A stretch of DNA of 64,000 nucleotides from positions 62,001-126,000 of the forward strand of contig OY101121.1 in assembly GCA_956465555.1 (NCBI GenBank), given 5' to 3'. The translations under genes were made by a program, and so were the position numbers. Source of the stretch: Nitzschia sp. pyKryTriq1. Taxonomy: Eukaryota; Bacillariophyta; Bacillariophyceae; Bacillariales; Bacillariaceae. The notes under the pieces were generated by a model. It did no database searches and had not been told where the DNA came from. It saw nothing but the letters and a program-made list of their open reading frames with translations. Positions 1 to 64,000 of this stretch are shown piece after piece. Numbering within the stretch: the stretch's first letter is position 1; each line of letters opens with the position of its first letter.

Positions 1-24
1 GAATAGAGTAGCAGCAACAGCAGC

Positions 25-55
<31 letters not shown>

Positions 56-567
56 CGGAGTCGTTGACAAAGTACAAACACAGGAATGAGGATGATAATA
101 TTATATACAGACAGTATGAGTTTGAGTATGAGTATATATTGAGTATGTCTGTCTCATCAAGAACGGAGATATCATTATTTCAATTTCCGCACTACATATT
201 CCCAAAAATGATGAATCTCAATAATAAGAATGACTGACTGACGAACATTCCAACATTGATTCTTCTACCTCTCCCATCATCCGTTGCCCACGTTTTAGAA
301 GATGTCAAGAGAAAGGAGAAAGAAAGAATGGCTGATGGCGGACTAGCGTCACTGATTGATTGATTGATTGACTGACTGACTGACTACTAGTACGGAGACA
401 ACGCACGACCGCCACTAAAAATCATCGGAGCATCATTATACTCATCGTTGTGGTTGTGGCTCGATCGGAACGCAACGCAACGGAACGGAAGGAAACGAAA
501 TCAGGAAACGGAACGAAAGGAAGCGACATATTCTCTGTTCGTCAGTCTTCTCACAGCAAGAACCAGA
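1..567. other. 5' flank with CAG and GATT/GACT microsatellites
   Basis: No gene is seen here. The segment opens with a CAG/CAA-type trinucleotide run (about 11-53) and later holds a GATT run that passes into GACT (about 355-385). It is the upstream region of the glycosyltransferase that starts at 568. The reading frame of that gene stays open for 40 codons upstream but has no ATG there, so this part is treated as 5' UTR or promoter. Confidence 0.6.
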
Positions 568-3276
568 ATGAAAATGAGGATGGGGATCATGGACCAGCAG
601 CAGCAGCAGCAACAACAACAACGAGATTGTGTGATGTCGTCGAAGAAGAGTTGTTGTCGCCAGTTGTGGTGGTGGTTGTGGTTGTTGTTGCTGCTTCTAT
701 GCTCGTCGTCATCATCATCGGCGGCGGCGACCTTGGAACGAAAGCGTAGCGTTCGTGGGCGATCGATGATCGGAATAGGCAGCAGCAACAGCAACAGCAA
801 CAGCAACGACCTTCTTGTTCGTCCCCCTCGTGGCAAGAGCAGCAGCAAGTCGTCGTCCCGTACTACTACTACTACTACTGGCAAAGGATATGGTGGATCC
901 TCGTCGAACGACATGAGCATGCCAGGCGGCGGCGGAAAAGCGGGCAACAGTGGAAAGAGTGGAAAAGGTGGCTCTTACTCCTCGGCGGATACTATTACTG
1001 GCAAACAACAAGGCGGTAGTAGTACTAGCAACAGTGCTGGAAAAGGTCAATCTCGACGCTTGAAAGCAAATGATGATGATGGTGATGATGATGATGAAGG
1101 CAACGTTGTTTCAAATTTGGAGTCGTCGTCGTCGTCGTCGTCTCAACCACCACCGTCGATGTTGTTGGAGGAGGAGGATGACGATCAGCATCATCATCAT
1201 CATCATCTCTTGGCATTGTTCTCGAGCAAGTTCTACATTTATGATGACCATGCCATTGCTCAATCGAAGCTCGTTGACAAGCTTCGTGCGCTTGGCGAGG
1301 CGGCGTTCGATCAAGCCAGCAAAGATCTGGATCATGTCATTACGGACGCCATGGCGGAATACAACGTCCTCGAACAACTCAAAGAGCATCCTCTTCGGAC
1401 CAAGAATCCCAACCATGCCGAGCTGTTTATTGTTCCAACGCCCGTTACGGAACTCCTTCTCTTTGGCTGTCGCTGGGACGATTGTCTCTGGTACGATGAA
1501 GCCTTTGGCGCCTTGGCCAAGCATCCCATCTTTCGAATGCATCATGGCCACAAGCATGTTCTTTTGTCCTTCAACTGGCTCTCTTTTAACCGCAGATTCC
1601 AAGCCTTCATTCCGGCTCTTTCACGCAGCTACAACTTGTTGAAGAATGTGACTGTCGCTCATCACTTTGATCCATTCGGTGCTGCGAGACTTGCCGCAGT
1701 CCAACAAGATTCCGAGTACGACGCTCTCTTTCCAGAAGAATCTCCGCCCGTCACCAATGCCTTTTCGATCGGACTCGGACTCGGCTACGACAAGACAACC
1801 TTCCCAATGCGTGTTGTGGATTACGAGACGTTCTGGAACAACAATACCAACTTTATGTTTTACCACACGAGCGACCGAGAGTTCTCCTTTGGGACGACCA
1901 AGTACCGCAAGGCCATCTTTCAAGACTGGGCTCGATTGGCGACGGCCCTTCCAGAACAACCTTCTAGTATTGGATTCTCCATTGAGTACAGTGAGTGGTT
2001 GGCAGGGATTACGTCTTCCAAGTTTTGTTTGGTCACTCGTGGGGACACGCCGCATTCGCATTCGCTCTTTTTTGCCGTCCGTGCGGGCTGTTTCCCCGTG
2101 ATCGTCAGTGACTTTTATCCCGAGTACGCCCCGCCGTTCAAGTCCTCTGTCGATATGCGAGACTTTGGCATCTTTATACCGGAAAAGACCTTTCTCCAAG
2201 CACCCATTGATTCTCTTCTGGCCGCTCTTGAGAATCTGCCAGAAGACTTTCTTCGGGCCAAGTTGACCAATCTCACCCGTGCCCAACGAATCCTCTTGCC
2301 GGACCATCCCGACTCTCTCTTTGTCCCAGCCTTGCTTCGCGAAGCCCTGGAGGCTTTCGAGAAGAACACGGATCAAGGAGGAGTACTGTTCGATGCTATT
2401 CCACCACCACGACCTGATATTCTGGAAGACTTTGCCATTTTGAGTGGCTTGAAAGTACCCTACCGAGTTCCTTCTACTCTCCTCCAGAATGACAACAACA
2501 GCACCAAGAAGAAGAACAAGCATCATAATCATGGCCTGCTCGTTGGAGTCTTGTCCATGCCCACGAATCGTAATGCCAGACTTTCGATTCGTCAGACTTG
2601 GGCTGAGAACCGCAAAGGTCAAGTCTTTTTTGTTGTGGCTGGCTTGTGGGAAGTCATTGAAGAGGAGTTTTACGAGCAAGGTGATTTGATCTGGCTCGAC
2701 ATGCCCGAAGACTTTTCTCTTCTCACGTACAAGACCCAGGCGATGCTGCATGCCTTGAATCGTTTCGGGGGCGAGTCGTCGTCGTCCTATGACTACATTA
2801 TGAAGACGGACGACGATAGTTATGTCGGCGTGGATGCGATTCATGATATTTTGGAACGGCACAATAATAATCCAGGATATTGGGGATACTGCATGTTTGA
2901 TGATATTTACCGTTTGCCCTATCGTGATCCAGACCACAAGTACTTTGTATCGAACGAGACTTGGCCGGAAGAATACTTTCCGGTTTGGGCCCAAGGAATG
3001 GGCTTTGTCTTGTCCCGTTCGTTTACTCGATGCGCTTTGGACTTTTTCCCTACCATGAAATTCATGACGATGGAAGATGTCTCGATTGGCATTGCTGCCG
3101 AGCATTGCCAAGTCCCTTGCCAAAGCGATGAATGGCATTCTTGGGACGACGATGAGAAACGATTCACTGCCCCACTACGAGTCGAACATGGTATCAAAGC
3201 CTCGGGTGAAATGCTGTTCAAACACTGGGACAATATGCGCATTTTGAAACGTGGTGAATTTGGCGACTTTGTTTGA
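568..3276 (+). CDS. Bimodular glycosyltransferase, exostosin (GT47) fused to beta-1,3-galactosyltransferase-like (GT31)
   Basis: Single-exon 902-residue protein. The first in-frame ATG is at 568; another at 634 lies just before a short hydrophobic segment (about residues 33-45, LWWWLWLLLLLLC) that would act as a type II signal anchor. Low-complexity Ser/Asp/His sequence follows to about residue 220. Residues about 222-590 resemble an exostosin domain (FYIYDDH start, LFIVPTPVTELL, FCLVTRGDTPHSHSLFFAVRAG, GCFPVIVSD). Residues about 656-890 resemble GT31: LSIRQTWAE, then a DxD-type metal/nucleotide-sugar site in KTDDDSYVG (DDD about 748-750), then an EDVSIG motif (about 836). Both domains are known from Golgi glycan synthesis, so a lumenal Golgi enzyme making a cell-wall or secreted polysaccharide is inferred. 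Acceptor and donor sugars cannot be told from sequence. Confidence 0.88.
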   Translation: MKMRMGIMDQQQQQQQQQRDCVMSSKKSCCRQLWWWLWLLLLLLCSSSSSSAAATLERKRSVRGRSMIGIGSSNSNSNSNDLLVRPPRGKSSSKSSSRTTTTTTGKGYGGSSSNDMSMPGGGGKAGNSGKSGKGGSYSSADTITGKQQGGSSTSNSAGKGQSRRLKANDDDGDDDDEGNVVSNLESSSSSSSQPPPSMLLEEEDDDQHHHHHHLLALFSSKFYIYDDHAIAQSKLVDKLRALGEAAFDQASKDLDHVITDAMAEYNVLEQLKEHPLRTKNPNHAELFIVPTPVTELLLFGCRWDDCLWYDEAFGALAKHPIFRMHHGHKHVLLSFNWLSFNRRFQAFIPALSRSYNLLKNVTVAHHFDPFGAARLAAVQQDSEYDALFPEESPPVTNAFSIGLGLGYDKTTFPMRVVDYETFWNNNTNFMFYHTSDREFSFGTTKYRKAIFQDWARLATALPEQPSSIGFSIEYSEWLAGITSSKFCLVTRGDTPHSHSLFFAVRAGCFPVIVSDFYPEYAPPFKSSVDMRDFGIFIPEKTFLQAPIDSLLAALENLPEDFLRAKLTNLTRAQRILLPDHPDSLFVPALLREALEAFEKNTDQGGVLFDAIPPPRPDILEDFAILSGLKVPYRVPSTLLQNDNNSTKKKNKHHNHGLLVGVLSMPTNRNARLSIRQTWAENRKGQVFFVVAGLWEVIEEEFYEQGDLIWLDMPEDFSLLTYKTQAMLHALNRFGGESSSSYDYIMKTDDDSYVGVDAIHDILERHNNNPGYWGYCMFDDIYRLPYRDPDHKYFVSNETWPEEYFPVWAQGMGFVLSRSFTRCALDFFPTMKFMTMEDVSIGIAAEHCQVPCQSDEWHSWDDDEKRFTAPLRVEHGIKASGEMLFKHWDNMRILKRGEFGDFV

Positions 3277-4574
3277 TCGGCTGGTTGGTTCTTCCGAAAG
3301 AGTGAGTGAGTCTTGATATACTACTACGAGTAGGTAGACTGGTACTGTAAATTCTTATGAACAGGACGACGAGGATCATGATATATTCGATTACCACCAC
3401 CACAACATTATGGAACACAACAATATATATCTACATAGTACTTTTTTAAATTAAGAACTACTCTACTAGTAGTAGAGTAGAGTAGAGTAGAGTAGTAGCA
3501 CACAGGTACCTGTAGTAGTAGTAGGTAGTGCTACTAGCTAGAGAGCCTGCTGGTGGGCAAGAATGCTTCTCATCTTCTTGCACCATGTTCTTGTTGCCAG
3601 CATTCGTACTACTAGTACGACATCAGTAATGTTCATAGTACAGTAGACTAGTAGTACTACTACTACCGGTAGCTACTACTACAGTACTAGCTAGTAGTAG
3701 GGGTCCAGGCACGAGGACAACAAGTACTCTTGTACTCGACTAGAGTAGCTAGTTGTCGTACAGTAGTAGTACTGTCGTTTGTTTTACACCAGGGGTCGTA
3801 CGTAGTCAAAGTCAAAGCAGTCAACAATCATGATTCTTCATTCCACTCTGGGACGACTCACTCATTTTTTATTTAGTCGGGGACGAACGCCCGCACCTAT
3901 GTATGTATGTATAAAGCTAAAGAACAACAACGCACTCACGCACAGACGACAGGAGCTGGCCGGCGCGCCTTAGTCCGCCACACGGACGGACAGATAGTCC
4001 TGGTACAGTACAGTACTGACTCCACGAGATCCAAATTTTCGAACAACGCTATGTACGATGCATAGCTGCGCGCTCCTCCCATTATTCAACCGCCGATAAA
4101 ACAACAACAACTGGTAGTCTAGTGAGTGACCATGGCGGTCGTCGTCGCTCGGTGCGTTGGCCGAGACCCGCCCGACCTCTCGCTCGCCTCTCGCGCCCAT
4201 GCATGCACATGCATGCATGCATCATCGGCTATTATCGGTACAAGTACTGTACCTGGGAATCAAACGCAGGATTCGTCGTCCTTGCTAGCTGATCATCATA
4301 AAAAGGTCTTCCTCTCGTCTCGTCTCGTCTCTTCTCTTCTCTTCTCGTCTCAGCGTCTCATACATTACCCCATCATCTCATTGTATCGGTTTGAGAGGCT
4401 ACTGTAGTAGTAGAAGGCTAGTCTACGGTAGTACGGTAGAAATTAATAGAGGCACAAGAACTTGAGATAATTCGGATACAGCACATACTGTACAGCACAT
4501 ACAGCACATAATACGGCACGCATAATACTACATATTCAAAAACTACTACCACTACTACCACTATCATCATCAGC
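3277..4574. other. Intergenic, TAG/CTA-rich
   Basis: No convincing gene. About 3455-3760 is dense in TAG/CTA trinucleotides and ACTAGT and GTACCGGTAC-like palindromes. A TGCATGCA-rich stretch lies at 4199-4222, and a TCTCG/TCTTC run at about 4315-4350 precedes the SNARE gene. Short open frames here lack domain similarity or an ATG. Confidence 0.5.
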
Positions 4575-5534
4575 ATGAACAATCGGTTGGGAGACATTCC
4601 CAAATGGGCCCTGGAAGACTCGGACGATGACGACGATGCTGCCAATGGTGACGATGACCATAATATCCCCAAGAATAATGAAAGTGGCGGCGATATAGAG
4701 ATGCAACAGCAACAGCAAAACAATAAGACGACAGACTATATGGAAGACTTTTTTCGACACGTCGATAGTATCAAGGCCGATATTGATGCCGTCACCAAAG
4801 CCTCCAAGGATATTGCCAACATTTCCGAACAGTCCATGCGAGCCACCACGACGGCCGAAGAAAACAAGCTTTCCAAAAAACTCAAACCGCTCATTGATTC
4901 GACCAATAAACGTGCCAAGGGATGCAAGAATTTGTTGGGACTGTTAAAGGAAGATACCACGTCGTTGAAAGGACAAGGCAAATTGAATGTTTCGGATATT
5001 CGGTACGTACAACAACAACAACTGCTGCTGTTGCTGCTGCTGCTGCTGTGTTCGTAGTAGTTGTAGACTGCTGTATTCTTGCGTGTACCTTGCATGGCTG
5101 GCTGCTCACATCATGCATCATGCATCATATCTCATCATCCTTCAATTCAATCGTACGTAGTGTTCGAGAAAATATGGTAACGACCTTGACCCGCAAATTT
5201 GTCGATGAAATGAAATTGTATCAACAGGCCCAGCAACAATACAAGACGGATTTAAAAAGCAAGGTCAAACGACAGGTATTGGTCGTCAAACCGGATGCGA
5301 CCGATGAAGAAGTCGATGCGGTCATGAAATCCGAAGGTGGAAGAGATGCCTTGTATAAAGAACGAATCTTGGCGGGGGGCGTCAATGATCAAATCAAGTA
5401 CGTTACGTTTTTTATACTGTATACTGTATACTATACTGTATCACACAAATGACACAAATCACAAAAAGAAGAAGAAGAAGTGCATACATATACTATATAC
5501 AATGTATATATTACAAGTGACGGTTTACTTACCC

Positions 5535-5572
<38 letters not shown>

Positions 5573-6094
5573 ATACACACACACACACACACACACTCCT
5601 GCCGTACCTTTTTTCTCTTTCTCTCATCATTTTTTTACTTTGTTAGAACTACCTACGCCAAAGTGGCCGGCAAATATCAAGACGTACTGACGCTCGAACA
5701 ATCCGTGGCGGAATTGCATCAAATGTTTTTGGATTTTGCCCTATTGACGGAACAGCAGGGGGAATTGCTCGATCAGATTGAATTTCAAGTCAAACAGGCG
5801 GGGGATTACGTCGAAGAGGCCAATGTCGATGTCCATCAAGCCATTGAATATCAAAAGGCGATTCGAAAAAAGCAATGGTACGTTATTCATTCATGTTACG
5901 TGATACCTTACTTTTCATGTCACTACATATACTTGTACGGAATCTCACTCAATCACTCACTATTTCTTTCTTTCTTTCTTTTTACTTTTACTTTTCTTGT
6001 CTCTTCTTCTTTTTTTGTTTTGTCTAGTTGGATCATTTTGATTGCTGTCATTGCCGTGATTGTCGTGCTCTTTGCTATGGGTGTCCTGCCATAG
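4575..6094 (+). CDS. Syntaxin-type Qa-SNARE, four exons
   Basis: Model: exons 4575-5002, 5161-5397, 5647-5877 and 6028-6094 (320 residues). Donors are GTACGT at 5003, 5398 and 5878; acceptors are TAG, TTAG and CTAG. All phases agree. The N-terminus is acidic and polar; residues about 50-220 are helical and match the syntaxin Habc region. A SNARE motif follows at about 255-297, with the zero-layer Gln in LLDQIEFQV, and a single C-terminal anchor (WIILIAVIAVIVVLFAMG) ends the protein. It should act as the target-membrane Q-SNARE in vesicle fusion. The Habc-SNARE-TM layout and length suit a plasma-membrane (SYP1/Sso-like) syntaxin, but an endosomal Qa-SNARE is not excluded. Intron 2 contains CT and CA microsatellites. 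Confidence 0.9.
5539..5596. repeat. CT and CA dinucleotide runs in SNARE intron 2
   Basis: A CT run (about 5539-5569) is followed almost at once by a CA run (about 5572-5596). They lie inside the second intron of the syntaxin gene, upstream of its pyrimidine-rich acceptor. Confidence 0.9.
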
Positions 6095-6842
6095 TAATAT
6101 TCTACTTCTACTACTACTACAAGCTAGTAGAGTAGTAGTAAGAATAATGATAAGAATCATACAGTACAGCTGGTGATGGCATGTGATGTGATGTGATCGA
6201 GGGGACGACGACGACGACGACGCCCAATCGAATGGAATGATGTGATGTAATGTGATGTTTTGTGTGTAACTGAACTGTACGTAGACGACGACTACTACCA
6301 CCACCATTATTTCAGTACGATTACTAAGGACTATACTGTATTAGCAAATGCGTACGAGTAGCATCGAAATTGACCGAAGACTCCACTACCAGACTAGACT
6401 AGACTAGACTACTAGACTACTCTCTCGACGACCCGTGTAAGAGAGCACTCTCTACTATTCGGTCAACTCTTCTACTACTCATACTACTATACTACTACTA
6501 GTAGCCAAAACAAAGCCAGCGAGAAGGACGACTCGATCAACCATTCTGGCCTCTTGTCCTCATGACTGACTGACTGACTGACTGACTCACTCACTGCACT
6601 ATTTCCGGTCACCTTGCGTACCGGTACGAACGATGCACCGGTACTGCACCGCACCTCCAGCACGTTCATTCATTCATTCATTATTTCTTTAGTAGGGACA
6701 GTGGCCATAGCTGTAGCGGACGGACAATAACAAACAGAAAACAATAATCAGCAACTGGAACACTTGGCGAACGACCAAGCAACGAACCTCCAATTTATCC
6801 ATCCATCCATCAATCCATCCATATATGCATTCGTTTCACTTA
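6095..6842. other. Convergent intergenic region
   Basis: Lies between the 3' ends of the syntaxin (+) and the asparaginyl-tRNA synthetase (-). It holds a TGATG-type run (about 6178-6260), ACGACG repeats, GACT tetranucleotides (about 6563-6590) and CTA/TAG palindromic words. No gene was recognised. Confidence 0.5.
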
Positions 6843-8489
6843 CTATACTGGGTACGGAACAATATCTCGGACACTCGTGGTATTGGTCAAGAACATGACC
6901 AATCGGTCAAATCCCATACCCCATCCTCCGTGGGGAGCAGTCCCATCCTTTCTCAAATCGACAAACCATTGCAAAGTCGACACGTCCATATCCTTCTTGT
7001 TCATTTGCTCCAACAATACATCGTAACGCCATTCTCTCATACTTCCACCAAACAATTCTCCAACGAGCGGTGCTAGCAAATCGAACGATTCGCACGTTCC
7101 ATCACCAACTTGTTTCATGTAAAAGGATTTGATATCCGATGGCCAGTGGGTGATAAAAACAAAGGTTCCGAATTTGTGTACCAGGTACTTTTCATGCTCA
7201 CTCTTCAAATCTTCGCCTTGTTTGGGAAGAGTCTGGAACTTGAGTCGGACGAGTTTGCCTTGCTCATTGGGAGCTTGGACTTTGTCTTTGAGGTCTTGCA
7301 ACATGGCATCAATCGCTTCCGAATGCTTGATCCTCACAAATGGCTTATCGAGAAGACTCTTAAGGTATTCTGCATGTCCATGGCATTCCGGGGGTGCGGC
7401 ATGTTTTTGGTTGAGCCAGTTGTATTGTGGCTCGCAGCGTTCGAGAACCGTCCCGACCGTGTGTTTGACAAATCGTTCGGCTTGATCCATCAACTGATCG
7501 AGTGTCAAAAAGTATTGTTCGAATTCTACATGAAGGAATTCCGCCAAATGCTTGTTGGTGTCGGACTTTTCGGCTCGGAAGGATTTCTGGCACGTGTAGA
7601 CGCTTCCCGTTCCCATGGCAATGGCCTCGAGAGGCAACTGACTCGAAACGGTGAGTCCGACTTCGCTGGTAGGCGCCGTAGGTGCCGGTGCAGTTGCAGT
7701 TGCAGAATCGTCAATGGTGAGGGTTTCGACCGATGGTACCTCCTCTGCTGCATCTTGTTTCTTGGACTTTTTGTTCTTTTTGGGAGCATCGTCCTCGGCA
7801 ACAGCAGCCTTGGTGAACATTTGGGGCGAAATCTTAAAGACTTCTCCGGCTCCCTCGCAGTCATTGGCCGTCATAATGTTGGGATCCACCAGAGGCACGC
7901 CCTCGTTGTGGAAGAACTCGTGCACGGCAAAGAGCGCCTGCGATCGAATTTGCATCCACTGCTGAATGAGGGGGGCTCGGAAGCGAGCATGGTAGTGCTG
8001 GCGAAGAGCCTGGGGCTTTTTCAAAATGGACTTTTGGATCGGGTAGGCGACGGGGTCTTTGACGCCACCAATGACCTTGAGCTGCAGCACCTTGACCTCC
8101 ACAGTCTGAGTGGTTCCCTCCGGTGGCTCTGCGACGTAGCCAATGATCTGCACAGAGCACCCGAGGCAGAGCTTGGCGGAATCGTCCAGCTGCTCAAAGG
8201 CGAGGCTCTCGTAGTGCTGCTCGTCGGCAGAGACCGTCGTTTTTGCCAGGTCAAGACCGCTGGCCTCCAGGCCCGCTCCGTAGGTCTTGCCGTCGCTGTT
8301 CTCGGCGTCTTCCTTGACGGCCAGGCAGCGCACCGGAGAGACCGTGGTGCCATCGCCGAGGTCCACAAAGCACAAACTACCAGCGCCCTGCACTCGCACC
8401 GAGTACACCCAGCCGTGCAGCACCACGTAGCTGCCGATCTTGTCGGCCGCCAGGTCGGACAGCTTGGCGAGGCGATCCGGGCTTGTCAT
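6843..8489 (-). CDS. NARS: Asparaginyl-tRNA synthetase (class II)
   Basis: Single exon, 548 residues, start ATG at 8489. An N-terminal OB-fold anticodon-binding domain (YVVLHGWVYSVR ... LCFVDLGDG) is followed by the class II core. Visible motifs are MTANDCEGAGEVFKI, SSQLPLEAIAMGTGSVYT, motif 2 FRAEKSDTNKHLAEF (about 303) and motif 3 GGWGMGFDRLVMFL near the C-terminus. The GAGEVF and HLAEF signatures favour AsnRS over AspRS. It charges tRNA-Asn in protein synthesis. No organelle presequence is obvious, so a cytosolic enzyme is inferred. Residues about 225-280 are a Lys/Ala/Pro/Thr low-complexity insertion ahead of motif 2. The protein ends in PYPV where the family usually ends in FPR or similar. 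Confidence 0.9.
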   Translation of the reverse strand: MTSPDRLAKLSDLAADKIGSYVVLHGWVYSVRVQGAGSLCFVDLGDGTTVSPVRCLAVKEDAENSDGKTYGAGLEASGLDLAKTTVSADEQHYESLAFEQLDDSAKLCLGCSVQIIGYVAEPPEGTTQTVEVKVLQLKVIGGVKDPVAYPIQKSILKKPQALRQHYHARFRAPLIQQWMQIRSQALFAVHEFFHNEGVPLVDPNIMTANDCEGAGEVFKISPQMFTKAAVAEDDAPKKNKKSKKQDAAEEVPSVETLTIDDSATATAPAPTAPTSEVGLTVSSQLPLEAIAMGTGSVYTCQKSFRAEKSDTNKHLAEFLHVEFEQYFLTLDQLMDQAERFVKHTVGTVLERCEPQYNWLNQKHAAPPECHGHAEYLKSLLDKPFVRIKHSEAIDAMLQDLKDKVQAPNEQGKLVRLKFQTLPKQGEDLKSEHEKYLVHKFGTFVFITHWPSDIKSFYMKQVGDGTCESFDLLAPLVGELFGGSMREWRYDVLLEQMNKKDMDVSTLQWFVDLRKDGTAPHGGWGMGFDRLVMFLTNTTSVRDIVPYPV

Positions 8490-9044
8490 TTTCCCTTGCT
8501 TTGCTTTGGTTAATCTATGGGTGTAATGGAACGATAGAAGTAACAATCACAATGAAGGAGCTTGCGACAACAACAACAACAACAACAAAGCCCATATCAT
8601 ATATGTCATTATTCATGGACAAAACGACGACGGCACAAACAACACGACGATGATGACAAACGTGCGGCGATCCGAGTGGCATTGCCGGCAGACGGAGGGA
8701 CCAAAAAATGATGACGTGGACCCCGAAATTCGAGAAGGGGGGAAAGAAGGAGACTAGCTACTGTAGGAGTACTGGAACTACATACGTCGTACGAAGGATA
8801 GTAGTTGATGTTGCTTGTAGACTACTTGTACATTATTGTGGCTTCTCTACTCTTTTAAAGTAGTATCTTGCAGATAGATTTCCACACCGTGCTGGAGACA
8901 TCTCTCGTCCTCGGAAGCTGTCTGGTCGCCACCATGATCCTGGGTCGTCTTGCCCATTGTAGTAGCGCACCACCACACGGCATACTGTACTGCCTGTTAT
9001 TAGTTGCTCGAGAATCCATCCTCTCAAGGAGACTCGCTCTCCGA
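8490..9044. other. AsnRS upstream region
   Basis: Between the AsnRS start and the 3' end of the next minus-strand gene. An AAC trinucleotide run lies at about 8568-8588. No gene is visible, and short open frames here have no recognisable domain. Confidence 0.45.
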
Positions 9045-12000
9045 TCAAGAAAGATTCACTGGTTGCTGTTCATGGTGGTCATCAACTACGACATGACGAC
9101 TCCAAATGTCGATAAAGACTTGCGTCAGATGCCACAATGATACGGACAAGTTGGAATCTGGATCCAGAACAAGACTGACCGGGGCCCAAGAAGGAAGGGT
9201 GTTTTCTTTCTGTGATTTCTGTACACCAGCATCATGATCCTTCAGCAGGTTCCTCCATATCGCCGGCACCATGTCATCACGAAGAGGAATGTGGTGGCGG
9301 AAAGCACCGCTCAAATGTTGATCGCTCATGTTTGGTTTGGCAAAAATGCGAATGGACTCGCGTGGGAAATTCACCAGAAATCGTGGCAAGGCATTCACTG
9401 ACCACGGCATTTCACCATACTTGTGGTAGTTACGTTCTATGATGCGGACCGTGTAGGTGGCGGGTGGTGGTTTCGTTTTCAGACTTTCATCGTTCTTCCT
9501 GCTCGTCGTTTCGTTTTCTTCTACTACCACCAGATCTTTTTCATTTTCTTCTTCGTCTTCTTCATACAACAGAGCGCAAGGCCAGTAGGCCCGATCACCA
9601 TGCGACAAGTAATCTTGAACGTACTTCGATCCATCTCGAGCATATCTTTCCAACATCTCTTCGTCGGACAGCTCCTCATCCGAATCAACAGTGGTGGACT
9701 CATCGACTCGCCAGTATTTCTCATGATCAAGGTAGGTTGGATAGAAATAACACCCTGTAAAAAGATACGGATGGTCGATTTCGGAACGTAAATCGTGCGA
9801 GACAAACATATCGAGCCCATGGTAGTGGTCGTAATTGAGTTCTTTGACAGACTTGTAGTAGTACTCGCGCCTATCATCGTCAGGATCAGTATCATTCTCA
9901 CCACGTGATGGTGGTGCCCAAGAAGCTACGTGCGCCGCCCAGGCTTCCTCCCACTCTTCGCCGTAGTCCATAAAGACCTCTTCTCCGGGTTCAATATCCC
10001 GCAAAGCGACAATTTCCAACGAAAGTCCGCGGCCTTCTCCTTTGGCCATGTCGTCAATAGTCATTGTAAGCCAAGTAGGCGTGTCGGGATCCCAACCAGA
10101 TGCCCATTGAAATTTGGCATTGGGACCCTTGGGGCCACACTCCTTTTTGCGATCACTGCAGTGATTCACCAAAATCGCATTGGTATCAGGACATATCAGT
10201 AAGCTTGTGTCATTGTGTCCGAAGCAGTAATTGAGTAAGAGTTGCGTTCCCTGCGGTTTGCCATTGTCGTCGAACATAGTCAAGATCCGACGGTCGGTGA
10301 TCTGGATCGAGGGAGCTGGTACCACTAAGTCACCCTTGCGAATACGATGCTGCGCAAAACCACCTTGCCCTGCCTGTTGGATGGTCGACTTGCCCGGAAT
10401 TAAATGTTCCACGCACATGCCATTATCGCGAATCCAGTCGACAGTACGACTTTCCGTCAGCAGCATTTCTTCTGCAATGGCCCGAACAAAAAGGTTGTGG
10501 TTTGAAGACTTTTCCACGATACGCTTCAACTGCGCCGAGTTTCGAGGCATGAGTTGGGCCAATTGGGGGGACATGCCCGGTCGCACTGGGTCGAATTCCA
10601 AATCATCCGGTATCGCGTCTTTACTACCAGCTTCGCGCACGAGAGTCCTCCAAACATTATCCAGCAACCGTCTGGCTTCTTGGTAATGGCCCATCATTGG
10701 GAGAGCTTGTGCCCATTGGGGATACGAATGTAGAACCCCGTCGGAATCTTTGGCCCCACCAGGTGAAATAGACCCGCAATACCCATAGTTCAAGAAGAGC
10801 TCCGAGCCCGCTGTTTTTGTTTTGTGTTTGCATGTTGTTATGGAAATTTCAATTGAAGAAACAATACAAAAGATTGATAAGACAACAAAAACAACAAACC
10901 AATGAAACAATAATGAAAGTCGTAGTAGCAAGGCAAGAATGATACAAACGTCGTCGTTGTTGCATTCTCGATATCGCCACTGGCGATGCATACATGCATG
11001 CATGTATGCATCGCCACCACGACAACAACAACATACCAGTAACATGCCGATTGGCCAAAAAGATCCGTCCACGATGATAGGAAAAGGCCCCGGCACCTGG
11101 GTCCGTGTAACGATTGAGTAAGGAATCATCATATGGCGATTCTGGATATTCATGAGTGATGGAACCCAAAGCACAATGGTGATTCGGCAAAGCTCCAACT
11201 GTGGTGTGTGTGTGTGTGTGTGTGTGTGTAAGCAATAACAAGAACAACAACAGCATTTCGCGAACAAGCAAGCAAGCAAGGGTCGGAACGAAGAAAGCGA
11301 ATGGTGAGCAGAAAATAAGGAACGGCGTCAAGAAGAAGTCCTCCTGTGGCTCTGGCTCTTCACTCTACTACCGTCGTAGGATCCAAAAAAAATGTAGAAA
11401 TCATAAAGCGGCGAAAAACAATAAAACCGAACGTACAGGTAATTTGATAATCCATCACATCTCCCATGTTGCTTATGTCAAGGCAAGGGGGCAGAGTATA
11501 CATGAAAGCGGCAAGCGAAAACAGTGAGCGCATCATGATCATCCTACAGTAATATCTTTTGTTGGATCTTTCTTCTTCCTCCCGCCCCAACACACATAAT
11601 CACACATTCATCCCCCCATACACGCATACATACATACATACATACATACATGCATACCTTTCAAATCCAACATGATCCGGAACCCCTCTTCCCCACCAAT
11701 AATGATCAAAGGTATTGAGCAATTGATTCCTGGCGGCCAATAGGTTGTGGGGCGTATTGCGCCAAGTGTCGACCACGGCAATGGATGGGCCGTCCGGGGT
11801 ACCGGGAGGCCCGGAAAGAATGGGCTGTCCTTTTGCAATGTCTCGCGTTGTGTACACCCCAAATCCCGTATGTCCCTTGAGGGATGATCTCGCCATGTAA
11901 ATGCTGCCTGTGACATTATGAGCGAAAAAGTAGTAGTATGGCATGCATCACGAGAATTGGTAGTAGCGGCAATGTTGTGAAAGGAGTCAGGAGACGAAAA

Positions 12001-12283
12001 CGAGCAGCAAGAGTTAGATAAAAACTTTAACTTTACAAATATTCGTACACTCGATAAGGAAACACACATCCGATCACTGTAGGTTACAACAGTTTTCGTC
12101 CTTCTTACACTGCTTTTCTTCTTCTCGGCTTTCTGCTGTTCTTCCTTCTGCTGTACTAGTACTACTAGCATTTTTGCTCGCCGCCGCCACCAAAGTGGCT
12201 TCCGTCAAAATGATCAAGCACAGTGAGGCCGCCGCGAACAGCATCCTTGCCGTGGTGGAGGTGCGAAGAATCATCATCGTCAT
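9045..12283 (-). CDS. Secretory protein with two SET domains, four exons
   Basis: Model on the minus strand: exons 12283-12088, 11907-11650, 11198-11037 and 10810-9045 (793 residues). Frames agree across all three introns. The exon 2 donor is ambiguous because it lies in a GTATG-repeat tract (11650 keeps frame; 11658 would not). Residues 1-35 look like a signal peptide or anchor (ARMLFAAASLCLIIL...). The first SET-like domain spans about 66-215 (GHTGFGVYTTRDIAKG ... GSELFLNYGY) and is split over all exons. The second spans about 353-488 (GGFAQHRIRKGD ... VNHCSD ... EEVFMDYGEEW). SET domains methylate lysine. A signal sequence points to a secretory or plastid route rather than chromatin. Substrate unknown. 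The C-terminal 300 residues match no family I recognise. Confidence 0.75.
10981..11016. repeat. Perfect 36-nt palindrome in an intron
   Basis: Positions 10981-11016 equal their own reverse complement with no mismatch. The core is TGCATGCA-like and the outer arms are TGGCGATG/CATCGCCA. It lies in intron 3 of the double-SET gene, about 20 nt inside the donor at 11036. Confidence 0.95.
11203..11229. repeat. GT dinucleotide run
   Basis: On the gene (minus) strand this is a CA run that ends directly at the acceptor of exon 3 of the double-SET gene, in place of a normal pyrimidine tract. Confidence 0.85.
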
Positions 12284-13004
12284 CCAGTTCTTCTCGATGG
12301 CCTGCTGGTGGATAGTAACTCCTCTTGTAGATGATCATGCATATCCCACTAACAGGGTTGCTACCGCAGGCTTTATGGTGGTGCGTTGTGTGTTTTTGAG
12401 TTTCGAAGATGTTGTTTAGCGATGTGATGTGTGAATGAATGTTGTGAACGAAGGCAGAGTACTAGTCGAGGAGTCTTGTTGTAGCATACTGCTTTGGACG
12501 AAAATGAGTGATTTTGTCGTGCGAGCAATCTTTGATGTGTTCTTGATTCCAATCAATCTTCCATCCACCCCGCGCGCGTAGCATTCTACGCGTTCTGGTA
12601 CAAAGTATTGCTGCTTGTAGTTCCTGGATGAAAAATGAAGCGACGACTCAACCGACCCAGTGAACCACCTCGCGCGGAGTCTGTGTGAATTTTCCACACA
12701 GACAGACTGATATGGGAGAGAGGCCAAAGGCGTTATTTCCAAAGGCCGAGCGACAGGCTGTTTTTGACGCGTCCAGAATGAGTAAAGTTGAGAGACAAAT
12801 TGACCACCACGAGAAAAAACGCGACGAGAAAATACTTTAGGACCGTAATAATCAACGCTGCACGATTTTGGGCAGTGCTACTACTACTGTATTTAAGTAC
12901 AGTATTAGCTGGACGATGATGGGCCGATAATACAAAATAATTACATTCGCAATACTAACTATGCAACAACACTCGCTGGTAGTAGAAAGAAGGGGACAAC
13001 AAGG
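12284..13004. other. Intergenic region, no gene seen
   Basis: Upstream of the double-SET gene and downstream of the PDZ gene (both minus strand). It holds short complementary words around 12560-12690 (GCGCGCG, CACACAGACAGAC) but no supported coding region. The longest minus-strand frame (12416-12742) lacks an upstream ATG and resembles no family. Confidence 0.45.
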
Positions 13005-13340
13005 TCACATTCTCGAAACAAGAAGTCGCGATAAAATGGGAGTACTGCTGCTGCTGCTGCTGGTGGCGGTGGTAGTCGAATTTGGTTGTTGCTGCTGCTG
13101 ATGTTGCTGCTGCTCCTGTTGCTCCTGTTGCTCTTGTTGTTGCTCCTGTTTTACTTGCAGCAACATGGCGGTGGTAGCATTCCAATCAATCGTTGCCACT
13201 TGAAGAGTTATGGTTCCTGTCAATTCTTGCAAACATTGCACGGTAGCGGCAGTAGTAGATGGGCAGGGCCGTCCATTGATTTGCAGTATTTTTTGACCAA
13301 TTTCAAGTTGCCGACTGCTGCTGTTGCTACTACTACCATT

Positions 13341-13374
<34 letters not shown>

Positions 13375-14730
13375 GCAGCCGCAGTCGTTGTCGCCGTCGT
13401 CAGACCTGCAATAAGAATCGATTGAATCTGAACACTCTTTCTCAAGGAAATTCCCAATTTGGTCTGTGGGGTAGGTTTGGACAAGGACACGGTGAATCTA
13501 TCCAACAATACGGGTTCCAGAAGAATAGGCATCGTCGCTGCTGTTGTCGCTGCCGTCGTTGTCGTTGTATTGTTGCTCCTACTTCTTCTTCTTCTTCTTG
13601 AGGAGGAGGTAGTACTCGAGGTAGCAGTAGTAGTAGTATTGGAAGTAGCCGCTCTACTACCACTCCTAGTAGTAGCGGTAGTAGTACCAGTACTAGTGCC
13701 AGTACAGTTGTTGTCGTCTCGAACAACTTCCAGCGATACCATTGGGTGTGCGTCTTGCAATTGCTGGATCACTTCAGGGGTCGTTTTTGGACATGGCAAG
13801 CCATTTACAAATAGCACTGTACAGGTACTACTACTACTATCTTCTCTGTCTTTGTCTTCGTCGTCGTTGTCTTTTTTGTCATGGAAAAGCTGGTCGCGGC
13901 GGCATACCGATCCAAACAAGCCATCCCTCGTGACTCGTGTGAGTTTTATTTGTTTGGTCGTTTGATGTTTTTGGAATGAAAGACCTAGTAGTAGTGGTAT
14001 TGGTAGTGCTGGAAGAGAAGGAGTGGATTCATCATTGTCATTGTCGTCGTTTTCGTCGTCGTTTTCGTTTGCTTCGTCGTCGTCGTTGTCGTTGTCGTTT
14101 GCTGGTGCTGGCACAGCTGGTGGTGGTGGAGGCTTTTCCTTTTCGATTTCCACGAGTATACGAAGAGGATTGGAATGGAGTGTGCTGGTGCCCCATCCAT
14201 CTAGAGTCTCAATCGTCAATCGATGATGATGATGATGCTGCTGCTGATGACTCTTGCTCCTGGTAGTTTCTTGCTCTTCTTTTTCTGCTTCTGCTTGTTG
14301 TTGCAATTGTTGTTGCAATTGTAGTACTTCTTCTAGTAGTTGTTGGTGGACTTGTTGAAGAGTGGTACCACGTCGGATTGCCTTTCCCTGAATACACAAC
14401 AAACATTGTCCCGGTCGAATGTGGGTTTTGGAACCAAAGGGACGACCCAGAGTACTATCCACCGTCTGTACAAAAATAAATCCTAATCGTTCTTGAAAGG
14501 TAATCCCAACAAGCTCGTTCAGCGCCATGACCACCACCGATGGCATTAATAACGTCGGGGATGATGATGCTGTTGATAATGTTGATGTTGATGATAATGA
14601 TGATGTTAATGTTGATAATGACGGTAACAATACGCTGGCGACAATATGAGTGGCATGATGCACATGCGCATGCACGAGTTCTTGTGCCAGCTGAAAGAGG
14701 CGAGTTTCCATGATCATGCTGTCAGCGCCA

Positions 14731-14763
<33 letters not shown>

Positions 14764-14789
14764 ACTTTTTGTTGGGAGGAGCCCATCAT
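13005..14789 (-). CDS. Protein with three PDZ-like domains and low-complexity linkers
   Basis: Single exon, 594 residues from the MM pair at 14789. The frame stays open to an ATG at 15038, but that 83-residue extension has no feature. Three PDZ-like segments are recognisable. The first (GFIFVQTVDSTLGRPFG ... GQCLLCIQGKAIRRG) lies in the N-terminal third. The second starts at LLGLSFQKHQTTKQIKL and runs to CTVLFVNGLPCPKTT. The third runs from TKLGISLRKSVQIQSILIAG to GQKILQINGRPCPSTTAATV. They are separated by Asn/Asp, Thr/Ser and Gln runs coded by trinucleotide repeats. PDZ domains bind C-terminal peptides, so a scaffold role is inferred. No membrane segment is seen. The C-terminus is Gln-rich and then Ser/Thr-rich. 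Confidence 0.65.
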
Positions 14790-15438
14790 TGTGTGTTTGT
14801 TTGTTTGTTTGTTTGTTTGTGACAAGAAGAACAAGCCCACACAGAGTATATTATCGGCTTGGAGGAGACTGACACTACCGAGGTACTGTACCGAGGTAGT
14901 ACTGTAGCTCAAATAATAGTGTTGTTGGTTGGAAGGGAAGGGAAGGGAAGAGTTATCACCGGTAGTTTTGCGAGATGGTAATAATGTACACGAGCGATGA
15001 TCCTGTATGTTGGGTGTGAGAAAGTGAGAAAGTGTCATGAGAAAGATTCATGAAGATGCACATAATAATAATATGCGTACACGTACGCTCGATACAGTAC
15101 ATGATAAGTGATGACGTGATGATGACGTTGCCGCCGAGCAATGCCCGAAACTAAAAGGGGGGCGAGCGCGCTGCTGTTGTGAAAGGGGGAAGGGGGCAAT
15201 AATCCCCTCCCAAAACCATTCAATAATGAGCAATGACACCGAGACAGATAGTACGCACTGTGTGTGTGTTTGTTTTCGACCGGCATCGCTTTTTGGTTTT
15301 TGGTTGTTTTTCGTATCATCCATCATCAGGCACACTTCCACCATCATCATCATACCTGTACGACATTTCCATTTCCATTTCCATTTCCAGTTTCCGCAAT
15401 AAGTTTCGTACAGTACATTATTACCTACAGTATTCAGT
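14790..15438. other. Shared divergent promoter region
   Basis: About 650 nt between the PDZ gene (-) and the methyltransferase gene (+). It holds a TTTG run (14794-14820), a GGGAA run (about 14934-14948), a CCATTT run (about 15367-15387) and GTACTGTACC words. No gene is supported. Confidence 0.45.
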
Positions 15439-16752
15439 ATGGCTCTACCAGTGGTAGTAGGAGGAGCGAGCAAGACGACGACGACTCGTCCATCCTCCTC
15501 CTCCTCCTCCTCTTCAAGTAGAAGTAGAAGCAGTACTAGCAGTACTACTAGTACCCGCACCATGAGGATTGGTCTTGTGGTAGTGTTTATGGTTGGATCG
15601 ACGCTACTGAAATACCCCTCGATTCTAAAATCATTCTTGGTGGTGGTGGGACCATCGTCCTCCGCCTCTTCCAGCACCACCACCACCACCACCACCACCA
15701 GCACGACAGAAATATCCAGCACAGCATTGTCATCCTCATCCTCCTCATCCTCCTCGTCTTCGCATCGTTTGTCGTGGCGAGATTTACCGGATGGTTGCGT
15801 GACGCGTCCATACAAGAGTGGACCCATGACGACAATGTCATCATCAACATCATCAGAACCATCATCATCATTTTCCATCCCTCAAGTCCTCGAAGATGCC
15901 TTTCGGCTACTCGATGCTCATTTGGATGAACACGCTCCCTTGAGCGGTCACGATAATACCGGTAGTACTACTAGTAGTACTACTACTACTAGTAGACGTC
16001 GTTATTGGAAAGATGTACGACCCATGAGTGTGGCAGCGACTTCCTTGCAAGGATATAAAGTCAACTTTTTGTGGAATGTCATTCAACGATGGAAGGACGG
16101 CGATGGCGCCGACGACGGCGATGGCGGCGGCGATAACAAAAAAAAGGTGGAATGCCGTACGGTATGTGAGGTCGGTCTCAATGCGGGACATTCGTCCGTC
16201 TTGTGGTTGGAAGCCTGTCCGGAAGCCAATGCCGTCCTGTTTGATTTGCCCAAGAATCGGTACAGTCAAGCGGCCTATGACTTTTTGAAGTTGCACTATG
16301 CCAGTCGAATCACGGCCATTACCTTGGGAAATTCCCTCGAAACGATTCCTCAATATATTATTCAACAACAACAACAAAATCAACAGCAACAGCAGCATAG
16401 CAACGGTTCTTCCCGTCCTTTGCGTTGCGATTTGATTGCCATTGATGGATCCAAGGATCCATCGATACGATATCAAGATATGGAACATTTCAAGACCGTC
16501 GCACATGCCGACACGTTATTATTATTGGACGATGCAAGCTTTGACGTCATGAAGGCCGAGTATCTTGTTCTGTCCAAGAATAAAAACAGCCTAGACAAGG
16601 CCATGCAACAAGAGGACAATAAATTGGACTTGAATGCGCTCTATTCGGCACTGGTCGTGACGGATTATTTGCAATTGGATGGGGCCTGTGCCAGTCCTGG
16701 AGCACTGAATGCTCGACAAAATGCTTCCATTGCGGCACATTATATACTCTAG
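15439..16752 (+). CDS. Membrane-anchored class I SAM-dependent methyltransferase-like protein
   Basis: Single exon, 437 residues, ATG at 15439. A Ser/Thr-rich N-terminus is followed by a hydrophobic anchor (MRIGLVVVFMVGSTLL, about residues 42-70) and a Ser/Thr/poly-coded stem. The catalytic part begins near residue 195. VCEVGLNAGHSSVLWLEACP matches the SAM-binding glycine loop with a following helix; VLFDL is the acidic end of strand 2; RCDLIAIDGSKD and LLLLDDAS are the later strands. This resembles the Methyltransf_24-like group. A type II membrane protein facing the secretory lumen is inferred. Substrate unknown. It sits divergently from the PDZ gene, with no evident functional link. Confidence 0.6.
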   Translation: MALPVVVGGASKTTTTRPSSSSSSSSSRSRSSTSSTTSTRTMRIGLVVVFMVGSTLLKYPSILKSFLVVVGPSSSASSSTTTTTTTTSTTEISSTALSSSSSSSSSSSHRLSWRDLPDGCVTRPYKSGPMTTMSSSTSSEPSSSFSIPQVLEDAFRLLDAHLDEHAPLSGHDNTGSTTSSTTTTSRRRYWKDVRPMSVAATSLQGYKVNFLWNVIQRWKDGDGADDGDGGGDNKKKVECRTVCEVGLNAGHSSVLWLEACPEANAVLFDLPKNRYSQAAYDFLKLHYASRITAITLGNSLETIPQYIIQQQQQNQQQQQHSNGSSRPLRCDLIAIDGSKDPSIRYQDMEHFKTVAHADTLLLLDDASFDVMKAEYLVLSKNKNSLDKAMQQEDNKLDLNALYSALVVTDYLQLDGACASPGALNARQNASIAAHYIL

Positions 16753-17188
16753 TAGTAGAGTAGTATGATCTATATAATATCTATGATCTACGATCTATGA
16801 CCATGACAGACGACACGAGTACCTTTTTATTATGTGTACTTTGTACGTATAATGTAAGAGAGAGTCGATCGAGATTCTTGCCACAAACAACAAACAAACT
16901 CAAATACGGTTACTCTACTCTACTCTACTCTACTCTACTCTACTCTAGTACTCGACTACTACTACTTGAATGTCTTCTCTACTACTAGCTAGTAGTGGAG
17001 GTATTCGTACTCTCTACTCTAGTAGTCGTCGTATACTCTACTCTCTACTAGTAGTAGTAGCTCTACTAGCTACTAGTAGAGAGTACTACAAGTAGTAGTA
17101 AATAGTTTCTACTCCACTACTCTAGTAGCTAGTAGTAAAATATAAAAGTTCAGTAGTTTGTCTGCGGTCATGCTGTGGTAGACTACTA
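16753..17188. other. TAG/CTA-rich spacer with inverted repeats
   Basis: No gene. CTCTA pentamers run at about 16913-16946. Perfect 16-bp inverted arms lie at 17039-17054 and 17070-17085 with a 15-nt loop. The segment leads directly into the satellite at 17189. Confidence 0.7.
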
Positions 17189-17580
<392 letters not shown>

Positions 17581-18537
17581 GAGGAGACGTGGAGTGTCAA
17601 CAACTTAGGGCTGCTCATACAGTACCAGCTAGCCAGGTACCGTAGTACATCGCTGTCGGAAATCGTGCTGGACAGATGGCCAGACGTAGTGAATCGAATG
17701 TGTCGACAGCTCGTGATCGAGTTCCACGTCTCAGTTTGGATACTCGGAACGATCGATCGATCTGCTCCATAAAAATAATAACATTGCGTACGAGGAGTAC
17801 TTTTCAATGGCATCCGCGATAGTAGTAGTAGTTCTATCACGGGCGCTTTTATTCTTTGTTCGCTCGGTCATTCATTTTACACGGCCATTCATTTTCCAGG
17901 TATGTAGTAGCAGAGGGAGGGCGCGAAGGCTTCGCGACAACCGAGAGAACGAAAGAGATGGGCTTCGCCTTCACCAAGTGCCAAGTACGAACCCGGACTG
18001 TGCCTGTACATAGTTCTACGCAAATAAACTCGGTATTTCTTCCTGACGACGCTTTCTTCATCCATTTTAAGTGACGAACATTTTCCATTATTAATCGACG
18101 GAACAACAACTATGCAACTTTCTGCATCAACGCGAAGGACAAGCTGTTATAAATATTGCTTTTCGAAAGCTGCTGTGCAGGATACGGATAAATTTACGCC
18201 ACCTCAAAGTAATCATCTATTGTCGCCCCCTCGTCGGTAAATTATCAAACTTATTATTTTGGAGGATCTAAAAGCTATTGCAAAGTGCTACCAGTGCAAT
18301 TCTATTTTAAAACTTGTAGTAGGCGGGGGTTCGCAGCTGCAGATATATGGCACTCCTGACGAAATGAGAACAGACAACTAAACAGGCAAGTCACATATGT
18401 ACCATAAATAATAATGCAAAGCGAAGAATCATCATCACACACACACACACACACAGAGAGGCGACGACGAAGCGCATCCATGAAAATGTGTAACCACGTG
18501 CAGGTCGGCGTGATAATTTCCTCAAGTTCTGAAGGTC
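17581..18537. other. Intergenic region, no gene seen
   Basis: About 950 nt without a supported gene. A CA run (about 18436-18453) and short frames are present. It ends at the conserved element shared with the galaxin-like gene (see 18538). Confidence 0.45.
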
Positions 18538-18585
18538 CGAAAATCGATTCCAGATCTGCTCACAATTTCGGATCAGCTCGAAATC
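18538..18585 (+). promoter_or_regulatory. Upstream element shared with the galaxin-like gene
   Basis: The stretch containing AAATCGATTCCAGATCTGCT and ending ATTTCGGATCA recurs at about 37093-37129 and 37504-37541. Weaker similarity continues upstream for about 50 nt. It lies about 140 nt before the ATG of the secreted protein at 18723. Function as a promoter element is inferred from position and conservation only. Confidence 0.55.
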
Positions 18586-18620
18586 GCAATTCTACTACTG
18601 CGCTAAAAAATAAAATCATT

Positions 18621-18702
18621 GTGAGTAGTAGTAGACAGACTACACCATTTGTCGTTCATTCTTTCTTCCCGAGGTCTCACCAGCTCTTCTTTTCATGCAC
18701 AG
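18621..18702 (+). other. Probable 5' UTR intron
   Basis: A GTGAGT donor at 18621 and a pyrimidine-rich tract ending in GCACAG at 18702 bound an 82-nt segment between the shared upstream element and the ATG at 18723. Size and sites fit the introns elsewhere in this window. Confidence 0.4.
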
Positions 18703-18722
18703 GAACGTCGTCGATCATCATC

Positions 18723-19742
18723 ATGTTTTCTTTCAACAAGTTTGTGTTTGCGGCGCTCTTCCTCGCTGGTGGCGTCTCGGCCAACAAGAAGTCCACGACT
18801 ACTGAGCAGATTTTGCTCGAGAAGGTGGAAGAACTCGAGAGAAGGCTGGACGCCCTCTCCAGTAACAAAAAGAGGGGATCCTTAACCAACTCAGGTTCTG
18901 CCCATCGAAAGACCAGAGGTGAACTCAAAAAGGAAGCTTCCACCCAAAGTGGACCTTCCAATAGGCGTCTTGGTAAAGGCGGTAAGGGGGGGGTCGACTT
19001 TGGCACCGGTGGTATCTGCTACCAAGACGATCTGGTCACTCTTGCAAGCTTTGACCTTGACGAAACTGGTATTAACGGCGACTTAGATCGAGCCTCCCTT
19101 GAGTTCGGGCTCATCGATGTTGAGAAGGACCACTCGGTGACCATTGAGGTCAGCGCTACCACCCTGCTGGCAGTAGCTAAAGGAGGAGAAGTTGCTGATC
19201 CACTAGAATCGAGCGATGATACTTCTCAGGTCTACATTGTTGGAGCTGGGGTACTTGTTTACCCGATTCTTCAGTACTGTGGAGACTTCATTAAGCAATG
19301 TAAATCCTTGAAAACGAAAAAGACTGAGGAACAGGTCAACACCTGTGTTGTCGATGCCTGCCGCGCTTCCACGGATCCAACGTATGTGCGTGCTGTCAAG
19401 CCATCCCCTTTCCTCCCACTTGATGTTGCCGTGATTGGTGGCTACACTAGTAATGTGGATGGTGATCGTCGCTTGGAGCCAGATGTTTATTACGAGATTC
19501 TTGGACAGTTGGAGCTCTCCACGACGACTGTCAAGTTTTTTATTCCCGGCGACTCCCTTGAAGATGGGCCGTATCTCCTTGACATGGCCTTCGTTGCTGC
19601 CGTGTTAGGGACCAACGTAGACCTTGACAATCCGGAACTCGCAGACTGGCAGCTAGCCGGGGCTGTTCTTGGTCCCCATATGATTGAGGTCGAGACCACT
19701 GACACTTCCTATGAGGTGTGTGACTATGGGGTTGATGTGTAA
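18723..19742 (+). CDS. Secreted protein with N-terminal coiled coil, unknown family
   Basis: 339 residues from the ATG at 18723, chosen because it opens directly with a signal peptide (MFSFNKFVFAALFLAGGVSA); the frame is open upstream to 18414 without such a feature. Residues about 27-50 (EQILLEKVEELERRLDALSS) form a short coiled coil with heptad Leu. A basic linker follows, then a predicted globular region from about residue 97 (GGICYQDDLVTLASFDLDETG) with paired Cys (YCGDFIKQCKSL, NTCVVDACRAS) and alternating beta-type stretches (VYIVGAGVLVYPIL, DVAVIGGYTSN). I do not recognise the family. Its signal peptide closely resembles that of the galaxin-like gene at 37585, and both share an upstream element. 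A possible 5' UTR intron precedes the ATG. Confidence 0.7.
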   Translation: MFSFNKFVFAALFLAGGVSANKKSTTTEQILLEKVEELERRLDALSSNKKRGSLTNSGSAHRKTRGELKKEASTQSGPSNRRLGKGGKGGVDFGTGGICYQDDLVTLASFDLDETGINGDLDRASLEFGLIDVEKDHSVTIEVSATTLLAVAKGGEVADPLESSDDTSQVYIVGAGVLVYPILQYCGDFIKQCKSLKTKKTEEQVNTCVVDACRASTDPTYVRAVKPSPFLPLDVAVIGGYTSNVDGDRRLEPDVYYEILGQLELSTTTVKFFIPGDSLEDGPYLLDMAFVAAVLGTNVDLDNPELADWQLAGAVLGPHMIEVETTDTSYEVCDYGVDV

Positions 19743-20770
19743 CTATGAAGAGGTAAATTGGGTGTAGTCCAAGAACTGAAGAAGTGTCCTCCCTGACAGC
19801 GACTAGAGACGATTGGTGCTGGTGAAGATATCTGGTGAAATCTCCTCGCAAAAAAAAAAGCAAAGAAGTGTGGTGGTGATGGTGGCCCCTGTCGTGAATT
19901 TATGTGTCTCAAAATAGTATTAACTCTAGTAGATGGCAGAATTTATGTACTACAGTATGTATTTTAAAATAATGTTATTAACTTTAGTTCTTGACAGAAG
20001 AAGATAGCCGTAGTAGGGGGTGCACGGACCGCATGATCGCTACGTGTACTCTCTCTCGTCTCTCTCTCTCTACTAGTAGTAGTAGTAGATTACTATATCG
20101 TAAAGCAGCAAAGAAAATCTATTTTAGTTACTACTTTAATAGTATATATCGTAAAGGAGCGAAAAAGTGCACTGTCTATTTTAGTTACTACCTTAATAGT
20201 AGTAGTAGTAGTAGTAGTATCGAAACGAGCATATCGAGGAGAGATTGTTCCCACGGAGTGAGAGTAAGCAAATAATCTGACCATTCGAGACAGAAGGACC
20301 GTGAGACGGGTGGTTTGGTGCGGTGTGGTACTATCGCGGTAATGGTATCGTCGTAATGCTTTTGGATTTGGATCGGGCGGGAGTCTTAAGAAGGACACGC
20401 CAGTCTGCACGCTGAAAGACTATGCATCCGGCGAGAAAGTCCAGATCACGTCCGACAGGGTCGCCCACTAGTAGTAGAGTAGAGAGAGAGTGAGTAGAGA
20501 GAGGTAGGAGACTAGTACAGTACTTGTACTACCTGGTACCGGTACATCGCCAGCGCCAGAAAAACAAAGGTTTTTGATGGTCGGTTGAGTCAATTCGGAC
20601 TGTCCGCCACACCATGCCAGCTCAGCGACGGATTTCTTCTCCTCGCGCATCCGTCCGTCTTGCTTTTTCTTCGCATCTATTCTATCACAACGCGATAAAT
20701 CGCGTTTACCGGTTTCGGATGGTGCACCGCATATCCCACCCGTCATAGTTGAGTTCTTCATATTATTCCA
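19743..20770. other. Intergenic region with dispersed repeat copies
   Basis: No supported gene. It holds two adjacent copies of the dispersed repeat described at 20095-20200, CT and TAG runs around 20050-20090, and a CAT/ATG trinucleotide run (about 20772-20808) that begins the SirB coding frame. Confidence 0.5.
20095..20200 (+). repeat. Two tandem copies of a dispersed ~50-bp repeat
   Basis: Copy 1 (about 20095-20142) and copy 2 (about 20143-20200) share TATCGTAAAG-AGC-AA then TATTTTAGTTACTAC-TTAATAGT. Further copies lie at about 43304-43345 (same strand), 47968-48018 (inverted) and, in part, 62278-62293 (inverted). No protein is coded. Confidence 0.8.
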
Positions 20771-22057
20771 ATGATGACAATGATGATGATGATGATGATG
20801 ATGATGAATCCTCAAGGTCATAATGGTGCAAGTGTTGGTAAGCCGCGACGACGAGGAGGAGGCAAAGCCGTGTTGGCGTTGTTGTTGTTGTTGTTGTGGT
20901 TGGATCGTTCCCCCCAAACAACAACATGTGATGCATTTGCATTTAATACTGCGAGGAATAACGCCATGAGCAAGAGCAAGATCCGGCAAGGAAGTAGTAG
21001 TAGCCGACTGTTCAATACCAATGGAGAACAAGAAAAAGAACAAGAACAAGAACCGGACCTCTTTGAGTACTTTGATCCTCTTTTGAGTCCCCACGCGTAT
21101 CCCAATGGAATTTCTCCCGACCAAACACCACTGCAACCAGTGGTTGATGATGCCTCTTTTCCAACAATGAAACAGGCCAAACCCCAATTCGGTAATCCCT
21201 TTGGGATTGACTACTTGTCGCAAAAAAAAGGACAAGAAGCAGCAGCAAAAGTAGAGACGGATACTGATACTGATACTACTGCTGCTGCTGCTCCCAGCAA
21301 GAACAACGACGATGAGGATTTGTTTGACTTTTTCGATCCACTGCTCAGTCCGCACGCGTATCCGAATGGAATTTCTCCCACGACCAGCAGCAGCAGCAAC
21401 ATGAAGAAACAAGAATCAGCACCACCACAACCTTTGGAAGTTGTAGACGTTGTAGAAGAAGAAGAAGAAGATGATCGATACAATCCCTTGAGATTCAAGA
21501 GCCTACTAGGAGTACCGGTAGGTGGATCATCATCATCATCCTCGGCGTCATCCTCCAAAAAGAAGAAGAAGAAGAAGAAGATTGGTATTTTACTAATGGA
21601 TCATGGATCAAGGAATCCAGCTAGCAATGCTCGATTGCATCGTCTCGCGGAACTTTACCAATTGACCATTGCGGGTGAAAATGCTGGAGTTGGTGGTAAT
21701 AACGCGGAAGAAGAAGAAGAAGAAGAAGAAGAAGAAAGTCACGAGATTGTCGTCTTGGGAGCGCACATGGAAATTGCCACGCCGAGTATTCCGGATCAAT
21801 TAAAGGCTCTGGTTCGGGACCATGGCGTGGAGGAAATTGTCTGCCATCCCTATTTCCTATCTCCGGGACGGCACGTGACGGAAGATATTCCCCAGATCGT
21901 CCAACAGGCCATTGTCGATCTGGCGATTCCGAAACACATTCCAGTCATTACGACGGATCCGGTCGGATCGAATACCCAACTCATGATTGGTGCCATCCAT
22001 TCGTTGGTACGGGAAAACTCACAGGTACTTCGAGAACGAAAAAAGAAGAATGTCTAA
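20771..22057 (+). CDS. sirB: Plastid sirohydrochlorin ferrochelatase (SirB/CbiX family)
   Basis: Single exon, 428 residues. After a Met run, a hydrophobic signal (AVLALLLLLLWL) is followed by CDAFAFNTARN, the A-F-x cleavage motif of diatom plastid presequences. The catalytic domain spans about 271-425: GILLMDHGSRNPASNARL contains the catalytic HGS, and CHPYFLSPGRHVTEDIP the second metal-binding His and PYFLSPG signature. The enzyme inserts iron into sirohydrochlorin to make siroheme for plastid sulfite and nitrite reductases. A Lys run (about 262-269) and a Glu run (about 312-325) are insertions. The linker carries a near-perfect duplicated 20-residue motif (FDPLLSPHAYPNGISP at about residues 99 and 186) not part of the family. 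Confidence 0.85.
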   Translation: MMTMMMMMMMMMNPQGHNGASVGKPRRRGGGKAVLALLLLLLWLDRSPQTTTCDAFAFNTARNNAMSKSKIRQGSSSSRLFNTNGEQEKEQEQEPDLFEYFDPLLSPHAYPNGISPDQTPLQPVVDDASFPTMKQAKPQFGNPFGIDYLSQKKGQEAAAKVETDTDTDTTAAAAPSKNNDDEDLFDFFDPLLSPHAYPNGISPTTSSSSNMKKQESAPPQPLEVVDVVEEEEEDDRYNPLRFKSLLGVPVGGSSSSSSASSSKKKKKKKKIGILLMDHGSRNPASNARLHRLAELYQLTIAGENAGVGGNNAEEEEEEEEEESHEIVVLGAHMEIATPSIPDQLKALVRDHGVEEIVCHPYFLSPGRHVTEDIPQIVQQAIVDLAIPKHIPVITTDPVGSNTQLMIGAIHSLVRENSQVLRERKKKNV

Positions 22058-22232
22058 TCTAAAATTAATCAAGAAATAATAAAACAGAAACATTATTTGT
22101 TTAGAATTTAGAAGAATGCAATACAATCATAGTTTCTGATTTTTCGTTTTGGTGTTTAACAAGTAAGAGAAGCGTGTAAAGTCTTGGATAGGATAGTAGT
22201 GGAGAAGAGATGTATTAGCACATCACGAACGA

Positions 22233-25200
22233 TCATGCGTCGTCATCGTTATTACGGCTGGTGGCATTGTTGTTGTTGGCCATGGCATACTGACGAGCGT
22301 CATATTCAATCTCTTGCAACAGAGTAGGATCATTCGCTAAGTATTCCTTCACTTCCATCTTGTACGACTTGAAAATATCCAGTAGATACGTCATGAGCTC
22401 CTTCAACAAAGGAGAGCAACTCGCTTGCAATTTCGTCTTGAGGTTGCAGAGAATCGGAAGGACAATCTCAATCAAATGCTTGCGGCTAATCTTGGACAGC
22501 AAGCGATTCTTGGCAATGGAGACTTGGCGGGTAGGATTCGGGACATTGGGATCTTCCATCATGTAATCCTGCTCTTCTTGGTTCATCTTGCTGCCAACCT
22601 TGATCGACTTGCTCGTCAAGATCGAAAAGGCGTCCACCAAGACATTCCAAGCACTTTGTAACTTGGGCCCAAAGTCTTGGTTGCCCGTCTTCATCTGGCA
22701 CACCCTACCCAAATCACCCTCGTTACTGACAGCCTCACCCAAGACTTCCTTGGCCAACCGGGCCGTTACTCCAATCTTCTCTTCGTCACTCAACTTGCTC
22801 AACAAAAAATCATACATGCGTCGTCGGCGAAGGCGACCCAATTCCCCATTCAGGTAAATGCCTTCAAAGCCGACAGCGATTCCACTGCCACCATCCCCTT
22901 GGCTAGCAGCGGCAACATAAATAGGATGCGCCGTGCACTTGTTCAACACAAACAAGGCTTCGACAAAGTGATTGAAAAAGAGCTTCGGATTGCGTGTCGA
23001 CAATGGCCCACTGAGGACACTTTCGGCCAAGGCAGCGACTTCTTCATTCTCGTCGGAACAAGCCACGAGAAAACGATGAAACAAAAGACCACGCCACTTG
23101 ATGTAGTCTTGTAGTAGAAGACTCGAAAGGAGCAAGACGGCATGCTTTCGAGTAATGGCGAATCCAGCATTGGTATTGCTTTGAAGAAGATTCGTTTCGG
23201 GGTCGGAGGTTCCGGATTGAAGACAAGACGCCATGACTGGTAAGTACCTGTCGGCCATGTTGGTGTAGCGGACGCACAAATCGCCCAGTACCAACAAGGC
23301 GTTGCTCTGAACCGCAGGACTTGGATTCGGAGCAGAAGGATGGAGCTCTCGTGCAAAAATATTCAACGAGTTCTTGGCCAAAGCTTCATCTCTCAAACAG
23401 AGTTTACCGAGAACGGTAAACGCATGAGCGCGGATGGTAGTGGGAGTCTCTGTCACGCTACTCGATCCAGGAAGCGTGGGTGGAAGTAGACTCTGGACTA
23501 GCTCTTGCAATCGTTTAGATGGCGTTTCATGCATGCCTCGAAGTTGATTCGCAGCGTCGTCGTTGTTCTTTTTCTGTTGGGAAGAATCTTTTTCGTCGTC
23601 GTCCACTCGAAATCCCACCATGGACAACTCCCCGACACAAAATAAGGCCCGCACCAAGCGTTGTTGACGATCTGGAGTAAAGGCCATGTCGTCCCCTCCG
23701 CCGTACTTGACGGAAGTGGCCATTTCTTCTTCGCATGCCGTATACGCCAAGCGGATCCATTGCGAGCATAGAGTTCGAGCGTTGGCAGGATCCAAACGCA
23801 TGGAAACCGAGGTCAGTGCCGAGATGGCTCCTCCAATGACCTCGGGAGGAAAGCTGAGCTTGCACACTTCATCTCGCAAGTCGGCATGGATGTTCTGCGC
23901 CGATTCTTCGTCCAAACCGGGTGCCAGTTTCGATACAACGCAAAGACATGACCTCAAAGTGCCTCGGAGCCATGATGATGATGCTGATGCTGATGAAGTC
24001 TTACCGCATCGTAAAAGCAATATTTTCCAGGAACTTCCACACAAGGCCTCCAGACCCACGCACGATGACGAGGATCTCTTGCTATTCTTTTGAAGGGTCT
24101 GCACCATGGTCTTGACTTGTTTGGAAGATGACGAGGCGGACAGCAAGAGAGCTTCGAGCAAACACCAAACTCCCACCACTTGAGCTTCCGAGGTCTCTGG
24201 GTCTTGCAAAGATTCCTGGGCAACAATGGCAGACTGTTTCCACAGTTGTTTGTGAATACGATCGGAATCATTGAGAGCCATTTGACGCAAGGCCGTCTGA
24301 AGAGCTTGCCGGGCGCCCTTGGAAGCACCTTGACTACTGCACGAGTTGGCGACATGTGCCAAGAGACGCCATGCCGCAGCAGTCTTGGCAGCGGACATGG
24401 TGTGGTCGCCGTCATTTTCGTTCATGGAAAGCAGCAATGGCGTCACCACGACTTGATCAAGACTTCCAATCGCTTTGGACGAGACATCTTCATCCAATAC
24501 CATGGGCAAGACACACGTCGACCAAGCTTGCTCGAGAAGAGATCCGACGGTGGGATGGTTCAGATATGCCTCCAACAATTGGGTGATGGATTCAGCAGCC
24601 GCCTTGCGTGTCAACAAACTCGAGTCTTGACAGAGCTCACAAAAGGTGGCAATGTAGATTTCGGACAACAACATCAAGTCGCCTTGTTGGGCCAGCAATA
24701 CTTGTTTGAGTGCCAAAACGGCCGCCTTGCGAACTGTGGCAGTCTCATCCCGAAGCGCTCGTTTCCGGAGGGAGAAGAGTAGAGTTTCATCCAACCAGTC
24801 GGGATGAGCCGACGTGGCAGTTTCGATGGAAGTTGCCGCTCGTGCCCGGACGGCTGCCAATTTGTCGACCAAGCGTCCCTGCAAGGCCTTCCACAAGGCC
24901 ACGGGGAGTGGCAGGAGGGTACTACCGTCTTCATTGCTTCCCGCCGACATGGGTGTTTCAGGTGCTGCCGGTGTGTTGGCACCACCACCACCACCCGCCG
25001 CATAATTAGTACTACCATCTGCAGCTCCTCCTAATACGACCACGGTATCCTCGTGATGCGCCGAAAGCCAGTCTTGCGCCAAGATGCGTCCCAAGAGTTC
25101 ACAAGCGAGCAATCGATGAAGGGAGACTTTGGATTTGGCCAGCTTGAGCAGGTACCTCAAAAAGTGAGCACGTTCCACGAGAGGCAGTGCGGGGACACAA

Positions 25201-27044
25201 TGGACCAAGGCGTCGACCGTGGGGCCTCTAGCGCTGGCTCGCTCCAAGCCTTGCGTGGTGGCGAGTTTCTGCAAGAGTCCCACAAAGACGGACCAGACGG
25301 GTCGTGGCTTGGATGACAACGATCCCCCCGCTAAAGGCGTGACTCCTCCTACTCCTCCCCCTCCCAAAGAGCCGCCGAGGGAGGATCGACGTCCCTTGAG
25401 GGCTGGCGAGGAAATGAGAGTGAGTCCTCCATCGGTACCGGGGATTTCGACACTACTTCTCCTTCGACGTGGCGTTTTCCCATTCTTGGCTGTAGTCGTT
25501 GCGGGCGTCATCAAGAGGCCGCCAGTCGATCTTCTACGACCACGACCACCACGAGAGGGGGTTTGTTGATTGGTAGCATCGCCAAGGGATGATCTACGTC
25601 CGCCTGCTCCTCGTGATGATGATTCGCTGAGTGAAGCACGGTGGAATCCTTCCATCAAGTCTTGCAGAGCTTCGGCTGCGGCCTTTTGAGCGTCGAGTTT
25701 TCCCTTTTCTCCATTGGGTAGAATTTCCTTGAATTGAAGTAGATGCAACAATCCTCGACAAGCCAGTACGGCTGTTTCGTGTTGGCGGGTTGTGTTGGTA
25801 CTGCTACTGCTGTTGCTACTGCCGTTGTTGCTGTTGCTGGATGATTTGCTGTTGCCATGATTGGAATGATGATAATGCGCCAAGGATGCTTGTAGGGCCT
25901 TGGATGCTTGCTGGACAATATTCGAGCAGCAGCCGATGTGTTGTTGTTGTTGAGTATCATTGTCCTGGTCCTCCTCATGATCATCATGTTCATGCTGGAA
26001 TTTGGACTGCAGAGCCGCCGCGGTACCAAACGAGGCACAGACAGCCTCTAGAACGGCTTCTCGTGCTTCAAAGGACCAAGCGGCGAATTCCCGTTGGTGG
26101 GGAATGGCACACACTGCCAAGGCGACTTGGAGTCCAATCTGCAAGATCTTATTATTCTTGTTGTTGGTGTCTTGGTCGGCGTCGTCTACCAGCATATCAT
26201 CTTCGTCTAGTTCCTCTTCGTCCTCATGGTCGTCGGGTGATGGTGGTGAAGCTTGATCGTTGCGTCGAGTTCGTTTCTTGGGAGGAGACTTGGAGGGCGA
26301 CTTTGCAGTTATAGAAGTGCTAGAAGTAGTAGTAGATGATGATTCCACTCGCCAGACCACAAGATCGTCTTCACGGCCGCAGCACTCGAGCGACCAGCGA
26401 CGAACCAATGCGGTCAAGGCGGTAAGCCATTCCAAGTCGACGAGACCGCTTCCCAGTGCTCCCGGCAGGCTGAGCGCCTTGGCGTACAACCACGCGGCTT
26501 GCACGGCCGGGAGCGTCAAGGTCTGAGCATTCTTGTGGGTGGTAGCGGTGGCAGAAGCAGAAGCAGCAGCCATGGCATCCAGCAGGACTTCTTCGTTTGC
26601 TTCCACGTCTTGAGTGGCGGGCATTAGGTCCTGACGGTCGACACGATTCTGCAGCAGAGGACCCACCAGCGGACCCAGAGCCGAGGCTTGATCGCCCAAT
26701 ATATCTCGCAACGAGGCCTTGCTACTACTACTAGTATCACTAGTAACATTGGCATTGCCATTGTTCGCGTTGACAAGTGCTTGCGCCAACACGCTGCACA
26801 AGTAGCCTTGGCGTGCTAGTTCCGACGACGAGGTTCCTCCTCCTCCTCCTCCTCCTCCAGCTCCAATGGCAGAACTACTGTCGGTGCTTTCATCGTCGTC
26901 GCCATCGTTATCGTTCAAATGAACGTGAAGGTGACAGTGGGCCGCTCCTCCGCCAACAGCACCGGTAATACCGGTAATAGGAACTCCGTCGCTCTCCAAC
27001 AATCTCTGAAAGGCATCGCTAATCGCCGATTGTACTGCCGCCAT
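22233..27044 (-). CDS. NCAPD3: Condensin II subunit CAP-D3
   Basis: Single exon, 1603 residues, ATG at 27044. HEAT-type helical repeats fill most of the protein (LKLAKSKVSLHRLLACELLG, ETATVRKAAVLALKQVLLAQ, SPAVQSNALLVLGDLCVRYT). The stretch from TTIRAHAFTVLGKLCLRDE through NPKLFFNHFVEALFVLN is the conserved Cnd1 core. The C-terminal NLKTKLQASCSPLLKELMTY and EYLANDPTLLQEIEYDARQ are CAP-D3-type rather than CAP-D2-type. The protein is the HEAT subunit of condensin II, acting on chromosomes in prophase compaction. A long acidic/Ser/His low-complexity stretch (about residues 230-420) and a basic Arg/Ser-rich segment (about 480-560, possible phosphosites) are inserted. Its 3' end converges on sirB. 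Confidence 0.85.
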   Translation of the reverse strand: MAAVQSAISDAFQRLLESDGVPITGITGAVGGGAAHCHLHVHLNDNDGDDDESTDSSSAIGAGGGGGGGGTSSSELARQGYLCSVLAQALVNANNGNANVTSDTSSSSKASLRDILGDQASALGPLVGPLLQNRVDRQDLMPATQDVEANEEVLLDAMAAASASATATTHKNAQTLTLPAVQAAWLYAKALSLPGALGSGLVDLEWLTALTALVRRWSLECCGREDDLVVWRVESSSTTTSSTSITAKSPSKSPPKKRTRRNDQASPPSPDDHEDEEELDEDDMLVDDADQDTNNKNNKILQIGLQVALAVCAIPHQREFAAWSFEAREAVLEAVCASFGTAAALQSKFQHEHDDHEEDQDNDTQQQQHIGCCSNIVQQASKALQASLAHYHHSNHGNSKSSSNSNNGSSNSSSSTNTTRQHETAVLACRGLLHLLQFKEILPNGEKGKLDAQKAAAEALQDLMEGFHRASLSESSSRGAGGRRSSLGDATNQQTPSRGGRGRRRSTGGLLMTPATTTAKNGKTPRRRRSSVEIPGTDGGLTLISSPALKGRRSSLGGSLGGGGVGGVTPLAGGSLSSKPRPVWSVFVGLLQKLATTQGLERASARGPTVDALVHCVPALPLVERAHFLRYLLKLAKSKVSLHRLLACELLGRILAQDWLSAHHEDTVVVLGGAADGSTNYAAGGGGGANTPAAPETPMSAGSNEDGSTLLPLPVALWKALQGRLVDKLAAVRARAATSIETATSAHPDWLDETLLFSLRKRALRDETATVRKAAVLALKQVLLAQQGDLMLLSEIYIATFCELCQDSSLLTRKAAAESITQLLEAYLNHPTVGSLLEQAWSTCVLPMVLDEDVSSKAIGSLDQVVVTPLLLSMNENDGDHTMSAAKTAAAWRLLAHVANSCSSQGASKGARQALQTALRQMALNDSDRIHKQLWKQSAIVAQESLQDPETSEAQVVGVWCLLEALLLSASSSSKQVKTMVQTLQKNSKRSSSSCVGLEALCGSSWKILLLRCGKTSSASASSSWLRGTLRSCLCVVSKLAPGLDEESAQNIHADLRDEVCKLSFPPEVIGGAISALTSVSMRLDPANARTLCSQWIRLAYTACEEEMATSVKYGGGDDMAFTPDRQQRLVRALFCVGELSMVGFRVDDDEKDSSQQKKNNDDAANQLRGMHETPSKRLQELVQSLLPPTLPGSSSVTETPTTIRAHAFTVLGKLCLRDEALAKNSLNIFARELHPSAPNPSPAVQSNALLVLGDLCVRYTNMADRYLPVMASCLQSGTSDPETNLLQSNTNAGFAITRKHAVLLLSSLLLQDYIKWRGLLFHRFLVACSDENEEVAALAESVLSGPLSTRNPKLFFNHFVEALFVLNKCTAHPIYVAAASQGDGGSGIAVGFEGIYLNGELGRLRRRRMYDFLLSKLSDEEKIGVTARLAKEVLGEAVSNEGDLGRVCQMKTGNQDFGPKLQSAWNVLVDAFSILTSKSIKVGSKMNQEEQDYMMEDPNVPNPTRQVSIAKNRLLSKISRKHLIEIVLPILCNLKTKLQASCSPLLKELMTYLLDIFKSYKMEVKEYLANDPTLLQEIEYDARQYAMANNNNATSRNNDDDA

Positions 27045-27608
27045 GGTGAATGACAGTTACGGTACCGATTCGTACAGTACGTGTAGAGTACAGTCGGTGC
27101 TGTAGTAAAGGTGATGATGATGATGAATAATGGATGTTGTTCTTGCTTTTGTTGTTGTTGTTGCCACACGAAAGGGCAAGCTCTACGAGTAGTAGCGGAG
27201 TGTATCTTCCTGTTGAGTTTCTACCAGACTTCCCGTAGGCGAGGCTCGCGCGGACACTCTCATTCAAAAATCGGGCGCCGGCAGGATAGGACAGGACTGA
27301 TTCGACTGATGATCAGTCCGTCCGTCCGCCGTCACATCGGATTGATTGATACGACTAATTAATTATTGATGAAACATCATGCGGAGGGAACGTTTCGTGG
27401 CCACAAACTTGCTTTTACTGTACCGGTACAGTATATCATCGAAGCTCCAAGATACAAAACGACTGCGCACTACTCATCATCACTCACTCTTGAATATTAT
27501 GTGAATTGAAAGCCTCCTCATAACTCACTTTTAGTTCAACAATACTTGTCGATATTACAAAATACAAAATACAAAGAATCAAAATATTTTTAGTATTATA
27601 ATAACAAT
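27045..27608. other. Divergent promoter region of CAP-D3 and CHORD genes
   Basis: Contains GATGAT and TTG runs (27110-27160), a CGTCCGTCCGCCG word and A/T-rich sequence just before the ATG at 27609. No gene is supported. Confidence 0.5.
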
Positions 27609-28559
27609 ATGAAGATATTTTTGCACTATGAAGACAATGAAGACAGTGATCTCCACAAATCGCTCAAAATCACGCTGCCCAAATCTTGGAAGACGGGTCC
27701 CGCTTCCAATCTGCTAAAGCAGTTTGTCGAATCGTACAATAACAACACTGCTCTGGCCGAGTCGAATCATCGACTGGTCGAGGAAGAACTGCATTTGGCC
27801 CAACGTTGTCAAGTAAGTAGTAGTAGTGGTGGTGGAAGTGGAAGTGGTACTGGTGGTAACGACAAGACGGAACTGGTGCCGATTTGCAGTGATGCCATTG
27901 TGCTGGACGAAATGGCCGATCGCGCCGATGTGTACATTTGTCATGGACCGAGTCAGACGGTAGCCGAACGTGCGGCGGAACAACGAAGACTGCAAGAAGA
28001 GCAGCAGGCCAGCCGGCTCAAGAATTCCGTGGCGTGCACCCACTTTGGATGCCAAAATCGATTCCCTCCCGGCGGACCCTACCCCGATTGTCAGTACCAT
28101 CAGCTTCCGCCCGTCTTTCATGAAACGGCCAAATATTGGGCGTGCTGTCCGAACAAAAAAGCCTATGACTGGGACGACTTTCAAAGAATTCCCGGATGTC
28201 AGACGGGGAAATGCAGCCAAGTCAAGCAGGAGGAGGGCCAGAAACTCTTCTTGGGTGGGACCGACTTGAGAGAACAAGCGGCGGAGGCTTCGGGGTTGAA
28301 GAGTATTGACGATTTCAACAAGGCGCAGAGTGCCGGTGGGGCCGAGGCGGCTCCGGTATTGGAGCGATGCCAAAAGGTCATGGCCGAACTGGGTGTCGAA
28401 AAGGAACTATATCTGCAAGTGCTGGAGGGGATGAGAAAGGAACACGCCAACGCTGCCTCCAATGAAGCCGAACTACTCCAAATGGTGGCGGAGGATTTGG
28501 GCATTAGGCTCAAGGCAATGATGAAAGCGGTCGCGGTGGAACAGCTCCGAATAAAGTAA
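27609..28559 (+). CDS. Single-CHORD zinc-binding protein
   Basis: Single exon, 316 residues. Residues about 143-202 are one CHORD domain: CTHFGCQNRF, CQYHQLPPVFHETAKYW, ACCPNKKAYDWDDFQRIPGC and QTGKC supply the Cys/His ligands. The N-terminal about 100 residues begin MKIFLHYEDNED, resembling a small beta-grasp-like segment, and the C-terminus is helical and charged. CHORD domains in RAR1/CHP proteins work as HSP90-SGT1 co-chaperones, and HSP90-linked folding is inferred here. Unlike RAR1 there is only one CHORD and no CS domain. Confidence 0.8.
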   Translation: MKIFLHYEDNEDSDLHKSLKITLPKSWKTGPASNLLKQFVESYNNNTALAESNHRLVEEELHLAQRCQVSSSSGGGSGSGTGGNDKTELVPICSDAIVLDEMADRADVYICHGPSQTVAERAAEQRRLQEEQQASRLKNSVACTHFGCQNRFPPGGPYPDCQYHQLPPVFHETAKYWACCPNKKAYDWDDFQRIPGCQTGKCSQVKQEEGQKLFLGGTDLREQAAEASGLKSIDDFNKAQSAGGAEAAPVLERCQKVMAELGVEKELYLQVLEGMRKEHANAASNEAELLQMVAEDLGIRLKAMMKAVAVEQLRIK

Positions 28560-28717
28560 AATTAATAGTACGGTACTACTACTCTACCATATCATTACAC
28601 TGCACATACTACTGCTGACTGGCTGTAACTAACCGGGCCGGGCCGTCTATACAGTACAGGTACGTTTTAAAATATATACAGTACAGTACATACTCGTATA
28701 TTATAACGCATCATAAT

Positions 28718-31700
28718 CTATGCGTTGGCCGGTGGGACGTAGCCATTGTCTTTGCAAACTTGTTCGAAACTTGGTGGATTGGCAGCGGCATCGCCATCGC
28801 CATCGCTCTGGCTCACCAGTTCTGGTTCTGGGTAGTTGAACTCGTACACACAGTTGCAAATGGCAGGTCGATTTTGACTGCCGCAGGTGTACACTAACAG
28901 TATAGTGCGTGTAGTGAATGAGTATTGATAGGATAGGATAGGATAGGATAGGATAGGATAGCATCATGAAAAGAGAATGAATGAATGAATGAATGAATGG
29001 AAGAATGACAAACAAACAAGAAATAATAGTGTCAGGTCGCGAACTACCGTTATACCATATCAGTCAGTCCATTCACTCAATATGAAAGTATGCGTAGAGT
29101 TCAGACTTACCAATTTCACATAATGAACTACAATGCGGTACCGGTAATATTCGCAAAAAAGGGAAGAGCGCGGAAAATCATTGTCAGGGAGGTGGTGGTG
29201 GTAATACAGCAGCAGCAGCAGTAGTAGTAGTAGTATTGTGAGATGATGTGAAAACAAGAAATGAATGGATGCATGAATGAATGAATGAATGAATCAAAAT
29301 CGCAAATGACTTCACTTCACTTTACTCGCCGCACCAATACTTTCAAGAGTCCAACAACAACTTTACTTACCGTTGAAACGAGTGGCAACTCATAAACTTG
29401 TTTTGTGCGGCATTGCATCGAATACGTTGATAGTTCTGTGCCAAGTCATCAAAACGTGGTACTGGATCACGGTCCGGGACGATATTGAACTATCATGATG
29501 ATGGATTTGGATCGACGATCATGGATGGATGGATGAAATGATGGATGAAGAAACAGAAAAGGGAGAGACGAAAGAAGGCAAACACATGAGAAACCAATCG
29601 GGATGGAGAGAAAGAAAGAAGAAGAGAAGAAGAAAAGAGACTTACCGTATACTTGTTCAAGGCATCCGGAAGGACTTTTGGTTCAAAACTCTGTCCACTG
29701 ATCATCGCGTTGGGACCGGACAATGCGACCGAGGGGACGTCACTCTGCGCGCTAGAGATCATCGCGAGTCCTATAAATCAAGTAGCAAGAAGAAAGGAAG
29801 GAAGAGGGTTTAGTCATTCGTGGTGTCGGAACGGTAGAGTTTGTGGTTGAAACAACAACAACAACAACAACATGAACATGAACATGAACAATATCTTACC
29901 GCCACCCAAACTATGACCTGTCAATTGGATATTATTACTATCAAACGTTGGGTCGTTTTTCAACTCTTCTACAAACGGGGTAGTGACCTTGTAGAAGGAA
30001 ACTGCTTCGACCGACCCACTTTGAACAAAACTTATCATGGCAACGATATCTGATCAAGACAATAAAACAACAAGGAGAAGTGAGGAAGGTCGAATGAATT
30101 ATAATATAGAATTTGTTTCGATTGTGCCTTTCGAGTAGTGACTGTCTGTATACCGGTATTGATGATTGACGACCAGGTCTGACAAAACTCACCGCTTAGA
30201 ATTGGAGTCCACAGTTCGCCTATTGGAAGAATGAGACGAAGCCCCTGTGAAAGCATTGCCGCAGACCAAAGTTGCAAATCCGCGAGCTGCCGAAAAAGAA
30301 ATCACGTAACCCAAGGCAAGGCAACGTATTTTGAGAGGCTCTGAAGGTAGGCGACGGAACACCAAATGATCCTTTCACCCTGTAGGCAGTCACAGTCAGA
30401 ATAGTACAGTACAACATTACTTACGAGATCCCAGCTAGTTTGCGTTCCACGGATGCTGACCACCCCTCGATCTTTACCATCCACATTATCCGATTTGAAA
30501 CGAAACAAACGAAAAAAGACAGGAGAGTTCTGGTTGCCCTTCCGTCTTCGATATTCGGATACAGTGAAAAGGTCCTCCTCGACGACTTCCCCCGAGTTGT
30601 TGAACCACCCCTCCAGTTGCGACTTGGCAGTATCATTGGTCTTGTAGGCTAGACCCGAGAGAAAGGCAAAGTCCGCCAACGTGGCATTCACTCCAAAGGT
30701 AATGCTTTTGGATAAATCGCAGGTTCCGTAACGAACATCATCTGGTTGAGGCTTCCATGCATAACCATCGACAAAGGTGAGAGACTTTTGAGAGGAGGGC
30801 TCCCAGCCTTGTTGCGATGCCACGAAAAATATTGCCAACCAGACAATACCACAACCCGCCAAAATGAGCTGCCAAAGTTTTCGAGTTTTGTTGTAGCTGA
30901 TAGCTCCTATCAAATCGTTGAGCCTGGATTGCTTACTCCAACGAATCTTGTTGGTTGCTCCACTTATTAGACTTAGTTGACCCACCTCTTCCACCACTGA
31001 CAGTAGATTGACGTAGTGTCGGATGAATGAGACAGTAGCAACAATGATGAAAAGAAATGCGAGTGGAAAATTCCGGACATAAAAAAGAACACCCAAGGGA
31101 AAGATGTATAAAAATGATATTTCCAAACCGGTTGCGATCCAGCAAAGAAGATCCGAAGCCTGGTTTATCCGTTCCTGTTGTGCGACAAGAAACAATCCTT
31201 CGTTTGGCTCGTCTGATATCTCCGACTCTCGTCTCGATTGTCGTCGGCGTTTGGAAGGGGTAGCTGCTGCTGCTGCTGCTGCTACTACTGGTATGACAGA
31301 ATAGCTTTGTTTCTTTAGGCTATCCTCTTTTCTGGCTTGAAAGATCCTCCTGGTTACTCTGACCTGGCGGCGTAGATCCTTCAAGAGTGGAATGGAAGCT
31401 AGAGCGCACAATACCATGACACCGAGTATTGACAATCCTGGTAATTCCATGTAAACCAGAAAGGAAAGAAGGACCAAGAAGAAAACGATCATGCCGATGA
31501 CGGAACATATGAGGCTACTTCGTATCTGATGCTCTGTCAGCGCACCCGGGCCACCGACAATGACAACATATCGCGAATTTCTCGGTCGACAAAATAATCG
31601 CTCCAGGCTCCAGGTGTTCTTCGTCACATACGGTCTGTTGTCTTGGACGTCGTCGATTGTATGTAGTGGTTGGGGAGGTTCCAAGGGTGAAAACAAAGGA

Positions 31701-33041
31701 ACAGAGTATCGTGATTGCGAAGCCGTCGATAGAAAGCTCAATTTAGTGATCCGTGCCCAAGGCCCAGTCCTTTCTTGTCTGCTCCACTCCAAAATGGAGT
31801 CCTGCTCGTTGATTAGTTGTCCTTCGGTATTATTCGTGATGATCGCCATGGAACGAGCAACATACTTGTGCGTGATGCAGCCACTGTAGGATGCTCTCTG
31901 TCTGAGAAGAACACATTCCTTGACACGCGTCCAGAACCCCTTTCCAATCATATCCTGGCGCTTGGATAGAAAGCTCAATGCTCCCTTCACCTCAAAGTAG
32001 ACACAATTGATGGCAAAAATAACAAAGAAGACGGATATCGTGGCATACCAAAAGAGCAAGGTGATGGTCCACCATTCGTCTTGTTTCATCAAGAGCGTGA
32101 TGCACATGACGAGTAACGGAAAGAGGACGAAGAAACAAAAAAAGAGCCAGTCGACCAAAACGTTGCCGTATCGATTGTTGAAGAAAAACAGCTTGATGAG
32201 GTAGTGGCCCGTCCAGGCATCGCCCACGAATGCTCCTGCAATGACAAGTCCTTGTGAAAATCCGTAGACGAAGACACAGATTCCAAGAAGAATCCTGCGT
32301 GCGTGTGGCGATGGAATGAAAAGAAAAGAAATGAATTGACCCATGGATGTGTCGCGTATCATTATACAATATAGTGGTACAGTAGTACGAACGAAAATGT
32401 ACGTACCCAATGACTCTGGCTGGATCCACCTTGCCGTCATTAATGCCGGTCGTTCCCACATGTATCGCCATTTCCAACACCATGACGAGCAATATTTGGA
32501 GGCACAAGACGAAAAAGATTCCCGTCCAGAACACGCACATGACGGTGTAAAGCAATCGTAGAAATTGCAACCCACTGGTCCCATCCGAGAGCTGCTTGAC
32601 TTGGATCCTTCTTCGGAGCGTGACCTCCTCAATACTTTCCTCCAGGATAAATTGGGACGTCTTGTCCTCAAAGACACGGGAGGCCGTGCGAGCGGGTCGA
32701 AATCTTACCAACGTCGACGGCGTGGAGAGCGTAAAGTGATCGCGAAAATAGTGCTCCAAACACAGCTCTAGCTCGGCTTCTGGCGCTACCTCGACCACTA
32801 TCTCGGATGCTGATGATCCTGATGCATCATTCGCTGTCCATTCATCCACAACCCGCACGACCTCGTCTCCTCCTTCTTCTTCGTCGGGCCGAAAGGAAAC
32901 GTTTTGCTTCAAGCCTTCGATATCGGCATCGTCCTTGTTCGAGGCTTGCTCCACCTGATTGGAACCATCACCGGTATTCGATCGATGACCTGCTCCGAAG
33001 AAGCCTTTCAACAATTCATCCATATGGTCAAGCGCTTCCAT
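28718..33041 (-). CDS. Polytopic class-3 (diacylglycerol lipase-like) lipase, nine exons
   Basis: Model: exons 33041-32407, 32294-30425, 30379-30311, 30244-30193, 30049-29900, 29770-29646, 29489-29371, 29127-29111 and 28893-28718; the sum is 3213 nt (1070 residues) and every phase agrees. The acidic N-terminus is followed by multiple membrane segments (LLYTVMCVFWTGIFFVLCLQ, VDWLFFCFFVLFPLLVMC, SVIGMIVFFLVLLSFLVYME, LEISFLYIFPLGVLFYV, LILAGCGIVWLAIFFVA). The lipase domain starts near residue 820 with SIRGTQTSWDL, has nucleophile Ser922 in GHSLGGG and a candidate catalytic Asp in VPDRDPVPR (973/975). The C-terminus has paired Cys. It probably releases fatty acid from a glycerolipid at a membrane. 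The third intron (66 nt) and the 17-nt eighth exon are the least certain parts. Confidence 0.8.
28921..29000. repeat. GGATA and GAAT short tandem repeats in lipase introns
   Basis: A GGATA pentamer run (about 28930-28961) is followed by a GAAT tetramer run (about 28977-29000), both in the last intron of the lipase gene. Another GAAT run lies at about 29274-29294 in the neighbouring intron. Confidence 0.85.
29111..29127 (-). other. 17-nt microexon of the lipase gene
   Basis: TAG acceptor just upstream (29128-29130 on the gene strand) and GTAAGT donor at 29110-29105. It converts phase 2 of the preceding exon to phase 1 as needed by the last exon and contributes the residues around SLCEI. Without it the last exon cannot be joined in frame. 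Confidence 0.6.
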
Positions 33042-33539
33042 TATTAGTTCGTTACTCGTTATTGGCTAGACTACTCGTTTCTCTTACAGGCACCGTCATT
33101 TTTATGTGAAATATATGTGATATGTGGTGATGGAAGTTGAGCCTTGTAGCGTTTTCAACGAGGTCGTCGGATCCCGTCTTGCTACTTCCAACCGTCAATC
33201 GTCTTCGTTATGCCCCAAGTGACGAAGGAATCATCGTCCTTGATCGAATGAATCATGGGCGTCCGTCCTTCCATCGATATTGGATTCCTCCGATCGAAGT
33301 CCACGCCGCGCATTCACCGTGGCGGGAACAATGCTCTAAGTGGGGGAAGAGCACAGAAAACTAAAGTTGTTAGAAAGTATTTGGCTAATCAGAGTAGTCA
33401 AGGGTTTTCCATGATGTGGGTCGATTTATGGAGCCGCAGTGGTCTTGCACCCGAAGGCCGAATGCCAAGTGCCCGAGTGCAAGCCTCAGGATTTCCTCAT
33501 GTACCATCGGATTGGTTTATTTTACATTGGATTATAACC
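33042..33539. other. Region between lipase gene and retroelement remnant
   Basis: Upstream of the lipase ATG. Short plus-strand frames are present but no domain was recognised. It may be partly an older, unrecognisable piece of the adjacent retroelement. Confidence 0.35.
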
Positions 33540-34340
33540 TTCCAGGATGTCAAAATATCGCGACGCCGAACTTTTCAGTTTCAATGGCGCAAAGCGACGA
33601 ATCGCGACGCCAAACAATTCAATTCCAAAACAGTACGATCCCATGGATCTTATCTCCATGCGAACCAAAAACGATTCTCTTATGATTATCGTGTTGGCGA
33701 AGCAGTACTCAAACTGGCGTATAAGCCCAACAAACTTGAAGCTCGTGCTTTGAGCGGACCGCATGTTATTGAACAAGTCCATACCAATGGTACCGTGACA
33801 ATTCGATTGTCCCCCACCGACCGTGGTTGAAAGAATTTCACTACGACGAATTAAGCCCTACAGGCAATAGAGTGTCCGAGGCACGAATTCAATGGCGAAT
33901 GTACTCGTTAAATACTCTACGTTCGCTGGCGATCCTACCTCTTTGCTCATTAAATGTTTCATGTTTTCAATTGACTGTTTCCTATGGTGAGATTCCATTG
34001 AGATACCATTGAGCCAGCGAGCGATAGATATCTCGGACACGCTAGTAACCGACGAAAGAGGTTTTCTTCCTTGTTCTTCAAGGTTTCCTCTTTATTTCTC
34101 ACGTCAAGCGTTCGCTGCGAACGTCAACCTTGGAGAGGCAGAGTGCGCTATCCAGCACGTCCCCCTTTTTGGATAACGCGCCGTAAGGCATCATCAGCCG
34201 TGACGTCACAAATTTGTGGATTCCAACATACGTTGGGATACTCCGAACGGTTCAACCGAAGCGTTGGGTTCTCTCCTCTGTTTTACCAAGGTTTGAGAAT
34301 AGACGAAAACACCAGTAAAATAATTCATAATTTCTATATC
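33540..34340 (+). mobile_element. Fossil 3' end of a Ty3/gypsy-like LTR retrotransposon
   Basis: The part near 33660-33870 matches the end of an integrase: a YDYRVGEAVLKL module, a GPHVIEQVHTNGTVTI segment and a terminal RRIKPY-type ending, as in diatom Ty3/gypsy-like elements. Sequence after about 33870 is non-coding and would be the 3' untranslated region and LTR; no matching 5' LTR was found in the window, so the outer limit is approximate. Gag, protease and reverse transcriptase are absent. The remnant is broken, with several breaks, and looks old. Confidence 0.6.
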
Positions 34341-35627
34341 ACGTTAGAGATAACGCATAAGTCCCGAAAGCGGTGATAAGTCCCGAAAGCGATTTTTGAC
34401 TGGTACCGGTACTACTGTGGGCGGCCGCGGGCGATGGCCTCATTATTATAATATTTTATTCAATTACTACTACTTTCCCTGCCGTCGTCGTCCTTCGGAG
34501 GACAGCGTCATCATCATCGCCTCGAGGACATCCTCGACCATGATCATCATGAGATCATCATTTTTGCTTCCGTAACGATAGTGCTGCTGGTGCAGTGGAG
34601 GTAGAGATGGAGGTCGCCGAGTCGCGGCCTTGCTTTAGTACCGATATGTGGGTGTCGTCGGTCGTCGGCATCGGCGTCGGGGGATGTCTTTCGAGTATTT
34701 GACAACGCTTGCGCAGTCGTCAACGATCAACTACCGGTACAGTACGAAGAAGGTGAAAAAGAAAGTGATCTTTCTTGTTGCAAAAACACGACATCGACAG
34801 CCGCCTTTCTATCACTGCCGTTCTTCCAGCACCAGGCAGCCTTGTTTTTAGGACTGCCGCTAATACCACGTACCCGTTTTCCTGTTTCCTCGCATCCTTG
34901 AAAGTGAAAGGAATTTAAGACCCGACAATGAGATGCGACGCTTGAGAATAGACGATCATGATGCAAGTTCAAAACGCTCGTGGGGATTCCAGAACGAGAG
35001 AGGATGATACTACTCTTATGGATTATTCGGCTTCTTATTCCAACCAAGCTTCCATTTATTCCACATATTCTCGAACGCTTTCCTCGAATCTTATTGTTGG
35101 AGTCACAACTACTACGGACAAATACTACCACTATCTCCAGCAGTCGGCTCTTTATCATCTTTGCGCTAGTAGCAATTGGATTTTGCTTCCCCCCTCCCGC
35201 CGAAAACAAGCCCCCCGAACAACAAGAATGACGGAATAATCACTTCCTTCTTCAGTTCATGCTGCCTCTCATCGGAAGACTACTACCTACTAGCAACTTC
35301 TTACTTTTAAAATCTAAGACAAACCGCCAAAAGACTTGGTCTATTTTACACAATAGTGAAACAAGTAACTACATCTACCTCTCCGTCCCATAGTTGGTTA
35401 CATTCTGGTCCCATATTTTCAAGTTTCTCCATCCACTTTTCCTTCTTTCGAATCAAATCAAATCGAATCAAATCCAACCACACACTTCCTTATCATGAAT
35501 GCTATGTTTACGTAGAATAATATATATATTATCATATCTAGACCGATGCCAAGAGACCCTTCGTTTCTTCGTCTTAATCACCGACTTGAGAAACTGTCTC
35601 TTCCGTCTTGGCCCCGCCGCCACCACC
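34341..35627. other. Intergenic region with one doubtful small frame
   Basis: No firm gene. A plus-strand ATG frame at 34958-35239 (93 codons, Ser/Tyr/Thr-rich) and an overlapping frame with a hydrophobic stretch (LFIIFALVAIGFCF) near 35150-35200 could belong to a small membrane protein, but I could not join them with convincing splice sites. The rest is CTA/TAG-rich or A/T-rich. Confidence 0.3.
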
Positions 35628-36205
35628 TTATTTGTATGATCCATTGCTATTACTTTGTTGGGATCCACTATTGGAACCACCACTGCCTTCTTCTTCTTCA
35701 TCTTCATCCCATTCATTCTTTCCTTGTGCCAGATTGTTCAGATACGAGACATGAAATCCACCGGCCGGAGAACGTCGTACTATATCGATATCGTCGACAT
35801 TCATGCCTCGCAAATATTGAAAGACGGAAAGGGTCTTGTTTTTTGACGATCACGATCGACAACACGTCGATACCATCGCAAACAAGAGCACACGAGGATC
35901 AAAGCTACCACACTGGCTGCCACAATCCCCAGAATGAGACCCGTATTTTCGCCTCCTCCGGCTTTGGGAGCTGCGCTGTTGTAGTCGACTCTTGGATTAA
36001 TATTGTCCGGGCTTCCAGGTTGGGCGTCGGGGGATCGCTGCAGAGTTCTTCTTGTGGACGATTCTGTTGCTGTTGTTGTTGTTGTGGGTGTGGGTGTGGA
36101 GAAGGATGGATCCATATTCAGACTCTCCGCAGCAGCAGCTACCACAGCCGAGATGCCAGTCGCCAGCACCAGCAGAAAAGTAGTAAAACTTGAGTAAAGT
36201 TTCAT
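35628..36205 (-). CDS. Type I single-pass membrane protein with an apparent frameshift
   Basis: Starts at ATG 36205. A signal peptide (MKLYSSFTTFLLVLATGISA) is followed by a Thr/Ser/Pro-rich lumenal stem, a membrane span (TGLILGIVAASVVALILVC) and a basic stop-transfer (LRWYRRVVDRDRQK). The frame then runs into a stop at 35801. A second minus-strand frame continues at once with protein-like sequence (LSVFQYLRGMNVDDIDIVRR, then FHVSYLNNLAQGKNEW, an acidic run and a Ser/Gly tail) to a stop at 35628. One extra base in the six-base A run (35839-35844 read on the plus strand as T) would join both frames. So either an assembly error, a true mutation, or a short intron. The extracellular stem suggests a surface or vesicle protein; no family recognised. 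Confidence 0.5.
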
Positions 36206-36432
36206 CGGCGTTGTATGGGTTTTTAGTGTGATGTAAAATATGAATATGGACGATGAACAATGAACCTAAAGCCCTTCTCGAGATTCGTCTCAAGCAGATT
36301 GTGATGTTTGTGGCAGTTTTTGTTTTGTTTTTTCGGCATCTCCACGAGATTGAATGAGTTGCATTTTCTCGAAGGACGGGCGGGCGGGGGGAAGACGCAC
36401 CAGGAAAGCACGGAACTGCTCTAGAGTGCACT

Positions 36433-36545
36433 TTTGCGCCCCAGGTGACCATGCGTGTTTTTTAACTTTTCGGGCTTCTTGTGTACTCCGCAAGATGACT
36501 CCTTATATGTCTCTGGGCAAGATATAGCTTGAGCATTATTCTCAC
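36433..36545 (-). repeat. Inverted partial copy of the 36.8/37.2-kb duplicated unit
   Basis: Read on the minus strand this carries the same blocks as 36870-36995: GCTCAAGCTATAT, GCCCAGAGA, GGAGTACACAAG and AAAAGTTAAAAAACACGCAT followed by GGTCA. It lacks about 45 nt of the middle part. With the direct copy it forms a long interrupted inverted repeat. Confidence 0.8.
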
Positions 36546-36616
36546 TAGACGTCATCATCTTCGTCACTACAGGTACTAGGGATGATTTTCTTTAATACCA
36601 CATTCACTGACGTCAA

Positions 36617-36690
36617 TACGTTGAGAACAACGCGAACAACGGAAGGCTTGAAACGCCGCTTTTTTTCTAGTAGAAGAGATCCCTACTAGA
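36617..36690 (+). repeat. Diverged partial direct copy of the duplicated unit
   Basis: Shares the block GGCTTGAAACGCCGCTTTTT and the following AGTAGAAGAGATCCCT with the starts of the two full copies at 36776 and 37186. Confidence 0.75.
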
Positions 36691-36775
36691 TCTAGTAGCT
36701 GTACTAGTACCTACAGTACGGGTACGATACGCGTCCATTGGCAAGATGCCAAACACGCTACAAACGGTACGGTAC

Positions 36776-37129
36776 TACGGCGAGAAGAATGCGAACAATG
36801 TAAGGCTTGAAACGCCGCTTTTTCTTCAAGTAGAAGAGATCCCTAGTATCTGAACTAGTACCTGAATTGCGAATAGCGCTCAAGCTATATGCCCAGAGAT
36901 GGTAATGATGATGTGGCGGGATGTAGAACATTCACTACGATTGGAATCTTGTGGAGTACACAAGCCCAAAAAGTTAAAAAACACGCATGGTCATCTTGAC
37001 CCATGCTTGGATGTGTCCATTTCTACGGGTCGCGTGTCGATTTTGTACTACCCCGCAGTTCAGGTGATGTTTTGTCCAAGTTTTCGGATGGGAGAAAATC
37101 GATTCCAGATCTGCTCAGACAATTTCGGA
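36776..37129 (+). repeat. 354-bp direct repeat, copy A
   Basis: Nearly identical to 37186-37539 (only a handful of mismatches seen), period 410 nt. It runs from GAGAAGAATGCGAACAATGT to the element with CGATTCCAGATCTGCTCA and TTTCGGA. Its frames do not look like a real protein. The copies sit head-to-tail upstream of the galaxin-like gene. Confidence 0.9.
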
Positions 37130-37185
37130 GCTGCCTACTTTCTCTGATCCGCTCATACTAATACCACCACACTCACTGAGGCCAG

Positions 37186-37539
37186 TACGGAGAGAAGAAT
37201 GCGAACAATGTAAGGCTTGAAACGCCGCTTTTTCTTCAAGTAGAAGAGATCCCTAGTATCTGAACTAGTACCTGAATTGCGAATAGCGCTCAAGCTATAT
37301 GCCCAGAGATGGTAATGATGATGTGGCGGGATGTAGAACATTCACTACGATTGGAATCTTGTGGAGTACACAAGCCCAAAAAGATAAAAAACACGCATGG
37401 TCATCTTGACCCATGCTTGGATGTGTCCATTTCTACGGGTCGCGTGTCGATTTTGTACTACCCCGCAGTTCAGGTGATGTTTTGTCCAAGTTTTGGGATG
37501 GAAGAAAATCGATTCCAGATCTGCTCACACAATTTCGGA
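37186..37539 (+). repeat. 354-bp direct repeat, copy B, adjoining the galaxin-like gene
   Basis: Second copy. It ends 45 nt before the ATG at 37585, so it probably holds the core promoter of that gene. Its terminal element also lies upstream of the secreted-protein gene at 18723. Confidence 0.9.
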
Positions 37540-37584
37540 TCATCAAAAACGCAAACTGTATACTTTTCTTGATTCATCGTCGTC

Positions 37585-39061
37585 ATGAAGTTCAGTATCG
37601 GATCTGTTTTTCTTGCTTGCTTTCTTGCTGGTGGAGTTGAATCCTCCATCGGAACTAAAGGAAACCCCAAGGTACATCAAGTGGAACGTCTACTTTACCG
37701 CCGTATACATTATTTACCTTTGGACGACTCACACAATCGGGTGCTGGCTCTCGATCGTACTGCAGGATGCATCTACGAAAGGCAGTCGTCGCTTCTTGAG
37801 GCCTGCGAATGACGACTTCTGTAGCACTTACCCGGTGATTCCGATTGGGGGGAGTAACTTCTATGACACTGAAGGAGCTACCGCCGAGATAGGTGAGCCG
37901 TCGCCAGGGGCAGGAACAGGAACAGGAGAAGAATTCTCTAGTTGCGAGAGCCTGGATGGTTGGTGCGATGGCGAAACGGATGTGGAAAACTCAGTTTGGT
38001 TTGGTCTGGATGCGCCAGATGGAGTTACGTCTGTGACGATTGAGATCTCCGGCGATGGGGATGCTCAAATGGCCCTTTGGGAAATCGACATTTCCAAACC
38101 TTGCAGCATTGTCAACGGTATCATACGCGAGATTGCCGCAAACGACGATAGTGGCTCTAAATTTTCGCCCCTCATTAAGTGCGCTCCTGTTACCCCGGGA
38201 GCTGCATACTCTATACAGGTGGATGGGTTCGATGGAAGCGCCAGTTCAGGTGAAATCCGAATCACCGAATGCTTTGACAGCTGCTCCTTAGGCTACAAGC
38301 AATGCGGCTATCAAATTTACGACTCTACTGCCGATAATATCTGCTGTGATGGAGTGCTCTATGAGGGTACAACTCACGACGCCTGTTGTGGAACTGAGTC
38401 TTACGACTCAAGTTCTACCGATATCTGCTGCGAGGGAGTGCTCACTCAGGGTACATCGGACAACGCCTGTTGTGGAACTGAGTCTTACGACTCTACAAGT
38501 GATATCTGCTGCGAGGGAGTGCTCACTCAGGGTACATCGGACGACGCCTGTTGTGGAACTGAGTCTTACAACTCTGAAAGTGGTACCGATATCTGCTGTG
38601 GTATCGTGCTCAAGCGGGATATAACTGCTGGCGCTTTTGACTGCTGCGGTTTTCTTATCATACCAACCGGCACAGCGATGTCTTGCTGCGATGGTACCCC
38701 ATTTGTTGACACCTGCCAAACGTGCTGCGAAGGTTCCATCGTTGATGGGACTGTATGCCCCCCCCCAACTTGCCCTCCCGACAGTGGACTAGAGGGTGAA
38801 ATATGCGCCGACGGCAAGAATTTTGTCTGTGTCTACAAGGAGGGCGACGCCTTTCTCAAGCAAAAGTGTGTGGACGAAGAAAAGTTGGCCGGAAAGCCTC
38901 CAGGCAGCAGTGAACCCTACGACGGTGACTATTACTTGGTAGGATGCAACTGTTGCCCTGATTCCGCTGTGGTTCCAGGCTATGGCTCCAAGAGCTTTGA
39001 CGGCAAATTTGGTGGTGGCAGGTCCGTCAAAGACGACCCCGCTTTTGGTCTTTGCGCGTAA
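37585..39061 (+). CDS. Secreted galaxin-like dicysteine-repeat protein, two exons
   Basis: Model: exons 37585-37671 and 37766-39061 (460 residues); donor GTACAT at 37672, acceptor CTGCAG at 37765, phase 0. Signal peptide MKFSIGSVFLACFLAGGVES. Residues about 88-200 form a beta-sandwich-like domain (SVWFGLDAPDGVTSVTIEIS, AQMALWEID, AANDDSG, AYSIQVDGF), similar to secreted pre-peptidase-C-like modules. Residues about 197-340 hold four to five repeats of about 26 residues with paired cysteines (DICCEGVLTQGTSDNACCGT then ESYDS), the pattern of galaxin, a coral skeletal-matrix protein. A further Cys-rich tail (CCEGSIVDGTVCPPPTCPPD, GCNCCPDSAVVPG) follows. Two repeat units are almost identical in DNA, pointing to recent internal duplication. 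A disulfide-rich extracellular or wall-associated role is inferred. Confidence 0.8.
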
Positions 39062-41336
39062 TCCTAAGATGGTTGTCGTCGTGGTGTGCAGGAGGATGGC
39101 TTCTCACGCCGCCTTGATTGCATGAATTATATGTTGAGCCCTCTCGAAGCCTGATGAATCACAATATGTTTTGTTTTGTTTTGTTTTGTTCCCTTGGCAG
39201 CAGCAGTCTTCGATTGCCAGGGAATTTTTATATGTGACCTATATGTTCAAGAAAAGAAATGAAAAGAAAAGAAAAGAAAAGAAAAACAAGTTCCCATCAT
39301 CGCGATTGTTGGAAGTGGGGAGGCGTGCCACTGTACTAAGAGGATTTGATCGACTATTATCTACTTTTTGCTGCTGGATGAGTTCTTCTTGTTCCTCTCA
39401 AGCCCGACGAACAACAAACAGCAAGCAAGCAAAGAGCGAATAATTATTTTCTATTAGTAGTGACACGTTTTACCCAAACATTGTTGTTCTCTGAAGAAGA
39501 ATCATTAGCATGTGCACAAGCATCATCATCATCGTATCTGGCTGGTGGTGGTCTCCTTGTCGTCGTCGACCATGATGATCATTCACCGAGGATCCAGAAT
39601 CATCATCTTTTTCTTCTTCGTCGACCATCGTAACTACTCGTACTACTACTAGTAGTAGTAGAGTAGTAGTACGACCGGTAGTAGTATCATCATGGCACTG
39701 AGGAGCCGACATCATGATGTCATCGCTCACTACTACTATTTTATCTTCCAAAAGATGATCGACGACTGAACAAAAGTGGTGCTGGTAGTACTAGAGTAGT
39801 AATAGTACTAGTACTAGTGCTGGTAGTAGTAGTACTACTACTACTATAGCTACTCTACTCTACTACTAGTAGCTCGAGTAGAAGACTCGGCCGACGACTT
39901 GGTGGTAGAGTGGTGATACTACTACTACTACTAGTACTAGCTACTGGTAGTACAGTAGTTGGTAGTAGGAACAAGGATCAGCAGGAAGTAAGAAGTGCCG
40001 CCAAAAAGATCTACTAGTAGCAATCCATTCTTCTTGGTACTCATCTACTCTACTACTAGTAGCTAGTAGAGCTAGTAGTAGAGCTAGTAGAGCTAGTAGT
40101 AGAGTTATTAGTCGTAGTCGTAGTCGTATTACGAAGATGGCTATTCATGCGACGACGAATACTATACCGGTACGACCGTGACATGGAAATGATGATTGCA
40201 ATCGGACGATGAAAGGAAGGAAGGATGGGATGGATGGATGGATCAATTCGTACGTACTGTACAATAGCACCTGTTCATTCTACTAGTAGTGCTGGTGTTT
40301 CGTCGATGGTAGATCCAGCGTTCTGACTTCTCATCATTATCAAAATATTCTTCTTCTTCTTCTTCTCCTTCTTTCTGATCGTCGATCGATCGCGGAGGAA
40401 ACCACCAGCAGGAACAAAAAGGGGCATGATGTCTTGATTTATAGATGGAAGAAGAGCGCTCGGTCTCGGTCTCGGTCTCGATCTCGACTGCTAGTGCTGC
40501 GGATGCTGCAGTTGTAGGTCTTTGAGCAAGATGGAGCAAGCAAGCGCGTAGTAGGAGTAGTAGTGGAAGTATAGTAAGAATTTGAGTGTTGGCGGAATAA
40601 TCCTCGTCGTCCCATCAGTTGCGTTCCTCTTTTCTCGTTGCTCTTCTTGTAGTAACAATCGATCGATCGCTCTATCGATCTGGATTGGTGGTGGTCCTTC
40701 CAGGATCTGACAAATGACAAATGACAAATGACAAATAATGATGCAGTAATGGAATGGTGGTACTACCAGTACCGGTAGTTGGTAGTGATTCGTTGATGCT
40801 CGGGTAATAACTGACCGGTACGAACTTGTAAACGTATTGTCGAACCAAAAAAGAAGAAGGGAAGCGACGAGGCGTTGCGGTCCGTCATTGGTCGAATTCT
40901 TTCATTCCAGGAGACGCCGTAGCCTTCTTCTTCTTCTTCCTTGTAGCAGTACATATTAACATTTATATCACTTTACGTATTCGTCTTTGGAATACAAGCC
41001 AATATAATATAAAAGAGATTGCATCGCGATGGATGCGGATGGATGGATGGATGGATGGAATGCACTATGATAGCAAGCAATGCGGAATCATCATCAATAA
41101 AGCGTCAAGACTGATGACTCCTCGGACGAATGAGAGGTAGCTACCGGTACGAGTACCAGTACTACGAGTACGAGTACAGCAGAAGAGTGCGTCGACTTTT
41201 GACTTTGCTCGACGACGACGACGACGACGACGACTGACTCCTCGTCTTCTCGTCGAGTACGTGAACCCGTCCGACTTGCTGACTCCGAGGATTTCAAGCC
41301 ATGCTGCTGGGTCGGGCGTCCGTGGTCGGTCGGTCG
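39062..41336. other. Gene-poor region rich in TAG/CTA and trinucleotide repeats
   Basis: TTTTG and AAAAG runs (39167-39190, 39256-39285), ACTAGT/TAGTAG tracts (39630-39680, 39780-40130), CGGTCT hexamers (about 40461-40483), a GGAT run (about 41036-41057) and a CGA run (about 41211-41232). Short minus-strand frames near 40240-40960 are protein-like in places, but no consistent splice model was found. Confidence 0.4.
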
Positions 41337-41905
41337 GTCGAGTTTATTAAAGTAAACAAAAAATAACTCGATATTTCGTGTCGGCCGTATTATTGTAGGA
41401 TATTACTCGTACATACGCAGTTAGTACACGCACTCCGCCTCCCGCGCGCCCTATTTCTACTATCAAAAACCCGCGGTATACTGTAATAAATGCCTAACTA
41501 AAATAACTCGAGATTTCACGTCTGTCGTGATGTACATACCGGTACCCGCATTGTATGATATTCCAGTTGTACTAGCTAGAGTACGATGACTCCTCCCGCG
41601 CGCCTTACCGCGTCTCTACTGTGTCATTATACAGTACCCGGGTTAAAGCTAACAAAAAAAATAACTCCAGATTTCACGTCTGCCGTGTTGTAATACATTG
41701 TTGTTGTTGTTGTTGTTGTACTAGTACTAGAGTACGACTCGTTCCGCGCGCCTTGCTGTGTGCATCTCTTTTCTTACAGCATACTCGAGTTAAAGCTAAC
41801 AAAAAATAAGTCGAGATTTCGAATCTGCCGTATTGTACGATAGCACTACAGTACAAGTAAAAATCAGTCGAGATTTCGCGTCAGCCGTATTGTAGGATAT
41901 TACAG
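41337..41905 (+). repeat. Five degenerate tandem units of about 70-155 bp
   Basis: Units begin near 41340, 41485, 41640, 41786 and 41857. Each carries AACAAAAAATAACTCGA-type sequence then GATTTC-CGTC-GCCGTATTGTA, and most carry CTCC-GCGCGCC further on. Spacing and sequence are degenerate, so the array is probably old. No coding role is seen. Confidence 0.7.
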
Positions 41906-42107
41906 CAGTACTCCGCCCCCAGCGCTATCTCTACTACTAGCTAGTAGTAGTAGTACTACTGTTTACTACCAATACTACTACTAGCTAGAGTAGCTACTAC
42001 TATTGCTCTAGAGTAGTAGTAGTAGTAGTAGTAGTAATTTTAACTGTTTCATCAGAGGCCAGGATTTTCCAGGAATGCGGTCTTCGGCATTCCAGGTCTG
42101 TATTCCT

Positions 42108-42418
42108 TCGGTAAAATGTGACCGATCCGATCCCTTCGTCTCAACTCCAAGATAACGTGATCGATGGGACCGAATTATTTTTTCATGCCGCCACGAGGAA
42201 TTTCATTCGGATGGCAAGTCGTATTACAACCGATGCAACCGACCGTGATCTTTCACAACCTAGCGTTGTGTCAGTTTACGTTTGATGACAGAAACAAAAA
42301 ATCAATTGTACTACTACCTGTGAATCACGTTTTATTTTGTTGCTGGCGTGCCAGAGTCGCATAGGACATAGAATCGTTGGATTTGCCTATTTTATCCATT
42401 GGATATGTATGGGGTGCG
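42108..42418 (+). repeat. Direct repeat of about 310 bp, copy 1
   Basis: Matches 42584-42920 almost exactly over the first about 270 nt (TCGGTAAAATGTGACCGATC to CATAGAATCGTT) and again over GGATTTGCCTATTTTATCCA. Copy 1 lacks about 18 nt found in copy 2. Both copies contain a 66-67 codon ATG frame (42164 and 42640) starting MGPNYFFMPPRGISFGWQVV, which resembles no family I know. Confidence 0.9.
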
Positions 42419-42583
42419 AAATCCGAGCGTCTTTTGCATATCCAATGGATAAGCGAACATTCAGGATTCTCCATATCCGAATACTTTTTATGATATATCC
42501 AATGGTTAGTGTCTGTCGTGTCTGCGGCGTCTGTTTGTTCTTCTCCTCCCTTTTCGTCCTTTTTCCGTCTGTCATCCCTTTCC

Positions 42584-42920
42584 TCGGTAAAATGTGACCG
42601 ATCCGATCACTTCGTCTCAACTCCAAGATAACGTGATCGATGGGACCGAATTATTTTTTCATGCCGCCACGAGGAATTTCATTCGGATGGCAAGTCGTAT
42701 TACAACCGATGCAACCGACCGTGATCTTTCACAACCTAGCGTTGTGTCAGATTACGTTTGATGACAGAAACAAAAAATCAATTGTACTAGTACTACCTGT
42801 GAATCACGTTTTATTTTGTTGCTGGCGTGCCAGAGTCGCATAGGACATAGAATCGTTAAGTAATTTTATCGCAATGGATTGGATTTGCCTATTTTATCCA
42901 TTGGATATGTATGGTGTGCA
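42584..42920 (+). repeat. Direct repeat of about 310-335 bp, copy 2
   Basis: See copy 1; period 476 nt. Between the copies lies a short inverted pair, ATCCATTGGATAT (about 42395) and ATATCCAATGGAT (about 42438). The arrangement suggests a non-autonomous element or a segmental duplication; no transposase is present. Confidence 0.9.
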
Positions 42921-43341
42921 GCAGACTAGAACGAAGGGCAGACGTACAGTAGGAGATACTGTATAGTAAAAAGGGGAGGGCGACTACTCCCTCTTAACCG
43001 TTTCCCGCGTAAAGTGCGCGAATTATCTTTAGCAGTAGCATGTCTTTGAGTGTCTACTACTACTCTCTAGAGTAGAGTAGTACGGTAGTAAGCAGTAACT
43101 TCATGAGATTTGTGAGGGGATGACTACTAGCTAGCTACTAGTGGATAGACTCACTCTTAACTAATACAACATGTTACTACAGATGATGGCTACTCCGGCT
43201 ATAATGCTCTAGTAGATATGTTCTACAAATAGTTATGGCTAGTACTCATTGGTACGAAAAAAGAATGCTGGTAGAGTACTACTACTTCTAGTAGTAGTAC
43301 ATCTATCGTAAAGCAGCGAAAAAGTGCACCGTCTAATTTAG
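42921..43341. other. Intergenic region ending in a dispersed repeat copy
   Basis: TAG/CTA-rich. A copy of the dispersed repeat (TATCGTAAAGCAGCGAAAAA then GTGCACCGTCTAATTTAGTTA) occupies about 43304-43345 and overlaps the stop codon of the neighbouring minus-strand gene. Confidence 0.7.
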
Positions 43342-44952
43342 TTATGATGGGTACCTGAAGGTATGGGCTAAGGGAGAAAGTGACACCACATGATGCGGCG
43401 GTCGTGACGGTCGTGATGATGATGATGATGACGATTGACCGGCGGATTCACCGCCGCCGCCGCCGCCGCCGGTCGTCGTCGTTCTCGCCATGATTAGATG
43501 GGCCATGGCTTCTCCAGTAGCGGGGCCCATCAAAATTCCCCAACACGAATGCCCCGTCGCGACAAAACAATTCGGTGCATCTGGAACGGCACCCATTATG
43601 GGAAGTCCGTCGGGGGTGGATGGCAGATAACATGCTTGATGGATGATACTGCTGCTGCTGCTGCTGCTGCTGCTTGTTTGTTGTTGTTGATGATGACTAC
43701 TTCTACCAATACCAGCACTACCATCCGCCACCACCAACCCTGCAGCAGCTGCTGCGGCTTCCAGATTCGACGCTTGTTTCACGGCGGACATTATCATCGT
43801 CACTGCGTCCTCTCGAACTTCCTCACGTCCCGGTTCTTCCGTTACTCGGACTGGAGCGTCTGGAAATCCAGTACAGTAGGCCGTCTGATCCGGTCGGACG
43901 TATACCTCGGGGTCGCCAAATCCACTGAAAAAGACACATTGACTCAAAGTCGTCTCTGTAGGAATGACAACCGAGTGATATTTCACTCCCGTCATAATGT
44001 TGGCTGTCCATGGTCCACAAGCATATAGTAACGCCCGACCAGAAATAACAGTAATCGTCGTATCCTCGTCGTGATCGCCTTCTGTCTGTAGTAGAACTTT
44101 TGCCCCAACAAAGGTCCTCCTCCTCGTACCGGTACTATTGGTGCTGGCTCCATCATCGTCGTGCTGGTCGTTGTCGTCGTCGTCATCGTCCGTGGTGTAT
44201 GAGGCCCCCCCCACCTTGCCCTGAATCAGTTTCGAATTTGGGGCTATTTTGCACGTTTCTTCCCATAGAGCATCGCAAAATTTCTTTGGATGGACTTGAG
44301 CGATTGTTTCTTCGTTGCCCAACGATCGCACTCCCTGAACACTGTCACCCGTGGCCCATTCAATTCCTTCTAACTTTTTGCCCTTGGGGCGAGCCAGGGC
44401 GGCACGAGCATCATCACTACTGGAAATTGCCGCACACGTCAATCTCCGATAGTCCAACCTGGAAGCGCCAATAGTATCGGCAATTTCTTGATGGAGTGCA
44501 AACCCTCGTCGAGCGAGGGGCCCTAGTAGTCCGGGACTGTGATCATTCCAATCCAAGGCCAGGAATCCACCCGCCTTGCCCGACGCCGCAGGGGCAATGC
44601 TGCCTGTAGGATCGATCAAAGTGGAGGCGATTCCGAATTCCTTGGCAAGATAATAGGCCGTGGTGCAACCCACAACACCGGCTCCTGCAATCACCACTGG
44701 TGGAGAAGAAGAAGAATCAGAAGAAGTTGATGTGGCGGCGGCGGCGGCGGCGGACATGGTGAGCCGTCTTGGATGTTTTGTACTCGTGCCAGTAGTACGT
44801 GACCAATAAATCCGTGTGTTTTTTGTAGTTGCTGTAGAAAAGAAGGCGAATGCCGATGATGCCGACCCAATACCGGTACTGCTGAACGAGGCTGGAAAAA
44901 GAGTCCCACTTGCCGCGATGAAACAAACGCCCAATCGAAATGACGAGAGCAT
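43342..44952 (-). CDS. FAD-dependent oxidoreductase of the DAO family, TDA3-like
   Basis: Single exon, 536 residues, ATG 44952. The N-terminus has a hydrophobic signal followed by SASSAFAFFS, resembling the A-F-x motif of diatom plastid presequences, so plastid import is likely. PPVVIAGAGVVGCTTAYYLA (about 85-104) is the dinucleotide-binding GxGxxG fold. ASGKAGGFLALDW is the following flavin-contact region, RALLYACGPWTANIM the second FAD segment, and ATGHSCWGILMGPATGEAMA the C-terminal FAD loop typical of yeast TDA3 and relatives. The substrate is unknown; the DAO family oxidises amino acids and related amines. Asp/His and Ser/Gln runs are inserted in two loops. The stop codon TAA lies in a dispersed repeat copy, so the C-terminus may have been altered by insertion. 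Confidence 0.75.
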   Translation of the reverse strand: MLSSFRLGVCFIAASGTLFPASFSSTGIGSASSAFAFFSTATTKNTRIYWSRTTGTSTKHPRRLTMSAAAAAATSTSSDSSSSPPVVIAGAGVVGCTTAYYLAKEFGIASTLIDPTGSIAPAASGKAGGFLALDWNDHSPGLLGPLARRGFALHQEIADTIGASRLDYRRLTCAAISSSDDARAALARPKGKKLEGIEWATGDSVQGVRSLGNEETIAQVHPKKFCDALWEETCKIAPNSKLIQGKVGGASYTTDDDDDDNDQHDDDGASTNSTGTRRRTFVGAKVLLQTEGDHDEDTTITVISGRALLYACGPWTANIMTGVKYHSVVIPTETTLSQCVFFSGFGDPEVYVRPDQTAYCTGFPDAPVRVTEEPGREEVREDAVTMIMSAVKQASNLEAAAAAAGLVVADGSAGIGRSSHHQQQQTSSSSSSSSSIIHQACYLPSTPDGLPIMGAVPDAPNCFVATGHSCWGILMGPATGEAMAHLIMARTTTTGGGGGGGESAGQSSSSSSSRPSRPPHHVVSLSPLAHTFRYPS

Positions 44953-45884
44953 AATAGCGTCGAGACACGACGAGAGGCTTGGATTTGGACTTGGAATCGG
45001 ATTTGGAATCGGATGGAAATGATGCTCTCAGTTCAAGTGTTGCCAACATGGTTTGTTGCGTGCGGGAAGAGAGGACGGGGAAACCAAAAGAAAAGATACG
45101 CCAAGTTTTCCCGCCCTTTTCGATTCCGGGTTCCCAGATTTCGCGCAACTTCGTGCTGATAGTCTGCTCTACTACTACTACTAGTAGAGTAGCGATAGTC
45201 TAGTAGAGTAGAGCGCACGTTGCTCTACTCTCTACACGTATCCATACTCTATTATAACTACCTACTACTACTACTACTACTAGATCTACTCTCTCTACTA
45301 GTAGAGAGAGTAGTAGTAGTAGTAGTAGAGAGGTACTACCGGTAGTAGAGAGCTACTACGACTAGTAGGAGAGGGACGACTAGTACGACCTCTGCCTTCT
45401 TTGTACTACTGAGTGTACTGTCAACTCACTCATCTACTCTCTACTCTAGCCAACCATCATAATATCTACTACTACCGGTACTACCCAGATTTGTCACTAC
45501 CACAACTGTACCAGTATAGTACCTAACGTTAGTACTAGTATTAGCCCTACTATATTACTAGCTACTGGCTAATAGTAGTAGTAGCAAAGCTCTTCTTGTT
45601 GGAAGAAGTAAAGCTTGGTATAGTCTACTTGCTTGAACAGTATGTACAGTATTGCACAGAAGCATTTTGTACCATTTACGAATAACTAGTTTTTTGGCAT
45701 GGATTCCAAATAAAAAGAAATCCTTGTTCTTCCGAGTGAAAAAGAAGTGCAATTGTACGTACGTACTAGTAGGAGTATGTAGTAACAATACAACAAAAGA
45801 CCACCACCACCACCACAACCACAGCAGTATGTATCAGAATAAGAATAATAAGAATAAGAATAAAGTATTATTAACTGTAGTCAA
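44953..45884. other. Intergenic region with a large palindrome
   Basis: Upstream of the oxidoreductase and downstream of the TPR gene. CTA/TAG arrays at 45260-45345 contain a perfect 28-nt palindrome (45286-45313) extended by imperfect CTA/TAG arms. An AATAAG run lies at about 45838-45865. No gene was supported. Confidence 0.6.
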
Positions 45885-47225
45885 CTACTGCCACGCATCA
45901 TCCCCTTTCGATTCTTCCTCCCTCGATGATGATAATGATGATGACGATGATGATGATGTTCCATCATCATCATCCTGCTGTTCCTTGGAGGAGGCTCTTC
46001 CATTTGCCTTCTTTTTGTAATATTCTTCAGGCTTTCCAAAAAAGCTTTTCTTGGTATTTTGTTCCGCTTGCTGTAACATTTCCCCGGCAGTCTTGACCAT
46101 GACTTGGACCCATTCGGCTCTCCGGGGATTCTCGGGCCCATTGGATTTATCAAATGGAGGAAAGCTGGATCCTGCCACGCTGCTAGGCAGTCGTTTGGTC
46201 GCCCAGTATCGGGCTTCTTCTCGATCGCCCCGGTGGATACAAACTTGCACCATGCCTGCCAAAGCTCCGACGTGCCACGGTTTTAGTTTTAAAAGAATGA
46301 GGCGACACAGGTGATACGCCTCTTCATACTTGCCCTGCAAATAATACAAGGTCGCCAACCGATTGACAGGTTCCACAAAATAAATGGTGTACTCATCGAT
46401 CAATTGCAGCAAGCTTGTTTCACAATCTTGCCACGATGTTGGATCCCCCATGAGTTGATCCGCCTGTTGCAGTCTTGCCAGTGCCAGCCCCCCTCGTTCC
46501 GAATACCACAAGTTCCATAGTTCCTTTACGGCATCGTCGTTGTCGTTGTCGTTGTCGTTGTCGCTGTCTTTGTCCCCATGCTGCTGCTTGGCTAGTTTTT
46601 CCATGATTTGAATTTCCGCCTCGCGGCGATCTCTCTCAATGGTTGAGAGTGGGGGCAACGGTGGCAAGAGAGAATCCTCCAAGGGGACGGGCTCGCCAGC
46701 TTGTCTCTTGACTTCGAATTCAGCTGCCTGGCTGAGAAATGTGCGAATATTGAATTTGACATTCGCAATATTATTAATATTGGATGATGCTGCAGAATCT
46801 CCCTTGTATGGTGTGCCATCATCAACATCATTATTATTACTGGCGCCCTCCTCCGTGAAGAGAGACTGAAGTTGCTTGCGCGCCAAATCAATGTCAAAGG
46901 AAGATCCATCGCCGCCGCCACCACCACCACCAATACCTCCGTCGAGTGAAGAATTGGCGTCATTGTGGAGAGGCCACAAGGAAGATCTGAATCTGGCGAG
47001 GCTTCGTTTGGACCGGTACTGGCAACAATGCTGACTGCCGGAAAGATGATGATGATGATGATGATGATTCTTCGCCGCCCTTACCGTTACCGTTGCCCTC
47101 AACGTGAACGTTACGGTTGGCGCAAAGGCAACGGCCAAGGGCACCGCCGACAGCATCAGCAGCGGCAGCGGCAGCAACAGCAACAGCGCGAAAAATGACA
47201 GGAAAGAATCGGATGAGATTCTCAT
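45885..47225 (-). CDS. Plastid-targeted TPR-like protein
   Basis: Single exon, 446 residues, ATG 47225. The N-terminus is a strong hydrophobic signal (SFFALLLLLPLPLLMLSAVP) followed by AVAFAPTVTF, a classic diatom ASAFAP-type plastid cleavage motif. Poly-His, poly-Gly and Asp/Asn runs follow. The folded part (about 230-390) is helical with TPR-type repeats: WNLWYSERGGLALARLQQAD, EPVNRLATLYYLQGKYEEAY, PWHVGALAGMVQVCIHRGDR then EEARYWA. The C-terminus is Lys/Ser-rich. TPRs mediate protein-protein contacts; a plastid assembly or translation-related role is possible but not shown. Confidence 0.7.
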   Translation of the reverse strand: MRISSDSFLSFFALLLLLPLPLLMLSAVPLAVAFAPTVTFTLRATVTVRAAKNHHHHHHHLSGSQHCCQYRSKRSLARFRSSLWPLHNDANSSLDGGIGGGGGGGDGSSFDIDLARKQLQSLFTEEGASNNNDVDDGTPYKGDSAASSNINNIANVKFNIRTFLSQAAEFEVKRQAGEPVPLEDSLLPPLPPLSTIERDRREAEIQIMEKLAKQQHGDKDSDNDNDNDNDDAVKELWNLWYSERGGLALARLQQADQLMGDPTSWQDCETSLLQLIDEYTIYFVEPVNRLATLYYLQGKYEEAYHLCRLILLKLKPWHVGALAGMVQVCIHRGDREEARYWATKRLPSSVAGSSFPPFDKSNGPENPRRAEWVQVMVKTAGEMLQQAEQNTKKSFFGKPEEYYKKKANGRASSKEQQDDDDGTSSSSSSSLSSSREEESKGDDAWQ

Positions 47226-48236
47226 GGTGGCGATGTGCGTTTTGCGTTTTCCTGGTATATAAATTTATATGACAGCTTCTGTTGTAGCGATAAAGGCGCT
47301 CTTCTTGCTTCAAAGACTATACTCTCTACCGGTACTACAATGCTACTACCGGAAGAGACTTCTTCACAGAGATCGTTCTCGGAACAAAAAAGAAATGACT
47401 GACTTTTATTTCTTTGCTGCTTGCTTGATCTTCTCGACAGCTTTTGTTCGAACGAAGATATGCTATGTGCTTGTTGCTGGTTGCTGATTGATCAGTGCTA
47501 AAAGTTCTTTTGTTCTGCTACCACTATTACTCGAAGCAACACGTCATCACGATCTTTCGTGCACCATGCATGACATCATCATTTTTTGGCCTGCGCTCGC
47601 GCGCCTCTAGTAGACGACCCATTCGAACCTTCTACTAGTAGTAGTAGGACGAACCTTGTACCGGCCGCTCTCTACTCGACTACTGTCTACTACTCTACTC
47701 TCTACGTTGCCAGTTATGCATGGAAGAGAAGCTTGCAATTCTACGTGCCCACTGGGAACAGCCCGAGCTACTACTCAACTCAATTATTGAGGTCGAGGAA
47801 AGCTGCAAGCATAGGACTAGGTTCCATCGTCGCTTGAGATGTGCAGATTCTTCTTAGCGCTGATGATCCCGTAAGGGTGAAAAGAGTCCATTGAGTCAAT
47901 CAATTGGACTGTCTGGCGTGGATGGTATCGTTCCGGCGGGAGAGAGATTAATTGCTCTCAACCGTCAAGGTAGCAACTAAATTAGACAGTGCACTTTTTC
48001 GCTGCTTTACGATATATCTTCTACTCTACTTTACTAGAGTAGCTACCTACTAGTAGAATAGAGTACTGAGAGAGTTAGATCTGTTGAGTACGTAGAGACT
48101 ACGTACAAACCGTAGAGAGATCGGTACCAGGTATAGTAGTACCGGTAGAGAGTTGAGTCTCTACTCTACTAGAAGTAGTAGTAGAGTAGAGTAATAGTAC
48201 GTACGTACTTGTAGTGCTATGTGCCTTTCTTTAGTT
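47226..48236. other. Intergenic region with an inverted dispersed repeat
   Basis: No gene is supported. The inverted copy of the dispersed repeat lies at about 47968-48018 (CAACTAAATTAGACAGTGCA through TTTCGCTGCTTTACGATA), followed by TAG/CTA-rich sequence to 48230. Confidence 0.6.
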
Positions 48237-49826
48237 TCAAGATGATGATGATGATGATCTTGTGGTTTGTTCTTTGTATTCGAGGCTAATTCGCAAGGAT
48301 CTCCAAAGAGGCATCCAAAGAAATGGGCTTACGCAAAAATGGGTGCAGTCGTTGGGACCCTGGGAACCAACTTGCCAGCGATGAAGGTAACCAAGTGACT
48401 TGGTAAAATTCAAAAACGGAAGAATCATCAACAAATCATTCTTGTTGTCATCAACATCATTATCAATATCATCTTCATGCTTATTTTTGGGGGGTGGTAC
48501 TGCTGGGTCCTCCCCCACTCCTCGTGTCAACAATGAGCCATCCGAGGTCAGCACTCGGTACGTTAGGTTTGTAGCCACTTCATTCACGATTCGTTCTCGC
48601 CACCCAAAAATGTTGTCGTCGTCGTTGTTGTTGTTGTTGTCCGTTGTGTTGGGTGATGCTGGGCTCAAATTGCAATCCAAATAATGCGAAATACGTTCTT
48701 GGATAAATTCGCCGCCTGGATTGGGGTAGTGCTGAGCGCATGTCTCTCGAAATGCCAGCAGGGCAAAAGAAGAAGAATGCTGTTTGAATTCATTGACTAC
48801 TGCTGTCATTTCGTCGCGGTATTTATCTTCGTGACGGTCCCAGCGATAATGAACACCAAAATTGAATACCAAAACATCTGACCACTCGGAAATCTCCCTA
48901 ATCTCTGTCATATTTCCTTCCAACGGCATGTATTGTTGATAAAATCGCATCAGAATGCTGCTTTTGTTGCTGTTCTGCTGGTCTGCTGGTGATGGAAGGA
49001 GAATCTCCATCTCCTCATAATAACTGACGCCTCTTCCCCAAAATGCTTGAGGGCGTGAATGCACGCCGTTATACTGAAGATTGTATCCAGAGCGAGCAAG
49101 TTCACAAACAAATCCGTCCCATATTTGTCTCTGGATCGAATCACCGGTAAAAGCGACTGTGTAATTGTTCTTCATGGCAATGTCAACAATGCGGCATACG
49201 TCGCACTGGGAGTGGAATGATGCTTCCATTTCATTTTCGCCGGCTGTGGCAGGTACCGATAGCGTCAAAGATCCGTTGTTCATTGTCTCCAAGGCTGCCA
49301 TCCGAAGTTGTTCATACGCATCAGAACCAATCGCACAGCCGATACTGCGAGTAAACGTGTTCGATCCCCCGCTAGAAATGGCCCCAGTGCAACATCTACT
49401 ACGTCCTCCTCGAAGCGCGTAGTTATATGAATCTGGAGGCTCGCACACACCTCCTTGGATGGGGAGCTTCGAACGGTCGTCATATGGAACATCCCCCAAA
49501 GTGGTGAAATTCGTGGATGAAAGGTTGACTGACATTATAGCGTTGACTTCCCAGTCCAAAAGTGTGGGCTGGATATTCACGATCCGCGAAGTCGATTGCG
49601 AGACCTGTTTCATTCTCCCATCAGATTCTTTACTATTAGACTTGGGGCCTGCGTTTGCCGAAGAATAGTCCCATGTCAATGCAGTACCAGTACGAATGGC
49701 CTGAGGAATGCTCGCAAAGTGAGTGGAGCATAAGCAAAGCAAAAATAGCACAGATAATGCACCCAATCGTGCTTGTTTACTCAAAGTGGGCGATGAAGCA
49801 GCCTTTCGCTTTATTACGGCTGCCAT
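48237..49826 (-). CDS. Type II membrane SGNH/PC-esterase-like protein
   Basis: Single exon, 529 residues, ATG 49826 (an upstream extension of the frame has no ATG). An anchor near residues 18-40 (RLGALSVLFLLCLCSTHFAS) is followed by a lumenal domain with paired Cys (GGRSRCCTGA, HSQCDVCRIVD). TVAFTGDSIQRQIWDG (about residue 222) is a GDS nucleophile block as in PMR5/TBL and CAS1-type PC-esterases. GPNDCTHFCVSPFLWMPLW (about 493) matches the D-x-x-H block of the same superfamily. These enzymes O-acetylate or deacetylate wall glycans in the Golgi; the same is inferred here. A run of Asn/Asp (about 395-405) and another acidic stretch interrupt the domain. Confidence 0.7.
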   Translation of the reverse strand: MAAVIKRKAASSPTLSKQARLGALSVLFLLCLCSTHFASIPQAIRTGTALTWDYSSANAGPKSNSKESDGRMKQVSQSTSRIVNIQPTLLDWEVNAIMSVNLSSTNFTTLGDVPYDDRSKLPIQGGVCEPPDSYNYALRGGRSRCCTGAISSGGSNTFTRSIGCAIGSDAYEQLRMAALETMNNGSLTLSVPATAGENEMEASFHSQCDVCRIVDIAMKNNYTVAFTGDSIQRQIWDGFVCELARSGYNLQYNGVHSRPQAFWGRGVSYYEEMEILLPSPADQQNSNKSSILMRFYQQYMPLEGNMTEIREISEWSDVLVFNFGVHYRWDRHEDKYRDEMTAVVNEFKQHSSSFALLAFRETCAQHYPNPGGEFIQERISHYLDCNLSPASPNTTDNNNNNDDDNIFGWRERIVNEVATNLTYRVLTSDGSLLTRGVGEDPAVPPPKNKHEDDIDNDVDDNKNDLLMILPFLNFTKSLGYLHRWQVGSQGPNDCTHFCVSPFLWMPLWRSLRISLEYKEQTTRSSSSSS

Positions 49827-51639
49827 GATTGTTGTTGGATTTTTTCCTTTTTGTGGTGATATGAGGATGATGATGAGGATGATGATGATGATGATGATGA
49901 TGAGGATGATGCGATATCTCAACGACGACTTTTCTTGTCTTCAAAACTGCTTACCGGTATGTCAGAATGTGAAAAGGTGACGAGAAATCTACAAAATAAT
50001 AAAATGTGAGCGTTTGAATGTGAATTGGCGGAGTTGGCCGGCTTCTTGCGAGCCGGGCGCGCCAACGGATAATGGTATGGCCGCCTCCCGTGTGCTGGAT
50101 GGAACCGCACACGTCTACAACTTTTATCGGAACATTCAAAAAAATTATAAACTTTTAACCTATATTCAGAACTCCTGCAAGGGGGGGAAATAACCCACCA
50201 ACCCAAACCCAAGGATGAATATGCACCCCAATGGGTCTGCAGAGGAACGGTGGGAGATTGTTTTCTATCTACTGCAGAGATTTTCACCTTAGTATGACAA
50301 AGTCGGAGCGAGGATGTTTGCTCGATCGATGATCTTGTGTGATCATCGGTCGTCTCTCGTCGGTCGGATAGGTGATCCAAGAGATGCGACAGTGTGGTTG
50401 GGTTGTTTTGGTAGGGTTAAATGTTGGGTTATTTATATATCGGAATATATAGGACTGGCGGGCGTTATATATTATATTCAACGCTCAATAAGAATATAAA
50501 ATCTGATAGGGCAGAACCTCCCGTACATCTCTTGGGTGATCGCCAATGCTTGGCGGGCTCTGGTCGACTTCTGGTCTGTCTGTCTCTCGTTGGGGTGCGA
50601 ATGAGCGGAGCTACCGTGCGAGTACCTACCGGTACCTGTTACTTGTATGCATGCATGGATGATGGGACTTACCAAGCCCCTGAGACATGGAAACGACAGA
50701 CGAATCATAATCCTACCGGTAGCGACGTGTGTTCTTTTTAAAAAAATAAGTAATCATTCACGAACGAAGAATGCGAATCCAGATTCAATGAATGGCGCTC
50801 TATCTAGCAGAGAGACTACCTGGTACCAGTAGCACATTATTTGATACTACTCGTATGTAGTTATAGAAGATAAATAGACAAATTCAACTTCAAGGAAGGC
50901 ATTAAATATCTGTCTTATATAAACAATTTTTCTGAATTCGACCGCATTCTTGAAGAGGCTTATACACGATTTCAGGGCCTATTTGGAAGCTTTGGTCTTG
51001 GCACGAGTAGATAGACATGTCGCACCCAAGACTGCACTAGCCAAGCAAGATCGATAGATGAGTACCTGCTGGTACGACACGGTCAAAATCACGGAGTAGA
51101 GGACCCGAACCTCGCTCTTGCACCATTTGCCAGAGTTTCTACTGTAGAGAGTGTGGAGTGTGGAGTCATTTGTCCGTCCGTAGAACTCTGGTAGGTTTCT
51201 ACTTAGTGATTCGTGAATGAATGAAGCAGGCGACCGCCACCAGCAAGTTCAAGTTTTGGCGGTTCAAGTTTTTGCCGGCGTAATACTGGTACCGTACAGT
51301 AGCTGTATCAACTATCTTACTGTATCAATGCTTTGTGCGTTCTACATTCTACAGTAGAATCCACCATGCTCGGAAGTGGTGCCATTGTGATCAGTGATCA
51401 GGTGAGACGCCGCCATCTATCTTTGCCTGAACTCCGATCATTTCACTGACGACTACTAGAAGTACCTCTGTCTCTCCCTTGGTTAGAGCTGAACACTGTC
51501 CATCCGATAAGACAAGTTGTTGTTGTCGTTCAAGAAGTGTCAGGTGTTGCTCTACTATTGTTGTATTTAAAAAATATACGCTTGTGAAGTGTGAAGAGTG
51601 AAGAGTGCATCAGATTTTAATTTCAAATAGATCACGAGA
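49827..51639. other. 1.8-kb region without a recognised gene
   Basis: A GAT/ATG trinucleotide run at about 49860-49910 precedes the PC-esterase gene. The rest has scattered GTACCGGTAC-like words and A/T-rich tracts (50405-50510). A short hairpin-like stretch near 51095-51130 was tested as a tRNA and rejected. It includes the promoter of the HMG-box gene. Confidence 0.45.
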
Positions 51640-53823
51640 ATGGAAAAGATGCCAGTACCTGCACCTGCACCAGCACCTGTCCCAGAGCAGGATCATGAAC
51701 ACCTGGAATCTGATCAAGACGAAGAAGAAGAATCTTCTGTCCCCGAAGCAGTGGAAAAGAAGAAGAAGCGAAAGAGAAAACCGCCACTCGTTCCTTGGAA
51801 GAAACCCAAGGACATGCCGCGCCGCCCGCTCAGTGCGTACAATATCTTCTTCAAGGAGCAGCGAGAGACCATGATGGCCAAGGTGGCAGCCGCCGAAAAG
51901 GCCGCCACAGTTGCTGCATCTGCTGCTGCTGCTGCGGCTCCCGGTGGTCCAGAGAGCGACACGGACGTTGCTGCTGACTCGAAGTCGCTCGCTCATCCTC
52001 GAAGGCGATCCAACAAGTCTGTAGGCATCGGGTTCGCGAACCTGGCCCGAACGATCGCCGCTAACTGGAAGGACCTCGACGAAGAGCTTAGGGCGCCCTA
52101 TGAAGCAATTGCAGCCAAGGAAAAGGACCGCTACAAGGAAGAGATGCTCGTCTGGAGAGCCAAGCAAAAGGAAGTGAAAGCGAGGGCCGCCTCCGGGGAC
52201 GCTGCGGACGATCAAGGACCCTATCCCGGTGGCGCTTTGGACAGCAGCGGCGAGACCTCCATGGAGGAGTCAAATCCTGGAACCAATGCGTCAGCTCCGT
52301 CTCCCCGAGAGACGCCCACTTCCTCCTTCCCTACTCAATCCGCAGTGACGATGATGGATGTAGAGTCTCCCAAGAAAAGCCGCCGCTCGTACCAGCAGCA
52401 AAGTGCAAGCCATATCACCCCAATGGACATGGAGATGGACTTTAATCCCATCCGTTTATCATCTAACATACCTGGTCGCTGGGTGGAGGTAGGCTCGCAC
52501 TCCTACCCCATGATGAACACGGACTATCTTCAGCGAAACCATGCTGCGACAGGCATGCACCCGGGCATGCAGCTCGTCAACCAACCATTGCATGCTTCGC
52601 TCAGTCGACTTGATTCCCTTCAAGCCAGCCACAACATGGGTATGGGCATGGGCATGGGATTTGCTGGTGCCAACACTAACATAAACACTGAACGTGGTAT
52701 GGTCGGAATGCCTCTTTTCAATCCGAATGCTAGCGACAGTGCCATCGGTACTACTAGCGGCACTTCAGCCATGTTGCATGAAATGAATGATCCGCAACGC
52801 TTTGCAAGAGCACGCAGCGCGAGTCCGGCGGAGATGATACAGCAGGAGAAGAGACGACTAATGTGGCAGCAACATCAGTTGATGCAGCAGCAGCAACGGA
52901 TCCATCAGCAGCACCAGCTCCAACAACAGCAACTAATGCGCCTGCAAGAGGACATGATATATGGTGCGCATCAACAACACAATCATGGGGCTCATCCTCA
53001 TCTTCCTGCTGCACGAAGCACCCGAAGGAATACATGGTCGGGGGGCTCACAAACCCATCGCCCTACCAACACCGTAGCGAGCGGTCCTTTGGAACCAGGC
53101 ATGGACAGAATCGCCTACGGTGCAGGAACAAGTACAAGCAGGGGTGGCCGACGTCCCTCTTTCACCCCTCCTCCTTCCGTCTCGTCCAGTATTCCAGACT
53201 CTTGGTTCGAGCCCGATGTCGAATCGTCCAATACTCCTCCCAACAACACAAGCCAAGCTCCACGGGCTTCTTCGAAACTATACCCCGACACATGGTTTGA
53301 GGTCGTGGAAGAGGAACCCCAAACTGCTGGGGATGGCGGTCCCCACCAAGATCGTACAGAGGATGAACCGATCCGCTACTCTCCTGATGGGGACCTCAAT
53401 GGGAAATTGTTCACATCCTCCTCCGGCAGGAATCAACATCAACCCTCTACCTCAATGTTTCATAAACCAGGACGATCTTCTTCGGGGGAGCGGAAAATGG
53501 AAGAACTCTTTCGTCAACCGATGCGAACCTTGGAAGAAATTGCCGGAGGTGGAAATCCTGGCTCCTTTCCACTGTCGACTTCTTTGACAGGTGATACTAG
53601 AAGCACGACGAGTACTGATACTGGTCAGCAACAGCAACAGCACGAGGCACCGGACAAGCACAATTCTTCCCCCGAGGAGGCTTTGGTGGAATCATCCGCG
53701 TTTCAGAACCTTGGTATTCATTTTGATGAGGATACCATGGATTTCTTGGCGCGACTCCGACAAGAGACTCCTGCCCAGGACAATCCCGCTCCTAGCACTT
53801 CCAAGACTTCTAATAGCGACTAG
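51640..53823 (+). CDS. HMG-box DNA-binding protein with an interrupted box
   Basis: Single exon, 727 residues, ATG 51640. After an acidic and Lys-rich start, the HMG box begins at residue about 53: PKDMPRRPLSAYNIFFKEQR is helix 1. A roughly 45-residue Ala/Gly/Ser insertion follows, then GFANLARTIAANWKDLDEEL and APYEAIAAKEKDRYKEEMLV complete helices 2 and 3 (to about 170). The rest is low-complexity: Met/Gly, Gln/His coiled stretch (about 405-445), and Ser/Pro-rich segments with two copies of a PDTWFE/PDSWFE motif preceded by aromatic and Ser residues. It is likely a nuclear architectural or transcription factor; targets unknown. Confidence 0.8.
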   Translation: MEKMPVPAPAPAPVPEQDHEHLESDQDEEEESSVPEAVEKKKKRKRKPPLVPWKKPKDMPRRPLSAYNIFFKEQRETMMAKVAAAEKAATVAASAAAAAAPGGPESDTDVAADSKSLAHPRRRSNKSVGIGFANLARTIAANWKDLDEELRAPYEAIAAKEKDRYKEEMLVWRAKQKEVKARAASGDAADDQGPYPGGALDSSGETSMEESNPGTNASAPSPRETPTSSFPTQSAVTMMDVESPKKSRRSYQQQSASHITPMDMEMDFNPIRLSSNIPGRWVEVGSHSYPMMNTDYLQRNHAATGMHPGMQLVNQPLHASLSRLDSLQASHNMGMGMGMGFAGANTNINTERGMVGMPLFNPNASDSAIGTTSGTSAMLHEMNDPQRFARARSASPAEMIQQEKRRLMWQQHQLMQQQQRIHQQHQLQQQQLMRLQEDMIYGAHQQHNHGAHPHLPAARSTRRNTWSGGSQTHRPTNTVASGPLEPGMDRIAYGAGTSTSRGGRRPSFTPPPSVSSSIPDSWFEPDVESSNTPPNNTSQAPRASSKLYPDTWFEVVEEEPQTAGDGGPHQDRTEDEPIRYSPDGDLNGKLFTSSSGRNQHQPSTSMFHKPGRSSSGERKMEELFRQPMRTLEEIAGGGNPGSFPLSTSLTGDTRSTTSTDTGQQQQQHEAPDKHNSSPEEALVESSAFQNLGIHFDEDTMDFLARLRQETPAQDNPAPSTSKTSNSD

Positions 53824-54143
53824 TAGAGTAGTCTACTAGTAGTAGAGCTTGAGTCCGACCCGTTACCCATACGTTGTACTTTAAGTAGTCTGGCAGTGAG
53901 CAGAGTAGTAGGCGCAATCCTACGAAATGAGATGCTAGCATGATTTAGTTTGTTGGCATCCTCCCTTCACTGCTGTACCGGCAGTACAAGAAGAGCACAC
54001 CTCGCCACTACTCTACTCTACTCTAGAGTAGAGTAGAGCTAGTTGTGTCCTAGCTAGCTAGCAAGTAGACACTCGAAGAGAGTGGAAGGCTTTGATAGAG
54101 AGGCCTGATAGTGGTCTCACACTTGGAAATGAAAATACTACTG
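53824..54143. terminator. Convergent 3' region with a perfect 28-nt palindrome
   Basis: Lies between the HMG-box gene (+) and the four-TM gene (-). Positions 54011-54038 are a perfect palindrome of CTCTA/TAGAG units. A shared bidirectional 3'-end function is possible from its position but is inference only. Confidence 0.35.
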
Positions 54144-55037
54144 TCAAATGTTGTTGTCTCCCAGGTTTCGTCGTCCTCGCTCTATTCGCTTCTTTTCGAG
54201 CTGAACTTCTCTAGACCGTCCTCCAAGAATCGGTAGCTTACAGCATCCCAGTACTCCCGAAAATAAAACAAAGCTTCCCATGGGATAATAGACGAGGAGA
54301 GCCAACGCAAAGGCACTGATGTATGCGACCAGAAATTGCACGTCGTCCCCATGGATATCTTTGGAGATTAGTTCCACCGCATCGTCCACCAAACCGATGG
54401 AACCAAGATCCAACACTTCAATTTCTTGGTTTTCTTCCTGTTCCAGGGATATCCGCAACAGAACTAGCAACGTAGTCGTAACTGACAGCAGCCCCACCAG
54501 AAGCACGGCAGTGTATTTGCCATACTGCTGGCATTTAAAATTCATCGGGCAGCACCCGCAGGACAAAATGTACCAGACGCCCAAATCGTAGGCCGCGTGA
54601 AAGGATCCTCCCACGAACACCAGCATGAGCATGCCCGATGTGACGGGATATTCCATGCTGTCCTCCCCACCACCTCCGAGCGGAATGACAAATGCGACTT
54701 TTTGAAATCGTTCGTCGCTCAGTACCACCAAGTAGAATACGCTGCTGACAGCCAAGCCAAAGAGGCCGCTGGAAACCAAAATCAAAAGTCGATACCCAGT
54801 TTTGATAGGGTGAAGTGGATGGCGGAAGCAGATTCCGAGCAAAGGATGATTATTGTTCAGATATTGGCGGAGATCAGCCCAATATCCGTATCCTGGCAAG
54901 TGGTAAGCTCGATTTGCTAGAGCGGCAATCAATTCCCGCTCTCCGTCTTCCAGCACAGTTTCGATTCCCCCGTCAGTCGAAGATTTCATGGAAACATTCG
55001 GCACCGCGGCGATTTTATTACTACATGCATTCGGCAT
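54144..55037 (-). CDS. Four-pass membrane protein, unknown family
   Basis: Single exon, 297 residues from ATG 55037. Four hydrophobic spans are visible: LLILVSSGLFGLAVSSVFYL, SGMLMLVFVGGSFHAAYDLG, AVLLVGLLSVTTTLLVLL and VAYISAFALALLVYYPMGSF. A Cys-rich loop (LSCGCCPMNFKCQQYGKY) follows span 2 and an acidic loop follows span 3 (EQEENQEIEVLDLG). The C-terminus is basic. The layout resembles uncharacterised stramenopile membrane proteins, but no function can be named. It converges on the HMG-box gene. Confidence 0.65.
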   Translation of the reverse strand: MPNACSNKIAAVPNVSMKSSTDGGIETVLEDGERELIAALANRAYHLPGYGYWADLRQYLNNNHPLLGICFRHPLHPIKTGYRLLILVSSGLFGLAVSSVFYLVVLSDERFQKVAFVIPLGGGGEDSMEYPVTSGMLMLVFVGGSFHAAYDLGVWYILSCGCCPMNFKCQQYGKYTAVLLVGLLSVTTTLLVLLRISLEQEENQEIEVLDLGSIGLVDDAVELISKDIHGDDVQFLVAYISAFALALLVYYPMGSFVLFSGVLGCCKLPILGGRSREVQLEKKRIERGRRNLGDNNI

Positions 55038-56033
55038 CACAGTATTATTGCGTGGTGTGGTGTTTTTAGACTACTCGTACCTGGTACCGAGAAACAGATT
55101 CTTCCATTTCCACCCGGGGCTGCTGTCTTTTGTGTATCGTGTGCTTGTTCAAACAACAACAAACAAGCGTCAAGAGTCTCTTTACTACCTGTACTGCTTT
55201 CAATGAAGTGCTGTGGAGGGAACGAGGCTCGAGCCTCCTGCAGTCAACGGACCATGGCGGTCGGTGACGGATAATCATCGAATTTGCATTGTACCGGTAC
55301 TTGTAGAGTAAGCGTGTTGAGTATAGTGCGCCTTGCAGATAACAATGGATCATGGTGCACCCATTTTTTGAAGTAAAGTTTGTAACGAACATGTGAGTAA
55401 ATACTACGCGTACTGAAATGGAACCACCACCAGCCGCGCCCCTACCCATCAGTACCAGGTACCTGGTACGCTCGCTGGACGCCAACAGCAAGAAAGAACT
55501 GCGCGGCCGATCCCTTCAAGTACCCGGTACGAACTACCGTAGTACTACTACTACTTGTCCTGTACATCGTGAATTTACGAGTAGATTATGGTCCAAACTG
55601 CTCTGCTGTTTTACTACGTGTTTTGGATATAGGGCTTCACTCGATATGCAAGGCATGAGGGTCATATTATGTCTCTTTAGGCATATCACCCTTCACTTTA
55701 TTTGGGAACAAAAAAGCGGTAGCTACCAGGCCATATTCTCTTTGAAGTAGTTACTCCGTGAGAAGAAGAACGCCTCGGAACGATTGTGTCAAATACAGGA
55801 GGGCTTCGAGATTGAAATTCATTCCTCCCGTAGGATCCTACAGGTGAAACCTACGGAAGGGCCGATGGAAACATTTGACCTTCCACCAACAACGAAGAAT
55901 TGCATTCTTGTTCTCGTCACCCACCGACCATCATTATTTTTTTCTTTGTCATAATACTTTCTGCTTCAACCTCACCATCAGCACGAAGCTGGCAATTATT
56001 ATTTTCTAACATTTACAGTACAGTACCGGTACC
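55038..56033. other. Intergenic region, no gene supported
   Basis: Between the four-TM gene (-) and the U-box gene (+). A plus-strand frame at 55418-55750 has an ATG but no domain. The stretch around 55830-55860 resembles by chance the end of small-subunit rRNA and is not rRNA. A pyrimidine-rich leader precedes the ATG at 56034. Confidence 0.4.
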
Positions 56034-56780
56034 ATGTCCTCCGCACCTAATGATTTCATCTGCCCTCTCACGCAAAAGGTGATGACAGACCCAGTCCAGT
56101 CTCCTGAAGGAGTGAGCTTTGAAAGAGAGGCAATCCTGAAAGTTCTTTCTTTCCGCTCCATGTGTCCAGTCAATGGCACACCTCTCCGCGCTGGCAGTCT
56201 GAGGACAAACACTAAGCTACAATGGATGATTCTTTTCTGGAAATCCCAAAACGAAAGTGAGGAGCAACAGCAGCAGCAGCAGCAGCAGCTGGAGAAGACC
56301 GAAATGGAAATTTCCGTGCCTCCCCGACGCTTCTTCTGCCCCTTGACGCGTGAGGTCATGGTCGAACCAGTCACGATCCGAGAAGGATCGACCTTTGAAA
56401 AAGCCGCACTTGTTCAATTCATTGAACATAATGGGGAGATTTCACCTACCACCGGAAAACCTCTTGGGCAACCCTGCTTCTATCCAAATATGAAGCTGGC
56501 ATGGGATGTCAAGAACCACAATAAATCCTACACCTACTACATGGAAGAACCAACCGAGTCGTCTGTCGAGCAGGAGGAACAGGCACCCAGCGGCAAGGTA
56601 TATTCGATCACTTTACCTTCCAAGAGCTCAGAGCTTCCTAAAATCGATCGAGGAGAATCGTCGGTTTTCTCAACGAAGACGTTTATGCAAAATTCTGGGC
56701 TGCTCCTTCGTCAGGAGGACAGCAACAAAAATGTAGCATCAATCATCGACGAAGTATGTGATTTGCCGATTGCAGCTTAG
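56034..56780 (+). CDS. Double U-box protein, probable E3 ubiquitin ligase
   Basis: Single exon, 248 residues. Two U-boxes in tandem: residues about 7-75 (DFICPLTQKVMTDPVQSPEG, CPVNGTPLRAGSLRTNTKLQ) and about 97-165 (RFFCPLTREVMVEPVTIREG, CFYPNMKLAWDV), joined by a Gln run. U-boxes bind E2 enzymes without zinc. With both boxes present and no substrate domain, it is probably an adaptor or small E3. The C-terminal about 80 residues are Ser/Glu-rich. The ATG follows a GTACCGGTAC word. Confidence 0.8.
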   Translation: MSSAPNDFICPLTQKVMTDPVQSPEGVSFEREAILKVLSFRSMCPVNGTPLRAGSLRTNTKLQWMILFWKSQNESEEQQQQQQQQLEKTEMEISVPPRRFFCPLTREVMVEPVTIREGSTFEKAALVQFIEHNGEISPTTGKPLGQPCFYPNMKLAWDVKNHNKSYTYYMEEPTESSVEQEEQAPSGKVYSITLPSKSSELPKIDRGESSVFSTKTFMQNSGLLLRQEDSNKNVASIIDEVCDLPIAA

Positions 56781-57224
56781 AGTTCAGACGTACGTAGTAC
56801 TCCTGGAGTATGCCCTAACATGTGCCATTAGTAGTAATATTCATCAATGTAAACGCAAAGATTTTTCATTGAGCAATTAACTACTAGACTAATACTAGAC
56901 GGTGTACACGATGCTGCTTTGCCATTCTCTAGTACTGTTAGTAGATATTGAATATGAGAGTATTTTCGCCTGTACTCGTACTATATTCGTCTGTATTCGT
57001 ACTCCACTGAAGTTGGCGTGTGCAATCTCATCTCGGTGAGAGGCCGGATGTTGTTCTTACTAGTACAGCCCCGGTATATTAGCGAGAATGCGCTTTCGTC
57101 GTCTTGGTGCCTCGATCTGCTGTGGCTGTGTGGCTACTCCTTTTCGTAACCTACCAGCATGTATCCCCACTGCGGTTTCTTTGCAAAACTACTAGGTCCA
57201 AAACGGTGAGTCAGTCAGCATTGC
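56781..57224. other. Convergent intergenic region
   Basis: Between U-box (+) and METTL5 (-) 3' ends. Contains TATTCGTACTC-type short repeats (about 56967-57003). No gene is seen. Confidence 0.5.
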
Positions 57225-58136
57225 TCAGACGGCATGAATATGAGAACCGCTTTCATCGCCATCCTGGTCTATCTTTGATTCAACTCCAACAACTCCTCGA
57301 TGAGGAGAATCGTCATCGTCGCAAATGACAACACGGAGGAGGTCGACCTCGACATCTTTGCTTTTCTGGTTGTGAAACTGGTACATCTGAGGAATATCAA
57401 ACGCCATTTCCGCAACCACGGTTGCTTTATAGCCCCATTCTTCCAGTATTTTAATCAGAAATGCCCTGGTGGATCGTTTGTGGAAGGAATACACTGCGCG
57501 GCTTGCCAGACGACAGGCGGTCCGCAAGAATTGAACATCCAGACCAGCGTTTTGTTTCGTTCCAAAGGGAGGATTTGTGAGCACCGTGTCGACGCAATTG
57601 TCCGCCATAGGTATTCCATCGGCTCCATCCATAATCAAGATCGCTCGGGTATCGCTGGCTGCTTGAGACGCCGAGGAGGCACCGCCCCCTCTTCCTCCCT
57701 TGCGACCCCCTCCGCCCCCTCTACTATTGTTGCGATGATTCCTGTCTTTGCCGGAGGGTTTTCCTCCCGATCTTGAGGCTTTGGTGCCCGTGCCTGTGCT
57801 CGTGGCGAGAGTCTGTACTCGTGCTAGTACGAATTGTACGGTCTCCTCTAAGTCTACCGACTCCACGTTTTCCCTGGCAACCATCAACGCGTCCTCGTCG
57901 CAGTCCACCGCCACGACGAGGGGACATACAAAGGCGGCTCCCACAGTCAGCATACCGGTCCCGCATCCCAGATCTAAACAAATCCGTCCTTCCCCCAAGT
58001 CGCCATTGTCGACTGCCAACTGGATGACACAAGCTGCCAAGTGAGCGCTCGTAGGATACTGCTCCAAGGAAACCTTGGGCGATGGGAATTCCCGAGTTAT
58101 TGAGGAGAGCGCGGCTTCCAAGTGCTTGAGTCGCAT
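57225..58136 (-). CDS. METTL5: METTL5-type rRNA N6-adenosine methyltransferase
   Basis: 303 residues from ATG 58136, matching the METTL5 start (RLKHLEAALSSI then SLEQYPTSAHLAA). CLDLGCGTGMLTVGAA is the SAM-binding loop, DCDEDALMVARENVE the acidic strand, and NPPFGTKQNAGLDVQFLRTA the catalytic NPPF motif (about 187). DVEVDLLRV ends the fold. METTL5 with TRMT112 makes m6A in 18S rRNA. Residues about 108-162 are an Arg/Gly/Ser-rich insertion (RGGGGGRKGGRGGGASSASQ) inside the Rossmann fold, absent from animal METTL5. An alternative start at 58564 joins in frame through a 71-nt intron (58208-58138) and would add about 119 residues. Confidence 0.85.
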   Translation of the reverse strand: MRLKHLEAALSSITREFPSPKVSLEQYPTSAHLAACVIQLAVDNGDLGEGRICLDLGCGTGMLTVGAAFVCPLVVAVDCDEDALMVARENVESVDLEETVQFVLARVQTLATSTGTGTKASRSGGKPSGKDRNHRNNSRGGGGGRKGGRGGGASSASQAASDTRAILIMDGADGIPMADNCVDTVLTNPPFGTKQNAGLDVQFLRTACRLASRAVYSFHKRSTRAFLIKILEEWGYKATVVAEMAFDIPQMYQFHNQKSKDVEVDLLRVVICDDDDSPHRGVVGVESKIDQDGDESGSHIHAV

Positions 58137-59260
58137 CCTAGAAATTTCATATGGCGCATATGGCGATTCGATTGTGCCAGGAGAGATGAAGGTACCGGGT
58201 ATGAGTACACGACGTAGTTCGGGGAAAATGTGCCAGCATATGCCATGGTCGATACTACTTCTTGTGACAAGTGCTTGTATTGTCGAGGTACATCGTCCAT
58301 CCATTCTTTCGTGGAAGCAGGTGCTGCGAGCGCGCCATTTTCAATCTTCTCTCGGGGAAGAAGATCAAAAGGCGGGCGATGGACATGACAAAGAATTCCC
58401 CCTTTACGTGTTCGCTGCCTGCGTGGCATTGTTCTTCCTGCGTGGCATTGTTCTCCGTCGTCTGACGTGTTGAAAGAGGGGGGGACGCACGACAAAACAT
58501 GGGGACTGATATCGCCCAAAAACTGACAATGATTTAGCGACAACAAAAAATGCTCTGCTCTCATTCGCTAACATGCGTCGGGTACGCACTGACTGTCTGT
58601 CCGTATGATAACAAAAAAATCGGAGGCGCCCCATCGATCGTGATAAGAGCTCTTTCCTACCGTTGTCAGTGAATTGAACGAAAATAAGCCAATAAATACA
58701 CTATTCGTTCTTTTTGACTGACAGGACTCGCTAAAAATCAATCATTATTCTCTTTTCTGCATATTTGCAGAGTATGAATACTCTGAGACATTAACGTGAA
58801 ATCAATTTTATTTAAGGGTCGTAGTACGTCACCTTTCGAGAACCCTCATTGGTCGTTCAAAAGGCCACGTCAGTCTGGGCGGCTGCTTTTATTTAAGGAC
58901 TCTTTCTCACTCGGTGGCAAGAGCCAGATTGTCTCGATACAAACCACTGTCAGCGATACCACGTCATTTCTTTTTCTCGAGAGGCAGCTACTTCAAACAG
59001 AGATGATTGCGATTGGGCAAGTTGCAGCTGTTGTCCTCGCCTAAACCGCTGCTTGAGTCGCCGAAAACGACTGCTAAAGCTGGAGGGAGACTGGAGACAC
59101 CGCTCATAAGTTTCGAAGTTGACATTCGATTTTGAAGTCCGTACAGGTATCTTCCTTTAGCTTTCTATTGTTGTCGTCCCTAGAGAATCGATCACAAACT
59201 CACACCTCGTCAATTCGTTCTTCCCTATCCCACTCGAATAGTATCTCAGTCAATTCTATC
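58137..59260. other. Divergent promoter region, METTL5 and Gly/Tyr-rich gene
   Basis: The minus-strand frame 58564-58210 may be an upstream METTL5 exon. Closer to the Gly/Tyr-rich gene, two TTTTATTTAAG words (58806 and 58889) and an ATTGG box (58848) could be promoter parts. No other gene is supported. Confidence 0.4.
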
Positions 59261-60021
59261 ATGAAGAGCTTCCTGTTCGTTCTTTCGTTTTTGGCACTCG
59301 CCGTCAGGCGTTCTGCGTATGCCTTTTCCCCGAAGGCCCCGGTTTCCGCCTCTCCCAAGCAGATGGTGCAGAAGGCGGCGGAGTCCTCCACTGCCCTTGA
59401 AGCCTATGCCATGGGTGGATACGGATACGCCAACGGAAACAATGGCCTCATGTACCGAAGTGGCGGCTACGGTCGTTACAACGACAACTACTACGGAGGC
59501 TATGGACGTATGCGTTACGGCGGATACGGTGGCTATGGCGGCTACGGTGGAGGTTACTCCCTCATGCCCGATAGCGCCGTGAGAGGGTACGGAGGCATGT
59601 ACGACCGTAACTACTACAACTCCCCTTACACCCGATACGGAAGTGGTTACAATGGATACTACAACGGCTACTACGACTCAAACCGAAGGTACTATCCCAG
59701 CAATTATTATTACAATCGTTACTACGACTACCCATACCGATACAACAGGTCCGAATGTTGACACCGGCACGTGGATTTTCGTATCGCAATATTGTGCACT
59801 CACATCATCTTCTTTGCTTCTTTTTCAGGTACGGTGGTGGATACGGCGGCTATGGTGGATATGGCGGTGGCTATGGCGGATACGGCATGGACGTCGCCCG
59901 AATGCGAGGCGCTGAGCGATATGGATACGGCGGCGGCTATGGAGGATATGGCGGCTATGGCCGTGGTGGATATGGAGGATACGGCGGCTATGGAGGATAC
60001 GGCGGCTACAACCGTTACTAC
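59261..60021 (+). CDS. Secreted Gly/Tyr-rich repeat protein, 3' end lost in a gap
   Basis: ATG 59261 opens a signal peptide (MKSFLFVLSFLALAVRRSAY then AFSPKAPV). Exon 1 ends at 59748 and exon 2 starts at 59829 (acceptor TTTCAG); the join restores Arg in frame. After residue 50 the protein is almost only Gly and Tyr with Arg/Asn: GGYGGYGGYGGGY, YNGYYNGYYDSNRRYYPSNY, and exon 2 repeats GGYGGYG. The coding frame runs into a 200-N gap at 60022, so the C-terminus and stop are unknown; the stretch after the gap (to a TAA near 60259) may be its end. GY-rich secreted proteins are typically structural and can cross-link through Tyr; a wall or matrix role is inferred. Confidence 0.7.
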
Positions 60022-60221
60022 NNNNNNNNNNNNNNNNNNNNNNNNNNNNNNNNNNNNNNNNNNNNNNNNNNNNNNNNNNNNNNNNNNNNNNNNNNNNNNN
60101 NNNNNNNNNNNNNNNNNNNNNNNNNNNNNNNNNNNNNNNNNNNNNNNNNNNNNNNNNNNNNNNNNNNNNNNNNNNNNNNNNNNNNNNNNNNNNNNNNNNN
60201 NNNNNNNNNNNNNNNNNNNNN
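60022..60221. other. Assembly gap of exactly 200 N
   Basis: Positions 60022-60221 are all N. The gap falls inside the GGYGGY tandem repeat coding region, where repeat collapse is likely, and 200 may be a placeholder length. Confidence 0.98.
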
Positions 60222-60666
60222 AAACCGCCCTTCCAATTTGTTCTTCCGAACGACGCGGTAAGTGCGTCGGTGACTGACGTACTTCGTGTCCGAGAGGAGA
60301 TAAACGCAACGAACGAATGATGAAGACAGGTTGACGTCATTCACAAATTTGGCGGGAAGCAAGCAACATCATCGTACCCGGTACCAGGTACACGTACAGA
60401 CAGTACAGTACCAGGTCCCTACCGTTACTGTACGTACCGGTACCGTACAAGTAGTACAAAATAAACTGGAGCGCGCTTCGCGGAATGTGGTGAAGTCCAA
60501 CAAGTCATACACTGTATGTACTCTGTACAAGTCAAGAAAGAAAAGCCGGAAACGCCGAACACCACAGACCCCACAGCGCGACAACACGTACGAATGTTCA
60601 TCACAAACCGCCCATCAACTCACAACTCACAAAATCTACTGTAAATATAAAAGACTCTTCGTCACG
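60222..60666. other. Upstream region of the plastid SET gene
   Basis: GTACC/GGTAC-rich palindromic words at 60374-60452. The frame of the downstream gene is open to an ATG at 60331, but that extension carries no feature. Confidence 0.5.
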
Positions 60667-62058
60667 ATGAGATTGAACTTGCTCGTAGAAGCGCTATCAC
60701 TTGCCTTTCTCCTCGCATCTTCTTCGGATGCCTTTCAGGCCCAGAACAAACAGCATACCGGTAGGAGCAGTGCGAGCGTCCGCGGCCAGACTCGGCTGTT
60801 TGCATCCGGCGCACAGGTGCGGCAGGTTGCACTCGAGCGAACAGCTCCGAGAGAAATTGGTGAATTTCAGAACTGGGCCGTCCAGTGTGGAGTGCAGCCC
60901 GACAACGGGTTCTGCTTGGCGGAGGGTCTGGTTGACGGTTGCGAGGACTGGTATGCAGCAACTTCTTCAGGCGCGTCTAGGGGGTCCTCGGTTTTGACTG
61001 TCCCTGGCGAAATGATCCTTTCTGCAGCACGGATCGCGCAAGAATTCGACGGCTATGCTGATTCGTCCATTCGAGTTTTGGAGAGCAAGGGCTTTCAAAG
61101 TCTTGTGCCACAATTCTATCTTTTCCTCAAGATAGTTGTGGAATATGAAAGGGGGACAGAGTCGCCGTACTATCCGTGGTTGGAATCTATGCCTCGAAAG
61201 TGGAACACTGCCGCTTCCATGGATGACTTTTGTTTGTCCTGCCTTCCACCCTTCATCAAATCCCTCTGTCAAGAAGAAAGAGATCAGCTCAGTGCATTCC
61301 GCGAGGCGCTGAAGGCATTTGAGTACTTAGATGCTTGGGCCAAGTTCAATCAAGAATTGGCAAAATTTGTCTACAATATTGTATTTACTCGTTCTTGGGA
61401 AACCGGCAGTGGGGATCGCCAGATCATTCCTGTGGCCGACATGTTGAATCATGGAAACCAGCCGAATGTTGAGCTGGTTTTTGACCAAAATGGATCTTGC
61501 CAAGTTGTTCTTACAGAAGACGTACCACCTGGATCGCCGTTGCATTTATCCTATGGCGATCCAACCAACCCTTCTAGCATTCTTGCTCGGTATGGTTTCC
61601 TGAACGAGGCCCCGGCAACGTATTGTAAAATTCTGTTTTCGAATCCATCACAAGAACTCATGGAGATTGGATACGACCCTTCAAAAATGCTTTTTTCCAC
61701 TGGAGACGGTTCCATTTCGGAAGAGGTCTGGGATGTCATGCTGTATTCCAGGCTGGAGCAAAAACGATTGGAAGGCGATCGGCGTGCGTTCTACCAAGCC
61801 CACGTGTCCGGGGATGAAGAAACAAAGGCTGCTATCCACAGAAAGTATCTGAAAGAAACCTGTGGTGCTCTTCGAAGGCACGTGGATCATATTCTTGCCG
61901 AGGTGGCAGAATTGATTGTCAAAACAAACGCGTTCGATTCCAGTAAACATCCTCGACTCCCACTGATCAAGAAACACAATGACATGGTTACAGAGACCTT
62001 CCATAAGGTCAGAGGCAATCTCGAGCGGATTGAAGCAGATGTGGTGACGTATCGTTGA
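60667..62058 (+). CDS. Plastid SET-domain methyltransferase (RuBisCO LSMT/SETD3 type)
   Basis: 463 residues from ATG 60667, chosen because it opens a signal (VEALSLAFLLASSSDAFQAQ) with a diatom-type DAFQ plastid motif. The SET domain is split around an insert as in LSMT-like enzymes: GEMILSAARIAQEF and FLKIVVEYERGTESPYYPWL precede the core IPVADMLNHGNQPNVELVF (about 258) with the NH active-site pair, and PPGSPLHLSYGDPTNPS carries the catalytic Tyr (about 293). The C-terminal helical part is substrate-binding in the family. It should methylate lysine of a plastid protein, possibly the RuBisCO large subunit or an aldolase, but the substrate cannot be told. Confidence 0.8.
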   Translation: MRLNLLVEALSLAFLLASSSDAFQAQNKQHTGRSSASVRGQTRLFASGAQVRQVALERTAPREIGEFQNWAVQCGVQPDNGFCLAEGLVDGCEDWYAATSSGASRGSSVLTVPGEMILSAARIAQEFDGYADSSIRVLESKGFQSLVPQFYLFLKIVVEYERGTESPYYPWLESMPRKWNTAASMDDFCLSCLPPFIKSLCQEERDQLSAFREALKAFEYLDAWAKFNQELAKFVYNIVFTRSWETGSGDRQIIPVADMLNHGNQPNVELVFDQNGSCQVVLTEDVPPGSPLHLSYGDPTNPSSILARYGFLNEAPATYCKILFSNPSQELMEIGYDPSKMLFSTGDGSISEEVWDVMLYSRLEQKRLEGDRRAFYQAHVSGDEETKAAIHRKYLKETCGALRRHVDHILAEVAELIVKTNAFDSSKHPRLPLIKKHNDMVTETFHKVRGNLERIEADVVTYR

Positions 62059-63152
62059 TCTACAGGAATCGATTTGAAGAATGACTAACAATAGTAGATT
62101 TTCCGAGGACCATCCTCCTGTAATTGTACTGTACGAGTAGCTATAGTATTGCTAGCTACTACTACTACTAGTAGTATATGTATATATATATATCAGAGCA
62201 AACCGGATAACTTCTGGCTGGAGCCGGCTGGACCCCTCGTAGTAGTAGAGTAGAGTGTGCTGTGCTGTGCATGGATCTGCTTTACGATATACTCTACTAC
62301 TCGTAGAGAGCCACTCTACCGGTAGTAGGTAATAATAGACCGGCAGGCAGAGAACCGTCAGGTGGAGTCACTATTCGTCCTCTAAGATTTAGTAGCATGC
62401 TGTTTGTCATAATATGAGATTCTATCTCTTTCTTTTCTAGGAATGCCATGTAAAGTTTTTTAAGGCATGCTGGTATGGTATAGAGAGGTAGCAGCATTAC
62501 TACGACTGCTAAGTATATAGTACTACTAGTACCTCTACTAGGAGATACTACAGCTGACACCTCTTGTTCGAGGATATTGATTTGGTTATTTGGACAACGC
62601 CGTCCAACTAAAGTTGCAATAAAATCCAAAAGTGGCTTGACTACTACTGGTATCGCAACACGTAAAAGCACGGTTCAAACAACGCATGGAATAATGGACG
62701 AAAACCCGGAGGTATGTCCAAATATCGGCCCAGGATGACCGATAATGTCCGTTAAAAAAGTGGGATAATTAATTATTTGCAAAATCTCGCGCGAGCATAA
62801 CTACTAGTAACGCAAATAGGAACAATGCGATCACCCACGCACAATTGGTACGAGTACCTGTACAAGTGTGCCATTCATTCGGAAGCAGATCAAACCATGA
62901 TGGTGCACCTCAATTTGATATGTGCAAACGCTCCCGCGTGGAATGAACAAATCTTGGCAATTCAACGGCCCTTTCATTCCATACCGATATAGTTAGTCTA
63001 TCATTTCATTTCATTTCATTTCATTTTCAATAGCAGCCAGATCGGTATCTATTGAAACTTTCTGAAAGAGATTGAAGCCAACCATCGCTCCCTGTATACG
63101 AATATCGTATCCAAGCATCAGTATCAGTATCAGTATCAGTATATTCAATATC
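62059..63152. other. Intergenic region, no gene supported
   Basis: CTA/TAG runs near 62150-62190 and a TATATA tract. A partial inverted dispersed repeat (CTGCTTTACGATATA) lies at about 62278-62293. A minus-strand frame at 62297-62671 lacks an ATG at its start and has no recognisable domain. TTTCA runs (63003-63026) and ATCAGT runs (about 63117-63143) precede the amidohydrolase gene. Confidence 0.45.
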
Positions 63153-64000
63153 ATGAAGGCACAAGTCACTTGTACAGGCGCACTCTCGCTTGTCCTGGCT
63201 GCCCTCGAGCTGGGACAGCAGGTGCATCCATCCAGCGGATATGTCTTGGTTGGAAACGGGGAGTTTTACACTATGGAAGATGCGAACCCTGTCGTTGAAG
63301 CCATCGCAATGGAGGAGGGAAAGATTGTCGGCATGGGCACAGTAACGTCCTTACGAGACTCGCTCGGCAAAGAACAAGGCTTCTGGGATCTCAATGGCCG
63401 CCTGGTCCTCCCTGGATTTCAAGACGTGCATGTGCATGCCGTTGAAGCAGGTATCAACTCTGGCCTTTGTTACATACCCGAAGACATTGACTTGTACGAT
63501 ATTCCGAGGAGACTTCGGAACTGTAAAAATGGCGGCAAGTTTGGTGATCAAGGCTGGATCGTCGCTGTCGGTGTGGATACCGGGCTTCTCATGGAGCAAG
63601 TGTGGGAAAACGACCACGACTGGCCAATTGACCTCCTCGATTTAGAATTCCCCGACACTCCTGTCCTTATCCTCGACAACTTGGGCCATTCTGCTGTTGT
63701 CAACACGGCGGCGTTCGAGCAGTCCGATATGATCCTCTATTACGACGAAGGGAATCCTCCAGGTGGAATCATCGGTCGCGATGAGTGGGACGGACAGATT
63801 TACCTCACTGGTGTAGTTGGTGAGAATGCCCAGCAAAGCTTTAGAACTGCAGCATTTCCTCCTTCCGACAAGAACAAGCAGATCGCCTACAATGGCTTGT
63901 TGAGATCAATGTCGACCCTTGCCAGCTATGGTATTACATCTGTGTCGGATGCAGGTGGATTTTGGAAGCAGGCGCAAACTGAATCTTGGGCACGAGCAGA
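63153..64000 (+). CDS. YtcJ-like amidohydrolase, 5' part (runs off window)
   Basis: ATG 63153; 282 residues are seen and the frame is open at the window end. A possible short signal (CTGALSLVLAALELG) is followed by the metal-dependent amidohydrolase fold: GYVLVGNGEFYTMEDANPVV, AIAMEEGKIVGMG, LVLPGFQDVHVHAVEAG with the HxH metal ligands, LDNLGHSAVVNTAAFE and PPGGIIGRDEWDGQIY. These match the amidohydrolase 3 (YtcJ) group, which hydrolyses amide-type bonds of unknown substrates. The signal suggests secretion or organelle import. Confidence 0.8.
   Translation, partial: MKAQVTCTGALSLVLAALELGQQVHPSSGYVLVGNGEFYTMEDANPVVEAIAMEEGKIVGMGTVTSLRDSLGKEQGFWDLNGRLVLPGFQDVHVHAVEAGINSGLCYIPEDIDLYDIPRRLRNCKNGGKFGDQGWIVAVGVDTGLLMEQVWENDHDWPIDLLDLEFPDTPVLILDNLGHSAVVNTAAFEQSDMILYYDEGNPPGGIIGRDEWDGQIYLTGVVGENAQQSFRTAAFPPSDKNKQIAYNGLLRSMSTLASYGITSVSDAGGFWKQAQTESWARA

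Follow-up and report, generated by a model that had tools for sequence, protein, structure and literature searches.

In a 64,000-nucleotide stretch of contig OY101121.1 of the diatom Nitzschia sp. pyKryTriq1, here called the window, a gene for a cysteine-rich protein with galaxin-type repeats extends from position 37585 to 39061 on the plus strand. As read from the window sequence, it has one inferred intron and a product of 460 amino acids (Table 1). Translation from the ATG at 37585 gives a hydrophobic N-terminus resembling a signal peptide, and the intron was inferred because splicing preserves the frame and attaches this signal peptide to exon 2. The TTG at 37613, where the open reading frame starts when called mechanically, was not accepted as the gene start; the ATG with the 94-bp intron was preferred. 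The codon usage of exon 2 (r 0.77) compares with values of 0.72 to 0.92 for 12 other genes of the window. As codon usage was ordinary, the gene bears an intron and the contig has a length of 2.5 Mb, contamination or a very recent transfer was rejected. The mature chain is acidic, with 71 Asp and Glu versus 24 Lys and Arg residues, and the computed pI of the protein was 4.05, which is probably the floor of the routine used for the calculation. Cysteine makes up 8.6% of the whole protein.

Table 1. Positions in the window of the galaxin-repeat gene and the parts of its product
Feature	Position	Strand	Remarks
Exon 1	37585..37671	+	contains the start codon; apparent signal peptide (MKFSIGSVFLACFLAGGVESS...) read by eye; 29 codons, phase 0
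Inferred intron	37672..37765	+	GT...AG, 94 bp; frame kept, signal peptide joined to exon 2
Exon 2 through stop codon	37766..39061	+	open frame; codon usage r 0.77
RFL, RXL-type site, aa 38-40	37790..37798	+	after the signal peptide
N-terminal region, aa 41-201	37799..38281	+	without family match
Galaxin-repeat region, aa 202-357, ten CC pairs	38282..38749	+	PF24748, 76.1 bits; hairpins in model
Repeat unit 1, 28 aa	38339..38422	+	84 bp
Repeat unit 2, 27 aa	38423..38503	+	81 bp
Repeat unit 3, 29 aa	38504..38590	+	87 bp; 70/72 bases shared with unit 2
Degenerate units, four more CC pairs	38591..38749	+
C-terminal Cys module, aa 365-459	38771..39055	+	46% identity to a tandem pair of modules in an M12B-like metallopeptidase

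The host genome comprises 40.65 Mb in 20 contigs. Eight silicon-transporter matches in it exceed the Pfam cut-off; seven of these score 873 to 885 bits. A diatom host is therefore the natural reading, and the silica-forming alga assumed in the preliminary description is supported. Just upstream of the gene lies a 354-bp direct duplication (36776-37129 and 37186-37539, 98.6% identical). A block of ~50 bp at 37504-37554, also upstream of the gene, recurs at 18539-18589, where it precedes a further signal-peptide-like gene (18723-19742). When 2 mismatches were allowed, the core of the block, ATCGATTCCAGATCTGCTCA, was found at 3 sites of the 40.65-Mb genome, all inside the window; the block is possibly a shared promoter element.

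The dicysteine array and its assignment to the galaxin family

Repeats of about 26 residues with paired cysteines had initially been reported at 38268 to 38700. The open frame does encode the repeat peptide at this location and each unit carries two CC pairs, but the three clear units are longer (28, 27, and 29 residues), and the array reaches past 38700 to include ten CC pairs at residues 222 to 350. These pairs start at residues 222, 236, 250, 264, 277, 291, 306, 322, 336, and 349, i.e. 13 to 16 apart, with 11 to 14 residues between pairs. A single cysteine precedes the first pair by 13 residues (Cys 209) and another follows the start of the last pair by 11 (Cys 360). Two extra residues, Cys 202 and Cys 346, have no place in a simple ladder, and an eleventh CC, at residue 425, sits in the tail outside the array. 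The clustering is above chance: against the ten CC pairs in residues 202 to 357, shuffled sequences had a mean of 2.86, and none of 20,000 shuffles reached ten. Cysteine accounts for 14.7% of the repeat region, which has 25 Asp and Glu versus 3 Lys and Arg residues, only 2 of them Lys.

Of the 72 compared bases, 2 are different between units 2 and 3, and both changes replace an amino acid; unit 1 differs from each of these units at 10 of 72 bases. The latest duplication is therefore recent at the DNA level, which bears out the earlier proposal of an array evolving by duplication.

When 429 residues of exon 2 were searched against Pfam, PF24748 (Galaxin_repeat) was the sole match at E values up to 10 (68.9 bits, E 5.1e-19), and no rival cysteine-rich family was assigned. 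The repeats alone gave 76.1 bits, the curated cut-off being 28 bits. Four of four shuffled sequences with fixed Cys positions stayed below this cut-off (18.6 to 23.7 bits), the reversed repeat sequence gave 9.9 bits, and two full shuffles gave no score. Both shuffles in which Cys and Gly were fixed, however, exceeded it, with 37.7 and 45.6 bits. The cut-off is therefore lenient for such sequences and proves little alone, and part of the PF24748 match reflects composition. The real repeats lie ~30 bits above the Cys-Gly shuffles, owing to other shared positions such as ACCGTxxYD. This core is common to the diatom repeats and a fragment of the mussel shell matrix protein cysrichin, which we rebuilt from the text of PMC10045328 and used as a positive control (68.8 bits). 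Cysrichin has PACCGT and AYDxxxxMCC units, as does the diatom protein, and in the rebuilt fragment the CC spacing alternates between 15 and 13, compared to 13 to 16 in the diatom. It differs in being basic (pI 8.15), has a mass of 17.5 kDa, and is expressed in mantle and gill (PMC10045328).

Coral galaxins (Galaxea, Acropora; PF24748, PANTHER PTHR34490) are extracellular, as is predicted for the diatom protein, and like it they are acidic, with tandem units of ~30 residues containing two CC each; their pI is about 4.5 and their overall Cys content 12.4 to 13.4% (PMC2726143). Compared by description, the diatom protein differs from them in having further regions on either side of the array, one N-terminal and the other a C-terminal module, and in its silica-forming host. 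Galaxins and the calcarins of calcareous sponges have been described with 10 to 23 dicysteines spaced 10 to 15 residues apart and a single Cys at a similar distance on both sides; each CC opens a short hairpin and bonds to the preceding CC (PMC12419799). The diatom array follows the same cysteine pattern, with ten CC pairs capped by Cys 209 and Cys 360 and the extra Cys 202 and Cys 346 nearby. Unlike the diatom protein, calcarins are described in PMC12419799 as mostly devoid of other domains and of a detailed repeat motif.

The fold of the repeats was modeled with AlphaFold; the input alignment had nine rows, which were overlapping pieces of three source proteins, the window protein and two bacterial proteins, L020 and L022 (see below). 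The best of five models had a mean pLDDT of 74.3 and a pTM of 0.49; the other four had pLDDT values of 63.0 to 65.4. Ten hairpins are seen in the best model, each with a turn of two residues; nine of them begin at a CC, the tenth at Cys 209. Nine of the ten CC pairs thus open a short beta-hairpin, as in galaxins and calcarins; the pair 250-251, which adjoins a low-confidence stretch, has none in this model, which resembles the hairpin ladder modeled for calcarins. None of 14 Foldseek matches to solved structures reached E<=0.001, the PDB matches being at chance level, and a sequence search for a similar solved structure found none. The disulfide pairs of the diatom ladder would follow the published galaxin model by analogy. 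An older view, drawn from peptide work that PMC2726143 cites and repeated in PMC10045328, is that the two Cys of a CC may bond to each other in a cyclo-cystine loop; few cross-links would then be left.

The family match with its controls, the cysteine spacing, and the hairpin model all agree with the galaxin likeness proposed in the preliminary description, and the repeats very probably belong to the galaxin family. The diatom protein is a new member of this family in an unexpected host.

Distribution and origin of the repeats

In the 40.65-Mb genome only this one galaxin locus was found. Control genomes gave no match in this search, whereas in three other profile searches the control genome of Bacteroides ihuae exceeded the cut-off for Galaxin_repeat; in one search it had a Silic_transp match below the cut-off. 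A DNA pattern scan of a genome-contig collection returned seven loci, two of which were galaxin-like by Pfam: L020 (uncultured bacterium bin-0333, 168 bits to PF24748) and L022 (a Phycisphaerae MAG, 107.7 bits). The other five were judged by eye to be chance matches, and an alignment scan of the same collection gave 15 stretches, none of them confirmed. As in the diatom protein, a single Cys precedes the first CC in both bacterial proteins; their CC pairs, unlike those of the diatom, are mostly about 13 apart and number 30 and 14, respectively, in the scanned stretches. The occurrence among related bacteria was patchy: in a phylum sample around the L022 genome, 2 of 294 genomes scored above the cut-off, namely the L022 genome itself and one with 29.1 bits and an internal stop, and in a class sample around the L020 genome, 1 of 384 did so, the L020 genome itself.

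Matches obtained by tblastn on Sinorhizobium plasmids (4 records, E down to 4e-6) were rejected, since in the two examined (L011 and L012) a long frame of OmpA type occupies the strand opposite to the match; only L012 carries the OmpA annotation. Phage records contained no match to the diatom repeats. Among viral contigs, a protein pattern scan gave 0 matches, two alignment scans gave 9 and 99 stretches, none confirmed, and 16 loci picked out by a fixed-gap DNA pattern were assessed by eye from their translations. One contig of the viral collection, L039, contains a 1175-residue frame with 41 CC pairs and 179 Cys residues.

The diatom repeats gave similar pairwise scores with the mollusc sequence, which is a fragment only, and with the two bacterial proteins. 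Given these scores and the bacterial occurrence, shared descent with coral galaxin is possible, and PMC12419799 allows for a common as well as for multiple convergent origins of such repeats. If CC-hairpin ladders are easy to evolve, the diatom array could have arisen convergently by local duplication, an origin compatible with any function. The recent duplication of a unit, the Cys-Gly shuffles above the PF24748 cut-off, and the single locus in the genome together with the patchy bacterial occurrence are in line with such an origin. The ~30 bits contributed by other shared positions, such as ACCGTxxYD, argue against it, and we consider convergence possible but rather doubtful.

The N-terminal region and the C-terminal module

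The N-terminal region had been described as a beta-sandwich, which was not confirmed. Residues 41 to 201 had no match in Pfam, NCBIfam, or PDB sequences, leaving a PPC-like beta-sandwich unsupported, and within the diatom's own genome they matched only themselves and one further place at E 0.82. A single-sequence fold of 429 exon 2 residues was discarded because of its pLDDT of 33.7.

The Cys-rich tail, in contrast, was confirmed, with 9 Cys in 103 residues, and it resembles modules of another protein of the same genome. Residues 365 to 459 share 46% identity with two tandem modules that close a frame of 780 residues at 726-727 kb of contig C7. Other features of this frame are repeats rich in PS (Pfam PT, 123.3 bits) and the M12B-like zinc motif HEIGHNMGCHH; its score to Reprolysin_5 (21.3 bits) is below the cut-off of 27. 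A second copy of the metallopeptidase gene is located at 740 kb of C7. At E values up to 1, the tail module was found at five places of the genome; the galaxin-repeat gene accounts for one of them and the two peptidase copies for the other four. The type of protein, together with a hydrophobic start in the frame upstream, suggests that the metallopeptidase is secreted.

The metallopeptidase gene lies in an 8.9-kb stretch that is present twice, with 100% identity and 13.6 kb apart (L009 1-8897 and L010 105-9001, corresponding to about 722.5-731.4 kb and 736.1-745.0 kb of C7). The duplicate reaches an end of each examined locus and may be longer; it represents either a very recent duplication or an assembly artefact. 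In the parts of the literature accessible to us, no published parallel was found for galaxin repeats combined with partner regions of these kinds.

Possible functions of the galaxin-repeat protein

From these features the following mechanism can be proposed. The signal peptide would route the protein into the secretory pathway, where short beta-hairpins may form in a row at the ten CC pairs, each pair being linked through its first Cys to the second Cys of the preceding pair. With Cys 209 and Cys 360 closing the ladder, a stiff, acidic, and protease-resistant rod would result, keeping the N-terminal domain apart from the C-terminal module shared with the metallopeptidase. This module probably docks both proteins at the same extracellular place. 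The most likely role would be that of a spacer, structural or adhesive, within the matrix of the cell wall or the mucilage; we give the statement as a whole, a secreted, disulfide-laddered spacer with a docking tail, about an even chance. A structural role was also suggested for coral galaxins, and Gfgalaxin was cited as not binding calcium (PMC2726143).

The preliminary description had considered a link to the wall or a biomineral matrix. The silica-forming host with its eight silicon-transporter matches agrees with this, but a mineral link is unproven: galaxin-like proteins are also found in species without skeletons (PMC12419799) and the repeats occur in bacteria, so that the repeats alone imply no mineral. 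In its explicit form, the protein would pass through the silica deposition vesicle, lose an RXL propeptide, and be built into or onto the silica of the frustule, as coral galaxin is in carbonate. The diatom silica vesicle protein Silicanin-1 offers a precedent, as it has a signal peptide, an RXL site (RRL), and a Cys-rich luminal part with 18 Cys, all in disulfides, and its RXL domain was called typical of many biosilica-associated proteins (PMC5525289). In the window protein, likewise, the apparent signal peptide precedes a short segment that ends with RFL, and galaxin relatives are present in coral and sponge minerals (PMC12419799). In contrast to the diatom galaxin protein, Silicanin-1 is membrane-anchored and NQ-rich, and galaxin repeats are unmentioned in the accessible part of PMC5525289. 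An RXL motif was present in 19% (1330 of 6950) of 39-residue windows of 12 proteins of the window, although in only 7% of shuffles of residues 22 to 60. The repeat region contains only 2 Lys, and the pentalysine cluster, defined as 5 Lys in 12 to 14 residues (PMC9650480), is absent, the maximum being 4 Lys per 14 residues, in the tail. With RXL at background and no pentalysine cluster, we preferred the spacer and regard the incorporation into wall silica as a minority reading that is unlikely.

The repeats are very acidic, whereas most antimicrobial peptides are cationic. We consider it highly improbable that the protein serves in surface-layer defence, as an antimicrobial like the squid galaxin, which is listed among the antimicrobials of the surface mucus (PMC8547416).

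The occurrence of the repeats in one diatom and two bacterial records adds to their known distribution and cautions against taking galaxin homology as evidence of biomineralization. The PANTHER family has been noted in 'other eukaryotes and archaeans' (PMC12419799), and diatom members may therefore already sit unremarked in databases.

Besides the preferred spacer, a more far-reaching reading can be formulated, which we consider quite improbable. The galaxin ladder would be a matrix scaffold of the silica wall: diatoms would have recruited for silica the same architecture that corals, sponges, and molluscs recruited for carbonate. The fused diatom docking module would also deliver a matrix metallopeptidase to the wall. 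Diatoms include transformable species. GFP fusions have been shown in Thalassiosira (PMC9650480). If the protein is located in the wall, it would become possible to test if galaxin ladders generally act as scaffolds of mineral matrices or are merely tough extracellular spacers.
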